Of a stretch of DNA of 64,000 nt, positions 1 through 64,000 are shown piece by piece (position 1 is the first letter of the stretch; each line of letters opens with the position of its first letter). Both the position numbers and the translations under genes were made by a program. The notes below the pieces were generated by a model. It did no database searches, was not told where the DNA came from, and saw nothing but the letters and a program-made list of their open reading frames with translations. Source of the stretch: Clostridia bacterium (GTDB taxonomy: Bacteria > Bacillota > Clostridia > Christensenellales > Borkfalkiaceae); contig JAFYWI010000001.1 of the NCBI GenBank assembly GCA_017558105.1, positions 1 to 64,000 of the forward strand, in the 5' to 3' direction.

Positions 1-1539
1 ACCTGTTTTACCTGCAACTCTATAACCTTCAATATAAGCATTTTTACCACTACCAGAAGTTACAACTTCTTCTAACATAGAATTTAGTATAGAAGACGCT
101 TCTTGGCTAATTACCCTACCTTTTGCGTTAGGCAAGTAACTTTGTGCAATAACGTTATCTTTTGAATATATTTCTTTCATAAAATGTGGAGTGTAATAAA
201 TTCCCCCATTAATAGCGGCGGCAGTTGCACTAATTAGTTGTAGCCCCGTGCAAGCAATAGTTTGCCCAAAAGCAATTCTGCATAAATCTACGTTCTGAAC
301 GGATTGCTCTGGCAAAACCATACCTTGCGATTCTCCGCTAAAATCTACCCCCGTTACACTTCCATAGTTAAATTTTTCTAAATATTTATACATTGTAGTT
401 TTGCCTAAAGACATACCAATATCTACAAAAATTGGGTTACAACTATTATTTAATGCGCCTTGCAAATTTAAATTGGCATGCTTGCCGTTAGAGTGGTTAG
501 ACCAACACTTAACCTTAGTGCCGTCTATATACCTATACCTTGAAGAATTAAAAACGTGTTCTGGAGAAAAAGCCTTAGAATTACCTTGCAAATATTCTTC
601 TATATTGGCAGCACTTGTTAAAATTTTAAAAGTAGAACCTGGCTCGTAAATATCACTTATAAGCCCACATCTATTTAGCGTGTTTAATAAAGGAATATCG
701 TCTCTTGGAACTTCGTTTAGGTTATAACTTGGCTTGCTACTTAAAGCCAATATTTCTCCGTTAGAAGGGTCTATAACAATCATTTGGGCAGATTTGCAAT
801 TATGTACTTTCATTGCTTGAGCCATAGCACTATCGCACATTTGTTGAATTTCGTAATCTATGGTTAATTTAACGTTAAGCCCGCTTGTTGCAGGTAAATA
901 ACTTGCCTTTCCGTTTTCTATTTCTACCCCAACGATATCTGTTTCGTAAAGAATTTCGCCGTTAATTCCAGAAAGATATTTATCGTAATAAAGTTCTAAC
1001 CCTGCTTGCCCCTTGCCATCGTTTGAAGTAAACCCCATAACGGCAGAAAGCATTTCGTTATAAGGGTAAACCCTACTATTATCTCTTGCATAATAAACGC
1101 CGGTAGTATCTAAGTTAAGCAATTCTTCTAATTGGCTTTTCTTAACTTGTTTTTTAATTGTTACTTCGCTTGACTTGGTTGTTGTTAACCTTTGGTGAAC
1201 GTAAGAATAGTCTAAATTAAGCACCGTACTTAAATTTTTTGTAAGCGCGTCTATATCTTTAACGGCTTTTTTTCTAACGAAAATTGTGTAAGTATCGTCG
1301 TTATTTGCTAAAATTACACCATTTCTGTCTGTAATTAGCCCCCTAGATGCAATAATTGGTATTTCCCTTGTCCACTGGTCAATTGCTTTTTCTTGCAAAT
1401 CGTTGCCCCAAACTACTTGAACGTAAAGTAATCTGCCAAAAATGCACAAAAATAAAAAGGTTATTGCAAGTAATATTGCAAATAACCTCTTTCGTAAAAT
1501 TGTTATTGAAAATTCTATTGTTGGTTTTTGGTTTTTCAT
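1..1539 (-). CDS. Class B penicillin-binding protein (FtsI/SpoVD type), C-terminus cut by window edge
   Basis: Peptidoglycan transpeptidase of the septal or spore-cortex class; it would cross-link stem peptides outside the membrane. Translation from the ATG at 1539 gives a short basic N-terminus, one membrane anchor (about residues 15-40), a PBP-dimer region, then the transpeptidase domain. All three catalytic motifs are visible: STFK inside EPGSTFKI (about residue 301), SCN (about 366) and KTG (about 510), the last at the very edge, so the remaining C-terminus and any PASTA domain lie outside. It is the last visible gene of mraZ-rsmH-ftsL-pbp, the usual place for ftsI or spoVD; the two cannot be told apart here. 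Its Shine-Dalgarno sequence is weak. Confidence 0.93.
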   Translation of the reverse strand, partial: MKNQKPTIEFSITILRKRLFAILLAITFLFLCIFGRLLYVQVVWGNDLQEKAIDQWTREIPIIASRGLITDRNGVILANNDDTYTIFVRKKAVKDIDALTKNLSTVLNLDYSYVHQRLTTTKSSEVTIKKQVKKSQLEELLNLDTTGVYYARDNSRVYPYNEMLSAVMGFTSNDGKGQAGLELYYDKYLSGINGEILYETDIVGVEIENGKASYLPATSGLNVKLTIDYEIQQMCDSAMAQAMKVHNCKSAQMIVIDPSNGEILALSSKPSYNLNEVPRDDIPLLNTLNRCGLISDIYEPGSTFKILTSAANIEEYLQGNSKAFSPEHVFNSSRYRYIDGTKVKCWSNHSNGKHANLNLQGALNNSCNPIFVDIGMSLGKTTMYKYLEKFNYGSVTGVDFSGESQGMVLPEQSVQNVDLCRIAFGQTIACTGLQLISATAAAINGGIYYTPHFMKEIYSKDNVIAQSYLPNAKGRVISQEASSILNSMLEEVVTSGSGKNAYIEGYRVAGKTG

Positions 1540-1583
1540 CAATATATTTTATTAACGAAAACCTAATTTAATTACAAAAATTA

Positions 1584-2180
1584 TTATCTCTTAGCCATTC
1601 CGTTTTGTTCTGCCCATTCTACAACGTAATCGTTATTAGTAATAGAGTCGATATCGTTTAATTTTTGGTTATATTCTGTAAAGATGCCGTTTAATTCTGC
1701 TTGTTTAGCAACGTTGTTTTTGTTTAGTGATGCTAAAACACCCGTATTTAACACGATTAGCGCTAAAATAACGGTAATTGCAAGTGAATATAATACCATT
1801 AAAAATCTTTTGCCAGAATTTACTTGAGCCTTATGCACAGCAACAGAAGATGCTTTTTTCATATTTTCTGCGGCTTGAAGATTGTCTTGTTCAATAAATT
1901 GCATTGTTGTAGAAGATGGTTTTAAGTCTTCTTCATTGTCAGAAACGGTAACGTTTAAGGCAACCTCTTTTTCTTTAACTTCCGTTTTTTCAATAGTACG
2001 GTCGTAATTTAAGAGCTTGTCTAAATTTCTTTGCATTCTTTCTTTTGCTTCTTCAAGGCTTTCTTCCTTAATTTCTGCATTATAATCTTTCACTTCTTCT
2101 TTTTCTAGTAGAGCAACGCTAGCGCGAGATTCGTTAGAATAAATGCTATTTGTTCCATCTAAACGTCTTGTGGTTATCAT
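1584..2180 (-). CDS. ftsL: FtsL-like bitopic division protein
   Basis: Probable FtsL, the small single-pass protein that with DivIC/FtsB links the divisome to septal peptidoglycan synthesis. Identification rests mainly on position between rsmH and the PBP gene, plus topology: a long charged cytoplasmic N-terminus (about 125 residues rich in Glu and Lys), one membrane segment (about 127-152) and a short external helical tail of about 45 residues. At 198 aa it is longer than usual, the excess being the cytoplasmic part. The start is supported by AAGGAG a few bases upstream. Sequence similarity to FtsL is low, as is normal for the family. Confidence 0.75.
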   Translation of the reverse strand: MITTRRLDGTNSIYSNESRASVALLEKEEVKDYNAEIKEESLEEAKERMQRNLDKLLNYDRTIEKTEVKEKEVALNVTVSDNEEDLKPSSTTMQFIEQDNLQAAENMKKASSVAVHKAQVNSGKRFLMVLYSLAITVILALIVLNTGVLASLNKNNVAKQAELNGIFTEYNQKLNDIDSITNNDYVVEWAEQNGMAKR

Positions 2181-2192
2181 AATACGTCTCCT

Positions 2193-3128
2193 TTATACCT
2201 TTTCTGCTATTCGCAACTTTGCACTTTTAGACCTTGAGTTTTCTAAAAGTTCTTTTTCGCTTGCCGTTATTGGGTGATTTGTAAGTAGTTTAATTTCTTT
2301 TTTCTTACCACACACACAAACTGGTAAACTTTTATCGCATATACAGTCACTTTCCAGTTCCTTAAATGCTTTTTTAACGATTCTATCTTCTAAAGAATGA
2401 AACGTTATAATACAAATTCTTCCTTTTGGCTTTAATAACCTAGCCATTTTAATAACCGTTTCGTAAAGCCAGTTTAATTCGCCGTTTACTTCTATTCTTA
2501 GTGCCTGAAAAACTCTTTTTGACGGATGCCCGTTGTTTTGTAATTTTTTAGGAATACTTTCGGCTATTATTTTATTTAACTCTCCAACCGTTTTAATTGG
2601 AGCAATTTTTCTTTTTTCAACAATTTTTTTTGCTATAACAGAAGAAAACTTTTCTTCACCATATTCAAAAAAAATGTTTTTTAACTCTTCTAAAGAATAG
2701 TTGTTTACAACGTATTCTGCAGTTAGGGGGTTGTCCCTATTCATTCTCATATCTAGCGTAATTTCATCTGCTAAATAAGAAAAACCTCTTTCCCTATCGT
2801 CTAATTGAAAACTAGAAACACCTAAATCTAAAATAATTCCGTCAAACCCATCTATATTATAGGTGTTTTTAATTTCTTCTACGTTCTTAAAATTATCTTT
2901 AATAAAAACGAATTTCCCGTTAAACTCTTTTAACCTTTCAGTTGCCCTTTCTATAGCGCAATCGTCTAAATCGGTTGCGTAAAGTTTACCATTTGAAATT
3001 CTTTTTAATATTTCGTAAGAATGCCCGCCACCGCCAAGCGTTCCGTCGAAATATATTCCATCTTCTTTAACGTTTAGCCCGTTTATGCACTCGTTAAGCA
3101 TAACGGAATAGTGTTTTAGGTTAGCCAT
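2193..3128 (-). CDS. rsmH: 16S rRNA (cytosine1402-N4)-methyltransferase RsmH (MraW)
   Basis: SAM-dependent methyltransferase that modifies C1402 in the ribosomal P site of 16S rRNA. The 311-aa length is standard. The SAM-binding loop FDGTLGGGGHS is near residue 30, and RsmH motifs such as LDLGVSSFQLDD and ITFHSLEDRIVK are clear; the protein ends SRSAKLR-like, as the family does. Its ATG lies inside the end of mraZ, giving an 8-bp overlap that suggests translational coupling. Part of the division and cell-wall operon. Confidence 0.98.
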   Translation of the reverse strand: MANLKHYSVMLNECINGLNVKEDGIYFDGTLGGGGHSYEILKRISNGKLYATDLDDCAIERATERLKEFNGKFVFIKDNFKNVEEIKNTYNIDGFDGIILDLGVSSFQLDDRERGFSYLADEITLDMRMNRDNPLTAEYVVNNYSLEELKNIFFEYGEEKFSSVIAKKIVEKRKIAPIKTVGELNKIIAESIPKKLQNNGHPSKRVFQALRIEVNGELNWLYETVIKMARLLKPKGRICIITFHSLEDRIVKKAFKELESDCICDKSLPVCVCGKKKEIKLLTNHPITASEKELLENSRSKSAKLRIAEKV

Positions 3129-3552
3129 TATTAGTTATATTTTCAAATGCTTCTGCTAAAAGGTCGAAACTAATATCTTTAAATTGTTCGTTCCAAACTT
3201 CTTCTGCCCAAATTTCAACACAATTAGGACCTTTGAATACCATAATATTTTTTTCTATCTTTGCCCATTTACGCAAATTTTCTGGAATAAGTATTCTGCC
3301 TTGCTTGTCTTCTTCTGCTTCCCAACTATTGTAAAGAATAAACCTTGCCGTTGTTAATTCTTTTACTTTGTAAGGGTTAATTTTAGAAAGTGTTTTTTTA
3401 ACTTGTTGCATTTGTTCTTCTTTATAAACGTACAAGCAACCGCCAGTGCCAATGGTAATAGTATAATTATTGCCAAGCTCTTCTTTAAGTTTAGCAGGTA
3501 TTCTCATTCTGTTTTTAGCATCTAATTGATGATTATAACTCTTACCAGACAT
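3121..3552 (-). CDS. mraZ: MraZ, division/cell-wall operon regulator
   Basis: DNA-binding regulator that in other bacteria represses its own dcw operon. The 143-aa protein has the two expected SpoVT/AbrB-type half-domains, marked by DAKNRMRIPAKLK (about residue 12) and DKQGRILIPENLR (about residue 83). It is the first gene of mraZ-rsmH-ftsL-pbp and has a strong SD (AAGGAGG, 3564-3570) and a sigma-A promoter just upstream. I looked for the TGGGA-type direct repeats bound by MraZ in other species and did not find them in the 100 bp upstream. Confidence 0.97.
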   Translation of the reverse strand: MSGKSYNHQLDAKNRMRIPAKLKEELGNNYTITIGTGGCLYVYKEEQMQQVKKTLSKINPYKVKELTTARFILYNSWEAEEDKQGRILIPENLRKWAKIEKNIMVFKGPNCVEIWAEEVWNEQFKDISFDLLAEAFENITNNG

Positions 3553-3586
3553 ATAAACACTTTCCTCCTTATAATTTTATAGTGTA

Positions 3587-3615
3587 ATTCTAGCACAAGT
3601 TTTAACCACTGTCAA
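3587..3615 (-). promoter_or_regulatory. Sigma-A promoter of the mraZ operon
   Basis: On the minus strand TTGACA (3610-3615) is separated by 17 bp from TAGAAT (3587-3592), about 35 bp before the mraZ start. Near-consensus spacing and hexamers. Confidence 0.8.
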
Positions 3616-3650
3616 CCCTTTTTTTAATATTTTTTTTATTTTTTATTAAT

Positions 3651-4376
3651 TTACTTAACGTTTTTAGCATAATGAAAGTAAACTTTTTTGTTAAAATCTG
3701 CATTGTCGCCTATAAACAAAATTTCATTTTCGCTTGATTTTTCCTTGTGTTTTTGGCTTTTAATAAAATTTTCTACGTTTTTTAATAGATATTTATTTCC
3801 GCAAATAGTCAATTGTGGTTTTAAGTGGTTAATAATTTCATTTTTTATAAAATTATAGTGTGTACAACCTAAAATAAGGGTATTTATTTCATTAATTTGC
3901 CCTAGTGGTTTTAAGTGGTTTTGTACGTTTATTCTTTCTAGGTTAAAAATGTTATCTTCTATATCTTTTGCTAAGTTTACCAAACCAAAAGATAAAAATA
4001 AATTATTAGACTTATAGTTTTTAGCCGTTTTTGCCGTTGCAAGCAAAAGTGTTTTTTCACCACTAATAATAGCCTTTTCTACAGGCGGATATATGCCGAA
4101 CGTTTCTATCGGTGAATAATTTCTAACGTATTCTAAGGCGCTTACACTTAAAGTATTGCAAGCAACAACAATACATTTAAGGTCAAATTGCAAAACCTTA
4201 TCTAACGAGTTTTTTAGCAAAGAAATTAAATCTCCCTTTACCCTATTGCCGTATGGCGCGTTATAATTATCGCCATAATATAAAAAGTTTTCGTTTGGCA
4301 AAGTTTTAACTAATTCGTAAAGAGTTGTTAATCCGCCAATCCCACTATCTAAAACTGCAACGTACTGCTTTTTCAT
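3651..4376 (-). CDS. murI: Glutamate racemase MurI
   Basis: Cofactor-independent racemase producing D-glutamate for peptidoglycan. The signature motifs are present: DSGIGGLTT at the N-terminus, the first catalytic cysteine in VVACNTLS (about residue 73) and the second in LILGCTHY (about residue 170). At 241 aa it is slightly shorter than the usual 260-270. It is expressed divergently from rpsT, across a 141-bp gap. No convincing Shine-Dalgarno sequence precedes the ATG. Confidence 0.95.
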   Translation of the reverse strand: MKKQYVAVLDSGIGGLTTLYELVKTLPNENFLYYGDNYNAPYGNRVKGDLISLLKNSLDKVLQFDLKCIVVACNTLSVSALEYVRNYSPIETFGIYPPVEKAIISGEKTLLLATAKTAKNYKSNNLFLSFGLVNLAKDIEDNIFNLERINVQNHLKPLGQINEINTLILGCTHYNFIKNEIINHLKPQLTICGNKYLLKNVENFIKSQKHKEKSSENEILFIGDNADFNKKVYFHYAKNVK

Positions 4377-4448
4377 AGTAAATTTTATGCAAGATTATTT
4401 ATTTTAGTTAAATTTAATATAAAAAGCAAAATTATAGTTAAAATGTAG

Positions 4449-4477
4449 TTGCATTTATTATTTTTTTGTGTTAAAAT
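4449..4477 (+). promoter_or_regulatory. Sigma-A promoter of rpsT
   Basis: TTGCAT (4449-4454), 17-bp spacer, TAAAAT (4472-4477), about 40 bp before the rpsT start; SD AAGGAG at 4502-4507. Confidence 0.7.
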
Positions 4478-4517
4478 TATTAACGATATTTATTGAATTT
4501 TAAGGAGAATTACTTTA

Positions 4518-4904
4518 ATGCCTAATATTAAATCAGCAAAGAAAAGAGTATTAGTTAACGACAAAAAAACAGAACAAAACAAAATTATCCGTTCTTCTTT
4601 AAGAACAGCTATTAAAAAAGTAGACGCTTTAGTTAAAGAAGGCAAATTAGAAGAAGCAAAAGTTTTCTTAAACGAAGCATTTGCTATTATTGACTCTGCT
4701 TGTTCTAAAAACATTATTAAAAAGAACAACGCATCTAACAAAAAAGCAAAAATCGCTAAAAAAGTTTACAATGCTACTAAAGACGTAGCTGCAGAAGAAC
4801 CAGCAAAAGAAGAAGTTAAAGAAGAACCTAAAAAGGAAGAAGTTGCTGTTGAAGAACCTGTAAAAAAACCTAGAAAACCACGCGCTAAAAAGGTTGAAGA
4901 ATAA
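4518..4904 (+). CDS. rpsT: 30S ribosomal protein S20 with charged C-terminal tail
   Basis: S20 binds the 5' domain of 16S rRNA early in 30S assembly. Residues 1 to about 88 match S20: the start MPNIKSAKKRVLV, basic helices, and a Lys-rich end of the core (NKKAKIAKKVY). Beyond this lies a tail of about 40 residues made almost only of Glu, Lys, Ala, Val and Pro. Bacterial S20 is usually 85-90 aa, so the tail is an addition. It stands alone, with its own promoter and a strong terminator. Confidence 0.95.
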   Translation: MPNIKSAKKRVLVNDKKTEQNKIIRSSLRTAIKKVDALVKEGKLEEAKVFLNEAFAIIDSACSKNIIKKNNASNKKAKIAKKVYNATKDVAAEEPAKEEVKEEPKKEEVAVEEPVKKPRKPRAKKVEE

Positions 4905-4939
4905 TATTTAAAACTTAAAAAGTAATTTTTTATAAACTA

Positions 4940-4975
4940 AAAAGGCTTGCAAATTTGCAAGCCTTTTGTTTTTTT
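4940..4975 (+). terminator. Intrinsic terminator after rpsT
   Basis: Perfect hairpin: arms AAAAGGCTTGCAAA and TTTGCAAGCCTTTT (4940-4967), followed by a T-rich run. It also faces the 3' end of the lgt region on the other strand. Confidence 0.9.
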
Positions 4976-4981
4976 GTTTTA

Positions 4982-5101
4982 TTATTTTTTATCTTCTTTT
5001 TCGCCTTTATCTTCTTCTTTATTTTTGTTAAGAAGTTGCTTTATGCTTTTTGGTTTATTTTCTTTAACCTTTTCTTTTTCTTCTACTACACTTTCATTAA
5101 C
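4982..5101 (-). pseudogene. In-frame Lys/Glu-rich extension downstream of the lgt stop codon
   Basis: Directly after the lgt TAA (5102-5104) the same frame stays open for 39 sense codons and ends at a second TAA (4982-4984). The hypothetical peptide begins VNESVVEEKEKVKENK and ends in alternating Lys/Glu/Asp, much like the added tail of S20 in this genome. It has no start codon or SD of its own. The likeliest reading is a former C-terminal tail of Lgt cut off by a nonsense change (natural or a base error); readthrough is the less likely alternative. Confidence 0.45.
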
Positions 5102-5923
5102 TTAACTGCCCCTTGGCAAAACTATTGGAATTTCCTTTAATAAGTATATTGCAATTATAATTATACTACCTGCAATAAATATTATTGATTGCCATTGAGA
5201 AGGTGCTAAACCTAACACAAAGCCACCCCTAGCATCATCTCTAAATATTTCTATTATTATGCGCCATACACCATAAGCAAATAAATATACTGCGTGGGTA
5301 ATATTGCTTCTTTTGTAAAACAAATAAGTTAATAAACCAAACAAAGCAAATAAGAACAATGCTTCGTATAATTGAGTTGGAACGTAATAGCCCCATACTT
5401 TTACTTTATCAATAGTTCCTTGCATCCAAATGCCACCAAACACGTATTCTGTTGTGCTAAGTAGCGCACCACGACAACAACCAGCCATTAAGCAACCTAT
5501 TCTGCCAAATGCGTGAGCAATTGTTATACAAGCAGGCGCAGTTAATAAAATTTTGTTAAACTCTCTTACGTGCACACCTTTGTTTCTTCTAAAAACAAAA
5601 ATACCACCAACAAAGTAAATAAGTACAAATGCTATTGCTCCACCTACGAAGCCACCCATAGCCGTTATGCCTGCACCATTAAAATCCCATTTGCCCGTTT
5701 CTATATAGTTATATAAAGCTTGGAAAGCTTTTGCAGCAAGAAAGCCCAAAGCTATGGCAAAAATTGCCACCATAAAACCAAAATCTTGAACTTCTTTGTT
5801 TATTCTTTTAGCATCTGTAAACTTAAAATATACTAATATACATGCTAAAATACCTATGCCAATGCAAACCCCGTAAGGATAAACACCAGCTTCGCCGATA
5901 TGAAATATTGCGTATGGATACAT
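5102..5923 (-). CDS. lgt: Prolipoprotein diacylglyceryl transferase Lgt
   Basis: Integral membrane enzyme that transfers diacylglycerol from phosphatidylglycerol to the lipobox cysteine of prolipoproteins. The 273-aa protein has about seven membrane segments and the Lgt signature HAFGRIGCLMAGCCRG (about residue 135-150), which includes the essential His and Arg. The start is set by the SD-like AGAGGA upstream and a perfect sigma-A promoter. The C-terminus ends abruptly at PRGS; an in-frame charged extension follows the stop codon. A likely substrate in this window is the NlpC/P60 lipoprotein at 20561. Confidence 0.97.
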   Translation of the reverse strand: MYPYAIFHIGEAGVYPYGVCIGIGILACILVYFKFTDAKRINKEVQDFGFMVAIFAIALGFLAAKAFQALYNYIETGKWDFNGAGITAMGGFVGGAIAFVLIYFVGGIFVFRRNKGVHVREFNKILLTAPACITIAHAFGRIGCLMAGCCRGALLSTTEYVFGGIWMQGTIDKVKVWGYYVPTQLYEALFLFALFGLLTYLFYKRSNITHAVYLFAYGVWRIIIEIFRDDARGGFVLGLAPSQWQSIIFIAGSIIIIAIYLLKEIPIVLPRGS

Positions 5924-5952
5924 ATAAATTCCTCTTTTAATATCTTACGTTT

Positions 5953-5981
5953 ATTATACTACTCTATAGTTAAATTGTCAA
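5953..5981 (-). promoter_or_regulatory. Consensus sigma-A promoter of lgt
   Basis: TTGACA (5976-5981), 17 bp, TATAAT (5953-5958) on the minus strand, 30 bp before the lgt ATG. Perfect hexamers. Confidence 0.85.
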
Positions 5982-6008
5982 TGAATACAAAATTTATGTT
6001 GTATTTAT

Positions 6009-6037
6009 TTGCAAACTTTAATTAATTTGTATATAAT
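6009..6037 (+). promoter_or_regulatory. Sigma-A promoter of tRNA-Ser
   Basis: TTGCAA (6009-6014), 17 bp, TATAAT (6032-6037), ending 11 bp before the tRNA 5' end. Confidence 0.8.
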
Positions 6038-6048
6038 TTAATAGATAT

Positions 6049-6142
6049 GGAGAAGTATCGAAGTGGTTGTAACGAGAACGACTCGAAATCGTTTTGTCGG
6101 TGATAAGCCGGCACATGGGTTCGAATCCCATCTTCTCTGCCA
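6049..6142 (+). tRNA. tRNA-Ser, anticodon CGA
   Basis: Class II tRNA with a long variable arm. The acceptor stem is GGAGAAG paired with CTTCTCT (a G-U at position 1), the discriminator is G and CCA is encoded. The anticodon stem is AACGA/TCGTT with loop CTCGAAA, giving CGA, which reads UCG. The T arm is TGGG-TTCGAAT-CCCA. It has its own promoter and terminator. Confidence 0.95.
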
Positions 6143-6145
6143 CGG

Positions 6146-6179
6146 AAAACCTAAACCAGTTTTTTGGTTTGGGTTTTTT
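6146..6179 (+). terminator. Intrinsic terminator after tRNA-Ser
   Basis: A 13-bp stem with one G-U pair (AAAACCTAAACCA against TGGTTTGGGTTTT) and a T-rich 3' side. Confidence 0.75.
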
Positions 6180-6191
6180 GTTTGTAGTTGT

Positions 6192-6307
6192 AGATGGGAT
6201 TCGAATATGGAGAAAATTGCTTTAGCAATTTGTCCGTAGGACTAAACAGTAGCCACCTACTGTTTATCGGGTAGGTCGCACAGGCGAGAATCCCATCTTC
6301 TCCGCCA
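6192..6307 (+). repeat. Structured element carrying direct and inverted copies of the tRNA-Ser 3' end
   Basis: Positions 6288-6307 repeat the last 20 nt of tRNA-Ser (6123-6142) with one mismatch, including a G-CCA end. Positions 6192-6205 are a 14-nt inverted copy of the tRNA T-arm sequence. The two pair as an 11-bp outer stem (6192-6202 with 6288-6298). GGAGAA at 6209-6214 can alternatively pair with TTCTCC at 6298-6303, as in a tRNA-Ser acceptor stem. Inside are three hairpins: 6214-6231, 6232-6242 and a perfect 10-bp stem at 6243-6266. No D or T arm forms, so it is not a working tRNA. It may be a decayed tRNA duplicate, an integration scar or a small structured RNA. Confidence 0.6.
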
Positions 6308-6310
6308 ACC

Positions 6311-6350
6311 AAAAGCACGACACCGGCTTTACGCCTACTCGTGCTTTTTT
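6311..6350 (+). terminator. Intrinsic terminator after the structured element
   Basis: Stem AAAAGCACGA (6311-6320) against TCGTGCTTTT, 18-nt loop, followed by T-rich sequence. Its presence suggests that the element upstream is transcribed. Confidence 0.75.
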
Positions 6351-6388
6351 GTTTTGTTTATGCGTTAAATATATTATAGCCTAAATGG

Positions 6389-6417
6389 TTGATTTAATTA
6401 GAGTAATATATTATAAT
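6389..6417 (+). promoter_or_regulatory. Sigma-A promoter of the CDF-SulP pair
   Basis: TTGATT (6389-6394), 17 bp, TATAAT (6412-6417), 30 bp before the CDF start codon. Confidence 0.75.
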
Positions 6418-6447
6418 AATTTACAATATTTTATTTAAGGATTAGTT

Positions 6448-7572
6448 ATGGTAAATTCAACTTCTAATGAAAGAAAAAACAAAGGAACGTTTGCCAGTAT
6501 AATTGGCATATGCGTTAATATTCTTCTTGCAACGGGCAAAATAGTTACGGGCGTGTTGTTTGGGTTAATTTCTGTTTTAACAGACGGGTTAAACAACTTA
6601 ACCGACTGTGGTAGCAGTATAATTTCGCTTATATCTTTTAAGTTATCGGCAAAACCTGCAGACAAAGAACACCCTTACGGGCACGAAAGAATAGAATACG
6701 TTTGTTCTATGGCTGTAGCATTTATTATTTTGTTTGTTGCAGTTACAATGGCAATAGAATCAATAAATAAAATTATAACCCCTACAGAAGTAGAGTTTTC
6801 TTTAATAGTTGCCATTGTTTTAATTGTTTCAATGCTATTTAAGCTTGGGTTGTTTTTATATTACCGTTATACGTCTAAAAAAATTAATTCTTCTATTTTA
6901 AAAGCAACTGCACTAGATAGTTTAACAGATTGTATTTCTACTTTTTTAGTTTTAGTATGCCTTGTTATTAGTTACCTAACCAACTTTAACGCAGATGGAT
7001 ATGCGGGAATTTTAGTTTCTGTATTTATAGGCTACTCTGGAATAGGCGTTTTAAGCGACGTTTTTTCTATGCTAATTGGCAAAGCGCCAGATGCAAATAT
7101 GCTTAAAGAAATTAAAGAAAAAATACTCTCTTACCCTAACGTTTTAGGTGTGCACGATTTATCTGTTTATTGCTACGGGCCTAACAAATATTTTGCAAGT
7201 GCGCACGTAGAAGTAGATGCCAAGGTAGACGTATTAGACTCTCACGAATTGGTAGATAAAATTGAAAAAGAGTTTTTAGAAACAACGGGAATTGTTTTAA
7301 CAGGGCACTTAGACCCTATTGTTATTGACGATGAAAGAGTTAACTTTCTACGTGAAAAAACACAAGAATTTCTAATTAAAATAGACGATAGTTTTTCTTT
7401 GCACGATTTTAGAATGGTGTTTGGCAAAAACCAAACCAACGTGTTGTTTGACGTTGCCGTTCCTTACGACTGCAAACTTTCTAAAGAAGAAATTAAAAAT
7501 AAAATTGAAACTGAAATTAAAAAAATAGATGAAAAATATTGTTTAGTAATAACCATTGAGCCTTGCATATAA
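6448..7572 (+). CDS. Cation diffusion facilitator (CDF) family metal transporter
   Basis: Proton-coupled exporter of divalent metals (Zn, Mn, Fe or Co; the substrate is not predictable here). The 374-aa protein has about six membrane helices, the TM2 metal site in TDGLNNLTDCGSS (about residues 46-58), HPYGHERIEY in the following loop, the TM5 site in ALDSLTDC (about 153), and a cytosolic dimerisation domain from about residue 215 with histidines (GVHDLSVY, SAHVEVD). The C-terminus extends past the canonical domain with a second ferredoxin-like half of about 80 residues. SD AAGGA precedes the ATG. A SulP gene follows after 27 bp, probably co-transcribed. Confidence 0.93.
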   Translation: MVNSTSNERKNKGTFASIIGICVNILLATGKIVTGVLFGLISVLTDGLNNLTDCGSSIISLISFKLSAKPADKEHPYGHERIEYVCSMAVAFIILFVAVTMAIESINKIITPTEVEFSLIVAIVLIVSMLFKLGLFLYYRYTSKKINSSILKATALDSLTDCISTFLVLVCLVISYLTNFNADGYAGILVSVFIGYSGIGVLSDVFSMLIGKAPDANMLKEIKEKILSYPNVLGVHDLSVYCYGPNKYFASAHVEVDAKVDVLDSHELVDKIEKEFLETTGIVLTGHLDPIVIDDERVNFLREKTQEFLIKIDDSFSLHDFRMVFGKNQTNVLFDVAVPYDCKLSKEEIKNKIETEIKKIDEKYCLVITIEPCI

Positions 7573-7599
7573 ACCATTATTGCTATTAAGGATAAACTT

Positions 7600-8880
7600 A
7601 TGAAACTTTTTGAACCAAAAATTTTAACTTCATTTAAGGGCTACAAAGCAAAAGATTATTTTTCAGACGTTATTGCTGGCGTTATAGTTGCAATAATTGC
7701 CCTACCCCTTTCTATAGCACTTGCAATAGCATCTGGCGCAACTCCAGAAACAGGGCTTTACACGGCCATTATAGCAGGCTTTTTTACAGCTTTATTAGGC
7801 GGTAGCAAAGTTAATATTACGGGCCCAACCGCTGCTTTTGCCACCATAGTTGCAGGCATTATTTTAACACAAGGCTTAGACAGCTTATTTTTAGCAACCA
7901 TAATGGCTGGTTTAATTTTAATACTTATGGGGCTCTTACGTGTTGGTTCTTTAATTAAATATATTCCACACACTATTACGGTTGGTTTTACAGGTGGAAT
8001 AGCAGTTACCTTAGTTATTGGGCAATTAAAAGATTTTTTAGGGCTTACCTACCCAAACGGCACGGTTGCAATAGAAACAATAGATAAAATTAAATTGGTT
8101 ATAGAAAACATTTCAACCCTTAACCCTTGGGCTATTGCAATTGGGGTTTTAGGGCTTATTATTTTAATTGTATGGCCTAAGATTTCTAAAAAAATACCTG
8201 GTTCTTTAATAGCCGTTTTAGTTGGGGCTTTAATTTGTCTTATTCCAATTATAAACGCAAATACAATAGGTTCGCTTTACACTATTTCTTCTAACCTACC
8301 AACCTTTAACTTACCTACCATTACTGGTGAACGTTTACTTACCCTATTACCTAGTGCATTTACTATAGCGTTATTGGCGGGCATAGAATCGTTACTTTCT
8401 TGCGTTGTTTCTGATAATATGGTTAAAGATACTCACAATTCTAATACAGAACTTATTGCGCTGGGTGCAAGCAATATGCTAGTAGGTTTCTTTGGTGGGA
8501 TACCTGCAACAGGTGCTATTGCCAGAACGGCTGCAAACGTTAAAAACGGTGGTAAATCTCCACTTTCAGGCATTATTCACGCAATAGTTCTTTTACTAGT
8601 TTTAGTGCTTTTAATGCCTTTAGCATCTTATATTCCAATGCCTATAATCGCATCAATATTATTTATAGTTGCTTATAATATGAGCGAGTGGCGCCAATTC
8701 GTTGCAATAATAAAAACGAAAAAATGGAACGATATTTTAGTTCTAATATCAACCTTTACATTAACCGTTATTTTCGATTTGGTTAAAGCAATAGCAGTTG
8801 GGCTTGTAGTACATTACGTTATTGTTTTAATATATTACTTAATTAACAAAAATAAAGGCAAAAAACAAAAAACCGAATAA
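7600..8880 (+). CDS. SulP (SLC26) family anion transporter without STAS domain
   Basis: Membrane transporter for an inorganic anion such as sulfate or bicarbonate, or for a dicarboxylate. The N-terminus carries the SulP pattern (YFSDVIAGVIVAIIALPLSIA) followed by ATPETGLYTAIIAGF and GPTAAF, with about 11-12 membrane helices to residue 410. The protein stops at 426 aa with a short basic tail, where SulP proteins usually carry a cytosolic STAS domain of about 100 residues. The stop is followed by a strong terminator, so the short form looks genuine. Probably co-expressed with the CDF transporter. Confidence 0.92.
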   Translation: MKLFEPKILTSFKGYKAKDYFSDVIAGVIVAIIALPLSIALAIASGATPETGLYTAIIAGFFTALLGGSKVNITGPTAAFATIVAGIILTQGLDSLFLATIMAGLILILMGLLRVGSLIKYIPHTITVGFTGGIAVTLVIGQLKDFLGLTYPNGTVAIETIDKIKLVIENISTLNPWAIAIGVLGLIILIVWPKISKKIPGSLIAVLVGALICLIPIINANTIGSLYTISSNLPTFNLPTITGERLLTLLPSAFTIALLAGIESLLSCVVSDNMVKDTHNSNTELIALGASNMLVGFFGGIPATGAIARTAANVKNGGKSPLSGIIHAIVLLLVLVLLMPLASYIPMPIIASILFIVAYNMSEWRQFVAIIKTKKWNDILVLISTFTLTVIFDLVKAIAVGLVVHYVIVLIYYLINKNKGKKQKTE

Positions 8881-8891
8881 TAAATATAAAT

Positions 8892-8922
8892 AAAAAGATA
8901 GGTTAAAAACCTATCTTTTTAT
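8892..8922. terminator. Bidirectional terminator between convergent genes
   Basis: Stem AAAAAGATAGGTT against AACCTATCTTTTT, with T runs on both strands; serves the SulP gene (+) and could also stop transcription from the Dabb gene (-). Confidence 0.85.
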
Positions 8923-8943
8923 TTTGTTTTAATATTGTTTTAA

Positions 8944-9228
8944 TTAAACTTCAAAGTCTATTGCAACGCTTTTTTCTACTACACTATGCATATGCTTTTT
9001 AACTACGTTTACGTGATATGCATCGTTTTGGTAGTCTTCTAAAGCCTTCATATCGTCTAATAAAACAGATAAATACACGTCGTAAGACCTTGCGCTTTTT
9101 AATAAGTCTACACCTACTTCAATGCCACGCATCATAGGAACGTTGCCTTGCATAGAAAGTAAAACTTCTTTTGCTTTTTCTACACTTTCGCCTTCTTTTA
9201 ACTTAAAACAAACTACGTGTTTAACCAT
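8944..9228 (-). CDS. Dabb (stress-responsive alpha/beta-barrel) domain protein
   Basis: A 94-aa dimeric ferredoxin-like Dabb protein; the family has diverse or unknown roles. The pattern matches: N-terminal MVKHVVCFKLKEG, central SYDVYLSVLLDD, and a His-containing YHVNVVKKHM segment. SD AAGGAG lies 7-8 bp upstream. It follows the BrxL-like gene after 44 bp holding a weak terminator hairpin and no clear promoter, so it may be expressed by readthrough from the accessory operon. A functional link is not shown. Confidence 0.85.
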   Translation of the reverse strand: MVKHVVCFKLKEGESVEKAKEVLLSMQGNVPMMRGIEVGVDLLKSARSYDVYLSVLLDDMKALEDYQNDAYHVNVVKKHMHSVVEKSVAIDFEV

Positions 9229-9243
9229 TATTTTCTCCTTTAT

Positions 9244-9270
9244 AAAAGGCTACGTGTTGGTAGCCTTTTT
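9244..9270 (-). terminator. Hairpin at the end of the ESCRT-like operon
   Basis: Stem AAAAGGCTAC/GTAGCCTTTT-type hairpin on the minus strand between the BrxL-like gene and the Dabb gene. The T stretch on the minus strand is short, so termination may be partial. Confidence 0.6.
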
Positions 9271-9272
9271 TG

Positions 9273-10685
9273 TTAAATTCTTTTAACAGAAATTCCCTTT
9301 ACTTCATTAGTTTTAAACTCTTTATCTATTAAAGTTAATTGTTTACGAATAATACTTCTCATTTTCATTGCAGGAACTAAGCAGTATTTTTCAAACTCAT
9401 CTATGTTAACGTCTTTTTTGCTTTGCCAATGTGGGAATAAAAGTTTAATATAGCCAGAACATAGCCTTTTAACGGCAGAAACGTCTCTTGTGTCGGCTGT
9501 TTCTTCAATATCTAATAAATCATCGACTAATGCGCCGTAAGTAACGTCTGAACGAAGTAAATGCATAATTTCAGAAAAATATTCGCTGTTTAACGATAAA
9601 CCTTTCATCTTCATGCTTTCTTTCATTCTTGGATTTTCCCAACCTTCAATAAAGCCGTGGAAACGGTCTAAAAGCGCAGAATCTTTGAAAATTTCTGGTA
9701 GTTCATCAAACATAGGGCAGTCTGTATCGAACCTTGCGCTATCTATATTCCCTAAGAATATCATACCTGCTTGAGAAGTGCCTGCCTTATTACCTACCGT
9801 GTATTTACCACTTTCTAAATAACCTTTCATTGCACCTTTCATTTCGTCGGCATCTGGTATTTTAATAGTAGCAATTTCGTCTACGGCAACAAAGTCGTAA
9901 CGGTTAATTAAGCCTTCTTGCCTTGTGTTCATATCGTAGAACAATTTTGCCCTAGTTAACACACCACCACTTATAAGCCAACCATATTTACTTATGTTTG
10001 AAAACATATAAGATTTGCCCGTGCCTTTTGGTGCTAATTCAATTAGGTTTAACCTGTTTTCAACGAAAATTAACATACGCCTAATTACAGAAAGTTTTTC
10101 TTCTTCAGTAAATGCGTTTGCATTATAGTCGAAACCACCTAAAAGGATTTCTAACCACTCGTCTAAACTAAAGTTTTTTCTAGCATTTTTATAGTATTTT
10201 AAGTCTGCTGTGTATGGTTGGAAAGAAGTAAAATCTTTTAAGCAAATTTTACTTTCTTTTTCTGAAACGCTTTTATAATAAAGCGTAACTATACCCCAAC
10301 ACTCGCCACCTGTTAAAATTTTGTTTTTAACGTTGCTCCAAACGGAAAATTCTATTAAGGTAGATTTTTCTGTAATATCGTAATCTGGCAAAGTAAAGGT
10401 TACCATACCAGTTTTTATGTCTATAACAACTTTTATTCTGGCAAGAATTTTAACTTCGCCACCATATAAAAGTTTATCCATAATGCTGTTCCAATAAGAC
10501 TTTGGTGGCAAATATGTATTAATTTTATCCATCATTAAAGAAGCATTTACAGAACCATCTGCATCAGAGTATTTCATAATAAACCAGTCTCTAATGAACG
10601 AAGGAACACCTAGCCCAGAAAAAATTTCTTGTGCGCCAGATTTCACAACAGCCATATCACCAAAATATTCTTTAATTTTACCCAT
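9273..10685 (-). CDS. BrxL-like AAA+ ATPase lacking the Lon-like domain
   Basis: Resembles the ATPase part of BrxL, the BREX effector with a Lon-like C-terminus. Visible in 470 aa: an N-terminal region like that of BrxL (KYSDADGSVNASLMMDKINTY-type stretch around residues 38-58), Walker A in ELAPKGTGKS (216-225), the family signature WLISGGVLTRAKLFYD (about 236-251), Walker B FVAVDE (265-270) and sensor LGNID (311-315). BrxL is usually about 680 aa; here the protein ends without a Lon-like protease domain. No other BREX gene (pglX, pglZ, brxA/B/C) is present. It is the last gene of the ESCRT-like operon, 29 bp after the TIR gene. I infer a remodelling or DNA/protein-translocating ATPase in a defence or stress system. 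Confidence 0.8.
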   Translation of the reverse strand: MGKIKEYFGDMAVVKSGAQEIFSGLGVPSFIRDWFIMKYSDADGSVNASLMMDKINTYLPPKSYWNSIMDKLLYGGEVKILARIKVVIDIKTGMVTFTLPDYDITEKSTLIEFSVWSNVKNKILTGGECWGIVTLYYKSVSEKESKICLKDFTSFQPYTADLKYYKNARKNFSLDEWLEILLGGFDYNANAFTEEEKLSVIRRMLIFVENRLNLIELAPKGTGKSYMFSNISKYGWLISGGVLTRAKLFYDMNTRQEGLINRYDFVAVDEIATIKIPDADEMKGAMKGYLESGKYTVGNKAGTSQAGMIFLGNIDSARFDTDCPMFDELPEIFKDSALLDRFHGFIEGWENPRMKESMKMKGLSLNSEYFSEIMHLLRSDVTYGALVDDLLDIEETADTRDVSAVKRLCSGYIKLLFPHWQSKKDVNIDEFEKYCLVPAMKMRSIIRKQLTLIDKEFKTNEVKGISVKRI

Positions 10686-10714
10686 AAATTCACCTTTTAA
10701 TAATAAATAATAGA

Positions 10715-13700
10715 TTAATCTTTATCGCCAAATATACCACCGATTATGCCTAAGAAAATTAATATACCAACTATTCCACCGCCACAACTACTGCAGTCGC
10801 CACAGTCTCCTGAACAATCGCCAGAATCAGAACCAGAGCCACAATCGTCGCAACCACCATTAGCACAACTAACAATACCTGAAAGCACTGCTATAACTAC
10901 AAAGGTTATAATTAAGAAACCAATTGCCATACTAAAGTCGTTATCGCATGCATACTTATACATAACACCCATGCCTATTATAGAGAGCGCTGGACCAACG
11001 ATAATATCTGCAATAATGTCGCCAAATACTGGTACGATACCCATTAGGTTTGTTATTACACATAGTAATGAGAACAATATACCAAACGACCAAATTTTGT
11101 AGCCTAACTTAGTATCGAAATCGTCAATCTTCTTACATAGAATTACTTGGCTTGTAATTTCTGCAGCGGTAACTGCTATTAACCAACCTAAATTTACACC
11201 TACAACCCAAGCAATTATAAACATAAGGTTTGCCATAAATGCCGCTAGGAAGTAGTGTACAAATGAACTATAACTCTTATACTTAAATACTGTAGGTATT
11301 ATTGCTAAAGTTAATGGAACAATTATTGCTATTACTTGATAAATTGGTGAAACAATATTGCTATAACATACAGAGAACGCTACACCTGCCGTTAACAAGT
11401 TTAAAAATGGTGCAATAAATACTTTCGTTGCAACTTCAAATTTACCAGATGCCATTAAAGTGTTTGCAATTATTGCAATTATGCCAAGTACGATTGGTAA
11501 AATAACGTTTATAAATGCAATTTTTTCTAACAACATAGCAAATGCTATTCCTGCACCAATTATGCAACCGTTAACAAGTAAAATTTGCCAACAATATTTA
11601 TTAATGCCAAATTGAACTTCTTTACCAAATGAAATTTGCATAAATACTAATGCGATGGCGGTAAATATTAAATAAGATAAATCTAATAATAAATAAATTT
11701 CAATACCAACGATTACGTTAGATATTAAGCAAATTAACAAGTTCCAATACTTCCTGCTCTTACAGAACATTATAAATGGAACAATTGCGTTCAACAACAG
11801 CGCTACTAGTTGTATTATTGTTAATACGTTAAATATTTCGCCAGAACCTATTAGTTCAAATATAGCGTTTATGTCTACACCAAGAATAACGTATGGTATA
11901 ACAAAGAAAACAAAACTTAATACTAGTGAAAGTAGTGGCAACAATGCAAAGTTGCAAACACCTATACCAAAAGCAACTTCTGCATTATGTACTTCTTGTG
12001 CTCTTTGTTTTCTTTCTTCTTGGTTACGTTTTTCTTTAACGATTAGTGCGTTTGCTAAAATACTATCAAAATTGTCGCTAGTAGCATCGTCTAATTGTTT
12101 AATTAAGTCTTTATTAGCGTTTGCATTTTTTGCAAGACTTGTTAATAACTTTTTATATTTCTTTCTGTTTACGCCTTCTTTAACTGCATCTTGCTTATAA
12201 GCAGTTGCATTTAAATATTGGCTTTGTTTTTTAGATGCACAGTTACAAGCATTATCGTATTCTTGGCATTCTTCTATAGATTTTGAAGAAAGCAATATGC
12301 CAACAATATCTTTTGCTTCTAATTCTGTGTGTATGCAAGCCCAGTAAGCATTAAAGTTCTTTTCATCTTCCCTCAACACCTTTTTATAATATTGTTCTGC
12401 TAACTTAAATTCGGCTATACTATGTAAATAATAACCCATAGCGAAAGAACGGTCTATCATAAATTCGTGTTCTTCTTCTGGAATATAACTTAAGAAAGTA
12501 CAATAAATTATATCTGCTTCAGCAGGTTTAACAATTTTTTTCTTTAAGCCTTCAATAACGCTATCTGTAAAGTCAGTAATTAATGAAGAGAAAGAAAATT
12601 TCTTGTCTTTTTTGTTGGTTAGTGCATAACCCAACATATCTTCTAAATCTTTAGTAATTTCAGGCTTATTGCCGTGTTTATTGTAGAAGAAAGGTAGGTT
12701 TTCGGAAATATCGTCGTCAAAAGATTTTACCTTTGCCATAACCAAGTTATACCTTGCTTCTACGTTAGATTCATCTATAGATATAACTTTTTCTAAATAT
12801 TTAATAGCAGTATCAAAATCTTTTAGTTCACGTCTGTTAATAGCATACATCATAGAATATTCTATGTGGTTATCAACCAAACTACCATCTGTAGATTTAA
12901 GAATATAATCTACAAAATCCGTTACGTAGTCTATTGGATAGAAAACTCCATTTTTAATATTTTCTAAAACAGCCGATAAAATTTGCTTTTTAGCACTTTC
13001 TCTATTTTTAAAGTTAAACTCTAATATAGCCTTAAATTGATCTAAAGGCTTTAATAAAGTCGTTAATAATTGTTTGTTTTTAGATTCTTTTGGATTTGTA
13101 TATAACCCACCCTTTCCACATTTTTTAACAGCACTTAGTATGCTTTCGTTAATAAAATCAATATCTTCGTTTGCAATGTTTGCAGGAGAGTTTTGAATTA
13201 ACCTTTTAATTAAATTCATGTCTCCTAAATAGAAGGTATTAGCAAGTTCTTGTGGGTTTAATGAACAACGAAGTTGAATAACTATGCTATAAACTAGCGC
13301 TTCGTGTTCAGAAGGGTCAATATCTAAAATTTTATTGTTATATTTTTCTGCAAGGTCAAATACTTTGTTTGCTTTACCATCAAACTTAACGTTTTTATTT
13401 TCTAAAATGGCTTCAACAATACCCACGGCTTCTTTAATGTAAACGTCAACGTCGCCTGCATCAATAGAGCTTAAATATGCTTCAATAACTTTATCTGCAC
13501 GAGCATATGAACCCCTAGATTCATCTTTTAATACTTGTTTAGAAATTCTTTCTTTTAAGAAAGAAATAACTTCTTTTCTTTGTGGAATATTATATTTAAT
13601 TAAAACGTTAAAGAAGGCAACACCTTCGTCTATCTCGCAATCTGCAAAGCAAGTTTTACAAGCATTTAATACTAAATCTGCAATTTTAACAAGTTGTTCT

Positions 13701-15058
13701 TTGTCGGCACATTCAATAGCACGGTCTAAAAGAGGATATTCTTTAAATCTTTCCGCGTTTATAACGAAATCTTCTTCAGATTTAGTTTTTATAGAACATA
13801 AGATTTTACCATATATTGCATCAAAATTTTCGCCAGATTGTAAAACGCTATCAAACCTTTTCATTGCGGCATCAAAACGCCTATTTTTTAATGCGTCGTA
13901 AGCATTTTCAATTATACGTTGAGTTGATGCTGGAACGTGATATTCACTTTTACTTTCAAGGCTTTTAACAACAAGGTTACCCTTAACGGTTGAAGATTTT
14001 TTAGAAACGTCGAAATTACCTAATTCTGCCGTTTGTAAAGTTTCACCTGCAACGGTTTTTGCTTTTTTCTTAGAACCACCACCAAGTTTTACCCTTGTAA
14101 CACCAGCTCTGTTACCAGCGCCAATGATAGACCTAACTTTTTCAAAAATTCTTTCTAAAAAGTCTCTGTCTGCGTTGTTATAACCTTGAATTTGGTTAAT
14201 TTGGTATGGTAAATCGCTTGGAACGTCTCTATCGTAAACGTATAATAAAGAGTTTTCTGGCTTACGTAGTCTTGAGTTTTTACCTACTTTTGCAGCATCT
14301 GCAAAGTACAAGTATCTTGTCCATTCGTTTTTAACCCATTCACTTTCTAAATATTCACCTTGTGTACCAATTAATATCATACATTGGCAAGATGCTAATG
14401 CAGAGAAAATTTTAGGTTCGTAGTTTTCACCTTCAACGTCCCCTTCACCAATAGATACAGGGCTGAAGAAAACGGTATAGTTTCTTTTGGTAAAATATTC
14501 ATATAATTCTCTACCAATTTTAACGTCTTCAGTGTCTACTCTTCTAACGTTACCTGCTTTGTCTGTAACTTCTTCTTTAGCCTTAAAACTAATGAAAATA
14601 TCGCAATAGTTTTTAACACCCATATTATCACAGGCCTCAAGCCTAAATGCTTCAATTTTTTCGGCTTGTTTTTTGTAATATTCAGCAGTGTCTGGCTCTG
14701 CATTTTCTATTGCAAGTTTTAAGTTTTTATCTGAAGAAACTTTGTCTCTTGTAAAAAAGTCGTTAAAGAAAGTTGGTTTTCTTTCTTTAGTAACAGGGTC
14801 TGAAACGTAATAAATATTGTTCTTTGCTAAAAAGTACAACCAATTTAGTTTAGAATTGGTTGGGTGTTCTCTTAACGCAGATTGACAACGAGCAACGGCA
14901 TTTTCAAAAAGCCTTGCTTCAATATCACGCATTATACTTGATGCTTCGCCAAAATCGTCGTCAGTTTTTATTCTGGTTCCACAACTTTCACAAACAAGTC
15001 CTTTGGCTCTTTCAACGAATATATTACAGCCACAATTAGGACAACATTTTTCTGCCAT
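10715..15058 (-). CDS. Giant zinc-ribbon / TIR / TPR / polytopic membrane protein
   Basis: A 1447-aa multidomain protein. In order: zinc ribbon (CPNC at 6-9 and CESC at 23-26); helical segment; TIR domain (about 150-312) starting YCDIFISFKA, with FFSPVSIGEGD and SEWVKNEW; TPR-like helical repeats (about 375-1010); 12-14 membrane helices (about 1030-1390); and a Gly/Cys/Ser/Asp-rich stretch before a last hydrophobic segment. Glu245 in WVKNE aligns with the catalytic Glu of NAD-cleaving TIRs, so NADase or cyclase activity is plausible but unproven. I infer a membrane-bound sensor-effector. It sits between the zinc-ribbon protease and BrxL-like genes. This domain order is unfamiliar to me. Confidence 0.85.
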   Translation of the reverse strand: MAEKCCPNCGCNIFVERAKGLVCESCGTRIKTDDDFGEASSIMRDIEARLFENAVARCQSALREHPTNSKLNWLYFLAKNNIYYVSDPVTKERKPTFFNDFFTRDKVSSDKNLKLAIENAEPDTAEYYKKQAEKIEAFRLEACDNMGVKNYCDIFISFKAKEEVTDKAGNVRRVDTEDVKIGRELYEYFTKRNYTVFFSPVSIGEGDVEGENYEPKIFSALASCQCMILIGTQGEYLESEWVKNEWTRYLYFADAAKVGKNSRLRKPENSLLYVYDRDVPSDLPYQINQIQGYNNADRDFLERIFEKVRSIIGAGNRAGVTRVKLGGGSKKKAKTVAGETLQTAELGNFDVSKKSSTVKGNLVVKSLESKSEYHVPASTQRIIENAYDALKNRRFDAAMKRFDSVLQSGENFDAIYGKILCSIKTKSEEDFVINAERFKEYPLLDRAIECADKEQLVKIADLVLNACKTCFADCEIDEGVAFFNVLIKYNIPQRKEVISFLKERISKQVLKDESRGSYARADKVIEAYLSSIDAGDVDVYIKEAVGIVEAILENKNVKFDGKANKVFDLAEKYNNKILDIDPSEHEALVYSIVIQLRCSLNPQELANTFYLGDMNLIKRLIQNSPANIANEDIDFINESILSAVKKCGKGGLYTNPKESKNKQLLTTLLKPLDQFKAILEFNFKNRESAKKQILSAVLENIKNGVFYPIDYVTDFVDYILKSTDGSLVDNHIEYSMMYAINRRELKDFDTAIKYLEKVISIDESNVEARYNLVMAKVKSFDDDISENLPFFYNKHGNKPEITKDLEDMLGYALTNKKDKKFSFSSLITDFTDSVIEGLKKKIVKPAEADIIYCTFLSYIPEEEHEFMIDRSFAMGYYLHSIAEFKLAEQYYKKVLREDEKNFNAYWACIHTELEAKDIVGILLSSKSIEECQEYDNACNCASKKQSQYLNATAYKQDAVKEGVNRKKYKKLLTSLAKNANANKDLIKQLDDATSDNFDSILANALIVKEKRNQEERKQRAQEVHNAEVAFGIGVCNFALLPLLSLVLSFVFFVIPYVILGVDINAIFELIGSGEIFNVLTIIQLVALLLNAIVPFIMFCKSRKYWNLLICLISNVIVGIEIYLLLDLSYLIFTAIALVFMQISFGKEVQFGINKYCWQILLVNGCIIGAGIAFAMLLEKIAFINVILPIVLGIIAIIANTLMASGKFEVATKVFIAPFLNLLTAGVAFSVCYSNIVSPIYQVIAIIVPLTLAIIPTVFKYKSYSSFVHYFLAAFMANLMFIIAWVVGVNLGWLIAVTAAEITSQVILCKKIDDFDTKLGYKIWSFGILFSLLCVITNLMGIVPVFGDIIADIIVGPALSIIGMGVMYKYACDNDFSMAIGFLIITFVVIAVLSGIVSCANGGCDDCGSGSDSGDCSGDCGDCSSCGGGIVGILIFLGIIGGIFGDKD

Positions 15059-15088
15059 TATTATCTCCTTAATACGTAGTTATTTTTC

Positions 15089-15988
15089 TTATTTGTTTAT
15101 ATAATCTATAACGTCAAATGCAAATTTAACGCTTCTTAATGGGCCACTAACCGTTGACATATTAGAGCCTAAAACAGAGTAAACTTCACCTAAAACACTT
15201 CTTTTTAAGTTTGTTTTGCTCTTTACGTATGCAATAAATTCCTTAACGATGTTAATTGGAATAGCATAGTTCATACCCTTTGCATTTTCAACACCTGCAA
15301 CTAGTACGCCAATAACGTCGCCCATTTCATTTAATAATGGACCACCAGAGTTACCGTGGTTTGCGGCAGCGTCTGTCATTATGTATGGATATGAAAGACC
15401 TGGCATTTTTCTTTTAGCATCGCTAATAATACCAGAAGTAATACAAGTACCAGCGCCAAGAGAGTTACCTATTAAGTAAACCTTTTGACCGTTACGAAGT
15501 TTAGAAGAATCGCCTAAAGTTGCAATGTCTGAACCTTTAAGGTCTGGTGAGTAAATTAAAGCAATATCTAAAGAATCGTCTTTACCATTACTTGGTGCAC
15601 CACACGCTACAACTAAAGACCTATAATATTTATCTCCCACCTTAACGTAAATTTCTGGGAATAAAGAGCCGTTAGAATCTAATACGGCGTGAGCATTGGT
15701 AATAATTAAACCTGTTGAAGTTATAAAAAATCCAGATGCTCTTGCAGCAGAGTTGTCGTTTTGAACGTAAATTTCAACTGCAACACCTTGCATTTTATCG
15801 TAAATTTCTTCACCACTTAAAACGTTTGGTTTTGCTGGTGCGCTTGGAGCAGCCGGAGCTGGTGCAACCGGAGCAGGTTTTGCTTCAACTTTAGCAAAAG
15901 TTGCGCCACAACAAGCACATTTATATATAATTTCACCATTTCTTTCAATTTCTTTGCAGTCTGAACCACAGTTATTGCAAGTTTTCAT
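15089..15988 (-). CDS. Zinc-ribbon trypsin-like serine protease (S1C/HtrA-like), cytosolic
   Basis: A 299-aa protein with an N-terminal zinc ribbon (CNNC at 4-7, CACC at 24-27), an Ala/Pro linker (about 37-53) and a trypsin-like fold. The catalytic triad is readable: His100 in TNAHAV, Asp141 in SLDIAL, Ser214 in GNSGGPL. There is no signal peptide, membrane segment or PDZ domain, unlike typical secreted HtrA, so it should act in the cytoplasm. It lies 19 bp downstream of the MIT-AAA gene and 30 bp before the TIR gene; the zinc ribbon it shares with its neighbours suggests a common recruitment surface. Plausible role: a protease switched on by the module. Confidence 0.9.
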   Translation of the reverse strand: MKTCNNCGSDCKEIERNGEIIYKCACCGATFAKVEAKPAPVAPAPAAPSAPAKPNVLSGEEIYDKMQGVAVEIYVQNDNSAARASGFFITSTGLIITNAHAVLDSNGSLFPEIYVKVGDKYYRSLVVACGAPSNGKDDSLDIALIYSPDLKGSDIATLGDSSKLRNGQKVYLIGNSLGAGTCITSGIISDAKRKMPGLSYPYIMTDAAANHGNSGGPLLNEMGDVIGVLVAGVENAKGMNYAIPINIVKEFIAYVKSKTNLKRSVLGEVYSVLGSNMSTVSGPLRSVKFAFDVIDYINK

Positions 15989-16007
15989 AATTAATCTCCT
16001 TATACTT

Positions 16008-17537
16008 TTAGAAAAGTTCGTTTTCTATTATTCCTTTTGTAAAGGTAATTTCCGTTTTATTAATAAGTTTTTCTGCATAGATTTCCAAAATGTAACTACC
16101 ACTTTCTGTAATTTCTAATTCTTCGGTAATCCAATTTTGAATTCTCTTGCTACAAGTATATCTTTTGCCGTCAATTTTTACAGTTATACCATTAAAATCT
16201 CCTTCAATATAGAATTCAATTTTAGGTTTTTCTGCAGGGTTAAGTTGAATCGTAGTTTCTGCAAAAATAATTTTTGGCATTTCTGTTTTAACTTCTATAA
16301 TAGGCTCTTCTTTAGGTGTTTCTACCACTGGTTCAACTGGTGTTTCTACAGGTTGCTCAACTGGAGTTTCAGTAGGTTTTTGTACCCTTTTTTCTTCGTT
16401 AAGAGTGTTTACCCCTGCAAACCTATCAAAGACTTCTATTTCGCTTCTAGAAACAGAAGGTTTAACCTTACTAAACGCCTTTTCCATATGCGCCATAGTA
16501 ATTTTAACCTTGTTGCCCGTTTTAATAAATTCGTTAAGTGGTTCAATTTTTGCAGAGTCTATAATTTCTGTAATATCTGCACCACTATAACCATAAGAAC
16601 GTTCTGCTAAAACGTCAAAATCTATGCCGTCTAAAATTTCGTCGTTCTTTAAGCCACGAGTAAACAAATAGCGCCTTGCAGCAAAGTCTGGTAATGGAAT
16701 ATAAATCTTTTCAGAAAATCTTCCAGAACGAACTGCCGCAGAGTCTATTGCCCAAGGTCTGTTCGTTGCACCTAAAAGCAATAAGTTAGGGTTTTTACCT
16801 GCGAAACCATCTATTTGTTGCAAGAATTCGTTAACCCTTTGGTCGTTGTGAATATCGTTGCCCCTAGTGCCAAACAAGTTATCCATTTCGTCAATGAAAA
16901 TAATAGCAAGTTTTTCTTTAGAAGCCGCTTCAAATAACGAATTAATGTTTTGTTCGCTTTCACCTACCCATTTACTAACGATATCAGATGCCTTAATAGC
17001 ATAGAAAACTGCACCTACTTCGTGGGCGATTGCTTTAGCAATCATAGTTTTACCTGTTCCTGGAGGGCCGTATAACAACACACCACCACCCGTTTTCTTA
17101 CCATATAATTGGTATGCTTCTGGGTGTTTTAACGGGTTAATCATTCTAATAGTAATAGTTCTTTTAACTTCATCTAAGCCAGCGATATCGTCAAAAGAAA
17201 TATCTGGAATTTTAGCCGCTTTCCAATCTTTTCCATTATTGTCTTGAGTTGAAGAAGAGTTACCCGTATTGCCACCTTTATTATCGTTTGAAGGTGGTGC
17301 TTTTTTCTTTGGCATGCCGTTTACATCAAAACTATTAGCAATTTCTATAAGCCTTTTAGCCTTGGTCATTCTTGCTTCTTTTAATTGAGGCGAACTTTCC
17401 TTAGCCATTTCAAGCATTTTTTGAGCAGCAAGTTGATAATTTCTTTTTGCAAGAAAATAATCACCCTTTTGTTCTGCTTTTTTTGCAGCATTAAAATATA
17501 ATTCGTAATGCTCTGATAATAAATTTAAGTCTCCCAT
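16008..17537 (-). CDS. Vps4-like AAA+ ATPase with N-terminal MIT-like domain
   Basis: A 509-aa classical AAA ATPase. Residues 1-75 form a three-helix pattern typical of MIT domains (YFNAAKKAEQKGDYFLA, then RNYQLAAQKM and a third helix), followed by a Ser/Asn/Gly linker. AAA core: DDIAGLDEVK (116-125), Walker A GPPGTGKT (157-164), pore loop SKWVGESE (188-195) with Trp190 as in Vps4/katanin, Walker B IIFIDE (212-217), sensor 1 GATNRP (256-261), arginine fingers around 270-273. After a Pro/Glu/Thr/Val linker (about 385-420) comes a beta-rich, Ig-like C-terminal domain, which Vps4 lacks. It lies 33 bp downstream of a Snf7-like gene. By analogy it would disassemble ESCRT-III-like polymers. Confidence 0.88.
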   Translation of the reverse strand: MGDLNLLSEHYELYFNAAKKAEQKGDYFLAKRNYQLAAQKMLEMAKESSPQLKEARMTKAKRLIEIANSFDVNGMPKKKAPPSNDNKGGNTGNSSSTQDNNGKDWKAAKIPDISFDDIAGLDEVKRTITIRMINPLKHPEAYQLYGKKTGGGVLLYGPPGTGKTMIAKAIAHEVGAVFYAIKASDIVSKWVGESEQNINSLFEAASKEKLAIIFIDEMDNLFGTRGNDIHNDQRVNEFLQQIDGFAGKNPNLLLLGATNRPWAIDSAAVRSGRFSEKIYIPLPDFAARRYLFTRGLKNDEILDGIDFDVLAERSYGYSGADITEIIDSAKIEPLNEFIKTGNKVKITMAHMEKAFSKVKPSVSRSEIEVFDRFAGVNTLNEEKRVQKPTETPVEQPVETPVEPVVETPKEEPIIEVKTEMPKIIFAETTIQLNPAEKPKIEFYIEGDFNGITVKIDGKRYTCSKRIQNWITEELEITESGSYILEIYAEKLINKTEITFTKGIIENELF

Positions 17538-17570
17538 AATTTACCTTTATAGTAGTATTTTTTATCTTTA

Positions 17571-18149
17571 TTAAACTTGACCAGATTCTAATTCTTTGCG
17601 TAATTTTTCTAATTCTGCATCAATATCGTCGTCGGTAGATTCTTCCGATTTAATTTGATTTTCAATCATGCTATCGATTTCTTTATCATCTGTCTTTTTA
17701 ATATTTGCAGCGCTTGCAAAAGAGTCTTTACTAGTTTCCATAAAGATTTCAATTTGTTGAGTTTGTGTTTCTACGTTAGCCATAGCCGTTTCAAACTCTT
17801 TTTGAACTTTAACAAATTCTTTTTTATTAGCAAGTTTAGACATTTGTTTGCTTAAAACGCTCATACCACCCAAAAATTCAGTAGTCATCATAGTCATATC
17901 TTTCATTTGAGCAGTAATTTCAAAGTTAAGTAGCATTTCTTGCGCTCTTTTTTGTTGAGTTAAAGTCATTTTATAACCGGTTAATGCAAGGTTATATTGA
18001 GATTCTAGGCCGTGCTTCTTTGCTTCTTTAGCCTTGTCTATAAAAACCTTTTTTTGTTCTTCTAAAGTTTCAATTTGCTTATTCATAGAGTTAATTGTTT
18101 TCTTTATAAGCATTTTCTTTTCTATTTCTTTATTTTTTTTACCCCACAT
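17571..18149 (-). CDS. ESCRT-III (Snf7)-like coiled-coil protein A with C-terminal MIM1-like motif
   Basis: A 192-aa, almost wholly helical protein. The start MWGKKNKE is a short amphipathic/basic segment like the MW-type start of yeast Snf7; residues 13-75 form the basic long hairpin (KKTINSMNKQIETLEEQKK, then AKEAKKHG and a second helix); residues 80-148 are Met-rich helices; the last 45 residues are acidic. Residues 176-184, IDAELEKLR, match the spacing of a MIM1 motif (L-x-x-R/E-L-x-x-L-K/R). Adjacent to the MIT-AAA gene (33 bp) and to a second Snf7-like gene (19 bp). PspA/Vipp1-type membership of the same superfamily is an alternative. Predicted to polymerise on membranes. Confidence 0.7.
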   Translation of the reverse strand: MWGKKNKEIEKKMLIKKTINSMNKQIETLEEQKKVFIDKAKEAKKHGLESQYNLALTGYKMTLTQQKRAQEMLLNFEITAQMKDMTMMTTEFLGGMSVLSKQMSKLANKKEFVKVQKEFETAMANVETQTQQIEIFMETSKDSFASAANIKKTDDKEIDSMIENQIKSEESTDDDIDAELEKLRKELESGQV

Positions 18150-18168
18150 AGTAAAATCTCCTTAAAAA

Positions 18169-18768
18169 TTAATTAGCACTGCTATCTGCTTCTTTTTCTT
18201 CATCAAATTGGCTTTGTTCAATATCTAAATCTTCATCTAAGCCCTTTTCAGTTTCAAACATAGCAAGTAAAGCATCGTCGTTCTTTTGAACACCGTAAAT
18301 ATTGTCGTTTGCTTCGTAACTATCTTGAATTTCGTTAAAGATTTCGTCTGCAGAAGTTAAAATTTGTTCATCTTTAACCTTAGTATTTAATGCTTTATTT
18401 AAGAATTTTGCTAAACCTTTTTGGTCTGCAAGTAAATTACGCATAGAAATTTTGCCAGTGTTTGCAATAAATTGGTTGTCGTCTATAGCGTCTTTTAGCC
18501 TTTTTGCCAATTTTATGTTATAAAGCAAGTACATACCACGCTTAATATCTGCTTCTTTTTCTTCTTTAAGCATAGTAATTTTTTTAGCAAGAAAAAGTTG
18601 CATATCTCTGTTCTTTTCTGCCTTACCTTTTCTCATTAAGTCTTCAATTTGTTTAGTTTTTTCTATAATACCTTGTTCAATATCTGCTTCTTGTTTTTCT
18701 AATTGGCAAATAGAATCTACTACGTCTTCTCTTTTTAATTTTTGATATTTACTCTTAAATGGCCACAT
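18169..18768 (-). CDS. ESCRT-III (Snf7)-like coiled-coil protein B
   Basis: A 199-aa helical protein laid out like its neighbour: start MWPFKSKYQKLKRED, basic hairpin with coiled coil (about 15-90, with LMRKGKAEKNRDMQLFLAKK resembling the K-rich turn of Snf7 proteins), middle helices (about 105-150) and an acidic tail ending EEKEADSSAN. I see no MIM1 motif; ALLAMFETEK near 167 is the only hydrophobic patch in the tail. Probably a partner or regulatory paralogue, as ESCRT-III subunits work in sets. The SD is AGGGGA, and a hairpin lies in the 63-bp gap upstream. Confidence 0.65.
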   Translation of the reverse strand: MWPFKSKYQKLKREDVVDSICQLEKQEADIEQGIIEKTKQIEDLMRKGKAEKNRDMQLFLAKKITMLKEEKEADIKRGMYLLYNIKLAKRLKDAIDDNQFIANTGKISMRNLLADQKGLAKFLNKALNTKVKDEQILTSADEIFNEIQDSYEANDNIYGVQKNDDALLAMFETEKGLDEDLDIEQSQFDEEKEADSSAN

Positions 18769-18791
18769 AATAGTTCCCCTTTATTAAATTC

Positions 18792-18824
18792 AAAAATCGT
18801 GCATCAAATTGATGTACGACTTTT
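18792..18824 (-). terminator. Possible internal attenuator hairpin in the ESCRT-like operon
   Basis: Imperfect 14-15-bp stem (one G-U, one A-C mismatch) followed on the minus strand by five T, between the 112-aa gene and Snf7-like B. It may lower expression of the downstream genes relative to the SPFH and 112-aa genes. Confidence 0.45.
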
Positions 18825-18831
18825 GTTAGTT

Positions 18832-19170
18832 TTATATAAGTTTTGCTTTCCTTTCAGCAATAGCAATTTCTAGTTCAGCAGTAACTCTTTCCCAGCCTTC
18901 AAAATTGCCTTTTTGGCTATATTTACTTAAAGCAATCTTTGCATCGCCAAGTTTATCACCAATTTTCTTATCTAAATGTTGAATTTTTTCATCTTCACTT
19001 GGATTTAAATATTTAATTTTTTCTTGAAGTTCTAAAAGTTTTTTAGTTAAACCTTCTTGACCTTGTGCATAAACAACTAAAACGTCTATTGCTTGTGCGT
19101 TGGCTTTTATTAAATCTATATCGTTAACAACTTTTTCTTTAATAGTTTTCTTTTTTCTCCAAAAACACAT
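18832..19170 (-). CDS. Small helical protein of unknown function in the ESCRT-like operon
   Basis: A 112-aa protein I do not recognise. It starts MCFWRKKKTIKEK, a basic N-terminus with Cys2 and Trp4 that resembles the MW-type starts of the two Snf7-like proteins and could touch membranes. The rest is predicted helical with coiled-coil character (KKLLELQEKIKYL, then a helix ending AIAERKAKLI). It lies 11 bp after the SPFH gene and 63 bp before Snf7-like B. It could be a truncated ESCRT-III-like subunit or an adaptor; nothing in the sequence decides this. Confidence 0.7.
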   Translation of the reverse strand: MCFWRKKKTIKEKVVNDIDLIKANAQAIDVLVVYAQGQEGLTKKLLELQEKIKYLNPSEDEKIQHLDKKIGDKLGDAKIALSKYSQKGNFEGWERVTAELEIAIAERKAKLI

Positions 19171-19181
19171 AATTCATTCTC

Positions 19182-20267
19182 CTATTCACTTAATTTAGAA
19201 CCACAACCACTACAGAAAGCAGCGTCTGCAGGAACTTCTTTATTACATTTTGGGCATAATCTCTTAAGGTTACCTACTGGTTTACCACAACCTGGGCAGA
19301 ACTTATCTCCATTTTCGTAACTATGACCACACTTACTACAGAAATGAGCGCCTTTTGCTTTTTTAGCATCTGGGCTAACACCAATTACTTTTAATACTTC
19401 TAGGTATTTTTCGTAATCTTTGCTTTCTAATTCGCGAAGCCATTTTTCTCTTTCCCATTCTTTGTCGCCTAAACGTTCTAATTCAGCAGCAATTTCCTTA
19501 GCATCAGCTTTTTCTTCTAATTTCTTTTGACGTGCTTTTTCTTCTTCTCTTGCTTGCTTGATTTCGTCTTTTTGTTCTTGGCTCATTGCTTTTCTTGCTT
19601 GTTCTAAACGAGCAATATCTTCTTCAGAAATGAAGATTTTGTTTATAATGAACTTAAATAATTTTAAGCCATATTGTTCTTCAAACATTTTATTTAATTC
19701 TGGGAAAACTTCTTCTTCAATTTTCTTTGTATATTCAACTACTTCGTAATAGCGAATACAATTTCTACGCATTGCAGAAGAAATAGCAGGATTAATTACT
19801 GCAAGCATTTGATTTAACAAATATTCTTGCAAATCTTCTGCTTTGTATAATTTAGATACACCAATCAATTCTAAATAAGCTTTTCTTGGGTTGCAGATTT
19901 GAACGTAGAATTCACCGTTTGCACCAATTTTGAAAGCTTCGTCTGTAACTGAATCTACAAAATCGAATTTACTTCTTGTTCCCCAAGGAACTCTTAATTT
20001 ATAGGTTTTAGACATATAGATTACGTCTACGGTAAAGTCTAACTTTTTAGGCTTACCTAAACCAAATAAACCACTTTTTTTGGTTTCGAAAATTTTATGG
20101 CTACCACTATCTAAGGTAGGCATTGCTTGACCATCTCTTACAACTATTGCATTATGAGTATCTGGCACGATAATTACTGCATCTGAGGCATAACCTTCGT
20201 CCATACATTGTTTGCGAAATAATTCTTCGTTATTACCTTCATACTTAAACATTTTCTTGAGTTCCAT
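19182..20267 (-). CDS. SPFH-domain protein with C-terminal double zinc ribbon
   Basis: A 361-aa protein with an N-terminal beta-rich SPFH/band-7-like domain (about 30-215; DAVIIVPDTHNAIVVRDGQ, later KAYLELIG), a charged helical coil (about 220-300) and two zinc ribbons (CSKC/CPGC, about 312-330; CPKC/CSGC, about 338-356). SPFH proteins form membrane-associated oligomeric cages or microdomains. This type resembles the B. subtilis YdjI group, whose gene lies next to a PspA homologue, itself an ESCRT-III superfamily protein. First gene of the operon, with SD AGGAGG (20273-20278). A second SPFH-ribbon protein is encoded at 50804. Confidence 0.88.
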   Translation of the reverse strand: MELKKMFKYEGNNEELFRKQCMDEGYASDAVIIVPDTHNAIVVRDGQAMPTLDSGSHKIFETKKSGLFGLGKPKKLDFTVDVIYMSKTYKLRVPWGTRSKFDFVDSVTDEAFKIGANGEFYVQICNPRKAYLELIGVSKLYKAEDLQEYLLNQMLAVINPAISSAMRRNCIRYYEVVEYTKKIEEEVFPELNKMFEEQYGLKLFKFIINKIFISEEDIARLEQARKAMSQEQKDEIKQAREEEKARQKKLEEKADAKEIAAELERLGDKEWEREKWLRELESKDYEKYLEVLKVIGVSPDAKKAKGAHFCSKCGHSYENGDKFCPGCGKPVGNLKRLCPKCNKEVPADAAFCSGCGSKLSE

Positions 20268-20324
20268 TGCGTCCTCCTAAAATAAAAAAATTGTTTTTTA
20301 AAAGTCTTTAACTTCAATGAATTT

Positions 20325-20353
20325 ATTTTATCACTTTTTTGTATAAAAATCAA
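20325..20353 (-). promoter_or_regulatory. Sigma-A promoter of the ESCRT-like operon
   Basis: TTGATT (20348-20353), 17 bp, TAAAAT (20325-20330) on the minus strand, about 55 bp before the SPFH gene. No promoter was found in any later gap of the operon. Confidence 0.7.
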
Positions 20354-20560
20354 CATTTTTTTTAAAATAATTTATTTATTTATATATATTATATTATTTT
20401 TGCGCGCACGCGAGAACTTTTTTAATAAATAAACCCTAAGTTTTTGTTGTTTTTTTACAAAAAAATACACTTTTAATTAGCAACAATTACCAAGTTTTTT
20501 TGTGTATAAAATATAGAAAAAAAGCCACTTTTTTGATAAAATATATACAGGAGGATTAAT
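20354..20560. other. Divergent intergenic region
   Basis: Very AT-rich spacer between the SPFH operon and the NlpC/P60 lipoprotein gene. It contains one isolated GC-rich run of alternating purine-pyrimidine type (about 20402-20413) in otherwise A/T-dominated DNA, and several T and A tracts. The plus-strand gene must have its promoter near TATAAA (about 20505) or further downstream, but I see no convincing -35. SD AGGAGG lies just before the ATG at 20561. No small gene seen. Confidence 0.5.
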
Positions 20561-21376
20561 ATGAAAACACTTAATAGAATAACGCGTTTTTTTGTATGTT
20601 TTAGTATTGTATTTTTAATTTTTATTAGTTTGGTTGGATGCAACAATAACGCAAATAATGGCGGGGTTTTACAACCACCTAACGTAGAAGAAAACCCACC
20701 TTTAGAAGAAGAAATACCCGTTATAAAAAATGTTATTACTTACGTAAAATCTAAAGTAAACGGACTTAATATTAGAGAAACCCCTTCTACAACTTCTAAC
20801 GTTGTTGGAGTTATAAATAAAAACGATATGGTTGTATTTAAAGATACTGTTGGGAACTGGTATAAAACTTTATATAAAGGCAAAACGGCATACCTTTCTG
20901 CAAGTACATCTTTAACAACCCTTTCAACCTTTGATAAGGCAGATGATAAAACTGAAATGGTAATGGAATTAGGTGCAAGTTTACTAGGTACGAAATACGT
21001 TTACGGCGCAACAAGGCTACACAACGGAAAAGGTGTTTTTCTAACAGGTTTTAGCCAAAGTGCGTTTGATTGTTCTTCGTTTACACAATATTTATTCTAC
21101 TACGGAGCAGACGTTTTATTAAATTTAACAACAAGAACACAAGTGCTTCAAGGTAGTAGCGTAAAAGATATAAAAAACCTAAAACGTGGAGACTTAATGT
21201 TTTTTACAAACGCACAGCGCTATAACAACGTTGGTACCGAAAGAATTGGGCACGTAGCAATATATTTTGGCGACAATTACATTTTACATACTGCAAGCGA
21301 TTATGCCGTTATTGAACCAATTTCTACAACGAGATGGAAATACCTTTTACAAGTAAAAAGACATATTAACGTATAA
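20561..21376 (+). CDS. Lipoprotein with SH3b and NlpC/P60 peptidase domains
   Basis: Surface-anchored cell-wall hydrolase, probably a gamma-D-glutamyl/diamino-acid endopeptidase. Signal peptide with lipobox LVGC (Cys27), a Pro/Glu/Asn-rich linker, a bacterial SH3 domain (about 58-115; VNGLNIRETPS) and an NlpC/P60 domain (about 132-271) with Cys171 in DCSSF, His231 in RIGHVAIYF and a third polar residue around His243. The 271-aa length is typical. Monocistronic, with terminator hairpin just after. It depends on Lgt for anchoring. Confidence 0.95.
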   Translation: MKTLNRITRFFVCFSIVFLIFISLVGCNNNANNGGVLQPPNVEENPPLEEEIPVIKNVITYVKSKVNGLNIRETPSTTSNVVGVINKNDMVVFKDTVGNWYKTLYKGKTAYLSASTSLTTLSTFDKADDKTEMVMELGASLLGTKYVYGATRLHNGKGVFLTGFSQSAFDCSSFTQYLFYYGADVLLNLTTRTQVLQGSSVKDIKNLKRGDLMFFTNAQRYNNVGTERIGHVAIYFGDNYILHTASDYAVIEPISTTRWKYLLQVKRHINV

Positions 21377-21401
21377 AGAACAAAACAACTAAATAATTTA
21401 G

Positions 21402-21430
21402 AAAAAACCATACGAAAACGTATGGTTTTT
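21402..21430 (+). terminator. Intrinsic terminator after the NlpC/P60 gene
   Basis: Stem AAAAACCATACG against CGTATGGTTTTT with an AAAA loop. Confidence 0.85.
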
Positions 21431-21444
21431 GTATTTTGCAAAAA

Positions 21445-21472
21445 TAAAGGGCGAATTAAATTCGCCCTTAAA
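21445..21472 (-). terminator. Intrinsic terminator after the sugar permease pair
   Basis: On the minus strand a stem AAGGGCGAAT against ATTCGCCCTT followed by TATTTTT; lies 10 bp beyond the stop of the second permease gene. Confidence 0.8.
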
Positions 21473-21481
21473 TATTTTTTA

Positions 21482-22384
21482 TTAACCTTTTAAGCCACCA
21501 ACTTTTAAGTCGCCCATTAATTGTTTTTGGAAAGAAACAAACAGAATAAGAATTGGAAGACAAGACATCATACAAGCAGCAAAAAATTGTGGAACTTCGT
21601 TAAGACCACTGCCACTAGCAGTTCTTAAACGAACTAAAGCATAAGCAATAGTTGGGTAAGATGGTAAATATAGCATTGCAGTTGTATATTCGTTCCAATA
21701 TTGAATAAAGAATAAAATTGCAACAGCTAAATATGTGTTAATAACAAGTGGGAACATAATTCTAACCATAACTTGGAAATGCCCTGCACCATCAATAAAC
21801 GCTGCTTCTGCATACCCCCAAGAAAGCGACTTAAATACTCCATAGAATATTAAGAAATACATTCCTAAGAAGTGACATTTCATAAAGAATACACCCAAAA
21901 GATTATCATATAAGCCCATTCCTCTAACTACTGCCATTTCAGAAGCCAAACTACCTACCACAGGTATAATCATTGTTATAATAACAGTGGTGTAAAGTAC
22001 GGAACTTAACCAACAAGGGTATTTCGCAACAAGGTATGCTACCAACATAACAACCGTTGTGTGAACTAAAGTACACCCAATAGAATAAATTAAAGAGTTT
22101 AAAATTAATTCTTCAAAGTATACGTTGCGATTGTTTACAAGAATACAAAATTTAGTAAAGGTATCTATCCAGTTATCAAGCGTGAACCTTGAGCCAAAAG
22201 CAAATGGGTTATTCGAAAAGTCTGGGTCAACGGGAGTAAAAGATACTCTAAAGCCCCAAATCAAGCAAAATATCATAATTACTACGTAAAGTGCCAAAAT
22301 AAACCCAATTATCATAACTAAAAAATTATCTTTTAAAAATTTCAAAAATTTATTTGGAGATGAACTTTGCATTGTGTTTTCCAT
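21482..22384 (-). CDS. Carbohydrate ABC transporter permease, MalG type
   Basis: A 300-aa inner membrane subunit of a CUT1-type sugar importer with six membrane helices. The EAA loop that contacts the ATPase is visible as WGYAEAAFIDGAGHFQVMVRIMFPL (about residues 190-214; consensus EAA---G---------I-LP). It starts 2 bp after the MalF-type gene, so the two are co-translated. Neither a solute-binding protein nor an ATPase gene adjoins; the ATPase may be a shared MsmX-like protein elsewhere. The substrate is unknown. Confidence 0.92.
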   Translation of the reverse strand: MENTMQSSSPNKFLKFLKDNFLVMIIGFILALYVVIMIFCLIWGFRVSFTPVDPDFSNNPFAFGSRFTLDNWIDTFTKFCILVNNRNVYFEELILNSLIYSIGCTLVHTTVVMLVAYLVAKYPCWLSSVLYTTVIITMIIPVVGSLASEMAVVRGMGLYDNLLGVFFMKCHFLGMYFLIFYGVFKSLSWGYAEAAFIDGAGHFQVMVRIMFPLVINTYLAVAILFFIQYWNEYTTAMLYLPSYPTIAYALVRLRTASGSGLNEVPQFFAACMMSCLPILILFVSFQKQLMGDLKVGGLKG

Positions 22385-22386
22385 AA

Positions 22387-23274
22387 TTAATCCTCACTTG
22401 GCCCAAATTTTTCTAATAGATATCTAACTAACAACGTTAATGGAGCAGCGACTAAAGTAAACATTAAACCTGCTGTAGCCGCAGCCGGATATGCCGACAT
22501 TACGCCTTTCTGTACTAAGACGAATAGCTCATAACCGATAGTTCTTACTATTGGCTGAGCTTGCTCGGCAAAGAAGGTATATAAGTTCGCTTGGTTAGTA
22601 AATAAATGTGCAACACTTGTTACAAGGAAAGTTGTTATGGTTGGATATATAGATGGCAATACTATACTAAATAATTGCCTTGCGTTCCCCGCGCCGTCTA
22701 TTTGAGATGCTTCTAAAATATCAGTAGAAACGTTACCCATAGCACCAGAATATAACAATACGTTAGAACCAAAGCCCATAAATACGGTATAAACGATAAC
22801 ACCAAGCAACTGCGTATCTCCAAGTGTACTATCTAACAAATAAATACCACCTAACATATCACGAACTAGATACCTTAGCATGCTATCGTAAATTTGAACG
22901 GTAACTACACCAGGTATAATAGATGGCAAGAACAAAATTATTCTAACAAAGTTATAAGCAAAATATTTTTTGAATATGTAATAAGAGAATAAAATTGTTA
23001 AAACTGTACCAGAAACAATACCAACAGCCCAAACAATTAAAGAGTTTTGAAATGCATATCTCATTTCGCCAACAAAGAAATTGTGAAAGAAAACTTCGAA
23101 ATTCCTAAAACCTGCTGTAAAAACAAACTTACCTTCATCAAGCTCTTGAAACGCCAACAAAATAGTGTTAAAGTTTACGCCAACGTAAAATATTAAAAAT
23201 TGCAACAAAGGAATAGCTACTACCCCAAAGTAAAATAATATTTTACCATTGTCCCATCTTTTCGCTTTTGCCAT
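22387..23274 (-). CDS. Carbohydrate ABC transporter permease, MalF type
   Basis: A 295-aa partner permease with six membrane helices and the EAA loop ILEASQIDGAGNARQLFSIVLP (about residues 182-203). First gene of the two-gene operon, preceded by a strong sigma-A promoter and a palindrome in the leader. The usual order solute-binding protein - MalF - MalG lacks its first member here. A weak, membrane-anchored solute-binding-like protein is encoded 9 kb away (32083) but nothing ties them together. Confidence 0.92.
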   Translation of the reverse strand: MAKAKRWDNGKILFYFGVVAIPLLQFLIFYVGVNFNTILLAFQELDEGKFVFTAGFRNFEVFFHNFFVGEMRYAFQNSLIVWAVGIVSGTVLTILFSYYIFKKYFAYNFVRIILFLPSIIPGVVTVQIYDSMLRYLVRDMLGGIYLLDSTLGDTQLLGVIVYTVFMGFGSNVLLYSGAMGNVSTDILEASQIDGAGNARQLFSIVLPSIYPTITTFLVTSVAHLFTNQANLYTFFAEQAQPIVRTIGYELFVLVQKGVMSAYPAAATAGLMFTLVAAPLTLLVRYLLEKFGPSED

Positions 23275-23316
23275 AAAAATGCCCTCGTAAAATGTTAAAA
23301 TAAAGTTAAATTTCCC

Positions 23317-23335
23317 CTAATAACAATATTATTAG
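23317..23335. promoter_or_regulatory. Candidate operator palindrome in the permease leader
   Basis: Perfect inverted repeat CTAATAA-N5-TTATTAG, just downstream of the expected transcription start. The position fits a repressor roadblock; the regulator is unknown. Confidence 0.4.
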
Positions 23336-23350
23336 AGAATAACAATAATA

Positions 23351-23378
23351 ATTATATCATTAAAAATTTAAATGTCAA
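23351..23378 (-). promoter_or_regulatory. Sigma-A promoter of the sugar permease operon
   Basis: TTGACA (23373-23378), 16 bp, TATAAT (23351-23356) on the minus strand, about 75 bp before the MalF-type start. Confidence 0.8.
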
Positions 23379-23436
23379 CAAAAAAGTAATAATATATTAA
23401 TATATTATTGAAAAAAATTAAAAAATATTAACAAAA

Positions 23437-23464
23437 AAGTCTGGTAACTAAAAATGCCAGACTT
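23437..23464 (-). terminator. Terminator after the phosphofructokinase genes
   Basis: Stem AAGTCTGG/CCAGACTT (with extra A-T pairs) followed on the minus strand by TTTTTT. Confidence 0.8.
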
Positions 23465-23542
23465 CTTTTATTTTTCAAATGATTTTGTGTTTTATGCTTT
23501 TATTTGCAATTGTTATTTATTGGCAAATAAATTGTTTAACAA

Positions 23543-24790
23543 TTATTTTTCTACTTTAACCTTGTTTAAGCGAGCAAATCTTGGTAAACCGTCTTCTTTT
23601 TCAAGTTCTGCTTCACCTTGAATTAATGGTAGTGCATATTTAACGAATTCTTCTGAAATACCAGTTCCGTTATTGATAATCCATTCTAGTGGAACGGTTT
23701 TTTCAGTATTTGCAGCAAGTTCTAATGGAAGAAGTTTATATTCTATTTCATACTTATCGCCTGCTTTTCTTTCGTAGCAAACCATTTTATCCGTTTCACC
23801 ACTAACTGCTGCTCTAACTGCAATTTTGCCTGCTTCAAAAGTTTCTTCAACGTCTGTTTTACTAGCGCAGTGTGCTGCACATCTTTGCATTAAAGAAAGT
23901 TCAACAGACCTTGTCTTAAAGCCAGTTTCTGCTTTAACGATATTAGAAAGCATTGCGCCAACACCACCTAATTGTGCGTGACCAAAACTATCTCTTGCGC
24001 CTGCTTGACCTAAAACTTCGCCAATTAATACGCCGTTTTTATCTTTAATACCTTCAGAAACAACTGCAATACACTTATTGTTGTTGTTTTTGCAAACTTC
24101 TTTAACGTCTTTAACGAATTTTTCTACGTCAAATGGAATTTCTGGTAAATAAATTAGGTCTGCGCCTAAACCCTTAGCATTTGCTAAAGATGCAGCAGCA
24201 GTTAACCAACCTGCGTTTCTACCCATAACTTCTATAACGCAAATCATACCAGTATCGTAAACCTTTGCATCTAGGTTAATTTCCATAATAGTTGTAGCAA
24301 TATATTTAGCGGCACTTGCAAAACCTGGGCAGTGGTCTGTACCAAACAAGTCGTTATCAATTGTTTTTGGAACACCAATAACGTTCATTTCATAACCACT
24401 ATTTGCCATATATTTGCTAATTTTGTTGCAAGTATCCATACTATCGTTACCACCGTTATAGAAGAAATAACGAACGTTGTATTTTTTGAATACTTCTAAT
24501 AATCTTTTATAATCGGTATCGTCTACACTTGCATCTTTTAGTTTGTATCTAACAGAACCCAATGCAGATGATGGAGTGTTTTTTAAACGTTCTAATTCTT
24601 TAATATCTTCTTTACTCATATCGTAAAGGTCTTCGTTCAAAATACCCCTAATGCCGTGTGCTGCACCATATACTGCAGTAATTAGTTCTGAATTTAAGCC
24701 TTCAATAAATACACCTGCTGCACTTGCGTTAATAACGGACGTTGGTCCACCAGATTGAGCAAACATTAATGCTCCTTTTAATCCTTTCAT
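23543..24790 (-). CDS. pfp: Pyrophosphate-dependent phosphofructokinase (PFP type)
   Basis: Reversible phosphorylation of fructose 6-phosphate using PPi. The PPi-type signatures are clear: GGNDSMDT (about residue 116), where ATP enzymes have GGDGT, and PKTIDNDL with Lys where ATP enzymes have PGTIDNDL. The protein is 415 aa, the long PFP form. It lies 34 bp after an ATP-type pfkA and ends the operon at a terminator. Having both enzymes side by side lets the cell run the step with either donor. Confidence 0.93.
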   Translation of the reverse strand: MKGLKGALMFAQSGGPTSVINASAAGVFIEGLNSELITAVYGAAHGIRGILNEDLYDMSKEDIKELERLKNTPSSALGSVRYKLKDASVDDTDYKRLLEVFKKYNVRYFFYNGGNDSMDTCNKISKYMANSGYEMNVIGVPKTIDNDLFGTDHCPGFASAAKYIATTIMEINLDAKVYDTGMICVIEVMGRNAGWLTAAASLANAKGLGADLIYLPEIPFDVEKFVKDVKEVCKNNNNKCIAVVSEGIKDKNGVLIGEVLGQAGARDSFGHAQLGGVGAMLSNIVKAETGFKTRSVELSLMQRCAAHCASKTDVEETFEAGKIAVRAAVSGETDKMVCYERKAGDKYEIEYKLLPLELAANTEKTVPLEWIINNGTGISEEFVKYALPLIQGEAELEKEDGLPRFARLNKVKVEK

Positions 24791-24824
24791 CGTAAAACTC
24801 CTTTTGTATATAAATTATAATTTT

Positions 24825-25787
24825 TTACAAACTTAAAATGTGGGCTATGTTATAAAGTTCTTTATCGAATTTAGAAACGTGTTTAACTGCTTCGTCAAAC
24901 GGAACGGTTATAACTTTATTATCTTTAATGCCTATTGCCCTGCTTTCGCTATTGTTTTTTAATAATTCTATAGCCTTATAGCCAAACCTTGCGGCTAAAA
25001 TTCTGTCGTTCATATTAGGAGAACCACCCCTTTGAATATAACCAAAGTTAGTAACTTTAACGTTAATTCCGCTTTTCGTTCTTAAAGTTTCGGCAATTTC
25101 ATCTCTGTTTCCAGCACCTTCTGCTAAAATAATCATATTAGAAGTTTTGCCTCTTAAATAACTCTTTTTAATTTTCCTTGCAATTTCATCTAAATCAAAT
25201 GGTATTTCTGGTACTAAAACGTATTCTGCACCACCTGCTACGCCTGCGTATAAAGCAATATCTCCACAATGCCTACCCATAACCTCTAAAAGTGAAACTC
25301 TATCGTGAGAGTGCATTGTATCTCTTAAATTATTTATTGCCCATAATACAGAGTTAACTGCCGTATCGAAACCAACGGTAAAATCTGTATAAGAAAGGTC
25401 GTTATCGATAGTACCTGGTATACCCATAACTTTAATTCCAAAATTATCGCAAAGGTCTTTTGCGCCACGGAAAGTACCATCTCCACCAATAACTATAAGC
25501 CCGTCTATACCAAATGCAGAAAGTGCTTCTACTGCTTGGCGTTGAACTTCTACGTCTATAAACTCTGGGCATCTTGCAGTTTTTAAGAAAGTGCCACCCT
25601 TATGAATCATATCTGAAACAGAACGAGTACCAAGCCTTGTAATTTCACCTTTTACAAGACCAGCATATCCCCTTTCTACCCCATAGATATCTATATTATT
25701 ATTTAGTGCCGTTCTAACAACTGCACGAATACAAGCGTTCATACCAGGAGCATCGCCACCACTTGTTAACACCGCTATTCTTTGCAT
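24825..25787 (-). CDS. pfkA: ATP-dependent 6-phosphofructokinase
   Basis: Committed step of glycolysis, fructose 6-phosphate to fructose 1,6-bisphosphate. The 320-aa bacterial form begins IAVLTSGGDAPGMN and has IGGDGTFRGA (the ATP-type Gly at the position diagnostic against PPi enzymes) and PGTIDNDL. Good SD (AAGGAG) before the ATG. It follows dnaE by 127 bp containing two small palindromes, and pfp follows. The dnaE-pfkA neighbourhood is common in Bacillota. Confidence 0.97.
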   Translation of the reverse strand: MQRIAVLTSGGDAPGMNACIRAVVRTALNNNIDIYGVERGYAGLVKGEITRLGTRSVSDMIHKGGTFLKTARCPEFIDVEVQRQAVEALSAFGIDGLIVIGGDGTFRGAKDLCDNFGIKVMGIPGTIDNDLSYTDFTVGFDTAVNSVLWAINNLRDTMHSHDRVSLLEVMGRHCGDIALYAGVAGGAEYVLVPEIPFDLDEIARKIKKSYLRGKTSNMIILAEGAGNRDEIAETLRTKSGINVKVTNFGYIQRGGSPNMNDRILAARFGYKAIELLKNNSESRAIGIKDNKVITVPFDEAVKHVSKFDKELYNIAHILSL

Positions 25788-25812
25788 AGAATTTCTCCTT
25801 TTCTTTACATTA

Positions 25813-25841
25813 CTTAAACTTTAAGTTAGTTTAACGTAAAC
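25813..25841. promoter_or_regulatory. Two adjacent palindromes upstream of pfkA
   Basis: CTTAAACTTTAAG (25813-25825) and GTTTAACGTAAAC (25829-25841) lie side by side in the dnaE-pfkA gap; they could be operators. No regulator is identified, and the surrounding AT-richness makes chance plausible. Confidence 0.3.
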
Positions 25842-25914
25842 TTTCATTTGCAAAATTCTTATAAATAATATTAACATATAACTTAAAAAATTTCTACAAA
25901 AATTAATACCTTTT

Positions 25915-28900
25915 TTAAACTTTTTTCTTAAAAAATATAATATCGTTTTCTTTAACGAAATTTTTAAGTTCTACCATTAACCCTTCGCATCTTCTAACCG
26001 ACATATGAGTATCGAATTTTTTGCCGTTTATTGCCACTATAACTTTAACGTCGCCAGGGTAACTTTCTAAAACGTCTAAAATATCGTCTAACTGGGCTTC
26101 TTTCTCTTTTGGAATAATTAAGCCTAAATATTCTTTTTCAGAAAGTAATTCTTCTTGCTCTTTAATTTCCATTTTTTCAATATTATCAGCAATAATTTGT
26201 GGTGTGCCATCTTTAATTTGAAGCCTACCAGAAACTTTTACAATTTCTTCTTTATTAATTACTTCTTTAACCTTATCGAAAATTTTAGGGAAAGCAATAA
26301 CTTCAATTTTATCGTAAACGTCTTCTACGGTTATAAAAGCCATAGTAGTTCCACTTTTTGTTGCTAACCTTTTGAAATCTGAAATAATTCCACCCATAAC
26401 TACGTGTTCGCCGTCTTTAATTTCGGTATAAACTTTTTCTTCGTTCTCGTCTAATTCGTAATAAGATAGCGCTTCGGTTGTAAAAGAGAACTTATCGAAT
26501 TGCTCTTTAAAATCTTCTAAAGGATGTCCTGAAAGATAAATGCCTAAAACGGTTTTTTCTAAAGACAATCTTTCCTTAGAAGAATATTCCGGCGTATTAG
26601 GGTATTCTAAAGTTAAGCCTTCGTCTTCATCTAACAAAGTACCAAATATGCTAATTTGCATACTATTTTTCTTTTTATTATAAGAACTTACTCTATCCAT
26701 AAATTCTTCGTGCACTTCCATTAGCGCTCTACGGTTAATTCCAAAGCTATCGAAACTACCAGAAAGAATTAAACTTTCTACAAGCCTTTTGTTTATACCA
26801 AGGTCTGTGGTTCTGTTTATAAAATCTTCAAAAGACTTAAAGTCGCCGTTTTTATTTCTTTCTTCAATAATATCGTTAATAATTGCTAAACCTACGTTCT
26901 TTAAGCCTACAAGCCCAAATCTTATGCCACCATTTTCGCAAGAAAAATATGCTTTACTTTTATTAATATCTGGTGGAAGAACTTGAATATTATCTGCTTT
27001 AATACAAGTTAAATATTTAGAAAGTTCTTCAATTTTATCTATTCTGTTGTTTAAGATAGAACAGAAAAATTGTACAGGGTAATACCTTTTTAAGTATGCC
27101 GTTTGATACGCTAATACTGCATATGCCGCCGCGTGCGACTTGTTAAACGCATACCTAGCAAAAGGTTTCATGTTGTCGTAAATTTTTATAGCAATATCTT
27201 CTGGAACGCCACGTTTAATAGCCCCGTCTACAGGTTGACCGGTACTTTCGTTAATACCACCGTAAACGAATATGCTTTTTTGTTGTTCCATTATTTCAAT
27301 TTTCTTTTTACCCATGGCTTTTCTAACCACGTCTGCGTGGCCAAGAGTGAACCCACCAAGGTTTTGACAAATTTGCATAACTTGTTCTTGGTAAACTAAT
27401 ATGCCGTAACTATTTTTTAAAATTGGTTCTAACAAAGCATGGTCGTAAGTAACGTTTTCTGGGTTGTGTTTATTTTTTATATATTGTGGAATAGAATCCA
27501 TAGGTCCAGGTCTGTATAGCGAAATGCCCGCTATAATATCTTCAAACGTGGTTGGCTTTAATTCCTTCATAAATCGCTTCATCCCAGGACTTTCTAATTG
27601 GAACACCCCGTCTGTTAAACCGGCACCAATATGTTCGTAAGTATTTTGGTCTTCGTAACCAATTTTATGGAAGTCTATATCTACCCCAAAATCTTCTTTT
27701 GCATATTCACAAGCAAGTTGCACGTCGGTTAAAGTTCTTAAGCCAAGGAAGTCCATTTTAAGCATACCTAACGCTTCTACTTCAATCATATCGAATTGAG
27801 TGGTTATATCTTCGCCGTTTCGTTGAAGTGGAACGTTTTCCATAATAGGCTTTTCGCAAATAACAACGCCTGCTGCGTGCATAGAAGTATTCCTTGGTAA
27901 ACCTTCTACTTTTATAGCAATATCTATAACTTTCTTTAATTGTGGGTCGTTATTATAAATTTCTATAAGTTCTGGAACGCCTACGTTTTGCTTGTCTTTA
28001 TTTAGTTCTAAACCTAAAGATTGCCTTATAGTAGACTTACCATCCATAAGTTTTGTAATTTTATCTACGTTAGCATAAGGAATACTATAAACCCTTGCAA
28101 CGTCTTTAATTGCAGCCTTTGATGCAAGCGTACCAAAGGTTACTATTTGAGCAACCCTATCTTCACCATACTTCTTTCTAACGTATTCAACAACTTCGTT
28201 TCTTCTTGCATCGGAAATGTCTACGTCAAAGTCTGGCATAGATATTCTTTCTCTATTTAAAAATCTTTCAAAAATTAATTGGTAGCCAAGTGGTTCTACG
28301 TCTGTTATACCAATAGAGTAAGCAATTATACTTGAAACACCAGAGCCCCTTCCTGCCCCAACGGGAATACCTACGCTACGAGCGTAGTTAATAAAATCCC
28401 AAACGATTAAATAATAGTCGCAAAAGCCCATAGAACTAATAACGTCGAATTCATATTCAAAACGTTCTCTAATTTCATCAGTTATAACGGCGTATCTTCT
28501 TTTTAGCCCGTCTTCTGCAAGTTTTCTTAAATATTCTTTTGGGGTTGAACCATCTTCTGGAACGTATTTTGGAATAAGAGAATTATCTCTAATAGGTTCG
28601 CCTTTTTTAGTAAGGTCAAACACTTCTTCAACGACTTTATCTGCTATAATTCTAGTATTGGAAATTGCTTGTGGAACGTGCGAAAACAACCCTAACATTT
28701 CGTCTGGGCTTTTTAGGTAAGATTGGTCGCTTTCCATTTTTAACCTTTTAGGGTCGTCTAACGTTGTTTTCATACTAATGCACATAACAACGTCTTGCAT
28801 TTCTGCATCTTCTCTTTCTAAATAATGCACGTCGTTAGTGGCAACGAGTGGAATATTTAGTTCGTTAGAAAGTTGAATAATAAAAGGGTTTATTCTTTTT

Positions 28901-29436
28901 TGTTCTGCTAAGCCGTGGTCTTGAATTTCTAAATAAAAATCATCGCCAAAAATATCTTTTAGCATTAAGGCTGTATTTTTAGCCTTTTCATAATCGCCGT
29001 CTAAAAGATTTTTAGAAACCCTACCTGCAAGGCAAGCAGAAAGACAAATAAGCCCTTCGCTATGTTCTTTTAACGTTTTATAGTCTATTCTTGGTTTGTA
29101 ATAAAAACCATCTACGTAGGCAATAGAATCTAACTTAATTAGGTTTTTATAACCTTGCTTATTTTTACAAAGTAAAATCAAATGGTCGTAACCTTGCTTT
29201 TCACTTTTTTGAGTATAATCGTCGCACAAATACATTTCGCAACCGATTATGTATTTTAGCCCTGCTTTTTTTGCCTCTTCTGCAAAGTATAAAGTACCGA
29301 ACATATTTCCATGGTCGGTTATAGCAACGGTATCCATACCTTTACTTTTACAAGCATCAAACAACTTGTCTATTCTGGTTGCGCCGTCTAATAAACTATA
29401 TTCTGTATGAAGATGTAAATGAACAAAATCCGTCAT
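25915..29436 (-). CDS. dnaE: DNA polymerase III alpha subunit DnaE
   Basis: Replicative-type polymerase of the DnaE group (1173 aa). It has an N-terminal PHP domain (FVHLHLHTEYSLLDG), the palm with the catalytic aspartates in PDFDVDISD (about residue 400), the finger/thumb region (SLYRPGPMDSIP), tandem HhH, and an OB-fold near the C-terminus (HVVMGGIISDFKRL). The PHP His cluster is intact. Gram-positive bacteria usually also have PolC, not seen here. Located between whiA (14 bp upstream) and pfkA. Confidence 0.97.
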   Translation of the reverse strand: MTDFVHLHLHTEYSLLDGATRIDKLFDACKSKGMDTVAITDHGNMFGTLYFAEEAKKAGLKYIIGCEMYLCDDYTQKSEKQGYDHLILLCKNKQGYKNLIKLDSIAYVDGFYYKPRIDYKTLKEHSEGLICLSACLAGRVSKNLLDGDYEKAKNTALMLKDIFGDDFYLEIQDHGLAEQKRINPFIIQLSNELNIPLVATNDVHYLEREDAEMQDVVMCISMKTTLDDPKRLKMESDQSYLKSPDEMLGLFSHVPQAISNTRIIADKVVEEVFDLTKKGEPIRDNSLIPKYVPEDGSTPKEYLRKLAEDGLKRRYAVITDEIRERFEYEFDVISSMGFCDYYLIVWDFINYARSVGIPVGAGRGSGVSSIIAYSIGITDVEPLGYQLIFERFLNRERISMPDFDVDISDARRNEVVEYVRKKYGEDRVAQIVTFGTLASKAAIKDVARVYSIPYANVDKITKLMDGKSTIRQSLGLELNKDKQNVGVPELIEIYNNDPQLKKVIDIAIKVEGLPRNTSMHAAGVVICEKPIMENVPLQRNGEDITTQFDMIEVEALGMLKMDFLGLRTLTDVQLACEYAKEDFGVDIDFHKIGYEDQNTYEHIGAGLTDGVFQLESPGMKRFMKELKPTTFEDIIAGISLYRPGPMDSIPQYIKNKHNPENVTYDHALLEPILKNSYGILVYQEQVMQICQNLGGFTLGHADVVRKAMGKKKIEIMEQQKSIFVYGGINESTGQPVDGAIKRGVPEDIAIKIYDNMKPFARYAFNKSHAAAYAVLAYQTAYLKRYYPVQFFCSILNNRIDKIEELSKYLTCIKADNIQVLPPDINKSKAYFSCENGGIRFGLVGLKNVGLAIINDIIEERNKNGDFKSFEDFINRTTDLGINKRLVESLILSGSFDSFGINRRALMEVHEEFMDRVSSYNKKKNSMQISIFGTLLDEDEGLTLEYPNTPEYSSKERLSLEKTVLGIYLSGHPLEDFKEQFDKFSFTTEALSYYELDENEEKVYTEIKDGEHVVMGGIISDFKRLATKSGTTMAFITVEDVYDKIEVIAFPKIFDKVKEVINKEEIVKVSGRLQIKDGTPQIIADNIEKMEIKEQEELLSEKEYLGLIIPKEKEAQLDDILDVLESYPGDVKVIVAINGKKFDTHMSVRRCEGLMVELKNFVKENDIIFFKKKV

Positions 29437-29450
29437 AAGTTTTTCCTTCG

Positions 29451-30392
29451 TTATTGTTTAGATAATTCTATAAGTTTTTTTAGCCTGTGATTCAAGCAAC
29501 TTTTACTAACCCCTAAAAGATTTGCAAGTTCTATAACAGACATATCTTGTTTTTCTAACCTTAATTTTGCAGTTAACTGCAACTCTTGTTTAAGGGTAGA
29601 TAAAACATTTTTCTTTTGCAATATTTTTATGGCTTCTATTTGTTTCATAGTGGCTTCTATTTGCCTTGAAACGTTGCCCATATCGCAATTAGTTCTTCTG
29701 TTTGTGTTGTTTATCATTTCCCTACTAATCATTAAGTCGGTAATATTTAACACTGCCAAAGAAGCACCCAAAAAAGCAAACAAATTTTTAATTTGTTCTG
29801 CACTTTTAATATACAACAAAACTTGTCCCTTTCGTTTAGTAGTTTTAGAAGTTATGTCGTATTTACTTAAAACTCTTTCAGTTTCTTCTGCCGGTATTTC
29901 GTGGCTAAAAGTAAATTGTGCGTGGTAGCCCGTGCTTGCAAGGTCTTCGTTACTTGGCAAAGTGCAACTGCCTACTGCAACGAACAAACCTTTAATAAAA
30001 GATTTTAAGCAACACTCTTTTTTAGTTAGTTCTCCATAGAGATGTGTGTTAACAATTACTTCTTCGCCGTCTAAAACTAACACTTCTAAATCGGTTAAAA
30101 TTTCAGTAGCCTTTTCACCTTTAATAGATATTTCAAAAATTTCTCTATTATTTAAATGGTCGTTCCCTACTGAAACTTCCCTTATTTCATAGTCGTATAA
30201 AACTCTAAAATATTCTGCGCATAAAGACGCCAAGTTTTCATCGTAAACGGTAAAATCTAAGCCAAGTTGGTCATCTTCAATAAAAAGTTGCCCCGTGCCA
30301 CGCATTAAACCTGCTAAAAAACTTTTTTTACAACAATTATCTTTTATTCTTTTAGATAAAATTTCTTGCTTTAAGGTTTTAGAAAAGTTCAT
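29451..30392 (-). CDS. whiA: WhiA-family DNA-binding protein
   Basis: Regulator of division and sporulation genes in Gram-positive bacteria, built on a degenerate LAGLIDADG homing-endonuclease fold. At 313 aa it has the normal length: N-terminal FSKTLKQEIL, the family start; central LAGLIDADG-like repeats (FLAGLMRGTGQL, SFIKGLFVAVGS); and a C-terminal HTH (SVIELANLLGVSKSCLNHRLKKL-type, about 285-308). It overlaps the PHP gene by 4 bp. The rapZ and yvcK genes often found in this cluster are absent. Confidence 0.95.
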   Translation of the reverse strand: MNFSKTLKQEILSKRIKDNCCKKSFLAGLMRGTGQLFIEDDQLGLDFTVYDENLASLCAEYFRVLYDYEIREVSVGNDHLNNREIFEISIKGEKATEILTDLEVLVLDGEEVIVNTHLYGELTKKECCLKSFIKGLFVAVGSCTLPSNEDLASTGYHAQFTFSHEIPAEETERVLSKYDITSKTTKRKGQVLLYIKSAEQIKNLFAFLGASLAVLNITDLMISREMINNTNRRTNCDMGNVSRQIEATMKQIEAIKILQKKNVLSTLKQELQLTAKLRLEKQDMSVIELANLLGVSKSCLNHRLKKLIELSKQ

Positions 30393-31159
30393 TTGCCCTC
30401 CTTAAAGCGCTTAAACCTAAAATTAGGTAATCTGCCGTCTATATTGTCTATTCTATCTAACGGAAAGTTTAACCTTTTAACCATTTCTTCTACCAATGCA
30501 ATTTCTGCAATTCTATTAGTGCTATGAGCATCGGAAGAAATTATAAACCTAACCCCCGTATCTAAAATTTTACTTAATTCTTCGTCTGTTAAATGTACTT
30601 TTTTAGAGTTTAATTCTAAATAAGTGCCGTAATCTGCACAAACTTTTGCCACTTCTACAGGGTCTGCAAAAGCACCGAAGTTTAAGTGCGTAATTGCATC
30701 TACTGGGTTTTTCTTTATTACGTTAATATACGTTTTAGTTTGCTCTGCAACAACCCTTTTAGAAGGTTTATTCTTAAACATAGGATTAAAAACACCAGGG
30801 CAAAACAAGTTAAAAAACCCACTCGGTTTATTTAGCACAAATTTATGCACGCCAGCAAAAAATAAATCGAATTTATCGTAAAACTTAGAAGAAAAATCTA
30901 CACTACCATCCGTGCCAATTATATTAGCTTCTATACCAACTTTTACGTTAACACTAGTAGTTAAAGTAGCATCAATGCAATCTTTAACGTAGGCAGAAAT
31001 TTTGTTTTTACGCAAGCCAAAAGCAGGGTGATTAAAACCGTGGTCGCAAATGCCAAGTTCAATTAACCCCTTTTCTTTTGCAGAAAGAGCATTCTCGTAA
31101 ACCGTACCCTTTCCGTGACTATATTTAGTATGAGTATGATAATCTGCCGTTAAAATCAT
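30389..31159 (-). CDS. PHP-domain phosphoesterase (histidinol-phosphatase-like)
   Basis: A 256-aa stand-alone PHP domain with the metal-binding motifs DYHTHTKYSHG (residues 5-15), a central CDHGFNH, GIEANI and C-terminal ISSDAHS. Such enzymes are metal-dependent phosphatases or phosphodiesterases; histidinol phosphate is only one possible substrate. It overlaps murB by 1 bp and whiA by 4 bp, so the three are translationally coupled, an arrangement seen in many Clostridia. Confidence 0.9.
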   Translation of the reverse strand: MILTADYHTHTKYSHGKGTVYENALSAKEKGLIELGICDHGFNHPAFGLRKNKISAYVKDCIDATLTTSVNVKVGIEANIIGTDGSVDFSSKFYDKFDLFFAGVHKFVLNKPSGFFNLFCPGVFNPMFKNKPSKRVVAEQTKTYINVIKKNPVDAITHLNFGAFADPVEVAKVCADYGTYLELNSKKVHLTDEELSKILDTGVRFIISSDAHSTNRIAEIALVEEMVKRLNFPLDRIDNIDGRLPNFRFKRFKEGK

Positions 31160-32052
31160 TAAAACTCCCCAACGTATTCAACTTCTTCAATAAGTAAAAT
31201 ATTAAACTTTTCTAATACTTTTTTCTTAACGACTTCTATAATAGACTTAACGTCTTCTGCCGTTGCATTTTTTGTGTTTACAATAAAGTTTGCGTGTTTT
31301 GTAGATATGCAAGCCCCACCAATAGCAAAGCCTTTTAACCCACATTTTTCTATTAAACTACCGGCATATTGCCCTGTTGGATTTCTAAATACAGAGCCAA
31401 AAGTTCTGCCAATAGGTTGTAAAAGTTTTCTTTTTTCTAAATTATTTTTTATCGAATTTAAAATTACGTTTCGCTCCGAAGGAACAAAACTAAAATTAGC
31501 GCAAACAACAACTTCTTTACTATTTAGAAATTTAGAAGTTCTATAGCCAAACTTACAATCCTTTTTATCGTACAGCACCATTTTGCCGTTTTTTAGCGTT
31601 TGAACGGTGGTTAAGTAGTCGCTTATATTATTACCAAAAGCACCTGCGTTCATAACTATTGCACCACCAAGCGTTGCAGGTATGCCTACCAAATTTTCTA
31701 TACCAGAAAGTTTGTTGTTTACACAAAAATCTACCATTTGAGTAATGGTTGCCCCAGCCATTACTTTAACTTGATTTCTTGCAAAAAATATGTCTTGCAA
31801 ACGTTCTAACGAAACTACTATTCCATCAAACCCTTTATCAGAAAACAATAAGTTAGAGCCGTTGCCTATTACCTTAAATTTTTTTCTTCTTTTTTTTGCT
31901 ATATCTATCAGCACGCGCAAAGAATATAAACTATCTACCTTAGCAAAGTACCTACAATTTCCACCAACGCCAAAAGAGTTGTGTTTCTTCATAGGTTCAT
32001 TTTCTAAAATTTCTGCGTAAGAGTAATTTTTAAGTTCTTCTATAAAGTCCAT
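31159..32052 (-). CDS. murB: UDP-N-acetylenolpyruvoylglucosamine reductase MurB
   Basis: FAD enzyme that makes UDP-MurNAc for peptidoglycan. The 297-aa type II form has NSFGVGG near residue 25, FAD-binding VIGNGSNLLFSD, GIPATLGGAIVMNAGAFG, the substrate Tyr/Arg region FGYRTSKF, and the catalytic Ser in GSVFRNP. First of the tightly coupled murB-PHP-whiA set, 30 bp after the solute-binding-like gene. Confidence 0.97.
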   Translation of the reverse strand: MDFIEELKNYSYAEILENEPMKKHNSFGVGGNCRYFAKVDSLYSLRVLIDIAKKRRKKFKVIGNGSNLLFSDKGFDGIVVSLERLQDIFFARNQVKVMAGATITQMVDFCVNNKLSGIENLVGIPATLGGAIVMNAGAFGNNISDYLTTVQTLKNGKMVLYDKKDCKFGYRTSKFLNSKEVVVCANFSFVPSERNVILNSIKNNLEKRKLLQPIGRTFGSVFRNPTGQYAGSLIEKCGLKGFAIGGACISTKHANFIVNTKNATAEDVKSIIEVVKKKVLEKFNILLIEEVEYVGEF

Positions 32053-32082
32053 AATACTCCTTATATAATATTACTATATATT

Positions 32083-33117
32083 TTAATATTTTTCAAGGCA
32101 AAAAAGCAAATTTTTAATTTTATTTATTTCTTCTTTATTGCCCTTAATAGCATTTAAAGAAAGGCTTTCTAACTTAGTTAGCTCACCTTGGCTTATAAAG
32201 GGCGAAATGGTAAAAGAATTTTTTGTTAACTGCATATTTTTTAAGGTATTATTTTCGTAATCTACACTAAAATAATTAGAAAACATAGAAATTTGGCTTA
32301 ATTTTTTTTGCTCTTTTTCTTGCAATAAAAAGTTAATAAAAGCATCGGCATAAAACTTTTTTTCAACGTTTAACGTGGTGGTTGAAACGTATTGGTAAAG
32401 GTCGTTAAATTGCGTTAACGGTATGCTTTCAAAATCAATGCCCCTTGCTAGTAATTTATAAACGTCTCTTTGAGTGCCAAGCAAATATTTTGTTTTGCCA
32501 ATTACAAAGTTAGAATAGGCTTTAGTTGGAGATAAAACGTTTATTTCGTAATTACTAAAATCGTTAGAAAATTCCTTGTGTAATTCACCTTGTTCTAACT
32601 CTAAAAACAACGCTAGCAATGGTTGAGAATATTGACCTTTAGAAATGGTAATATTTTTATATTTTTCACTTTTAAGATTTTTATTTTTTATTAAAACGTA
32701 ACCACCCCTACACCAAGGAAAAGCATATTTTTTATTGTTAATTTCGCTTGCCGAAAAAGATAAATTACTATTAATTTCGCTTAAATTTTTAACGTCTATT
32801 CCGTTGCCGTAAGATAAAATATCTGGGTAATTTCCTTTTGCTAATTGCTCTTTTACCCCTTCTATATTATAAGAGGTAACCATTATGAAAACACCCTTGT
32901 TTTTCTTTTCAAAATTTTTTGCTTGATTTTGTAAAAATTGCTTTCTACTACCCGTGCCACCTTCAAAAGTATCTACGTGCCAAAGAGTAATAATACACTT
33001 ATATTCTTTACTTATATTTTCTTTATCTTTACTTAAATGATATATACCGAAAGTAAATGTAAAAATAACGGTTATACCACACAAAATTAACGAAATTATT
33101 GGCAATATTTTTTTCAT
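32083..33117 (-). CDS. Membrane-anchored extracellular solute-binding-like protein
   Basis: A 344-aa protein with a single N-terminal membrane segment (about 5-27) that lacks a lipobox at the usual place, then a domain resembling family 1 solute-binding proteins: CIITLWHVDTFEGGTGSR, an early FEKKNKGVFIMV segment, PDILSYGNG, and YAFPWCRGGYVLIKN. The C-terminal lobe is short. No transporter gene adjoins; it precedes murB. The start lacks a Shine-Dalgarno sequence, with a TATACT -10-like element only a few bases before the ATG, so a leaderless transcript is possible. It may be a substrate receptor or a domesticated binding protein. Confidence 0.75.
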   Translation of the reverse strand: MKKILPIISLILCGITVIFTFTFGIYHLSKDKENISKEYKCIITLWHVDTFEGGTGSRKQFLQNQAKNFEKKNKGVFIMVTSYNIEGVKEQLAKGNYPDILSYGNGIDVKNLSEINSNLSFSASEINNKKYAFPWCRGGYVLIKNKNLKSEKYKNITISKGQYSQPLLALFLELEQGELHKEFSNDFSNYEINVLSPTKAYSNFVIGKTKYLLGTQRDVYKLLARGIDFESIPLTQFNDLYQYVSTTTLNVEKKFYADAFINFLLQEKEQKKLSQISMFSNYFSVDYENNTLKNMQLTKNSFTISPFISQGELTKLESLSLNAIKGNKEEINKIKNLLFCLEKY

Positions 33118-33140
33118 AATAAAGTATATTCTTTTAGGGT

Positions 33141-33175
33141 AAAAAAAAAGACTTTTTCATTTAAGAAAAAGCCTT
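33141..33175 (-). terminator. Terminator after the M16 peptidase gene
   Basis: On the minus strand GGCTTTTTC/GAAAAAGTC stem (one G-U) followed by nine T; ends the rpsO-pnp-ylxY-M16 cluster. Confidence 0.85.
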
Positions 33176-33193
33176 ATTTTTATTAATTTCTAT

Positions 33194-34438
33194 CTATTTT
33201 ATTTTTAACGCGTTGCGCTTTGGCCCAACCGTTGCAGAACTAATTAACGCAGGGTTAAAGATATCTTTAATAACTTTATCTACGTCTTCTTCGGTTATGT
33301 TTTTTAACCTTTCTAATCTTTCGTTAAAATCTAACTCTTTATTCAAAAAACACAAATATTTTCCGTGCAACAACATTTGAGTTGCCGTGTTTTCTCTGCC
33401 CATAATTATGGCAGATTTTATTTGTTCTTTGCCCCTATAAAATTCTTTACTCGTTACGCCGTTATTTCTAAAATTTTCTATTTCTTCTAAAATGGCTTTT
33501 ACAGCGTTATCTCTATTTTCAGTATTAACACCACCATAAATTTCTAAAACGCCGTTGTCTTTATATTGAGAAACGTAAGAATAAACGGAATAACATAGCC
33601 CTAATTCTTCCCTAACCTTTTGAAACAACCTACTACTCATTCCACCACCAAATATAATATTGGCAATGCTTAAAGCATCGGAACGAGCATCTAAAACAGA
33701 ATAAGCAGGCATTATTAACCCTATGTGAGATTGCTCTATTTTTTTACTTCTATAAAGGTTTCTTTTTTCCATTATATCGTAACCTTTTTGGCTTGCGCAA
33801 GTACCTTTGCAGAACTCTTGGTTAAACATTTTATCTACTAATTTTTCTGCATAATCCACGTCTACGTTACCTGCAATAGAAATTACAACGTTATCTGCCG
33901 TGTAATACTTATTCATATATTTAACAACGTCTTCACGGGTAAATCTTTTAATGTTTTTAATAGGCCCTAAAATAGTTCTACCAAGCCCTTCTTTGCCGTA
34001 ATAACTTTCTGCCAAAAGGTCTAAACAGATGTCTTCCGGGGTGTCTTCACACATATTAATTTCTTCAATTATAACCCCTTTTTCTTTTTCTAATTCAACG
34101 CTATCAAAAACGGAATTAAAAAAGATGTCAGATAAAATATCTAACGTTTTTTCAAGGTGTTCAGAAGTAGATTTTGTGTAATAACAAGTAAGTTCTTTTG
34201 AAGTAAACGCGTTTATTTGAGCGCCTACGCAGTCGATTTCATCTGAAATATCAAAAGCAGTACGTTTTTTCGTACCCTTAAACATTGTGTGTTCAATAAA
34301 GTGCGAAATGCCGTTTTCTTCTTCCGTTTCGTTACGGCTACCCGTTTTAACAAGTATGCCAGAAGTTACAGAAAGCAAGCCTTCTATTCTGTGAATAACT
34401 AATCTTAATCCGTTTTTATATTTTTTGTAAAAGGTCAT
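33194..34438 (-). CDS. M16 family zinc peptidase (MlpA/YmxG type)
   Basis: A 414-aa insulinase-family peptidase. The inverted zinc motif HFIEH (His46, Glu49, His50) is intact, with the second-domain segment typical of processing peptidases (GGGMSSRLFQKVREELGLCYSV). It overlaps the YlxY-like gene by 4 bp. In B. subtilis the orthologous pair lies downstream of rpsO-pnpA in the same order, which supports the assignment. The physiological substrate is unknown. Confidence 0.94.
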   Translation of the reverse strand: MTFYKKYKNGLRLVIHRIEGLLSVTSGILVKTGSRNETEEENGISHFIEHTMFKGTKKRTAFDISDEIDCVGAQINAFTSKELTCYYTKSTSEHLEKTLDILSDIFFNSVFDSVELEKEKGVIIEEINMCEDTPEDICLDLLAESYYGKEGLGRTILGPIKNIKRFTREDVVKYMNKYYTADNVVISIAGNVDVDYAEKLVDKMFNQEFCKGTCASQKGYDIMEKRNLYRSKKIEQSHIGLIMPAYSVLDARSDALSIANIIFGGGMSSRLFQKVREELGLCYSVYSYVSQYKDNGVLEIYGGVNTENRDNAVKAILEEIENFRNNGVTSKEFYRGKEQIKSAIIMGRENTATQMLLHGKYLCFLNKELDFNERLERLKNITEEDVDKVIKDIFNPALISSATVGPKRNALKIK

Positions 34439-35178
34439 ATTTTCTCCGTTGTTCCTTTAATATTTTCGCTAACAGTAACGGGGGTAAACCCGTTTTCTAT
34501 GCAATAAGTAATAATTTTTGGCAAGGCTTTTAAGGTATGTTCTTTTGGGTGCATTAAAATTAAATCACCGTTTTGCAAGTTGTTCGTTGCCCTATAAAAA
34601 ACCAAGTCTACACTATGGTCTCGCCAATCAATAGTGTCTTTAGACCACATTATAGTGGTGTGTTCTAAATTATAACTTGCTTCTAAAGTTAGGTCGCTAA
34701 AACTACCAGAAGGGGGTGCAAAAAGTTTGGTTTTTACTCCACAAAGCCCTTCTACTATTTTAGAAGTGTTTTGTATTTCTAAAACGTTTTGTTCATAATT
34801 TAACTTTTTATGGTCTTTATGAAAATACCCGTGGTTTGCAATTTCTAAATTAGATGCTTTAATTTTATTAAGCGTTTCTGCATTATCGTCTGCCCAACAC
34901 CCACCAACGAAAAAGGTGGCTTTAACGTTATATTCGTTTAACGTGTTAATAATTTCGTTAACTACTTTAGTGTTTTCGTAAACGTTAAACATAAAAGAAA
35001 CGTTTGGCTTTTCTTTGTTTCCGTTATATACGGCATAATACCTTTCACTACTATAAATAGGCACTATGTTTTCTGGAAAAAAACTAACGCAAAACACCAC
35101 TAAAAATATTACAAAAAGTATAGCGTTAGTTGCAGAAACCAATATGGTTTTATTATTTATTATTTTCATTTTTTTCAC
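34435..35178 (-). CDS. ylxY: YlxY-like polysaccharide deacetylase homologue with lost catalytic aspartates
   Basis: A 247-aa protein with an N-terminal membrane anchor (about 11-35) and a NodB/CE4 fold. The metal-binding histidines remain in ANHGYFHKDH (His116, His120), followed by FAPPSGSFSD and later LMHPKEHT. Where active enzymes have TFDDG, this protein has FNVYEN (64-69): both Asp residues are replaced (Asn65, Val66). It is therefore probably catalytically weak or inactive, like other YlxY proteins in the same rpsO-pnp-ylxY-M16 context. It overlaps the peptidase gene by 4 bp. Confidence 0.88.
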   Translation of the reverse strand: MKKMKIINNKTILVSATNAILFVIFLVVFCVSFFPENIVPIYSSERYYAVYNGNKEKPNVSFMFNVYENTKVVNEIINTLNEYNVKATFFVGGCWADDNAETLNKIKASNLEIANHGYFHKDHKKLNYEQNVLEIQNTSKIVEGLCGVKTKLFAPPSGSFSDLTLEASYNLEHTTIMWSKDTIDWRDHSVDLVFYRATNNLQNGDLILMHPKEHTLKALPKIITYCIENGFTPVTVSENIKGTTEKI

Positions 35179-35272
35179 CCTTATTCAATATATGACTGAA
35201 TATGGGTTTATTATTCTAAAAACAATAATACATATAGTTTACAATAAATAATAAAAAAAAGCAATAACATTA

Positions 35273-35306
35273 TAAAAAAAGAACCTAGGCTTACGTCTAG
35301 GCTCTT
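35273..35306 (-). terminator. Terminator after pnp
   Basis: Stem GAGCCTAG/CTAGGTTC (one G-U) and a run of seven T on the minus strand. Confidence 0.8.
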
Positions 35307-35322
35307 TTAATTTTATAAGCAA

Positions 35323-37419
35323 TTAGTCGTTTACAATTTCTAATAGTTTAAGGTCTATGCCCTTTTCACCAATTTTGCAAATTTCTACTTTAACCTTATC
35401 GCCAATGTGAAGAACTTCTTCAACAGAGTTAATTTTTCTATCGCTCATTCTAGAAATGTGAATCATACCGTCTTTACCAGGAGCAAGTTCGCAGAACGCA
35501 CCAACTTTTGGTAGAATTCTAACTACTTCTGAAATAAACATATCGCCAACTTCTGGGTCTTTAGCAATAGAAAGAATTATTGCTTTTGCTCTTTCTGCTT
35601 GAGCAACGTCGCCAACGCAAGCAACGTTAACCGTGCCGTTGTCGTCAATATCAATTTTAACGCCTGTTTCTTCAATAATTTTATTAATAACTTTACCTTG
35701 TTTACCAACAACGTCGCCAATCTTTTCTGGGTTGATTTGGAAAGATATAATCTTTGGAGCATATTTAGAAAGTTGTGCTCTTGGAGTGTCTATAGCTTCT
35801 AACATTTTGCTTAAAATGTATTTTCTGCCAACGTTTGCTTGAGCAATAGCCTTTCTTAAAATTGCTTCGTCTATACCCTTAATTTTAATATCCATTTGGA
35901 TAGCAGTAATACCCTTTTCCGTACCAGCAACCTTAAAGTCCATATCGCCAAGGAAGTCTTCTAAACCTTGAATATCGCTTAGAATTGAAACTTTGCCAGT
36001 TTCTGTATCTTTAATTAATCCCATTGCAATACCAGCAACTGGTGCTTTAATTGGAACGCCTGCATCCATAAGTGCAAGTGTTGAACCACAAACACTACCT
36101 TGTGAAGTAGAGCCGTTTGAACTCATAACTTCTGAAACGATTCTAATAGCGTATGGGAATTCTTCTTCGCTTGGAATAACTGGTTCTAACGCTCTTTCTG
36201 CAAGTGCGCCGTGGCCAATTTCTCTTCTACCTGGGCTTCTTAAAGGCTTTGCTTCACCAGAAGCATAGCCAGGCATATTGTATTGGTGCATATATCTCTT
36301 TTCAGTATCGCCGTCTAAACCTTCTAATTTTTGAACTTCAGAAAGCATACCTAAAGTACATACTGACATTACTTGAGTCATACCCCTAGTGAAAACACCA
36401 GAACCGTGTGCTCTTGGTAATACGCCTGCTTCACACCAAATATTTCTAACGTCTGTTAAACCTCTGCCGTCTGGACGGATGCCAAGGTTAGTAATTTTTG
36501 CTCTTACCTTTTCTTTTGTTAAATAGTAAAGGCTATCTTTAATTTCCCTTGCTTTGTCTGGGAAGATTTCTGCAAAGTGTTCTAAACAATCTTTTTCAAC
36601 TTGGTCTTGACCTTGTTGACGGGTATGCCTATCGAAAGTATCTAAAGCCTTATCTAACATATCGCTAGCATATTCTCTAACAGCATTGTCGATATCTTCT
36701 GGAATATGGTATAATTCCATTTCTCTCTTTGGCTTACCAATTTCTTTAACGATTTCTTCTTGGAAATCGCAAAGACGTTTAATTTCTTCGTGGCCGAATA
36801 GAATTGCACCTACCATTTCGTCGTCTGAAATTTCGTTTGCGCCTGCTTCAACCATCATAATAGCGTCTTTCGTACCAGCAAGATTTAAGGTTAATGCACT
36901 TTTTGCTCTTTGCGCTTCGTCTGGGTTGATTACGTATTCACCGTCTACCATACCAACTACTACGCTACCTGTTGGGCCAGCAAAAGGAATATCTGAAATG
37001 CTAATTGCAATAGAACTACCTAACATTGCAAGTGGTTCTGGTTGAATATCTGGTTCAACAGATAATGCGGTTGCAATAACAATAACGTCGTTAAATAAGC
37101 CTTTTGGGAAAAGTGGTCTAATAGGTCTATCTATTAACCTTGAAGTTAAAATAGCCTTATCTGACGCTCTGCCTTCTCTTTTCTTAAAGCCACCTGGAAT
37201 TTTACCAATAGAGTACATTTTTTCTTCAAAATCTACACCTAGTGGGAAATAATCCATACCGTCTTTTGCCTTGTCTGCCATGGTAACGTTTACCATAACT
37301 GCCGTTTCACCACAACGAATTACGCAAGAGCCGTTAGTTTGTTCTGCATATTTGCCAGTTTCAACAATAACTTCTCTGCCACCTACTGTGGTTTTGAATT
37401 CTCTGTAAGTTTTTGTCAT
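35323..37419 (-). CDS. pnp: Polynucleotide phosphorylase
   Basis: 3'-5' phosphorolytic exoribonuclease and RNA 3'-tailing enzyme, a trimeric core of RNA decay. At 698 aa the whole architecture is visible: two RNase PH domains (the second with GRREIGHGALAERAL and SNGSTSQGSVCG), an alpha linker, a KH domain (INPEKIGDVVGKQGKVIN, about 560) and an S1 domain (about 620-690). It follows rpsO, with a hairpin in the 133-bp gap. SD AAGGAG sits a few bases before the ATG. Confidence 0.98.
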   Translation of the reverse strand: MTKTYREFKTTVGGREVIVETGKYAEQTNGSCVIRCGETAVMVNVTMADKAKDGMDYFPLGVDFEEKMYSIGKIPGGFKKREGRASDKAILTSRLIDRPIRPLFPKGLFNDVIVIATALSVEPDIQPEPLAMLGSSIAISISDIPFAGPTGSVVVGMVDGEYVINPDEAQRAKSALTLNLAGTKDAIMMVEAGANEISDDEMVGAILFGHEEIKRLCDFQEEIVKEIGKPKREMELYHIPEDIDNAVREYASDMLDKALDTFDRHTRQQGQDQVEKDCLEHFAEIFPDKAREIKDSLYYLTKEKVRAKITNLGIRPDGRGLTDVRNIWCEAGVLPRAHGSGVFTRGMTQVMSVCTLGMLSEVQKLEGLDGDTEKRYMHQYNMPGYASGEAKPLRSPGRREIGHGALAERALEPVIPSEEEFPYAIRIVSEVMSSNGSTSQGSVCGSTLALMDAGVPIKAPVAGIAMGLIKDTETGKVSILSDIQGLEDFLGDMDFKVAGTEKGITAIQMDIKIKGIDEAILRKAIAQANVGRKYILSKMLEAIDTPRAQLSKYAPKIISFQINPEKIGDVVGKQGKVINKIIEETGVKIDIDDNGTVNVACVGDVAQAERAKAIILSIAKDPEVGDMFISEVVRILPKVGAFCELAPGKDGMIHISRMSDRKINSVEEVLHIGDKVKVEICKIGEKGIDLKLLEIVND

Positions 37420-37502
37420 ATCAATCTCCTTATAAACTCTTTATTTTAGGAACGCTAATAACCCATTAGCGCTATAAATTTCTACAAAAAAACACTTAAA
37501 AT

Positions 37503-37549
37503 TGCCTAAAAATAAGAAAAAGTGGGCGACAAAAAACGTCGCCCCCAAT
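37503..37549 (-). terminator. Terminator/attenuator between rpsO and pnp
   Basis: Stem GGGCGAC/GTCGCCC with T-rich 3' side, just after rpsO. It probably lets part of the transcripts continue into pnp. Confidence 0.75.
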
Positions 37550-37552
37550 AAA

Positions 37553-37816
37553 CTATTTTCTTAAATCTAATTGTGCGATAATCTTTCTGTATCTTTCAAT
37601 GTCTATACCTTTAAGATAATCTAAAAGACTACGGCGTTCACCTACCATTTTCATTAAGCCACGGCGAGAATGATTGTCGTGCTTGTTTACAGATAAGTGT
37701 TGGTTTAAGTGGTTAATTCTTTCTGTTAGAAGTGCAATTTGTACTTCTGCAGAACCGGTGTCTTTTTCGTTAGCACCAAACTTTGCTATGATTTCTAATT
37801 TTTTTGCCTTGTCCAT
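37553..37816 (-). CDS. rpsO: 30S ribosomal protein S15
   Basis: An 87-aa S15, which nucleates the 16S central domain by binding the helix 20-22 junction. Family motifs are clear: [21 protein letters not shown], then [23 protein letters not shown] in parts. The canonical partner pnp lies downstream. It has a strong promoter and a leader of about 90 nt that can fold and may bind S15 itself. SD GGAGGA before the ATG. Confidence 0.98.
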
Positions 37817-37907
37817 AATTATTTATCCTCCTTCTTTTATGGAATAATTCACTCTAAACAAAGCAATGGGTGGAGAGCCACAAAACCTTGTCATAGAGCA
37901 TTAAGCC
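37817..37907 (-). promoter_or_regulatory. rpsO leader, candidate S15 autoregulatory RNA
   Basis: About 90-nt untranslated leader with a GTGG-CTCT-CCAC hairpin and pairing possibilities CTCTA/TAGAG that enclose it. S15 leaders in other bacteria control translation by S15 binding; this one is inferred from position and folding potential only. Confidence 0.4.
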
Positions 37908-37912
37908 TAATA

Positions 37913-37941
37913 AGTATAACAAATTTTATTTTTTTTGTAAA
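37913..37941 (-). promoter_or_regulatory. Sigma-A promoter of rpsO-pnp
   Basis: TTTACA (37936-37941), 17 bp, TATACT (37913-37918) on the minus strand. Confidence 0.75.
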
Positions 37942-37967
37942 CTAATTTTTAACTGCTTTGCAGTTTT

Positions 37968-38987
37968 TTAGTTAAATTTATATTTTTTTCTTACTATAGT
38001 ATATATTTTTTTGCAAAGCCAACAAACAAAACGATTGTCTGAAGCCACCATGCCGGTAAATCTTCTTCTTATTCTCTTACAAGTTACAGGGTCTTTTTCT
38101 TTAAAATATTCCCAAAGTTCTTTTTTCTTCTTTAAGTCTTCTTTAGTGCCAAGTTTAATTAAGTAAATGCTATTTACTACCATCATTATAAGTAAAAAAC
38201 TTTGCATATACTTATAAAGTTTTGGTCTTTCTTTTTGAAAATCGTTAATATTGTGTTTTTCAAGTAATTTTTTAGTAACCAAAATGTGTTGGTCTATTCT
38301 ACTCATTATAACTTTTTCGTTTATAGATTGGTCTGGTCTACCTATAAAATACCTATAGAAATCTATATTAATATAGTAGAATTTTTTAACGTATGGAAGT
38401 GGCAGGTAAACAAAAATATTATCTACGTAAAAAGTGTGTTTAGGCAATTCTAAACCAATTTCTTTTAGCAACTCCGTTCTATACATTACGCTATGCATTG
38501 CAATAAATTGCCCTACTTCAAACGCTTTTGTTTCTTCAAAATCAAACAACTTTTCTTTTGGAAGATTTTTATATTCTACTACCCTTTCCGTATTGTTAAA
38601 AGTATATTCGTAAACGTAGTTTGTTAAAAAAGCATCTGGAACTTCTTCTTTCCCGTCAAAAGAACGAACGGCAGAAATAAGTTTATATAACGACTGCTCG
38701 TCTACCCAATCGTCAGAGTCAACAACCTTAAAATATTTACCAGTAGCGTTTTTAATGCCAAAGTTAACGGCATCTCCGTGCCCACCATTTTCTTTATGAA
38801 TTGCTTTAACTATCGTTGGATATTTTTCTGCATATTGGTCGGCAATTTCTTTAGTATTATCTTTAGTAGAGCCGTCGTTAACAATAAGAATTTCAACGTC
38901 TTCCCCACCTTTAAGAAGTGATTCTATACATTTATTCATATATTCCGCTGAGTTATAGCACGGAACTGCAAATGAAATTAATTTCAT
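37968..38987 (-). CDS. Family 2 glycosyltransferase
   Basis: A 339-aa GT-A fold transferase. The donor-binding start is SFAVPCYNSAEYMNKCIESL, with EILIVNDGSTKDNT, the DXD-type metal site in VVDSDDWVD (about 91-99) and an acceptor region rich in aromatic residues. No membrane helices except a possible C-terminal amphipathic segment. It follows hemZ by 17 bp, apparently at the end of the secD-to-hemZ gene run. The sugar and acceptor cannot be predicted; a cell-envelope polysaccharide is likely. Confidence 0.9.
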   Translation of the reverse strand: MKLISFAVPCYNSAEYMNKCIESLLKGGEDVEILIVNDGSTKDNTKEIADQYAEKYPTIVKAIHKENGGHGDAVNFGIKNATGKYFKVVDSDDWVDEQSLYKLISAVRSFDGKEEVPDAFLTNYVYEYTFNNTERVVEYKNLPKEKLFDFEETKAFEVGQFIAMHSVMYRTELLKEIGLELPKHTFYVDNIFVYLPLPYVKKFYYINIDFYRYFIGRPDQSINEKVIMSRIDQHILVTKKLLEKHNINDFQKERPKLYKYMQSFLLIMMVVNSIYLIKLGTKEDLKKKKELWEYFKEKDPVTCKRIRRRFTGMVASDNRFVCWLCKKIYTIVRKKYKFN

Positions 38988-39004
38988 AAATTCTCCTTGT
39001 TGGG

Positions 39005-40375
39005 TTAAACGAAAAGTTTATCTTTGTTTGACTTTATCTTTTCAATGTTTTTTAAGTAAGTTAAAATATCTTTTGGTGAAGCGCACCTTTCTATTCTTTC
39101 GCCACCATTAAATACTCTTTTACTTATAGCATTTGCACCACACGCTACGTTTTGAGAAATTTCTTCCATAACGTCTACGTTATAAACACAGGCTTTACCT
39201 GGCTTGGTATAACCAACGTTTTCTAAATTTCCCGCCATATATTTTTGCCTATATAAGTAATAAGGCGCATAGCCGTTTTTAGTAAGTTCATTATAAGCAT
39301 AGTCTACCATATCGTTTACTTCGTTGGCGCTTAACCTATTAGTTTCTGCACTTAAATATGAACCTTTCTTTACGCACAAGGTATGCACGGTAATATTGTC
39401 TGGCGAAAGTGATAGCGCAGTATCTAAACTATACTTAAAATCTGAAAAAGTTTCCTTTTCTAAACCTGCTATTAAATCCATATTAACCGAAAAATCATCT
39501 TTTGTCAAATTATATACGTCAATTACTTGTTCTGCCGTATGATTTCTTCCTAAAAGTTGCAACGTTTTATTATTAAAAGTTTGTGGATTAACGCAAATTC
39601 TATTTACACCATAATCTTTTAATAGTTTTAAATTTTCTTTGGTAATAGCATCTGGTCTACCTGCTTCTACTGAAAACTCTACACCAGTATTTATTTTAGC
39701 AAGTTCTTTTAACACTTTTTCTAAATTTTTATTATCTAGCGAAACGGGTGTTCCACCACCAACGTAAATGCTACGCAAATTTTTAATATACTTTGCGCTA
39801 TGCCTAATTTCTTCTATAAGCGCATTAACGTATTCGTCTACGTAAGCCTTTGTTTTTTCTATATCGTTAGTGATAAACGAACAATACTTACACCTGCTTG
39901 GACAAAACGGAATAAATACGAAAAAATCTGTATTATTATCGTCTTTTTTATATATTCCTTTTTGGGTGTTAAGAACGTTTTTAACAAGTTGGGTTTTTTC
40001 TTTAGAAACCTTCATTGTATCTATAAAAAATTCTTCAAATTCACCCGTACTTTCTAGTTGTGAATAGGCTAATTTAGTAGGTCTTATACCAGTTAGCGAA
40101 CCCCAAGGCATTTCCTTTTCGTAAAACCTTGAAAGTGCTTTATATAAAGAAAGTTTTGCAAACCTTTTTATAAGCCTTTTTTCTTCTATTTCGCTAAGAT
40201 TTTTAGGCATTAAATTACCATAAGCAAAACTTTTGCCAACAAAAACGAAGGTGTTTACCACCCTATCTTCTTTTTTTGCAAATATATGCTTAATATTTAA
40301 TTTTTCAACGTCTTCAAACAAAGAGATTACTTCGTTTAATTCACTTTCTATATGTTGTAGGTCAGATTTAATCAT
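39005..40375 (-). CDS. hemZ: Radical SAM HemZ-like coproporphyrinogen III oxidase-family protein
   Basis: A 456-aa radical SAM enzyme with the cluster motif CPSRCKYCSF and the HemZ hallmark PWGSLTGIRPTK in the N-terminal part, followed by GGGTPVSL and VNPQTFNNKTLQLLGR. Members are annotated as oxygen-independent coproporphyrinogen dehydrogenases, though some HemW/HemZ-like proteins act otherwise. I place the start at 40375, where ATGATTAA overlaps the MBL stop by 8 bp, rather than at a start further upstream that would overlap by 89 bp. Coupled to the MBL gene. Confidence 0.9.
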   Translation of the reverse strand: MIKSDLQHIESELNEVISLFEDVEKLNIKHIFAKKEDRVVNTFVFVGKSFAYGNLMPKNLSEIEEKRLIKRFAKLSLYKALSRFYEKEMPWGSLTGIRPTKLAYSQLESTGEFEEFFIDTMKVSKEKTQLVKNVLNTQKGIYKKDDNNTDFFVFIPFCPSRCKYCSFITNDIEKTKAYVDEYVNALIEEIRHSAKYIKNLRSIYVGGGTPVSLDNKNLEKVLKELAKINTGVEFSVEAGRPDAITKENLKLLKDYGVNRICVNPQTFNNKTLQLLGRNHTAEQVIDVYNLTKDDFSVNMDLIAGLEKETFSDFKYSLDTALSLSPDNITVHTLCVKKGSYLSAETNRLSANEVNDMVDYAYNELTKNGYAPYYLYRQKYMAGNLENVGYTKPGKACVYNVDVMEEISQNVACGANAISKRVFNGGERIERCASPKDILTYLKNIEKIKSNKDKLFV

Positions 40376-40982
40376 ATTCGTTAAGTATATTATATTTTCT
40401 TTCGTGAGATAGGGTTGTAAAATCGTCGTGCCCAGGCAAAACGTTGTAATCGCCATCTAAAGCAAAAAGCCTTTTAACACTTTTAACAAGCATATCTCTG
40501 TTGCCAGAAGGAAAATCCGTTCTGCCAACGCTTTCTAAAAACAACGTATCGCCAGAAAAAATATTGTTATCCACTATAAAACAAGCAGAGCCGTCTGTAT
40601 GGCCTGGTGTTATTAAAGCCTTAATTTCAATGCCACAAAGGTTTAACACTTCGCCATCGTAAAAAGTTACGTCTGGGGTTAAATAGTCGAAATTTCTGCC
40701 AAAATGCTTGCTTAAATTATCGTCGTTAGAAAGTTTTTTAGCATCTATTTTACTTATTACAATTTTCACACCGTCGTCTTGTAGTTTTTTTGCGTTGCCC
40801 GCGTGGTCAAAATGCCCGTGAGTATATAAAGCGTATTCTAACGTAAAACCCTTTTCTTTTGCCGTCTTTTTAATTAAATTATAGTTTTCTCCACTATCTA
40901 TAACAATCGCTTTATTATTTTCGTTAACCAAAAAGTAGGTATTAACTTTTAACGGGCCCGTGCTTAAATGGTAAAGTTTCAT
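40368..40982 (-). CDS. MBL-fold metallo-hydrolase (glyoxalase II-like)
   Basis: A 204-aa metallo-beta-lactamase-fold hydrolase with the metal motif THGHFDHAGN (about 53-62), a third ligand in TPGHTDGSACF and a final His in LPGHDDFTTL. It matches the small YqgX/GloB-like group found between rsh and hemZ in Clostridia. Likely hydrolyses a thioester such as S-lactoyl-thiol. The stop overlaps the hemZ start, and it lies 2 bp after rsh. Confidence 0.92.
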   Translation of the reverse strand: MKLYHLSTGPLKVNTYFLVNENNKAIVIDSGENYNLIKKTAKEKGFTLEYALYTHGHFDHAGNAKKLQDDGVKIVISKIDAKKLSNDDNLSKHFGRNFDYLTPDVTFYDGEVLNLCGIEIKALITPGHTDGSACFIVDNNIFSGDTLFLESVGRTDFPSGNRDMLVKSVKRLFALDGDYNVLPGHDDFTTLSHERKYNILNEYD

Positions 40983-40984
40983 TG

Positions 40985-43105
40985 TTAGTTTGCCATCCTA
41001 TAAACGTCTATAACCTTGTTAATACTTTTAATTTTTTCTATTAAGGCATCTAACGCTTTTTTAGATTTTAATTTAATAACGAAGTCTATTATAGTTTGGT
41101 TGGTTTTTAAGTCTATTCTGCCGTTCGTATTTAGAATTTGCAACCCTTCTTTTAGCGCAAAAGAAGAAATTTCGCAAAGAATTTCCGTTTGGTCTGTAGC
41201 AATTACCCTAATGCAAGCATTAAAATTATTATTAATTTTTTCTGGCCAAGATGCAGATAGCACCTTTTGGTCGCCACTATGAACGTTAGAACAGTCTGCC
41301 CTATGAACGGTTACCCCGTGCCCGTGAGAAATAAATGCTACGATATTATCGCCAGGAACAGGATTACAACACCCTGCAAAACGAACTAAAATTTCGCCCA
41401 TACCTTGAACAACAACTCTGCCAGTGGCAGTTGGTTTGTTTAGTGCATTATTTTCTATTGCTTGGTCTTTTTTATAAAAATCTATAAGTTTAACTAAAAC
41501 TTGGTTAACGGAAACTGCGCCGTAGCCAATAGTTGAAAACATTTCTTCTTCACTACTAAAACACATTTTAGAAGCAAGCCTATAAAAATATTCATCGGTT
41601 AAAATATCTTCAACGTTATATCCCCTTCTATTTGCTTCTTCGGTAAATAATTGCTTGCCTTTTTCAAGGTGCTCGTCTTCGATTTCACGTTTAATAAATT
41701 GCTTAATTTTTACACGCGCGCTTGAACTTTTTACAACCCTTAACCAATCCCAAGAAGGGCCTTTAGAAGTTTTTGAAGTAATAATTTCAACAACGTCGCC
41801 AGATTGCAAAGTGGTGTTTAACGGAACTACTTTAGAATTTACTTTTGCTCCAACGCAACTATTACCTATTTGAGAGTGCACGTAGTAAGCAAAGTCTATT
41901 GGAGTTGCGCCGTTTGGCAACCTTTTTACGTCTCCTTTAGGGGTAAAAACTAAAACTTCAGAACTATAAACGTCGCCTTTAAGTGAATTTAAAAATTCTT
42001 TACTATCTTTTAATCCACCTTGCCATTCCATAACCTCCCTAATCCAAGCAAGGCGTTGGTCGAAGTCGTCTTCTTCTTTTTTGTTTTCTTTATATTTCCA
42101 ATGTGCAGCAATGCCGTATTCTGCCGCGTGGTTCATTTCGTAAGTACGAATTTGTATTTCAAAAATTTTACCAAAGTTAGTAACAACCGTAGTGTGTAAA
42201 GACTTATACATATTTGGTTTTGGCGTTGCAATATAGTCTTTAATTCTACCTGGAATTGGTTTCCAAATATTGTGTATTTTACCAAAAATTTCGTAGCATT
42301 CTTCTACCGTTTTTACAATTATTCTAACAGCAACAACGTCGTAAATTTGGTCTAGTTGTTTGTTTTGCTGTTTCATTTTTTTATAAATACTATAAAGGTG
42401 TTTTTTTCTGCCAAAAACTTCACCTTTAATTTTACTTTCTTCTAATAACTGCTTAATTTCCCTTACAACTTTGTTAACGGGCTCGTCTGTTTCTAATAGC
42501 CTTTCACTAATTTTATAAGATAATTCTTCGTAAAAAATAGGGTCTAAATATTTTAAACACAAATCTTCTAATTCGCATTTTACTTGCGAAATACCAAGCC
42601 TATTTGCTAATGGTGCATAAACGTCTAACGTTTCCCTTGCCATACGTTGTTGCCTTTCTTTAGATAAGAAGTTTAACGAACGCATATTATGTAATCTGTC
42701 GGCAAGTTTTATTATAATAACCCTAATATCTTTTGCCATTGCAACGAAAATTTTTCTAAAATTTTCGGCTTGTTCTTCTTCTTTTGAAGTAAATTCTATT
42801 CTTTCTAATTTTGTTACGCCTTTAACAAGTTCTAAAATTTCTTCACCAAATTCTTTTTTAATATCACCTTCAGAAACAGGCGTATCTTCTAAAACGTCGT
42901 GTAAAAAAGCAGCCGAAATAGTAGCAGCGTCTAAACCAAGGTCAACTAAAATTTGCGCAACAGAACAAGGGTGAGAAAAATATTCTTCACCCGAAGCCCT
43001 TTTTTGATTTGCGTGGGCTTTTTTAGCAAAATCGTATGCCTTATAGCAAAGTTTTTGTTCTTCGCCTTTATATTTAGTTTCTATGCTTTCTAAAACACTT
43101 AACAT
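40985..43105 (-). CDS. rsh: Bifunctional (p)ppGpp synthetase/hydrolase RelA/SpoT (Rsh)
   Basis: Stringent response enzyme making and degrading (p)ppGpp. The 706 aa hold the HD hydrolase domain (YFSHPCSVA, FLHDVLEDT, KLADRLHNMRSL), the synthetase domain (RIKDYIATPKPNMYKSLHT, about 285-305), TGS (VFTPKGDVKRLPNGATPIDFAY), a helical/zinc-finger region with FAGCCNPVPGD, and a C-terminal ACT domain (about 630-706). All HD residues seem intact, so both activities are expected. It overlaps recJ by 1 bp. Confidence 0.97.
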   Translation of the reverse strand: MLSVLESIETKYKGEEQKLCYKAYDFAKKAHANQKRASGEEYFSHPCSVAQILVDLGLDAATISAAFLHDVLEDTPVSEGDIKKEFGEEILELVKGVTKLERIEFTSKEEEQAENFRKIFVAMAKDIRVIIIKLADRLHNMRSLNFLSKERQQRMARETLDVYAPLANRLGISQVKCELEDLCLKYLDPIFYEELSYKISERLLETDEPVNKVVREIKQLLEESKIKGEVFGRKKHLYSIYKKMKQQNKQLDQIYDVVAVRIIVKTVEECYEIFGKIHNIWKPIPGRIKDYIATPKPNMYKSLHTTVVTNFGKIFEIQIRTYEMNHAAEYGIAAHWKYKENKKEEDDFDQRLAWIREVMEWQGGLKDSKEFLNSLKGDVYSSEVLVFTPKGDVKRLPNGATPIDFAYYVHSQIGNSCVGAKVNSKVVPLNTTLQSGDVVEIITSKTSKGPSWDWLRVVKSSSARVKIKQFIKREIEDEHLEKGKQLFTEEANRRGYNVEDILTDEYFYRLASKMCFSSEEEMFSTIGYGAVSVNQVLVKLIDFYKKDQAIENNALNKPTATGRVVVQGMGEILVRFAGCCNPVPGDNIVAFISHGHGVTVHRADCSNVHSGDQKVLSASWPEKINNNFNACIRVIATDQTEILCEISSFALKEGLQILNTNGRIDLKTNQTIIDFVIKLKSKKALDALIEKIKSINKVIDVYRMAN

Positions 43106-45378
43106 TATTCACCTTTTAAAGCCGATATTTTGTTATATATATTAGAATTCGTTAATGCACTTTTTACCTTTTCATCTTTAGCGAAAGTGCCGTAATTATT
43201 ATAAAAAATGCCAAGTTCTTCAAAAACTTCTGCACAGAATATTAGTTGGTTAACGTTATCTTCTTGCAAATTTATTATACAATTATTATACTCTATTCCA
43301 CAAAGTTTTTCAATACGCCTAAAGCAATTTGAAAAAGTTTCTCTTCCAATATTTAGTTGACTTAAAATTTTTCTGCCGTCTACGTTAGCAAAACAACTAC
43401 TTTTTGCCGTTGTATTTACGTAATATAAAGGAAGGTCTAAATACACCAATTTTTCATAGCCGTCTGGAATAGAATTAGGTGCAATAATTATAATATTTTT
43501 AAAATCTTTTCTTTCTGAATTAAATAAATATATAGGTAGATTTTTTAGTTCTTCGTACTTTTCTAAATTATCTACGTTAGATATTGCATAAACGGTACCG
43601 TAGCCGTTAGGATGCACGTCGTTAGCAGTTGCAATTTCAACGTTTTTAGCCGTTATTTCGCTTGTTTTTAACTGCTTTAATTGTTCTTTTAGAACGTAAG
43701 GTTTAAGTACCGAAAGGTTTGAAAAACAAGGAATAATTTGCCTTACGTAGCCTTTTAAAAACTCTTTATCTTTAAATGTTGAAACGTTAGTTTCAAAAAC
43801 AATAGTTTTCTTTATTGGGTAACTTATTAAATTTACGTCTTCTTTAGCAGAAAAATATAATAACTCTAATGCAGAAGAATTAAAAGTGTAATGATTAGTT
43901 CCACTTTTTAATAAACGTATTTCGTTTTGGTAAACTTCGGTAGCAAACAATGGTTTAGGGTTTGCCATACCAAAGGGTTCTAACCTTTCTATTTCTTTTG
44001 CAAACCTTAAACTAAATTTGTTATTTACCAAACTTTCTACGTTAATTTTAGTCGGCTCTATTTCCTTTGTTAAAAGTTTGCCAACGTATTCGTTTAAGGC
44101 TAACCTAAACTTTTCAAAATCTTCTTTTCTAATGGTTACGCCCGCAGCTTGCGAATGCCCGCCAAAGCACAACGTTAAATTTTCGAAATTGGTTAATACT
44201 TCGTGAATATTTATTCCGTCTACACTACGGCAAGAACCTTTTAAGTTGCCATCTATTTTAGCAAAAACAATAACAGGTCTATTAAATTCTTCTACAAGTT
44301 TAGAAGCAACTATGCCAATAAACCCAGAGTTCCAATTTTCGCCATAAACCATTATAACGTTATCGTTATAATATTTGTTTTGTAAAATAATTTCTCTTGC
44401 TTTTTTGAATATTTCATCCGTGCCGTTTTGCCTTGCTAAGTTGTATGCGTTTAATTTTATGGCAAGCGAATACCTTTCTGCAGAAGTTTTTGCAAGCAAT
44501 AAACTTAAAGACGTGTTAGCATCTCCCATTCTGCCACCTGCGTTAAGTTTTGGCGCAATATTAAACGCTAAACTTTGGGCTGTAAACGTTTTTACTTTTT
44601 CGCCCGCTAACATTCTAAATTCTTCTCTAGTGCAGTTATTAATTAGTTTTAAGCCTTCGTAAACGATAGCACGGTTTTCTTCAATTAGTTCCATACTATC
44701 TGCAATGGTTGCAAGGGCAACGTAGTCTAAAAACTTATCTGCCCCCTTACCCATTAGGGCAACGGCTAATTTATAGGCAACACCTGCTCCACAAAGAAAA
44801 GTGAAAGGATATTCTTGCCCACTTATTTTTGGGTTAATTACCGTGCAATTTGGTAGTTCTAAAGGGGCTTCGTGGTGGTCGGTAACAATTACTTCAATGC
44901 CTTGTTGCATTAGGTTTTCTATAATTTCTTTATCGCTCACACCACAGTCTACGGTGATGATTAAATCTATTTTGAAATCTTTATTAATTTCGTTAATTAA
45001 TTTTAAGTTTAAGCCATAACCATCTTCTCTTTCTGGAACAACAACCTTACAACTTATATCTAATTCTTGCAAGGTTTTATAAAGTATTGTGCTTGCGCAT
45101 ACCCCGTCTACGTCGTAATCGCCAAAAACTAAAACGTTTTGCCCTTTAGTTTTGGCAAGCATAATTCTTTCTACGGCACTTTTCATACCATTTAATAGAA
45201 ACGGGTTATTGAATTGTTTTTTGCTTGGATTTAAGAAATTATTTACTTTTTCAATAGTATCTACTTTTCTTTGGAACAAAATTTTTGCAGTATCAAATAA
45301 AATATTGCATTTATCTGCAATATTTTGCACTACAATTTTTTGTTCTTCAGTTAAGTTTTTACTATAATTTAAAAGCAT
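43105..45378 (-). CDS. recJ: Single-stranded-DNA exonuclease RecJ
   Basis: 5'-3' ssDNA exonuclease in recombination and mismatch repair. The 757-aa protein has the DHH phosphoesterase motifs FGDYDVDGVCA (about 81), VDCGVSD, TDHHEAP (about 162) and the DHHA1 motif CFGGHSQAAG (about 400), then an OB-fold and a long C-terminal extension as in Gram-positive RecJ. The secD-secF-recJ-rsh order is typical of Clostridia; the apt gene often found between recJ and rsh is missing. Weak SD. Confidence 0.96.
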   Translation of the reverse strand: MLLNYSKNLTEEQKIVVQNIADKCNILFDTAKILFQRKVDTIEKVNNFLNPSKKQFNNPFLLNGMKSAVERIMLAKTKGQNVLVFGDYDVDGVCASTILYKTLQELDISCKVVVPEREDGYGLNLKLINEINKDFKIDLIITVDCGVSDKEIIENLMQQGIEVIVTDHHEAPLELPNCTVINPKISGQEYPFTFLCGAGVAYKLAVALMGKGADKFLDYVALATIADSMELIEENRAIVYEGLKLINNCTREEFRMLAGEKVKTFTAQSLAFNIAPKLNAGGRMGDANTSLSLLLAKTSAERYSLAIKLNAYNLARQNGTDEIFKKAREIILQNKYYNDNVIMVYGENWNSGFIGIVASKLVEEFNRPVIVFAKIDGNLKGSCRSVDGINIHEVLTNFENLTLCFGGHSQAAGVTIRKEDFEKFRLALNEYVGKLLTKEIEPTKINVESLVNNKFSLRFAKEIERLEPFGMANPKPLFATEVYQNEIRLLKSGTNHYTFNSSALELLYFSAKEDVNLISYPIKKTIVFETNVSTFKDKEFLKGYVRQIIPCFSNLSVLKPYVLKEQLKQLKTSEITAKNVEIATANDVHPNGYGTVYAISNVDNLEKYEELKNLPIYLFNSERKDFKNIIIIAPNSIPDGYEKLVYLDLPLYYVNTTAKSSCFANVDGRKILSQLNIGRETFSNCFRRIEKLCGIEYNNCIINLQEDNVNQLIFCAEVFEELGIFYNNYGTFAKDEKVKSALTNSNIYNKISALKGE

Positions 45379-45399
45379 ATTTTTACCAATAATTAAACA

Positions 45400-45427
45400 A
45401 AAAGGCGGGATGTTTTTCCCGCCTTAA
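45400..45427 (-). terminator. Hairpin between secF and recJ
   Basis: Perfect stem AAGGCGGGA (complement of 45417-45425) against TCCCGCCTT followed by TTTG on the minus strand; likely terminates most secDF transcripts. Confidence 0.8.
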
Positions 45428-45438
45428 TAAATGAATTT

Positions 45439-46371
45439 TTATTTGCTTTCTGTTTCACTTTTTATCGTTGCGGTCTTTTTCCCTTTTGCTAATGAAGACC
45501 AAATTATACCCGTCCAAGCAAGCGATATAAATGAAGACGTTAAGGCAAGTGCTAAAATTTGTAGCCCTAGGAACTTTAAGTAACCAGAACCAACAATTAA
45601 TAATGTTATTGCAGAAAGGGCTAGCACACCAACCATAAATGCTACTCTAAATAAACTTTGAACGGTTGCTTTTTCTGCAATTTGAATATCTGTCAATTTG
45701 TCGTTACCTACGTTTTTACGCAATTCATTACATCTGTTAACAATAACAACTGATATTACGCCACTAAATATTAACGCACCAATTAAGGTTGCTAAATAAA
45801 ATGGACTTGCAGGTATTCTTGTTAATGCCAAAAATGCAGAATACGTAATTGCAGAAAGTATTGACGTTGCTAATACAGATAAAGCGCCGGCTAATTTTTC
45901 CATAAAATACAAATATACGAATATTGCCACCATTGCAACTGCAACTGCTAAAATTAAGTAACCTACGGAAACTGGGTAATATACTGCCGTTTCATATGGG
46001 CCGTTAACGGTTATTTCAATGCCTTCTAACCCTTCCGTAGCGCTAACAGCAGTGCTAACGGCATTTTTTAATTCTTCTACGTTTATATTAGAAACTTCGT
46101 AATTAAATTTATAAATTACGTCGCCATTAGAAGTAACTTGAACGGCATATGAAGAATATGCAATACCATTTTCGTTAAAATACTTCGTAGCAGAACCTTC
46201 TATTGTGTCGGTAACGTTGTTTATACCTTCGCTTGCGCTAATTTTAACTTCGTAACTTTTCTTAAAGTCTACGCCGTTATTAAAACCAAAAATTGTTAAG
46301 AAGGTTAAACCCACAACTAATATTGCTACTGTTATAATAATCCATAAACGAGATTTATTTAATATTTTCAT
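45439..46371 (-). CDS. secF: SecF-like protein-export membrane protein
   Basis: Accessory RND-type subunit of the Sec translocase that uses the proton motive force to pull exported proteins. The 310-aa protein has one N-terminal helix, a periplasm-type outer domain (about 30-135) and five further helices. The usual GIDFKGG motif is degenerate here (NNGVDFKKSYEV). Position directly after secD (2 bp) makes the assignment secure even though the sequence is divergent. Confidence 0.88.
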   Translation of the reverse strand: MKILNKSRLWIIITVAILVVGLTFLTIFGFNNGVDFKKSYEVKISASEGINNVTDTIEGSATKYFNENGIAYSSYAVQVTSNGDVIYKFNYEVSNINVEELKNAVSTAVSATEGLEGIEITVNGPYETAVYYPVSVGYLILAVAVAMVAIFVYLYFMEKLAGALSVLATSILSAITYSAFLALTRIPASPFYLATLIGALIFSGVISVVIVNRCNELRKNVGNDKLTDIQIAEKATVQSLFRVAFMVGVLALSAITLLIVGSGYLKFLGLQILALALTSSFISLAWTGIIWSSLAKGKKTATIKSETESK

Positions 46372-46373
46372 AA

Positions 46374-47687
46374 TTAAACGTCCTCCCTTTTAAGATTTAG
46401 AAATGCTTCTTTTTTATTAACGATTGGCATTATTAAAGAAGAAAACATTCTTAAAATTAAAACGTTACAAATAAATGCAACTCCGCTACCAATAGCCATT
46501 ATTGCACCAAAGTTTTGCAATGCGCCACCGGTTATAGCAAACAATGCTAGCGAAACTACAACGGCAATTACTCCAATACTAATATTTGGAATAAGCGCTC
46601 TCTTAAAGCCTACTCTAACAGAAGCCTTAACCGTTTTTCCTAGTGCGAATTCTTCTTTAATTCTTTTAATCGTTAATATTAAACCGTCTGCTACTAGAAT
46701 TGTAGAAAGCAATAAGCCAATTACACCAGCAATAGATAATACTATGCCAGGAACTGCAATCATTAACCCTAATTGAGCAACCATAAAGGTTAATAAAGTT
46801 AAAGATGCAATTAAGCCGTAACCCTTAAACGCTACTATAAAGCCAATGATTAATGCTAAATATAATACTGCAAAAGAAATTACTAATTTTAATTCTGTAT
46901 TTTCGCCAAATAGTGGTGTAATTTCGCCACCATTTTCAACTTCGTACTTATAAGCAAGTCCGCCAGTTTTTAAGCATAAAGCCATTTGTTTAGCCGATTC
47001 TACACTTTGAGATGTTAAATAAACGGTTTTATTGGTTATTGATGCTTCGCTTAGTTGTGAATTCATTATAGTGTCTTCCCCAAGCATTATTTTCAAATAA
47101 AAATTGGAACTACCCTCTGTTGAAGCATTATTCATTGCTTTTTTAAGAGTATCGTAGCCGTAATCTGTAAACACTAAAGATACCATATAACTCGTAGAGC
47201 CATCTTCATTAACTTGTTCGCCTACGTATTGGGAATCTGCCACTGCAGAATAATCTACCATAATTTCTGTAGTTGGGTCTTCGGTATTATCGCCAAAAAA
47301 CCTAATACTACCAAAAGCGGCAACCGTGTTTATATCGGTATCAGTTGCGTTATTACCTTTTAAGGAAATACGAATATCGTAATCTTTTACACCTTCGTCA
47401 ATAACTTTATAAGCAGTTACCGTATAAGATGAATACCCTAAAATATTTAACCTATTTTCTAAAGTAGAAATAACACTATTAATATCTTCTACTTCTTCAT
47501 TGTTGTCTTCTGCTAAAGTTAATGTATAAGTTTTGCCACCTGATATATCGTAATTGGTTTCTATTGCACCCAAAACAGAGTTAAAATTGTAAATTCCAAC
47601 TGGAAATCTAGCAAAGGTAACGAACAACATTACCGTTAGTACGAAAAGTACTAAAGATAACAACGTTATTGCTTTTGATTTTTTCAT
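46374..47687 (-). CDS. secD: SecD-like protein-export membrane protein
   Basis: Partner of SecF. The 437-aa protein has an N-terminal membrane helix, an outer domain (about 35-265) with the pattern NRLNILGYSSYTV seen in SecD P1, and six membrane helices at the C-terminus; the fourth-helix region contains LLSTILVADGLILTIKRIKEE, the SecD loop. First gene of the operon, with promoter TTGACC-N18-TATAAT and SD GGGAGG before the ATG. Confidence 0.9.
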   Translation of the reverse strand: MKKSKAITLLSLVLFVLTVMLFVTFARFPVGIYNFNSVLGAIETNYDISGGKTYTLTLAEDNNEEVEDINSVISTLENRLNILGYSSYTVTAYKVIDEGVKDYDIRISLKGNNATDTDINTVAAFGSIRFFGDNTEDPTTEIMVDYSAVADSQYVGEQVNEDGSTSYMVSLVFTDYGYDTLKKAMNNASTEGSSNFYLKIMLGEDTIMNSQLSEASITNKTVYLTSQSVESAKQMALCLKTGGLAYKYEVENGGEITPLFGENTELKLVISFAVLYLALIIGFIVAFKGYGLIASLTLLTFMVAQLGLMIAVPGIVLSIAGVIGLLLSTILVADGLILTIKRIKEEFALGKTVKASVRVGFKRALIPNISIGVIAVVVSLALFAITGGALQNFGAIMAIGSGVAFICNVLILRMFSSLIMPIVNKKEAFLNLKREDV

Positions 47688-47736
47688 TTTAGCCTCCCAA
47701 ACTTCTGCTCTCTAAACATAATAAAGCCTATATTAA

Positions 47737-47766
47737 ATTATAATACATAAACACCCTTTAGGTCAA
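47737..47766 (-). promoter_or_regulatory. Sigma-A promoter of secDF
   Basis: TTGACC (47761-47766), 18 bp, TATAAT (47737-47742) on the minus strand. Confidence 0.75.
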
Positions 47767-47829
47767 TAATATATTTTAATTTTTTTCGGTTTTTTTAAAT
47801 ACAAAAAGCAAATTTTTAGTGTTTTTTAA

Positions 47830-49164
47830 TTATTCACCTAACTTGTTTTGAGAATAGATGTGCATTGCGCATTCCATTCTTGTTTTCATCATTTCACAAG
47901 TTATTTCGTAAGGCGAATTTATATCGCCGTTAAAGTTTATGTTGTTTGCAGCACAACCACCGCTACAATGATATTTTGCAAAACAATTTTTACACTTTTC
48001 TTTAGTAAATAAACTGTTTTCGCTAAATATTTTTCTAATGTCTTCGTTAATAGTTCCACTAAAAACGTTACCCATTTTGTAGTTTGGGTTAGATGCAAAT
48101 TGGTGGCAAGGGAAAATATCTCCGTTAGGTGTTACAGAAAAATATTCGTTTCCTGCACCACAAGCAGAAACACGTTTCTTTAAGCAAACGCCACCTTCTA
48201 AATCTATATTAAAGTGGAAAAAGTTAAATAGCCTTTCCCCTTTTTTCTTTCTTTCTAAATAGATATTTGCAAGCCTTAAATATTCTTTTTTAATATCTTC
48301 TAAACTTTCTTTTTTAATATAAAGTTCGTGGTCTTTATCTAAAACAACGGGTTCTAAAGATATTTCCGTTAAGCCCGCATCGCACAAAGCAACAACGTCG
48401 TTAGCAAAATCTAAATTTTTATTAGTAAAAGTTCCCCTAACGTAATAGTGCTTATCGCCACGCATTTTTACAAAGTTTTTAATGTTTTCAATAATAACGT
48501 CGTAACTGCCTTTGCCGTTTATAGTTTGCCTTACCCCGTTATGAACTTCTTTTCTGCCATCTACACTTAAAACTACGTTTTCCATTTCATTGTTAAGGTA
48601 TTTAGCCGTTTCTTCATCTAATAAAACGCCGTTAGTAGTTAAGGTAAACAAAAACTTTTTGCCGTGTTGTTCGCCTTGGGTTTTAGCATAATCTATGGTT
48701 TTTTTAACAACATCTAAGTTCATTAGTGGTTCGCCACCAAAGAAGTCCATTTCTAAAATTTTTCTGTTGCCACTATTTTTAATTAAGAAATCTACTGCTA
48801 ATTTTGCCACTTCAAAAGACATATATTCGCTTTTGCCCTTATATTTACCTTTGCCTGCAAAACAATATTTGCAACTTAAATTGCAATCGTGACAAATGTG
48901 TAAGCATAACGCTTTTACAAGGTTGCTTTTAATAGGTGTTTCCTTAATATTTTCTGCAAACAAAACACCTTCTTCTTTTAGCGTTAAAATTTCTTCTTCT
49001 ATTTCTTTAATTAAGTTATTATCTACGCCGTTCAAGTCGTACTCTTCGCCGTTTAATTTTTTAACCACTTGGGTAGTTAAAATATCGCAAACGTGAAGAG
49101 CACCACTTTCACTATCAAATAAATAATAATTGCCGTCTATGTTAAAAGTATGTACCATTTTCAT
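47830..49164 (-). CDS. scfB: Radical SAM/SPASM maturase of the SCIFF peptide
   Basis: Enzyme that installs Cys-derived thioether cross-links in SCIFF peptides. The 444-aa protein has a peptide-recognition N-terminus, the radical SAM cluster C94-NLS-C98-KY-C101, MDFFGGEPL, and a C-terminal SPASM region with many Cys (CGAGNEYFSVTPNGDIFPCHQ, then CKNCFAKYHCSGGC). The SCIFF gene lies 56 bp upstream. The start has no clear SD, and a hairpin sits just upstream, which would keep maturase levels below those of the peptide. Confidence 0.95.
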   Translation of the reverse strand: MKMVHTFNIDGNYYLFDSESGALHVCDILTTQVVKKLNGEEYDLNGVDNNLIKEIEEEILTLKEEGVLFAENIKETPIKSNLVKALCLHICHDCNLSCKYCFAGKGKYKGKSEYMSFEVAKLAVDFLIKNSGNRKILEMDFFGGEPLMNLDVVKKTIDYAKTQGEQHGKKFLFTLTTNGVLLDEETAKYLNNEMENVVLSVDGRKEVHNGVRQTINGKGSYDVIIENIKNFVKMRGDKHYYVRGTFTNKNLDFANDVVALCDAGLTEISLEPVVLDKDHELYIKKESLEDIKKEYLRLANIYLERKKKGERLFNFFHFNIDLEGGVCLKKRVSACGAGNEYFSVTPNGDIFPCHQFASNPNYKMGNVFSGTINEDIRKIFSENSLFTKEKCKNCFAKYHCSGGCAANNINFNGDINSPYEITCEMMKTRMECAMHIYSQNKLGE

Positions 49165-49174
49165 ATAACAAAAT

Positions 49175-49202
49175 CAAGGAACGGTACAAATACCATCCCT
49201 TG
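49175..49202 (-). terminator. Hairpin between SCIFF and its maturase
   Basis: A 12-bp stem with two G-U pairs and a 4-nt loop, followed on the minus strand by ATTTTGTT, ending 10 bp before the maturase start. Probably a partial terminator. Confidence 0.6.
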
Positions 49203-49220
49203 ACAAGCCTTGTTTTTTAA

Positions 49221-49382
49221 TTATTTCGCCTTGTTGATTTTTGCTTCTTTTTCTATTTTTTCACAGTTTTGGTTACCTACTGTGCAAGATGTTTTGCAAG
49301 CAGATTGGCAAGTGCTTCTGCATTCACCACAACCTGTTTCAGTTCTCTTACAAGGTTTTGCTACTAATTTAATTCTACTCAT
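49221..49382 (-). CDS. scfA: SCIFF ribosomal peptide precursor (six cysteines in forty-five)
   Basis: A 53-aa Cys-rich peptide, precursor of a ribosomally made, thioether-bridged product almost universal in Clostridia. It begins MSRIKLVAKPC and contains the near-invariant core CQSACKTSCTVGNQ; cysteines are at 11, 18, 21, 25, 29, 33 and 40, so there are seven rather than six. SD GGAGG and a good promoter precede it, and the maturase follows. The function of mature SCIFF peptides is unknown. Confidence 0.96.
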   Translation of the reverse strand: MSRIKLVAKPCKRTETGCGECRSTCQSACKTSCTVGNQNCEKIEKEAKINKAK

Positions 49383-49422
49383 AATAATTCGCCTCCAAAT
49401 TGTTAATTAATTTAACGTATAT

Positions 49423-49451
49423 ATCATATTACATATGCGTTAATTTGTCAA
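49423..49451 (-). promoter_or_regulatory. Sigma-A promoter of the SCIFF operon
   Basis: TTGACA (49446-49451), 17 bp, TATGAT (49423-49428) on the minus strand. The -35 begins just after the end of the upstream zinc-ribbon gene. Confidence 0.8.
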
Positions 49452-49465
49452 TCATTTTAGCCTTT

Positions 49466-50560
49466 TTAACTAATATTTCCCATATATATTAGGTATGCTA
49501 TACCACCTAAAACAGCCAAGCCAAATAGCACGGTAAAGAAAACTTTCCAAAAACTAATTGGCGTTTTGCCGTGGGTTTTTCCCGTAGCGCCGTTAACGTA
49601 AAAATTATATACCTTTTTCTTAAACGGAAAATTACCAACGTAAACGGGTAAAAGCACGTATTTATACTTTACGTTTTCGTGCGTGGTAGAAATATTAATA
49701 TAATCTACAACGTCGTAATTATACTGCCTTAAAATACCCCTTTTAATATTGCTATCTATAACTATTTTTGCTTCATCCCAACAAGAATCTATATCTCTAT
49801 CGTAATGATAACCCATAAAACCAAGCATATATTGTTCTGTAAAAACCTTACCACTATTTGTGTCGTATGGGGAAATTTTATTCAACTTACTTTGGTCGAA
49901 TTTAGTACCGGCGGTAATTAAAACGTCGTCGAAATTCATATTAAAATTACCACTAATAGTTCGCCAAACGATATACGTTTCCGTACGTTTATTTTTTCCA
50001 GAACCAACAGTTCTAGTATGCCTTTTACCTATTCTGCCGTAGTAGGAAGAAGAAGTTTCACTATCAAAGGTAAACGCTGGCGTATAAACACCCTTTACGT
50101 TATTTGGAGAAAGGGTTGACTTAAATGCTCTTGGTGCAAAAAAGCGCTTTTTTGCCCAATTTTTAGCATATTCTACAGCCTTTTTAATACCAAACAAAAA
50201 AGGTTGAATTGCCGTTGGTTTAATGCCTGCAAGTTCTTCTGTTTTTTGAACGTGCGAAGTGCCACAAAACGGGCAAACTATTGAACTTTGGTCTTCGTTT
50301 AATACGATTTTTGCCCCACAATTAGAACAATTAAAAACAACTGCTTCTTCTCTATTATAAAAGTAATCGTTGCCAATAACTTCGTGCAAAGAGTACTCGT
50401 GAAAATTTACCTTTTGCTCAAATTCTTTGGTGCTTTCACAATGTTCGCAGTAAAGTTTTTGAAGTTCTGGGTTGAACTTCATATTTGCTCCACACCCAGA
50501 ACACTTTTCCGTTTTAGTTTGCGTGTTATTTAATTGCTCTTTAGCTTGTAGGTTGCTCAT
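49466..50560 (-). CDS. Double zinc-ribbon protein with C-terminal membrane helix (YdjG-like)
   Basis: A 364-aa protein of unknown function. The N-terminus has two zinc ribbons (CSGC/CEHC, about 20-41; CSNC/CPFC, about 78-99), followed by a conserved domain of about 230 residues (FFAPRAFKSTLSPNNVKGVYTPAFTFD in part) and one C-terminal membrane helix (about 338-360). It resembles the TFIIB-type zinc-ribbon proteins encoded with SPFH and PspA-type genes in Bacillus (ydjFGHI). Here it follows a DUF1858 gene and an SPFH gene, consistent with that membrane-stress association. A helicase annotation sometimes given to this family is not supported: no ATPase motifs. Confidence 0.8.
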   Translation of the reverse strand: MSNLQAKEQLNNTQTKTEKCSGCGANMKFNPELQKLYCEHCESTKEFEQKVNFHEYSLHEVIGNDYFYNREEAVVFNCSNCGAKIVLNEDQSSIVCPFCGTSHVQKTEELAGIKPTAIQPFLFGIKKAVEYAKNWAKKRFFAPRAFKSTLSPNNVKGVYTPAFTFDSETSSSYYGRIGKRHTRTVGSGKNKRTETYIVWRTISGNFNMNFDDVLITAGTKFDQSKLNKISPYDTNSGKVFTEQYMLGFMGYHYDRDIDSCWDEAKIVIDSNIKRGILRQYNYDVVDYINISTTHENVKYKYVLLPVYVGNFPFKKKVYNFYVNGATGKTHGKTPISFWKVFFTVLFGLAVLGGIAYLIYMGNIS

Positions 50561-50566
50561 TTAAAA

Positions 50567-50767
50567 TTATTCTTCTATATCGTTTAATTCTGCTAACATT
50601 TGTTCTAAGTCTGCACCGTGAACTTCTGCTGCTTCACCAACCGTTTCGCCGTGCGCTAAAGCACAACCTAAACAGTGCATCCCGTGCGACATTAAAATAT
50701 CGCCCGCTTTTGGGTTAATTTGAAGCGCTTCAAATATCGTTGTGTTTGCTGTAATTTTTTCTGCCAT
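50567..50767 (-). CDS. DUF1858-domain small protein
   Basis: A 66-aa protein starting MAEKITANTTIFEAL, with HGMHCLGCALAHGETVGEAA: the DUF1858 pattern with a CxxC pair and a nearby His, as in the N-terminal part of ScdA-like iron-sulfur repair proteins. Probably a redox or metal-binding module. I chose the ATG at 50767, not an in-frame GTG six codons upstream, because AAGGAG is 7-8 bp before the ATG. It lies between the SPFH and zinc-ribbon genes (36 and 6 bp gaps). Confidence 0.9.
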   Translation of the reverse strand: MAEKITANTTIFEALQINPKAGDILMSHGMHCLGCALAHGETVGEAAEVHGADLEQMLAELNDIEE

Positions 50768-50803
50768 AATATATCTCCTTTTCACGCGTTTTGCGTATGT
50801 ATT

Positions 50804-51856
50804 TTATACTAATTTAGTGCCACATTCCGAGCAGAATTTAGAACTTCCGCTAAGTTTAGCACCACATTCTGGGCAAAATTTTGCCGTTATTATTTTTTCG
50901 CCACACTCTGGGCAAAATTTAGACTTTGCAGGTATTTCTGCATTGCATTTTGTACATTTAGTGGTGTTAACAGATTTATCGTTTTTAGGTTGTTCTTGCT
51001 TGCTTTCGTTAAATGCGCCTGCCATCATAGAGCCTATTCCTAACCCTGCGCCAACGCCTATACCTGCGCTTGCAAAACCACCGCCTACGCCTGGGTTTTT
51101 AGCCGCTTCTTTCATTGCTTCTGCTGCGGCAATTTTCATCATTGCGTCGGTTTTATCGCCTAAAATTCCAAGTTTGCTTCTTTCGTCTATAGCCTTTTCT
51201 ACTTCTTGTGGAACAGACATATTTTCTATAAATAAGTTAGTTAATTGCAAACCTAATTCGTTAAACTTTTCTTGTATGTTTTCTTTAATAATTTGGTTGA
51301 ATTCTTCTGTATTACCAGCAAGGTCTAATGCAGAAACTTTGCTTTCGCCCAAAGTATCTGCAAGAGAAGATAATAACATAGATTTTAACCAATCTGTAAT
51401 ATCTTCGGTAACGAAGGAAGAAGAAGTGCCAAACAATTCTTTTAAGAAAGTGCCGGCATCTAATACCTTAAAAGCATAAGAACCAAAACCCCTAACCCTA
51501 ATCATGCCAAAGTCTTTATCGCGCATTAAAATTGGGTTTGCAGTACCCCATTTACAACCTGTAAATTGTTTAGTGTTAATGAAGTAAATATCTACCGTTA
51601 TAGGAGTTTGAAAACCATACATCCAACCTGCTAATTTAGATAAAATTGGGAATATTTGAGTTTTCAAATCGTAAGTGCCAGCAGAAAAAATATCGCAAAT
51701 TTGACCTTTATGTACGAAAATTGCTTGTTGCGATTCCCTTACTATCAACTTACTTTTATGGTTAATTTCTCTGCCACTCTTTTTTAGTGGGTATTTATAA
51801 ACTATTGTATCTTTAGAATCGTCTGCCCACTCTATTTGCCTTAAAAATAAAGCCAT
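50804..51856 (-). CDS. SPFH-domain protein with C-terminal zinc ribbons (YdjI-like)
   Basis: A 350-aa protein: SPFH/band-7 domain (about 30-225; starts with IVRESQQAIFVHKGQ), helical segment, Gly/Ala-rich linker (about 255-285) and three CxxC-type half-ribbons at the C-terminus (CTKC, CPEC, CPEC, CSEC). Same architecture class as the SPFH protein at 19182 but closer to the common YdjI type. Expected to form membrane-associated assemblies. First gene of SPFH-DUF1858-zinc-ribbon, with its own promoter. Confidence 0.88.
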   Translation of the reverse strand: MALFLRQIEWADDSKDTIVYKYPLKKSGREINHKSKLIVRESQQAIFVHKGQICDIFSAGTYDLKTQIFPILSKLAGWMYGFQTPITVDIYFINTKQFTGCKWGTANPILMRDKDFGMIRVRGFGSYAFKVLDAGTFLKELFGTSSSFVTEDITDWLKSMLLSSLADTLGESKVSALDLAGNTEEFNQIIKENIQEKFNELGLQLTNLFIENMSVPQEVEKAIDERSKLGILGDKTDAMMKIAAAEAMKEAAKNPGVGGGFASAGIGVGAGLGIGSMMAGAFNESKQEQPKNDKSVNTTKCTKCNAEIPAKSKFCPECGEKIITAKFCPECGAKLSGSSKFCSECGTKLV

Positions 51857-51882
51857 AATTTACCCCTTAGTTATTTTTTTAA

Positions 51883-51911
51883 ATTATACCACAATATTTT
51901 TAATATTACAA
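51883..51911 (-). promoter_or_regulatory. Sigma-A promoter of the second SPFH operon
   Basis: TTGTAA (51906-51911), 17 bp, TATAAT (51883-51888) on the minus strand. Confidence 0.7.
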
Positions 51912-51930
51912 TAATTTATTTTGTTTTGCC

Positions 51931-51959
51931 TTGCATTTTATTAAAAAAAAATGTATAAT
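51931..51959 (+). promoter_or_regulatory. Sigma-A promoter of tRNA-Gly
   Basis: TTGCAT (51931-51936), 17 bp, TATAAT (51954-51959), 21 bp before the tRNA. Confidence 0.8.
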
Positions 51960-51980
51960 ATATTTCGTAAAAAGTTTTAA

Positions 51981-52054
51981 GCAGGTATAGTACATCGGTA
52001 GTATGCGAGCTTCCCAAGCTTGAGAGGTGGGTCCGACTCCCATTACCTGCTCCA
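51981..52054 (+). tRNA. tRNA-Gly, anticodon CCC
   Basis: Acceptor stem GCAGGTA/TACCTGC, discriminator T, CCA encoded. Anticodon stem CGAGC/GCTTG (one G-U) with loop TTCCCAA, giving CCC. The T arm is GTGGG-TCCGACT-CCCAT. Own promoter and terminator. Confidence 0.95.
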
Positions 52055-52064
52055 ACATAAAATT

Positions 52065-52096
52065 AAAAGGTCAAAATTTTCTTTGACCTTTTTTGT
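52065..52096 (+). terminator. Terminator after tRNA-Gly
   Basis: Stem AAAAGGTCAAA against TTTGACCTTTT with T-run; it can also serve the convergent 54-aa gene. Confidence 0.85.
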
Positions 52097-52107
52097 TTGT
52101 TTTAATT

Positions 52108-52272
52108 TTACCAATCGTCTTTAGGGGTTAATTTAATATCATCGTAATATTCGAAATATTTTTCTTTACTTGTACTTTGCCTTTCTTCGTTCATTTCTTC
52201 TGGGTATAAAGCGTCTTCTTCGCAAGTGTCTGCTTGTCGCATATAGTCGTACATGGTTTTTGTTTCTTTCAT
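52108..52272 (-). CDS. 54-aa acidic protein of unknown function
   Basis: A short acidic protein, MKETKTMYDYMRQADTC... ending KLTPKDDW, rich in Glu, Asp, Tyr and Met. I prefer the ATG at 52272 over one 18 codons upstream, because GGGGGTG precedes it at SD distance and the promoter (next entry) would leave almost no leader for the longer form. No known family. It stands alone between tRNA-Gly and upp. Confidence 0.6.
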   Translation of the reverse strand: MKETKTMYDYMRQADTCEEDALYPEEMNEERQSTSKEKYFEYYDDIKLTPKDDW

Positions 52273-52297
52273 CTTACACCCCCAACCTTTTATAAAC

Positions 52298-52326
52298 ATT
52301 ATATATAAATAATAACCAAATTGCAA
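52298..52326 (-). promoter_or_regulatory. Sigma-A promoter of the 54-aa gene
   Basis: TTGCAA (52321-52326), 17 bp, TATAAT (52298-52303) on the minus strand. Confidence 0.75.
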
Positions 52327-52340
52327 GTGTTTTATATAAA

Positions 52341-52372
52341 AGAAAAGAGTTTGAAATTAATCAAACTCTTTT
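52341..52372 (-). terminator. Terminator after upp
   Basis: Stem of GAGTTTGA/TCAAACTC extended by A-T pairs; followed by TTTTCTTTT on the minus strand. Confidence 0.85.
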
Positions 52373-52382
52373 TTCTTTTTAA

Positions 52383-53021
52383 TTATTTCGTACCGAATAT
52401 TCTATCGCCTGCGTCTCCTAAACCAGGTAGAATATAACAATTTTCGTTTAGACATCTGTCTAAAGTAGAAACGTATATTTCTACGTCTGGGTGAGCTTCT
52501 GCAACCTTTGAAACACCTTCCGGTGCACCTATTATAGACATAAGTTTAATCTTTTTACAGCCACGTTTTTTAAGCATTGTAATTGCATCGCAAGCGCTAC
52601 CACCAGTTGCAAGCATTGGGTCTACAACCATAACAACCTTTTCATCTATTCCAACAGGAAGTTTGCAGTAATATTCTTTTGGTTCAAAGGTTTCTTCATC
52701 ACGATATAAACCAATGTGACCTACTTTCGCCGCAGGGAACAAAGATAAAATGCCGTCTACCATACCTAAACCCGCACGAAGAATTGGAACTATTGCAATA
52801 GAATTTTCTTTAACAATAGTTTGTTCAACCGTTTCTAATGGTGTTTCTACAACTATCGTTTTAGTTGGAACGTCTTTGAAACTTTCGTATGCCATTAAAG
52901 TTGCAAGCTCACTAATAACTTCTCTAAACTGTTTAGTATTTGTGTTTTTATCCCTAATAATAGCAAGCTTATGCCTAATTAGTGGATGGCTTAAAATATG
53001 TACGTTTTTAAAATCTTTCAT
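52383..53021 (-). CDS. upp: Uracil phosphoribosyltransferase
   Basis: Salvage enzyme converting uracil and PRPP to UMP. The 212-aa protein shows [13 protein letters not shown] at the N-terminus, [12 protein letters not shown], the PRPP-binding loop [12 protein letters not shown] (about 131-142) and the C-terminal uracil-binding [10 protein letters not shown]. It lies 18 bp after the uracil permease gene, so uptake and salvage are coupled in one operon. Confidence 0.98.
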
Positions 53022-53039
53022 ATTACTATCTTCTTTTTA

Positions 53040-54398
53040 TTATTTTTCTTCTTTCTTTGCTTTTGAAGTAATAAGGTTTACAATAATACCAAGGATAAGT
53101 GCTACTGCAACAGACTTTAACGGAATAATACCGAAAGTTAAAGCCATACCACCAACACCTGCAATCAAGATAACTGATACGGTAAAGAGATTACAGTTTT
53201 CGTTAAGGTCAACCTTTTGAATCATCTTTAAGCCTGATACTGCAATAAATCCGTATAATGCAAAGCAAACACCACCCATAACACAATTTGGAATAGTTGC
53301 AAGGAAAGTAACGAATGGTGCGAAAAATGCAGCAACGACACACATAATTGCAGCGGTTAAAATAGTTACAACTGATGCATTACCAGAGATTGCAACGCAA
53401 CCAACAGATTCGCCGTAAGTTGTGTTAGGGCAACCACCGAAGAATGCACCAACCATAGAACCAATGCCATCACCTAAAAGAGTTCTGTGTAAACCAGGAT
53501 TTTTAAGCAAGTCATCGCCTATAATTGAAGAAATATTCTTGTGGTCTGCTAAGTGTTCAGCGAAAACAACGAATGCAACGGGAACGTATGCAGCGATAAG
53601 CCCGATAAAGTAAGTTGCGTTAAGTCCTTCAAAACCTTCAAATGCTTTAATGAAAGTAAAATCAGGAATCCATTTCATTTGATTAAAAAGACTGAAATTA
53701 ATAATAATCATTTCAGGCACATCAGCAATGTGACCAATAACGGTTAAAATTGCAGCAACGAGATAACCCGCACCAATACCAATAATAAAAGGTATCATTT
53801 TCATCATTTTTTTACCGTAAACTGCGCAAATTACAATGGTAAATAAAGTTACTAATGCACAAGCCAAGCCCAAAGTACTAGTTGTATTCATAACCCAAGC
53901 AGAGTTTGCAGAATCCCAAACAGCACCTTTAACAGCATCTTTTACAGCGTTTACAGAAAGTGATAAACCAATGATTGCAACGGTAGGCCCAATAACTGCT
54001 GGTGGCATTATTTTATCTATCCAATTAGTGCCCGCAAATTTAACTGCTATAGCAATAACTACGTAAACTAAACCAGCCAAAATTGCACCGATAATTAAAC
54101 CGAGGTAACCAACTGACATTGCAACGCCACCGCCAAAAGCAGCAAACATAGGCGTAATAAATGCAAAAGAAGACCCTAAGAATACCGGACTTCTAAACTT
54201 GGTAAAGAGCAAGTACACGATAGTACCTACACCTGCACCAAAAAGAGCAGCTGATTGACTCATGCCATTACCTACTATAGCGGGAACTAATATCGTTGCC
54301 GCTAATATAGCAAGCACTTGTTGGAATGCAAAAACAAGCGTTTTCCACAAACCAGGTTTGTCTTTAACCCCATAAATGAGATTTACACTTTTGTTCAT
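53040..54398 (-). CDS. uraA: Uracil permease (UraA/PyrP, NCS2 family)
   Basis: Proton-coupled uracil importer with 14 membrane segments expected for the 7+7 UraA fold. Motifs: QQVLAILAATILVPAIVG near the N-terminus, AEHLADHKNISSIIG (about 285-299) with the substrate-binding Glu, and NTTYGESVGCVAISG (about 323-337). I set the ATG at 54398 (452 aa), with GGAGGG at SD distance, rather than an in-frame TTG five codons upstream. Preceded by an untranslated leader with a terminator, suggesting attenuation by pyrimidine supply. Confidence 0.95.
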   Translation of the reverse strand: MNKSVNLIYGVKDKPGLWKTLVFAFQQVLAILAATILVPAIVGNGMSQSAALFGAGVGTIVYLLFTKFRSPVFLGSSFAFITPMFAAFGGGVAMSVGYLGLIIGAILAGLVYVVIAIAVKFAGTNWIDKIMPPAVIGPTVAIIGLSLSVNAVKDAVKGAVWDSANSAWVMNTTSTLGLACALVTLFTIVICAVYGKKMMKMIPFIIGIGAGYLVAAILTVIGHIADVPEMIIINFSLFNQMKWIPDFTFIKAFEGFEGLNATYFIGLIAAYVPVAFVVFAEHLADHKNISSIIGDDLLKNPGLHRTLLGDGIGSMVGAFFGGCPNTTYGESVGCVAISGNASVVTILTAAIMCVVAAFFAPFVTFLATIPNCVMGGVCFALYGFIAVSGLKMIQKVDLNENCNLFTVSVILIAGVGGMALTFGIIPLKSVAVALILGIIVNLITSKAKKEEK

Positions 54399-54425
54399 TT
54401 GTGAACCCTCCAAAAAAAATTTAAT

Positions 54426-54452
54426 CTAAAAAAATAAGCCCCCAAGGGACTT
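54426..54452 (-). terminator. Leader terminator (attenuator) before uraA
   Basis: Stem AAGTCCC/GGGGCTT (one G-U) with a 3-nt loop, followed on the minus strand by ATTTTTTT, 28 bp before the uraA ATG. It lies inside the uraA transcript. Confidence 0.7.
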
Positions 54453-54555
54453 GTTTTTAAAAAATTAGAGAGTAAGGGTATGCAGTTCCGTTTAACAATA
54501 TTGATTTACTACTATTAAAACAATACATATCTAAACCCTTTTTATAAATCATTGA
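54453..54555 (-). promoter_or_regulatory. Untranslated leader of the uraA-upp operon
   Basis: About 100 nt between promoter and attenuator with pairing potential (GTTTA/TAAAC; CAATATTG palindrome; a GGGT/ACCC pair at its ends). I do not recognise a PyrR-binding loop or a purine riboswitch core. Some conditional antiterminator is inferred from the attenuator. Confidence 0.45.
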
Positions 54556-54559
54556 AATT

Positions 54560-54588
54560 ATAATAGCACAATTTTGTTTAATTTGCAA
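54560..54588 (-). promoter_or_regulatory. Sigma-A promoter of uraA-upp
   Basis: TTGCAA (54583-54588), 17 bp, TATTAT (54560-54565) on the minus strand. Confidence 0.7.
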
Positions 54589-54619
54589 TACCTTTTTAAA
54601 TTTTAAATTACTTTTTTAA

Positions 54620-54652
54620 AAATTAAAAGCGAACTATAAATAGTTCGCTTTT
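54620..54652 (-). terminator. Terminator of the ribosomal protein operon
   Basis: Perfect stem AAAAGCGAACTA/TAGTTCGCTTTT (54625-54652), 8 bp after the rplQ stop. Confidence 0.85.
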
Positions 54653-54660
54653 CTTTTTAA

Positions 54661-55170
54661 TTAGTCAACTAATTCAATTAATGCTTTTTGAGCAGCATCG
54701 CCTCTACGTAAACCTAATTTGTAAATACGTGTATAGCCACCGCCTTGACCCTTTTCTTCTTTTCTTGCAGCATATTTTGGTGCATATTCATCAAAAATCT
54801 TTTCGATTAATGGATATTTAATGTCTGCCGTTCTTTTCTTAAAGTCTGCTTTAGTTTCTTTAAAGCCTTTAACTTCTTGAAGGTCGTTTACAAGCGCCAT
54901 AATTTTTCTTCTTGCATTAAGTTTCTTTAAGCCGTCTTTAACAAGGGTTTTCTTAACGTCTTTACCCTTAGCATCTTTAGTAACTACTTCTTCTTCTACA
55001 GTGTCTGTATAAGTATTAACTGCTAAAGTGATGATTTTAGAAACGTAAGAAGCAATTTCTTTTGCTCTTGCTTCGGTTGTTTCAATTTTACCATGCCATA
55101 ATAATGCAGATGCTTGATTTTTAATTAAAGCCAATCTTTGTGTAGCGTTTAAGCCTAATTTCCTTTCCAT
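54661..55170 (-). CDS. rplQ: 50S ribosomal protein L17, enlarged
   Basis: L17 lies near the peptide exit tunnel. The ends match the family: RKLGLNATQRLALIKNQ at the start, KIETTEARAKEI, and GGYTRIYKLGLRRGDAAQKALIELV at the end (in parts). At 169 aa it is about 45-50 residues longer than the usual 115-127, owing to a charged insertion after residue 53 (TVEEEVVTKDAKGKD) and a second in the middle domain. Last gene of the operon, 3 bp after rpoA. Confidence 0.96.
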   Translation of the reverse strand: MERKLGLNATQRLALIKNQASALLWHGKIETTEARAKEIASYVSKIITLAVNTYTDTVEEEVVTKDAKGKDVKKTLVKDGLKKLNARRKIMALVNDLQEVKGFKETKADFKKRTADIKYPLIEKIFDEYAPKYAARKEEKGQGGGYTRIYKLGLRRGDAAQKALIELVD

Positions 55171-55173
55171 TGT

Positions 55174-56127
55174 TTAGTCCTCCTTGTCCTTTAACTTCAA
55201 ATCATAACCTGCAAGTTTAGCAACAACTTCGTCAAGTGATTTTTTGCCTAAGTTACGGACTTTATACATATCTTCTTCCGTCTTTTTTGTTAAATCTTCA
55301 ACTGTGTGAATTCCTGCTCTCTTTAAGCAGTTGTATGAACGAACAGATAAATCCATTTCTTCAATAGTCATTTCTAGAATTTTCATCTTCTTATCTTCTT
55401 CTGGTGGTACAAGTATTCCGATGTTACCTACTTCAGATAAAGATACGAACATTTTAATGTGTTCTTCCATAATTTTTGCTGCTAGAGAAACTATATCTCT
55501 ACCAGAGAAAGCACCATTTGTCCAAACTTCTAAAGTTAACTTATCGAAGTCTACACTTTGACCAACACGGGTTGCAGTTACGTTATAACTAACTTTCTTA
55601 ACAGGTGTATAGATGCTATCGATTGGAATATTATCTATAATGTCTGTTTTGTGTTCGTCTGCGCCTTCATAACCTCTGCCTCTGCCAATGGTTAATTCAA
55701 CGTCTATTTTGCCACCTTCATCTATTGTGCAAAGATATAGGTCTGGGTTAAGAATTTCAAACTCTGCATCACTTTCAATGTCGCCTGCTCTTACAACTGC
55801 TGGACCTTCTTTATAAAGCCTTACAGTCTTTTTATAATCTCTTTCAAGATTTACAGACTTAATTGCAACGCATTTTAAGTTTAATATTATTTCCGTTACG
55901 TCTTCTTTAACTTTTGGAACTGCAAAGAATTCGTGTTTAATTCCCAATTCTTCAGAGAATTTTATGTTTTGTATTGCTACGCCAGGAAGTGCTGAAAGAA
56001 GTATTCTTCTTAAAGCATTACCTATTGTTAAACCAAAACCTTTTTCTAATGGTTCTACAACGATTTTTGCATAACTTTTTTCTTCATTTTCTTCCACTGC
56101 TATTTTTGGCATTTCAATTTCCATCAT
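55174..56127 (-). CDS. rpoA: RNA polymerase alpha subunit
   Basis: Assembly platform of RNA polymerase. The 317-aa protein has the N-terminal dimerisation domain (GFGLTIGNALRRILLSALPG, about 30-49) and the alpha-CTD (about 250-310) with ELDLSVRSYNCLKRAG-like sequence (here EEMDLSVRSYNCLKRAGI) that contacts UP elements. SD AAGGAGG precedes the first of two adjacent ATGs. A hairpin occupies the 110-bp gap after rpsD. Confidence 0.98.
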   Translation of the reverse strand: MMEIEMPKIAVEENEEKSYAKIVVEPLEKGFGLTIGNALRRILLSALPGVAIQNIKFSEELGIKHEFFAVPKVKEDVTEIILNLKCVAIKSVNLERDYKKTVRLYKEGPAVVRAGDIESDAEFEILNPDLYLCTIDEGGKIDVELTIGRGRGYEGADEHKTDIIDNIPIDSIYTPVKKVSYNVTATRVGQSVDFDKLTLEVWTNGAFSGRDIVSLAAKIMEEHIKMFVSLSEVGNIGILVPPEEDKKMKILEMTIEEMDLSVRSYNCLKRAGIHTVEDLTKKTEEDMYKVRNLGKKSLDEVVAKLAGYDLKLKDKED

Positions 56128-56156
56128 AAGAAATATCCTCCTTAATAGTATGCTTT

Positions 56157-56207
56157 AACGTGGGAATTCTTATCTTGGTTGTGGAGTCCAAGTTATCCCC
56201 CCACGTT
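56157..56207 (-). promoter_or_regulatory. Intercistronic hairpin between rpsD and rpoA
   Basis: Outer stem AACGTGGG (56157-56164) with CCCACGTT (56200-56207) and inner stem CTTGG/CCAAG (56174-56178 with 56188-56192). No T-run follows, so an RNA-processing or protein-binding role is likelier than termination. Confidence 0.55.
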
Positions 56208-56237
56208 AGGCATTTATTTTAATTTTTTTATTTTTAA

Positions 56238-56861
56238 TTATTTAGAATATAATTCGACAATCATGTGTTCAGCAATGTTGCTGTCGATATCTTCTCTTGT
56301 TGGGTTAGCAAGAATTTTACCTTCTAATGTTTCTGGGTTAAATTCTAACCATTTTGGCATAGCACCAACTTTCATTTGCTTAATTTCTGCAAAGTACTTG
56401 TTGTCTTTTCTGCCTTCTTTAACAGCGATAACGTCGCCAACTTTTACTTCGTAAGAAGCGATATCTACTTTTTTACCATTGATTGTGAAGTGTGCGTGTG
56501 TTACTAATTGACGAGCTTGTGAACGAGAAGAACCGATACCCATTCTGTAAATAACGTTATCGAACCTTCTTTCTAATAATGAAAGCATGTTTTCACCGGT
56601 AATACCTTTCATTCTATCTGCTCTTTCATAGTACTTTCTGAATTGACCTTCTAAAACGCCATAAATTCTTTTGCACTTTTGTTTTTCACGAAGTTGTAAA
56701 CCATATTCTGAAATCTTCTTTCTTGCCATACCGTGTTGACCAGGAGCAAAAGGTCTGCTTTCAAATGGGCAACATGCCTTAAAACATTTTTCGCCTTTTA
56801 AGAATAATTTTGCACCTTCACGTCTACATAAACGACATTTAGATTCTGTATATTTAGCCAT
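56238..56861 (-). CDS. rpsD: 30S ribosomal protein S4
   Basis: Primary 16S 5'-domain binder and, in many bacteria, autoregulator of the alpha operon. The 207-aa protein has a zinc-type N-terminus ([18 protein letters not shown]) with four cysteines in place and the S4 RNA-binding domain [12 protein letters not shown] (about 97-108) through [14 protein letters not shown]. Located between rpsK and rpoA. Confidence 0.98.
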
Positions 56862-56875
56862 TTTTTATTCCTCCG

Positions 56876-57265
56876 TTATACTCTACGCTTTTTAGGTGGT
56901 CTGCAACCATTGTGTGGGATTGGAGATACGTCTTGAATAAGTGTAACTTCCATATCGCAGTTTGTTAATGCTCTGATAGCAGATTCTCTACCTGCACCTG
57001 GGCCTTTAACGTAAACTTCTACTTGACGCATACCTTGTTCTCTAGCAATTTTACCTGCTGTTTCTGCTGCTTGTTGTGCAGCGAATGGTGTGCTTTTTCT
57101 TGAACCCTTAAAACCTAAACTACCAGCACTTGACCAAGAAACTGTGTTTCCTTGCATATCTGTAATAGTTACAAGAGTATTGTTAAATGATGCTTGAATA
57201 TGAACTTGACCTTTGTCAACTTTTCTAGCGTCTTTCTTTTTCTTTGTAATTTTCTTTGCTGCCAT
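56876..57265 (-). CDS. rpsK: 30S ribosomal protein S11
   Basis: Platform protein of the 30S subunit. The 129-aa sequence shows [33 protein letters not shown] and the C-terminal [17 protein letters not shown] typical of S11. It lies 15 bp after rpsM and 14 bp before rpsD. Confidence 0.98.
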
Positions 57266-57280
57266 TATAAGTTCCCTCCA

Positions 57281-57658
57281 TTATTTCGTTGCGGTTTTCT
57301 TCTTAGCAACCGTACGACGTGGTCCTTTCCTTGTTCTAGCGTTTCTCTTAGAACTTTGTCCTCTTACAGGAAGACCTTTTCTATGACGAACACCACGGTA
57401 GCAACCAATTTCAATTAAACTCTTAATGTTAAGGCTTACTTCACTTCTTAAGTCGCCTTCAACACGAAGATTGTGTTCAATGTATTCTCTTAAAGATGCG
57501 ATATCATTTTCGCTTAAATCTTTAACTCTAGTATCAGGATTAACACCTGTTTCTGCTATAATTTTTTTTGCCGTTGCAAGGCCAATACCATAAATGTATG
57601 TTAAGCCTATTTCAACTCTTTTGTTGTTGGGCAAATCAACACCGGCTATACGTGCCAT
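57281..57658 (-). CDS. rpsM: 30S ribosomal protein S13
   Basis: Head protein of the 30S subunit contacting the P-site tRNA and 50S. The 125-aa sequence begins [21 protein letters not shown] and has [15 protein letters not shown] and the Lys-rich C-terminal tail. It is the first gene after a strong internal promoter and a structured leader. Confidence 0.98.
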
Positions 57659-57779
57659 TAAATACCTCCGTATTACTTATCTTAATTATATTTTTATATA
57701 TGCAAATGCATAAACCGACCTTTTTGCCTTGGAATGTTAGGCTAATTTAGGGTTTATGCAGATTTTTCCGTTTTAACCC
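57659..57779 (-). promoter_or_regulatory. Structured leader of rpsM, candidate S4-responsive RNA
   Basis: A perfect 10-bp stem pairs TGCATAAACC (complement of 57752-57761) with GGTTTATGCA (complement of 57708-57717) around a 34-nt loop containing GCCT/AGGC. It lies between the internal promoter and the rpsM SD. In E. coli the alpha operon is repressed by S4 binding at this place; a similar role is inferred here. Confidence 0.5.
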
Positions 57780-57783
57780 TTAT

Positions 57784-57812
57784 ATTATAAGGGTTTTTCA
57801 AACGAATGTCAA
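57784..57812 (-). promoter_or_regulatory. Consensus sigma-A promoter inside the ribosomal operon
   Basis: TTGACA (57807-57812), 17 bp, TATAAT (57784-57789) on the minus strand, just downstream of the rpmJ stop. Drives rpsM-rpsK-rpsD-rpoA-rplQ. Confidence 0.85.
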
Positions 57813-57816
57813 GGAA

Positions 57817-57933
57817 TTAACCTTGTCTTTGTTTATGACTTTTGTCTTTTGAACAAATAACCATTACTTTACCGTTTCTTTTAATAACTTTACACTTATC
57901 GCACATTGGCTTTACTGAAGGTCTTACTTTCAT
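57817..57933 (-). CDS. rpmJ: 50S ribosomal protein L36, zinc-binding form
   Basis: A 38-aa protein, [20 protein letters not shown] at the start, with C11, C14, C27 and H33 forming the zinc site of the C+ type. Preceded by SD AAAGGAG; canonical position between infA and rpsM. Confidence 0.97.
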
Positions 57934-57964
57934 TTTTTTATCTCCTTTGGAATTTCTTAATGCT

Positions 57965-58186
57965 TTAGTTTTTGCTACGCCATATTATTCTGCCCTTTGT
58001 TAAATCGTAAGGGCTCATTTCAAGTTTTACGCTATCACCTGGAATAATTTTAATATAGTGCATACGCAATTTTCCAGAAATATAAGCCGTTATAACGTGA
58101 CCGTTAGACAGTTTTACTTTAAAACTTGCATTTGGTAATGCTTCTACTATCACGCCTTCGGTTTCTATAACATCGTCTTTAGACAC
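57965..58186 (-). CDS. infA: Translation initiation factor IF-1
   Basis: A 73-aa OB-fold factor that binds the 30S A site with IF-2 and IF-3. It begins [19 protein letters not shown] and has [18 protein letters not shown], the IF-1 core, and the C-terminal LTKGRIIWR. Canonical place between map and rpmJ. Confidence 0.98.
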
Positions 58187-58257
58187 TAAACAATTCCTCC
58201 TATTATTTTTTTGACTTTCGCCTTTTATAAAATTTATTTTTAATAAATTTGTTTTAC

Positions 58258-59004
58258 TTATAAAGTTAAAATTTCAACACCGTTTTCCGTTATTGCAACG
58301 GTGTTTTCATAATGAGCGGAAGGAAGCCTATCTTTAGTTACTACTCCCCATCCGTCATTTAAAAACTCTACTTGGTACGTACCCATATTTATCATAGGTT
58401 CTATTGCAATTACAGTGCCTTTTTTAAGCCTTATTCCCGTACCTTTTTTACCAAAGTTAGGAACTGATGGGTCTTCGTGCATATCTTTACCAATGCCGTG
58501 CCCAGTTAACGCCCTTACAACACCATAACCATTTTGTTCTGCGTGGGTTTGCACGTAATAACCGATATCTCCTATTGGAGTGCCATTTCTAAGGTTTTCT
58601 ACTGCCTTAAAGAAACATTCTTCGGTTACTTTTACAAGCCTTTTCTTTTCTTCGCTAACGTCTCCAACTAAAAAAGTTCTTGCTGCGTCGCCTTGCCATC
58701 CGTTATAAATAACCCCAACGTCAATACTAACTATTTGACCATTTTTAATTACTATATCGTTAGATGGTATTCCGTGAACGACCATTTCATCCACAGACGC
58801 GCATATTGATGCAGGGTAGCCGTTATAATTTAGAAAAGATGGTATTGCGTCACAACTTCTTATGTAATTATAAGCAATAATATCTAAGTCTTTAGTAGTC
58901 ATACCTTCTTTAATACTTTTACCAATTAGGTCAAGTACTTGTTTGGTAATTCTACCACTTTCTCTCATTAATTCTATTTCTGCATCACTTTTAATTTTTA
59001 TCAT
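58258..59004 (-). CDS. map: Methionine aminopeptidase type I
   Basis: Removes the N-terminal Met of new proteins. The 248-aa protein has the five metal ligands in context: [19 protein letters not shown] (two Asp), [12 protein letters not shown] (His), AIEPMIN (Glu) and the C-terminal HYENTVAIT (Glu). Two bp after adk; secY-adk-map-infA is the classic order. Confidence 0.98.
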
Positions 59005-59006
59005 TT

Positions 59007-59627
59007 TTAGCCTAAAACCTTAACAATATTAGCAAAAACTTCTTCTACACCTTTATTTCCGTCTACATTGAACAATATTTTATGTTCATCATAGAAATCT
59101 ATAATAGGCATTGTTTGTTCTATGTAAACGCTTAACCTATGCTTAATTGTTTCTGGCATATCGTCTTTTCTTGTAATTAAATTACCATTACAAGTAGGAC
59201 AAACGCTTGTTGTACCAATATCGTTTACGTGGAAGGAAGAACCACATTTTTCGCACGTTCTTCTTCCTGTAATACGTTTTTCAATTTTGTTAAAATCTAC
59301 GTCAATATTTATAACTTTTTCTGGTTTAGAAAATTCGTTTAGCGCAATAGCTTGTACTAAATTTCTTGGAAAGCCGTCTAATAAGTAGCCGTTCTTACAA
59401 TCTTCTTGGCTTAGCCTTTCTTTAACTATTTCTATAGTTAAATCGTCAGGGCAAAACGAACCACTATCCATAAGTTCTTTAACTTTTAAACCTAAAGGGG
59501 TTTTATTTTTCATGTTTTCCCTGAAAATATCGCCCGTAGAGATATGTGGTAGATTATACTTTTCAGAAATTCTAGTTGCTTGCGTACCTTTTCCTGAGCC
59601 AGGTGCACCAACTAAAATTATTCTCAT
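59007..59627 (-). CDS. adk: Adenylate kinase, zinc-binding LID
   Basis: Interconverts ATP+AMP and 2 ADP. The 206-aa protein has the P-loop GAPGSGKGTQ, LLDGFPRN, and a LID with a four-Cys zinc site (CEKCGSSFHV, then CPTC), as is common in Gram-positive enzymes. One bp separates it from secY. Confidence 0.98.
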   Translation of the reverse strand: MRIILVGAPGSGKGTQATRISEKYNLPHISTGDIFRENMKNKTPLGLKVKELMDSGSFCPDDLTIEIVKERLSQEDCKNGYLLDGFPRNLVQAIALNEFSKPEKVINIDVDFNKIEKRITGRRTCEKCGSSFHVNDIGTTSVCPTCNGNLITRKDDMPETIKHRLSVYIEQTMPIIDFYDEHKILFNVDGNKGVEEVFANIVKVLG

Positions 59628-59628
59628 A

Positions 59629-60909
59629 TTATTTTATAAATCCTTTATAGTTTTTCATCATTATTTGAGATTGCAATGCTTGCTCAAATTCAAGTGCTAC
59701 GGATACTATAATTAGTAAACCTGTTGCAGAGAATACGTTCATTAAGCCTACACCACCAATAGCCTTAAAAATTACTGATGGAACTAATGCAACTATTGCT
59801 AAATATATTGCACCAAATAAAGTAATTCTGTTAGATACTCTCTTTAGGTAGTCCGTAGTTGGTTTGCCAGGTCTTGTTCCTGGTATAAACCCACCGTTTT
59901 GTTGAATACTTTTACTTACGTCGTCTGCATTAAATTGAATTTGATTATAGAAGTAAGAAAAGAATAAAATAAATAAGCACAACAATACCATATAAGGCCA
60001 ACTTCCAGTACCCATATGTTTTGACCAGAAGTTATCTGGATTAACACCTAATAGGTTAATAATTAAATCTGGAAAACTTAGGAATGAGAAGGCGAAGATT
60101 AGTGGCATAACACCAGAAGAGTTAACCTTCATTGGAATATGTGTAGATTGACCACCAAACATCTTTCTTCCCTTAATTTGTTTTGCATATTGAACGGAAA
60201 TTTTTCTTTCTGCATCATTAACCGTTACTATTGCAGCAAAAATTAAAATTGCCGCAACAACAAAGCCAATAATTACCCAAATAGAAGTTTCGTTCCAATA
60301 TCTAAATAGGTCAAGAATTGCAGTACCTGCAGATGATATCATACCTGCGAAGATTAGTAAAGAAATACCATTGCTTACGCCGTAATCGGTTATTCTTTCA
60401 CCTATCCACATAGTAAGAGCAGCACCTGCCGTATATACGCATATTAAGAATAAGTAACTTAAAAATGCTGCAAAGCCTTCTGCCCCAAATATTGCATTTA
60501 GGTTAACGTTTGTGCCGTTATTAAATGCAACTAAAATACCTATTGATTGAACTATTGCTAACACAAGAGTTAAAATTCTTGTATAAGTGTTAATTTTTTT
60601 TCTACCTTCTTCACCTTGCTTAGAAAGTCTTTCTAATGCAGGAATAGCGACGGTTAAAAGTTGGATAATAATTGACGCATTAATATATGGCCCAATACCC
60701 ATTGCAAAGAACGTACCATATTGAAGCGCACCCCCTGAAACAGCACTCATAATTGCTAGGAAGTTGTAATTTTCTAACCCTTTGAACACGTCAACGCCAG
60801 GTACAGGTATATAACAACCTAACCTATAAACGAATAACAATGCGATGGTTATTAAAATTTTGCGTCTAACTTCTGGTATCTTAAACGCTTTAACTATCGT
60901 TTGAAACAT
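59629..60909 (-). CDS. secY: Preprotein translocase channel subunit SecY
   Basis: Ten-helix channel of the Sec translocase (426 aa). Landmarks: VYRLGCYIPVPGVD near the N-terminus, the plug and TM2b region FFAMGIGPYINASIIIQLL, GISLLIFAGM, cytosolic loops with AKQIKGRKMFGGQ and PGTRPGKPTTDYL. Works with SecD/SecF encoded at 45.4-47.7 kb. Lies 23 bp after rplO. Confidence 0.98.
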   Translation of the reverse strand: MFQTIVKAFKIPEVRRKILITIALLFVYRLGCYIPVPGVDVFKGLENYNFLAIMSAVSGGALQYGTFFAMGIGPYINASIIIQLLTVAIPALERLSKQGEEGRKKINTYTRILTLVLAIVQSIGILVAFNNGTNVNLNAIFGAEGFAAFLSYLFLICVYTAGAALTMWIGERITDYGVSNGISLLIFAGMISSAGTAILDLFRYWNETSIWVIIGFVVAAILIFAAIVTVNDAERKISVQYAKQIKGRKMFGGQSTHIPMKVNSSGVMPLIFAFSFLSFPDLIINLLGVNPDNFWSKHMGTGSWPYMVLLCLFILFFSYFYNQIQFNADDVSKSIQQNGGFIPGTRPGKPTTDYLKRVSNRITLFGAIYLAIVALVPSVIFKAIGGVGLMNVFSATGLLIIVSVALEFEQALQSQIMMKNYKGFIK

Positions 60910-60932
60910 TTTTGTCTCCCTTATAAACTAAA

Positions 60933-61379
60933 TTAAATAAGTTCTACCTTGCCACCGGCTTTTTCAATGGCTTCCTTTGCAGATGCAGAAATTTTGTTTG
61001 CTTTAACTGTTATAGCCTTTGTAATTTCGCCATTACCTAAAACTTTTAAACCTGCACTATTTTTTACTTCTTTAATTAAGCCTTTTTCTGCTAAAATGCT
61101 GAAATCTACTACAGCACCACTTTCAAATTTATCAAGTATAGAAAGGTTTACTAAACTATATTCCTTTCTGAAGTGGTTATTGAAGCCACGTTTTGGAATA
61201 CGTCTGATTAAAGGCATTTGACCACCTTCAAATCCAGGACGAACACCACCGCCACTTCTAGCCCATTGACCTTTGTGACCTTTACCACTTGTTTTACCTA
61301 GACCAGAACCAATACCTCTACCAAGTCTTTTGCTAGGTGTATTAGCGCCTTCTGCTGGTTTTAATGTATCTATTCTCAT
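60933..61379 (-). CDS. rplO: 50S ribosomal protein L15
   Basis: A 148-aa protein of the central 50S core with the Gly/Arg-rich N-terminus [41 protein letters not shown] (in part), and a globular C-terminal domain. Between rpmD and secY. Confidence 0.98.
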
Positions 61380-61394
61380 TGTAATATCTCCTAA

Positions 61395-61595
61395 TTAAAC
61401 ATTTTCAACTTTCAACAAATACTTAACCTTTTCAACCATACCAAGTATGCTTGGGTTAGCATTGTGAACTTTTGAAGAACCAATCTTTTTTAGACCTAAA
61501 CTTTCAACAACTTTTTTGTGTAAAGGTAAAACAGCAATTGTACTTTTAACAAGTGTAACTTTTATTTTTGCTACTTCATTTTTTGCTTTTGCCAT
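61395..61595 (-). CDS. rpmD: 50S ribosomal protein L30
   Basis: A 66-aa protein with KIKVTLVKSTIA, SLGLKKIGSSKVHNANPSILGMV (in part); slightly longer than the 58-60 aa norm owing to a charged N-terminal extension of about six residues. Between rpsE and rplO. Confidence 0.97.
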   Translation of the reverse strand: MAKAKNEVAKIKVTLVKSTIAVLPLHKKVVESLGLKKIGSSKVHNANPSILGMVEKVKYLLKVENV

Positions 61596-61609
61596 AAAAG
61601 TAATCCTCC

Positions 61610-62131
61610 TTAATTGTTAACTTCTTCAACAGATTTGCCACGAATTTGTGCAATTTGTTCTGCTGTTCTCAATGCTTTTAATCCTTCAATAGCTGCTTTA
61701 ACGCAGTTGAATGGGTTATTTGTTCCGTGAGATTTTGTTCTAATGTTCTTAATACCAACTGCTTCCATTACGGCACGAACAGGGCCACCAGCGATAACAC
61801 CAGTACCTTCTGCTGCTGGCATCATTAAAACAGAACCTCTGCCAAATTTGCCTAACACTTCGTGTGGAATACTTGTTCCTAATAATGAAACGTCAACCAT
61901 ATTTTTCTTTGCTCTTGCAGTAGCCTTATCAATTGCTTCTGGAACTTCTGTAGCTTTACCCATAGCGCAACCGATTTTGCCAGCGCCGTTACCTACAACA
62001 ACGAACGCAGCGAAACGCATGTTTCTACCACCTTTAACAACTTTAGTAACACGGTTAACTTGAATTAATTTCTTAACTAAGCCGTCGTTTTCTTCTGCCC
62101 TTCTAGGCGATTTATTATTATCTCTTGCCAT
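61610..62131 (-). CDS. rpsE: 30S ribosomal protein S5
   Basis: A 173-aa protein at the mRNA entry with [20 protein letters not shown] and [20 protein letters not shown] (dsRBD-like part), and [21 protein letters not shown] normal S5, 26 bp after rplR. Confidence 0.98.
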
Positions 62132-62157
62132 TTTTGTATTCTCCTTGATTTATTAGA

Positions 62158-62526
62158 TTAGAATTCTAATCCGCCTTCTCTAGCGCCATCTGCTAAGTTT
62201 TGTACTCTGCCTGTGTAAAGATATCCACCTCTATCAAATACGATAGCTTTAATATCTTTTGCAAGTGCTTTTTTAGCAACTAGCTTACCAACTTCGAAAG
62301 CTTGGGCTTTCTTATCCATACCTTCTAAAGAACCTTTAATTTCTTTGTCTAGTGTAGATGCTGTAACCAAGGTCTTTCCATTAACGTCGTCGATAATTTG
62401 TGCATAAATGTGATTTAAACTTCTATACACAGATAGTCTTGGGGCTTCTGGGGTACCTTTAACCTTACCTCTTACCCTCTTGTGTCTTTTTAATCTGTCT
62501 TGATTTTTATTGATTTTCGTAATCAT
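62158..62526 (-). CDS. rplR: 50S ribosomal protein L18
   Basis: A 5S rRNA-binding protein. From the ATG at 62526 it is 122 aa, beginning [19 protein letters not shown], the family start, with SD AGGAG upstream; an in-frame start 15 codons earlier would add a non-conserved leader lying inside the intercistronic hairpin region. Ends with [20 protein letters not shown]. Confidence 0.97.
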
Positions 62527-62619
62527 TGTTTTTACTCCTGATTTAATAACTTTTCGCATCGAAAGATGCACTCGGCAGACGTGGAAAAACGCCCACGTCC
62601 ACTAAAAGCACTTTAAATT
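62527..62619 (-). promoter_or_regulatory. Intercistronic region with two hairpins between rplF and rplR
   Basis: Two perfect stems on the minus strand: GACGTGG/CCACGTC and GCATC/GATGC. The other spc genes here are separated by only 10-26 bp, so this 93-bp gap is unusual. No T-run. Confidence 0.5.
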
Positions 62620-63165
62620 TTAGCCTTTTGAACCAGCTGCTTTACCAACTTTTCTTTCAATTACTTCATCGCTATAACGAATTCCGTAACCGTGATATGG
62701 TTCTGGTTCTCTAATTCCACGAATCATAGCAGCGCATTGGCCAACTTTTTCTTTGTCGATACCACTTACAGAAATTTCTGTTTGTGATGGACAATCTAAT
62801 GCTATACCAGCTTCTTCAACCACTTCTACTGGGTGAGAGAAACCAACGTTTAATACTACTTTGTTGCCTTGTTTAGCAACTTTCCAACCTACACCGTTAA
62901 CGATTAGAACTTTCTTAAAGCCTTCTGTAACGCCTTTAACCATATTTGCAGTTAAAGCTCTGTATAAGCCGTGTTTAGCCTTTGTTGGACCTTCGTCGTT
63001 TGCTCTTGTGAATTTAATTGTATTTTCTTCTACTACAGGTGTAATAATAGGGTCGTAAACTTGAGAAAGAGTACCTTTTGGACCTTTAACTGTAATAACG
63101 TTGTTTGCTATTTCAACAGTTACACCGGCAGGTATTGTTATAACTGCATTACCAATTCTTGACAT
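62620..63165 (-). CDS. rplF: 50S ribosomal protein L6
   Basis: A 181-aa protein of two similar domains near the factor-binding site. Start SRIGNAVITIPAGVTVEI, and C-terminal IRGIREPEPYHGYGIRYSDEVIERK in parts, are characteristic. It lies 10 bp after rpsH. Confidence 0.98.
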   Translation of the reverse strand: MSRIGNAVITIPAGVTVEIANNVITVKGPKGTLSQVYDPIITPVVEENTIKFTRANDEGPTKAKHGLYRALTANMVKGVTEGFKKVLIVNGVGWKVAKQGNKVVLNVGFSHPVEVVEEAGIALDCPSQTEISVSGIDKEKVGQCAAMIRGIREPEPYHGYGIRYSDEVIERKVGKAAGSKG

Positions 63166-63175
63166 AATTTACCTC

Positions 63176-63562
63176 CTACCATACGTAAGCAAGAACTTCG
63201 CCACCTTGGTGAACTTTCTTTGCTTCCTTACCTGTCATGATACCACGAGAAGTAGATAGAATTGCAACACCTAAACCACCAAGTACTTGTGGGATTTCTT
63301 CTGCGCCAACGTATACTCTTAGGCCTGGTTTACTAACTCTCTTTAATCCTGTGATAACTTTTTGACCGTTTTCGTATTTTAACGTAATAACGATAGTACC
63401 TTGAATACCTTCTTCAAACTTAACGTCTGCAATATAACCTTCTTCTAAAAGAATGTTTGCAATTGCTTTCTTTGTGTTTGATGCAGGAATTTCAACCGTT
63501 TCGTGCTTCGCTTGTAAAGCGTTTCTAATTCTTGTAAGCATATCTGCAATAACGTCTGTCAT
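63176..63562 (-). CDS. rpsH: 30S ribosomal protein S8
   Basis: A 128-aa central-domain 16S binder: [19 protein letters not shown] at the start, [13 protein letters not shown], and [18 protein letters not shown] near the C-terminus. It autoregulates the spc operon in E. coli. Between rpsN and rplF. Confidence 0.98.
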
Positions 63563-63577
63563 TATACTATCCTCCTT

Positions 63578-63763
63578 TTACCAACTTGCCTTTTTAATTC
63601 CTGGAATTTGGCCTTTATATGCTAAATTTCTAAAGCATATACGGCAAATACCATATTTACGGAGTACAGCATGTGGACGACCACAGATGCTACATCTGGT
63701 ATAAGCTCTGGTTGAATATTTAGCAGGTTTCTGCTGTTTGTTTATCATTGCTTTTTTAGCCAT
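63578..63763 (-). CDS. rpsN: 30S ribosomal protein S14, zinc-binding type Z
   Basis: A 61-aa short S14 with the four zinc cysteines CSIC and CRIC, the C+ form common in Gram-positive bacteria, ending PGIKKASW. Between rplE and rpsH. Confidence 0.98.
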
Positions 63764-63783
63764 AATTTTAACTCCTTAATCGA

Positions 63784-64000
63784 TTACTTTGTTGCAAAAG
63801 GCATACCGAGTAATGCAAGTAATTCTCTTGCTTCTTCGTCTGTCTTTGCAGTTGTGGTGAAACAAATATCAAACCCTCTAATTTTTTCTACTTGGTCGTA
63901 AGAAATTTCTGGGAAGATTAATTGTTCTTTAACACCCATTGCATAGTTACCTCTGCCATCAAAAGACTTCTTAGAAACACCACGGAAGTCTCTAACTCTT
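63784..64000 (-). CDS. rplE: 50S ribosomal protein L5, C-terminal part (cut by window edge)
   Basis: The last 71 residues of L5, beginning [19 protein letters not shown], with [27 protein letters not shown] and the end GMPFATK. L5 binds 5S rRNA. The N-terminal part, and the operon promoter, lie beyond position 64000. Confidence 0.97.

Follow-up and report, generated by a model that had tools for sequence, protein, structure and literature searches.

In the parts of PMC10936438 considered here, ESCRT systems, as defined in that source, are confined to archaea and eukaryotes, and a Vps4 ATPase is recognised by (i) an MIT domain and (ii) ESCRT genes in the neighbourhood. In the archaeal ESCRT systems covered there (Meth_adaptin loci and Cdv), a single locus brings together ESCRT-III and an MIT-containing Vps4. 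Among bacteria, the parts of PMC11237479 considered already report both Vps4-like AAA ATPases and Snf7 homologs beside AAA genes: where the ATPase is Vps4-like, a TPR-6TM gene has taken the place of snf7, and where Snf7 accompanies an AAA, ABC transporter and OmpA genes occur as well. The same parts describe phage shock protein (PSP) systems with a Band-7 zinc ribbon protein, such as the ydjF operon of B. subtilis, in which a member of the ESCRT-III superfamily is found with a Band-7 zinc-ribbon protein.

The locus described here lies in the window, i.e. the whole stretch of 64,000 nucleotides that was analysed, and consists of a tightly packed run of eight ORFs on the minus strand (20267-9273 by ORF coordinates). 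On sequence criteria it would count as an ESCRT system under the definition of PMC10936438, as given in the parts considered. Like the archaeal loci described there, it joins ESCRT-III and MIT-Vps4 genes, and the Meth_adaptin loci share further features, namely Ig-like domains and an SPFH protein that has a coiled coil and a zinc ribbon. A Thermococcus locus (L171) also has two ESCRT-III-like genes upstream of a Vps4-like gene, with a kinase gene between. The operon differs from the archaeal systems, as far as those parts describe them, in being bacterial, in showing no recognised winged-helix or adaptin protein among its eight, and in its TIR, protease and BrxL cargo. It differs from the PSP systems, as presented in the parts of PMC11237479 considered, in its MIT-AAA gene, in a gene 4 of Snf7 type by sequence, and in a genome (85% complete) where PspA (PF04012) was not found. 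The combination of SPFH, MIT, TIR, protease and BrxL is not described in those same parts of PMC11237479; a literature search limited to open-licence papers found no description of the operon, which is weak evidence of absence.

Gaps of 11, 63, 19, 33, 19, 30 and 29 bp separate successive genes from 1 to 8, so that the eight same-strand genes with gaps of 11-63 bp of the initial annotation are borne out by the coordinates. Of the two signals it had also proposed, the hairpin at the end stands, as a terminator-like structure 3' of gene 8 (9244..9269, minus strand) with a 10-bp stem (9269-9260/9253-9244) and a CAACAC loop, recognised by eye and absent from the output of the terminator scan. The front promoter does not: the promoter scan returned a TTGATT-17-TAAAAT site at 20353-20325, ahead of gene 1, and promoter-type sites are at chance level (50 in the region versus 46.4 expected in shuffles).

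The gene set is not a product of chance, because its core recurs in the same order across the surveyed loci: genes 1-5 are the conserved core, and the proposed survey of relatives found genes 1-2-3-4 in order in 75 of 97 loci. These 97 non-redundant loci derive from 110 (80 from a scan, 29 added stretches and the window), 13 having been dropped where the last 150 residues of gene 4 repeated another's; loci L111-L140, which belonged to a first BLAST survey and partly to the alignments, are excluded from the 97-locus counts. The scan relied on two peptide patterns and missed more diverged loci, and many contigs are cut, so that gene absences may be false. Presence is patchy, with 28 positive genomes out of 297 in the order, 13 out of 151 in the family and 21 out of 74 in another family; in a sample of the phylum, the only positive genome among 398 was the window's own. 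Archaeal contamination was considered and rejected, since in many genomes the cores sit within long contigs, the longest of 824 kb, that belong to bacterial MAGs.

Gene 4 (17571..18149, minus strand; 192 aa) belongs to a family that is assigned to ESCRT-III (Snf7) by the above-cut-off match of an orthologue. This protein, from L131/L161 and 42% identical to that of the window, matches Snf7 (PF03357) at 34.0 bits (E 2.8e-8, cut-off 27.3), and its locus is of the same BrxL-bearing subtype, with TIR, genes 1-3, an MIT-AAA gene carrying the C-terminal domain g5C, and BrxL. The window's gene 4 alone scores 11.4 bits, far under the cut-off, and a direct Pfam search for Snf7 in its own genome (85% complete) gave no match. 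Snf7 is the family that matches most members of the 26-member gene 4 alignment (10 at E <=1, the best at 2.8e-8), and PspA_IM30 is absent among the 25 listed of the 56 families that match it, as it is from the families listed for the window's gene 4 and for the orthologue. Among 120 of the 289 gene 4 relatives, eight carry Snf7 as sole Pfam domain and 112 carry none, according to the database's own precomputed annotation; one distant relative is listed under Anaerocaecibacter muris. The link rests on the orthologue's match, since ESCRT-like genes from Thermococcus, Chlorohelix and Haloplanus do not rise above background with the gene 4 HMM; these genes were taken as ESCRT-III by their position beside a Vps4-like ATPase, and in the Thermococcus and Chlorohelix loci the coiled-coil genes likewise show no Snf7 match at E 0.1. 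As regards structure, the first 18 of 264 PDB matches returned by Foldseek for the gene 4 model (pLDDT 64) are members of the ESCRT-III superfamily, none of them at E <=0.001; these matches include Vipp1 and PspA, and thus the fold cannot separate Snf7 from PspA types. A C-terminal helix pattern is conserved in 90 of 102 gene 4 proteins and, by the MIM1 consensus, resembles an MIT-interacting motif.

Gene 3 (18169..18768, minus strand; 199 aa) is likely a second ESCRT-III-like protein. CdvB2 filaments occupy the first 8 of the 334 Foldseek matches of its model (pLDDT 66; E 0.11-0.36), and its HMM scores 13.7 bits in Thermococcus (the gene at L171:2482-3087) and 17.5 bits in Chlorohelix against genes of the ESCRT-like loci, values reached by none of 1739 scored background ORFs (background set of 2803 ORFs, from which 1679 to 1750 were scored and compared in the HMM searches). 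Pfam names no family for it above cut-off, and in 17 gene 3 members the listed families do not include Snf7. PDB sequence searches with the profiles of gene 4 and gene 3 gave nothing significant (CHMP2A just at E 1.1 and 3.4). Of the two Snf7-like coiled coils initially annotated, gene 4 is upheld through its orthologue's above-cut-off match, and gene 3, with no Snf7 match, is kept as a likely relative. The N-termini of Snf7 proteins insert into membranes; an aromatic-basic N-terminal pattern occurs in 72/82 gene 3, 64/104 gene 4 and 27/81 gene 2 proteins, and in 163/1845 background ORFs.

Adjoining gene 4 in the window, gene 5 (16008..17537, minus strand; 509 aa) encodes an MIT domain, an AAA ATPase, Vps4_C and a C-terminal beta-rich domain, and is predicted to be the filament-remodelling motor. 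Pfam matches AAA at 1.7e-40 and Vps4_C at 1.1e-4 (22.6 bits, cut-off 21.3), and MIT is found at E 0.0094 with the whole protein and at 1e-4 when the first 75 aa are searched alone (22.7 bits against a cut-off of 30, not reached), which supports the MIT-AAA (Vps4-like) label. MIT is matched in 3 of 10 gene 5 members at E <=1. An MIT HMM derived from the loci scores 11.6 bits with the Vps4-like ATPase of Thermococcus and 14.4 bits with that of Chlorohelix, scores that none of the 1679 background ORFs with a score equals and that also exceed 500 shuffles of the first 100 residues of each. Both features by which Vps4 is recognised in the parts of PMC10936438 considered thus appear in gene 5, the MIT domain below the Pfam cut-off and the ESCRT neighbourhood. 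Closeness within the AAA family is less sharply drawn: the CdvC model NF041006 covers residues 6 to 373 at 215 bits, missing its equivalog cut-off of 650, and the CDC48 model scores 217 bits on the AAA part, level with CdvC. In the AAA tree gene 5 forms its own clade except for the long-branched L164, and the order with respect to Vps4, CDC48 and FtsH is weak, with long branches, so that the tree gives no preference for Vps4 over CDC48 as its relative. Walker A and B patterns are present in 93 of 95 gene 5 proteins and Walker A alone in the other two, and 95 of the 97 loci have an MIT-AAA gene on the stretch that carries gene 4. Some loci depart from this architecture, with the motor swapped: L107 keeps the MIT region with a different AAA (CbbX-like by eye), and L079 carries both AAA types. 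L169 encodes a fusion of a gene 4 domain with another AAA. The C-terminal domain g5C (approximately residues 418-509; 16011..16286, minus strand), which matches DUF7862 at residues 424-499 (1.3e-4, 22.4 bits, cut-off 27), is restricted to BrxL-bearing loci: nine loci have both g5C and BrxL, and the other 88 have neither.

The remaining core genes precede these. Gene 1 (19182..20267, minus strand; 361 aa), present in 84 of the 97 loci, comprises an SPFH (Band 7) domain, a charged coiled coil and two C-terminal zinc ribbons, an identity proposed at the outset and corroborated by Band_7_1 (1.7e-9) and DZR (double zinc ribbon, 4.4e-10) matches in Pfam. A hydrophobicity scan shows no TM-like stretch in the protein, which is predicted to be a membrane-proximal scaffold. 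Gene 2 (18832..19170, minus strand; 112 aa), a helical core member found in 82 of the 97 loci, matches no Pfam family and may act as an adaptor or nucleator.

Behind the core lies a variable cargo. Counted anywhere in the stretch and not in the operon alone, TIR is found in 52, the protease in 31 and BrxL in 9 of the 97 loci; the 45 loci with no detectable TIR in the stretch include some with cut contigs. The window holds all three, and the labels initially given to them (zinc-ribbon trypsin-like protease, zinc-ribbon TIR-TPR-membrane protein and BrxL-like ATPase) agree with their Trypsin_2, TIR_2 and BrxL matches. Gene 6 (15089..15988, minus strand; 299 aa) encodes a zinc ribbon and a trypsin/HtrA-like serine protease (Trypsin_2, 9.2e-24) with no PDZ match; the Ser motif and a His motif are present in 31/31 proteases (by pattern in 20, by eye in 11). 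Gene 7 (10715..15058, minus strand; 1447 aa) runs from a zinc ribbon through TIR (TIR_2, 2.8e-6, 28.3 bits, cut-off 28) and TPR to a multi-TM part, with 13 TM-like hydrophobic stretches, all within residues 1026-1447, and is predicted to be a membrane-anchored effector. WxxxE is the catalytic motif of TIR domains, and it is present in gene 7 as WVKNE, a feature shared with Thoeris and other TIR defence systems; the distance from Thoeris is seen in the ThcB4 model, at 26.3 bits for a cut-off of 220. The motif is kept in 47 of 62 TIR proteins, and the 15 without it include those of the BrxL-bearing L090 and L161. It is also missing from 10/10 TIR matches in a large subtype marked by a 117-aa TPR gene. 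Finally, gene 8 (9273..10685, minus strand; 470 aa) is a short BrxL without Lon or HKD extension (PADLOC BrxL 1.5e-189; TIGR02688 433 bits) with Walker A intact. In the parts of PMC12839542 considered, a short BrxL with no C-terminal extension is that of type 4 BREX, whereas BrxC, PglX, PglZ, BrxA and BrxB are missing among the eight proteins, and SPFH, ESCRT, Snf7, Vps4 and TIR are absent from the main text of that source. The attribution of BrxL to BREX cannot be transferred to this operon, which has no other BREX gene among its eight, in a genome with no PglZ above cut-off (a different contig has a single partial match, of 22.1 bits and E 7e-5 for a cut-off of 25).

The checks fixed beforehand, namely searches for Snf7, PspA and MIT, fold comparison and a survey of conservation, found Snf7 in the orthologue, MIT, structures led by ESCRT-III and a conserved gene set, and because of these the description as a bacterial ESCRT-like operon stands. 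As to function, our main reading, with a probability of about one in two, is that of an ESCRT-type machine, in which a membrane filament is built and dismantled and a damage signal is passed to TIR, protease and BrxL. The SPFH protein YdjI is required for PspA localisation, according to the parts of PMC10936438 considered; by analogy, the SPFH-zinc-ribbon protein of gene 1 would likely mark or organise a membrane site and recruit the filament. Along the inner face of the cell membrane, the gene 3 and gene 4 proteins would form a joint polymer by way of their hairpins, with gene 2 as a possible nucleator, and their aromatic-basic N-termini may contact the membrane. The conserved C-terminal helix of gene 4 would be the docking site for the gene 5 MIT domain, and the AAA ring of gene 5 would extract subunits, allowing an ATP-driven remodelling. 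Damage or phage attack would hold the filament assembled or trapped and so switch on the membrane-anchored TIR-TPR protein, with predicted NAD hydrolysis, while the protease would act on clients and BrxL on DNA, with g5C as a possible link between BrxL and gene 5.

The surroundings of the operon bear on what such a machine would serve. Among 110 ORFs flanking 34 loci (the first 34 of 48 listed, with L110, L145, L158, L159 and L161 outside), most are housekeeping-like. PADLOC matches at E 1e-10 are led by mad3 (13 members, as many as for ABC_tran in Pfam), taken here as ABC ATPases; single strong matches to PDC-S01 (5e-154), PDC-S33, PDC-M69A, LeoA and AriA suggest that defence candidates may be present in a small number of the flanks. 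Gene 4 has no match in plasmid, phage and viral collections. Of 43 further genomes from the genus, 27 have the gene 3' of the operon, and none of six other window genes compared was found near it in those 27 (up to 1.5 kb on each side, some stretches cut). For an immune role the evidence is mixed: swappable TIR/protease/BrxL cargo and patchy presence are on its side, and housekeeping-like flanks, the lack of a match in mobile collections and the WxxxE-less TIR subtype are against it. Tentatively, and with less than even probability, the operon may be a complete bacterial ESCRT-III/Vps4 machine used as an innate-immune platform, where stalled turnover at a wound or phage entry site would fire interchangeable TIR, protease or BrxL outputs and the motor would be adapted to the effector. 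An SPFH-anchored filament would here patrol the membrane and the MIT motor sustain its turnover; g5C tracks BrxL.

A less likely alternative to the main reading is housekeeping of the envelope, by which filament, SPFH protein and MIT-AAA would repair or curve the membrane in place of PspA, and the cargo would comprise non-immune scaffolds or client handlers. Such a role agrees with the lack of a PspA match in the 85% complete genome, with the flanks just described, and with the 117-aa TPR gene subtype (34 of 80 loci), whose TIR proteins have no WxxxE and 16 of whose loci share downstream ABC-transporter-like genes, as stable inheritance predicts (ABC-transporter-like cluster 6, identified by eye, occurs in 19 of 80 loci overall). 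However, presence is patchy even inside families, most TIR proteins retain WxxxE (47/62), and the cargo enzymes are of types familiar from defence systems.

It is improbable that the operon is an SPFH-AAA quality-control system, in which membrane proteins would pass from a coiled-coil platform to an AAA unfoldase and a protease of the HtrA type, the ESCRT likeness of genes 3 and 4 being due to convergent hairpins. SPFH, AAA and protease do co-occur, and comparing the profile of gene 3 with that of gene 4 reveals no significant similarity. Moreover, when the two models were re-checked with VIA-align, unrelated helical bundles scored on a par with ESCRT-III. Nevertheless, the orthologue's 34 bits exceed the curated Snf7 cut-off, gene 5 has MIT and Vps4_C, the first 18 (gene 4) and first 8 (gene 3) fold matches belong to the ESCRT-III superfamily and CdvB2, respectively, and the protease occurs in just 31 of 97 loci. 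Very improbable, lastly, is a Cdv-like ESCRT obtained from archaea for cell division or vesicle formation: two ESCRT-III-like genes do precede the MIT-AAA gene, as in the Thermococcus locus (a kinase gene lying between there), where the gene 3 HMM also has its match, but 138 of 151 genomes of the family have no match, and the operon is thus hardly essential for division there.

Under the main reading of an ESCRT-type machine coupled to TIR, protease and BrxL, a Snf7-family protein with MIT-AAA and SPFH proteins in dozens of Clostridia genomes would shift the border that reserves ESCRT to archaea and eukaryotes. The operon would also offer a compact ESCRT for reconstitution, and it would make testable, as one system, ESCRT-based membrane surveillance and TIR signalling.

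The eight genes lie on the minus strand, from 20267 down to 9273, and the coordinates, with intergenic gaps of 11-63 bp, bear out the tight same-strand packing described in the initial annotation. The domain order proposed there was matched by profile searches: gene 1 encodes an SPFH-zinc-ribbon protein, gene 2 a helical protein of 112 aa, genes 3 and 4 two coiled coils (199 and 192 aa), gene 5 a MIT-AAA ATPase, gene 6 a trypsin-like protease with a zinc ribbon, gene 7 a TIR-TPR-membrane protein, also with a zinc ribbon, and gene 8 a short BrxL. The expected terminal hairpin is present 3' of gene 8; the promoter claimed at the front corresponds to a site indistinguishable from chance. Immediately past the hairpin, on the same strand, lies a small gene (8944-9228, Dabb-like by eye); 27 of the 43 other genomes in the genus carry it too, apart from the window genes compared.

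Relatives of gene 4 were sought across 84,980 species, each represented by a single genome, and found to be encoded at 81 places, 80 of which were retained; together with 29 stretches from genomes of the same order and the window, these gave 110 loci, or 97 once repeats were dropped. Most of the named relatives in the species survey are MAGs of Clostridia, among them Candidatus Coproplasma and Christensenellaceae, and core-bearing relatives were also found in the order of the window's genome. One distant gene 4 relative (P0287), entered under the name Anaerocaecibacter muris, carries no MAG label, so that a cultured host may exist. The MIT-AAA gene occurs in 95/97 loci, gene 1 in 84, gene 3 in 83 and gene 2 in 82, and the order 1-2-3-4 is kept in 75 (several exceptions being cut contigs); on these grounds genes 1-5 are taken as the core. 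This core is followed or surrounded, in variable order, by TIR (52/97), protease (31/97) and BrxL (9/97) genes, counted over the whole stretch available at each locus.

Judged from sequence relationships, gene 4 is a member of ESCRT-III. The window protein has diverged too far for a Pfam match (11.4 bits), and the clearest match comes from a locus (L131/L161) comprising TIR, genes 1-4, MIT-AAA with an extra C-terminal domain, and BrxL, with identities to the window of 42% for gene 4, 50% for gene 5 and 53% for BrxL: here the gene 4 protein reaches 34.0 bits with Snf7 (E 2.8e-8), exceeding the curated cut-off of 27.3. Moreover, no other family matched as many members of a 26-sequence alignment as Snf7 (10 at E <=1), and among the best 120 of 289 relatives found with diverged members it was the sole precomputed domain in 8, the other 112 having none. 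In the structure model (pLDDT 64, pTM 0.42), ranks 1-18 of 264 fold matches are ESCRT-III superfamily chains, headed by Asgard ESCRT-IIIB (E 0.016, probability 1.00); the fold is insufficient by itself, since all 264 matches have E values of 0.001 or more and VIA-align gives equally high ranks to unrelated bundles. In the C-terminal tail an acidic amphipathic helix is conserved (pattern in 90/102), which we take to resemble the consensus of the MIT-interacting motif.

Gene 3 is likely a second ESCRT-III member, on less evidence than gene 4. CdvB2 filaments occupy ranks 1-8 among the fold matches of its model (pLDDT 66), and its family HMM matches one gene in each of two loci, the ESCRT-like locus of Thermococcus peptonophilus (13.7 bits) and that of the Chlorohelix plasmid (17.5 bits); these scores lie above those of every one of the 1739 background ORFs that received a score, and above 500 shuffles of either gene. 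Membrane-touching ESCRT-III N-termini carry a short aromatic-basic stretch, and such a stretch at the start of the protein was much commoner in gene 3 (72/82) and gene 4 (64/104) than in background ORFs (163/1845).

The N-terminal 75 residues of gene 5 match MIT at E 1e-4, under the Pfam curated cut-off, and its C-terminal part matches Vps4_C above the cut-off. The CdvC model aligns with residues 6-373 at a score far under its equivalog cut-off and equal to that of the CDC48 model on the AAA part, and the AAA tree does not separate Vps4 from CDC48 ancestry. Among the reference sequences compared, an HMM of the N-terminal region singles out the Thermococcus and Chlorohelix Vps4-like ATPases. 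Under the criteria set out by Makarova et al. (PMC10936438), a MIT domain or nearby ESCRT genes, gene 5 qualifies as a Vps4. In one locus (L107:10564-11748) the MIT region is joined to a different AAA, CbbX-like by eye, and in another (L079:8184-10373) both AAAs are present, the MIT region and CbbX-like part (by eye) preceding the Vps4-like AAA; it would therefore be the MIT region that consistently connects to the ESCRT-III-like proteins, with motors swapped. Gene 4-type ESCRT-III-like domains are also found fused to ATPases, a RuvB/MoxR-like AAA in L169 (L137:385-2052) and an FtsK-like one in L163 (L133:1501-3036), both named by eye.

As regards the partners, WxxxE is retained in 47/62 TIR proteins (WVKNE in the window). 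One subtype (L043-L080, 34/80 loci) has a TPR gene of 117 aa inserted between gene 2 and gene 3. It also encodes a ~1,200-residue protein in which TPR accompanies a TIR that has decayed or escapes detection; since WxxxE is absent from 10/10 recognisable domains, NAD hydrolysis by this protein is unlikely. The strict motif is missing in five further TIR proteins, including those of two BrxL-bearing loci, L161 and L090 (YVKNE in L090). Seven loci (L032, L039-L042, L079, L081) carry two distinct adjoining TIR-TPR proteins between genes 4 and 5, the first lacking the catalytic motif in L032 and L081. BrxL coincides with the extra C-terminal domain of gene 5 (9/9 loci with the domain, 0/88 others; Fisher 7e-13, kinship ignored), from which a contact is predicted of the gene 5 ATPase with BrxL, or of the motor with the BrxL complex.

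The simplest reading would be a membrane-bound filament controlled by the MIT motor, with the SPFH protein as a possible anchor, on the model of YdjI for PspA. A link to immunity is ranked first, at a probability of about 0.5: the cargo consists of enzyme types known in defence, with mostly intact catalytic motifs, and presence is patchy (28/297 genomes of the order; by family 13/151, 21/74 and 1/118). Three observations speak against it: among the flanking genes (110 ORFs, 34 loci) ABC transporters and metabolic functions come first, alongside a few single PADLOC matches; plasmid, phage and viral contig collections gave no match; and in the L043-L080 subtype the TIR is decayed and 16 loci share downstream ABC-transporter-like genes. 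Plain housekeeping maintenance of the membrane is ranked behind the immune link and is rather unlikely.

A possible second bacterial ESCRT locus was noted on a Candidatus Chlorohelix plasmid (Chloroflexota; NZ_CP128401.1, 1-4655), with two coiled-coil genes, a Vps4-like ATPase and a Ser/Thr kinase, in a layout closely similar to that of the Thermococcus locus; the MIT HMM matches the ATPase N-terminus and the gene 3 HMM the gene at 1-633. Bacterial Vps4-like ATPases without Snf7, as well as some Snf7-AAA operons accompanied by transporters, are described by Ravi et al. (PMC11237479). No description of the present operon was recognised in the open-licence literature, a weak negative. The operon is an ESCRT system in Bacteria, and its partners are new.
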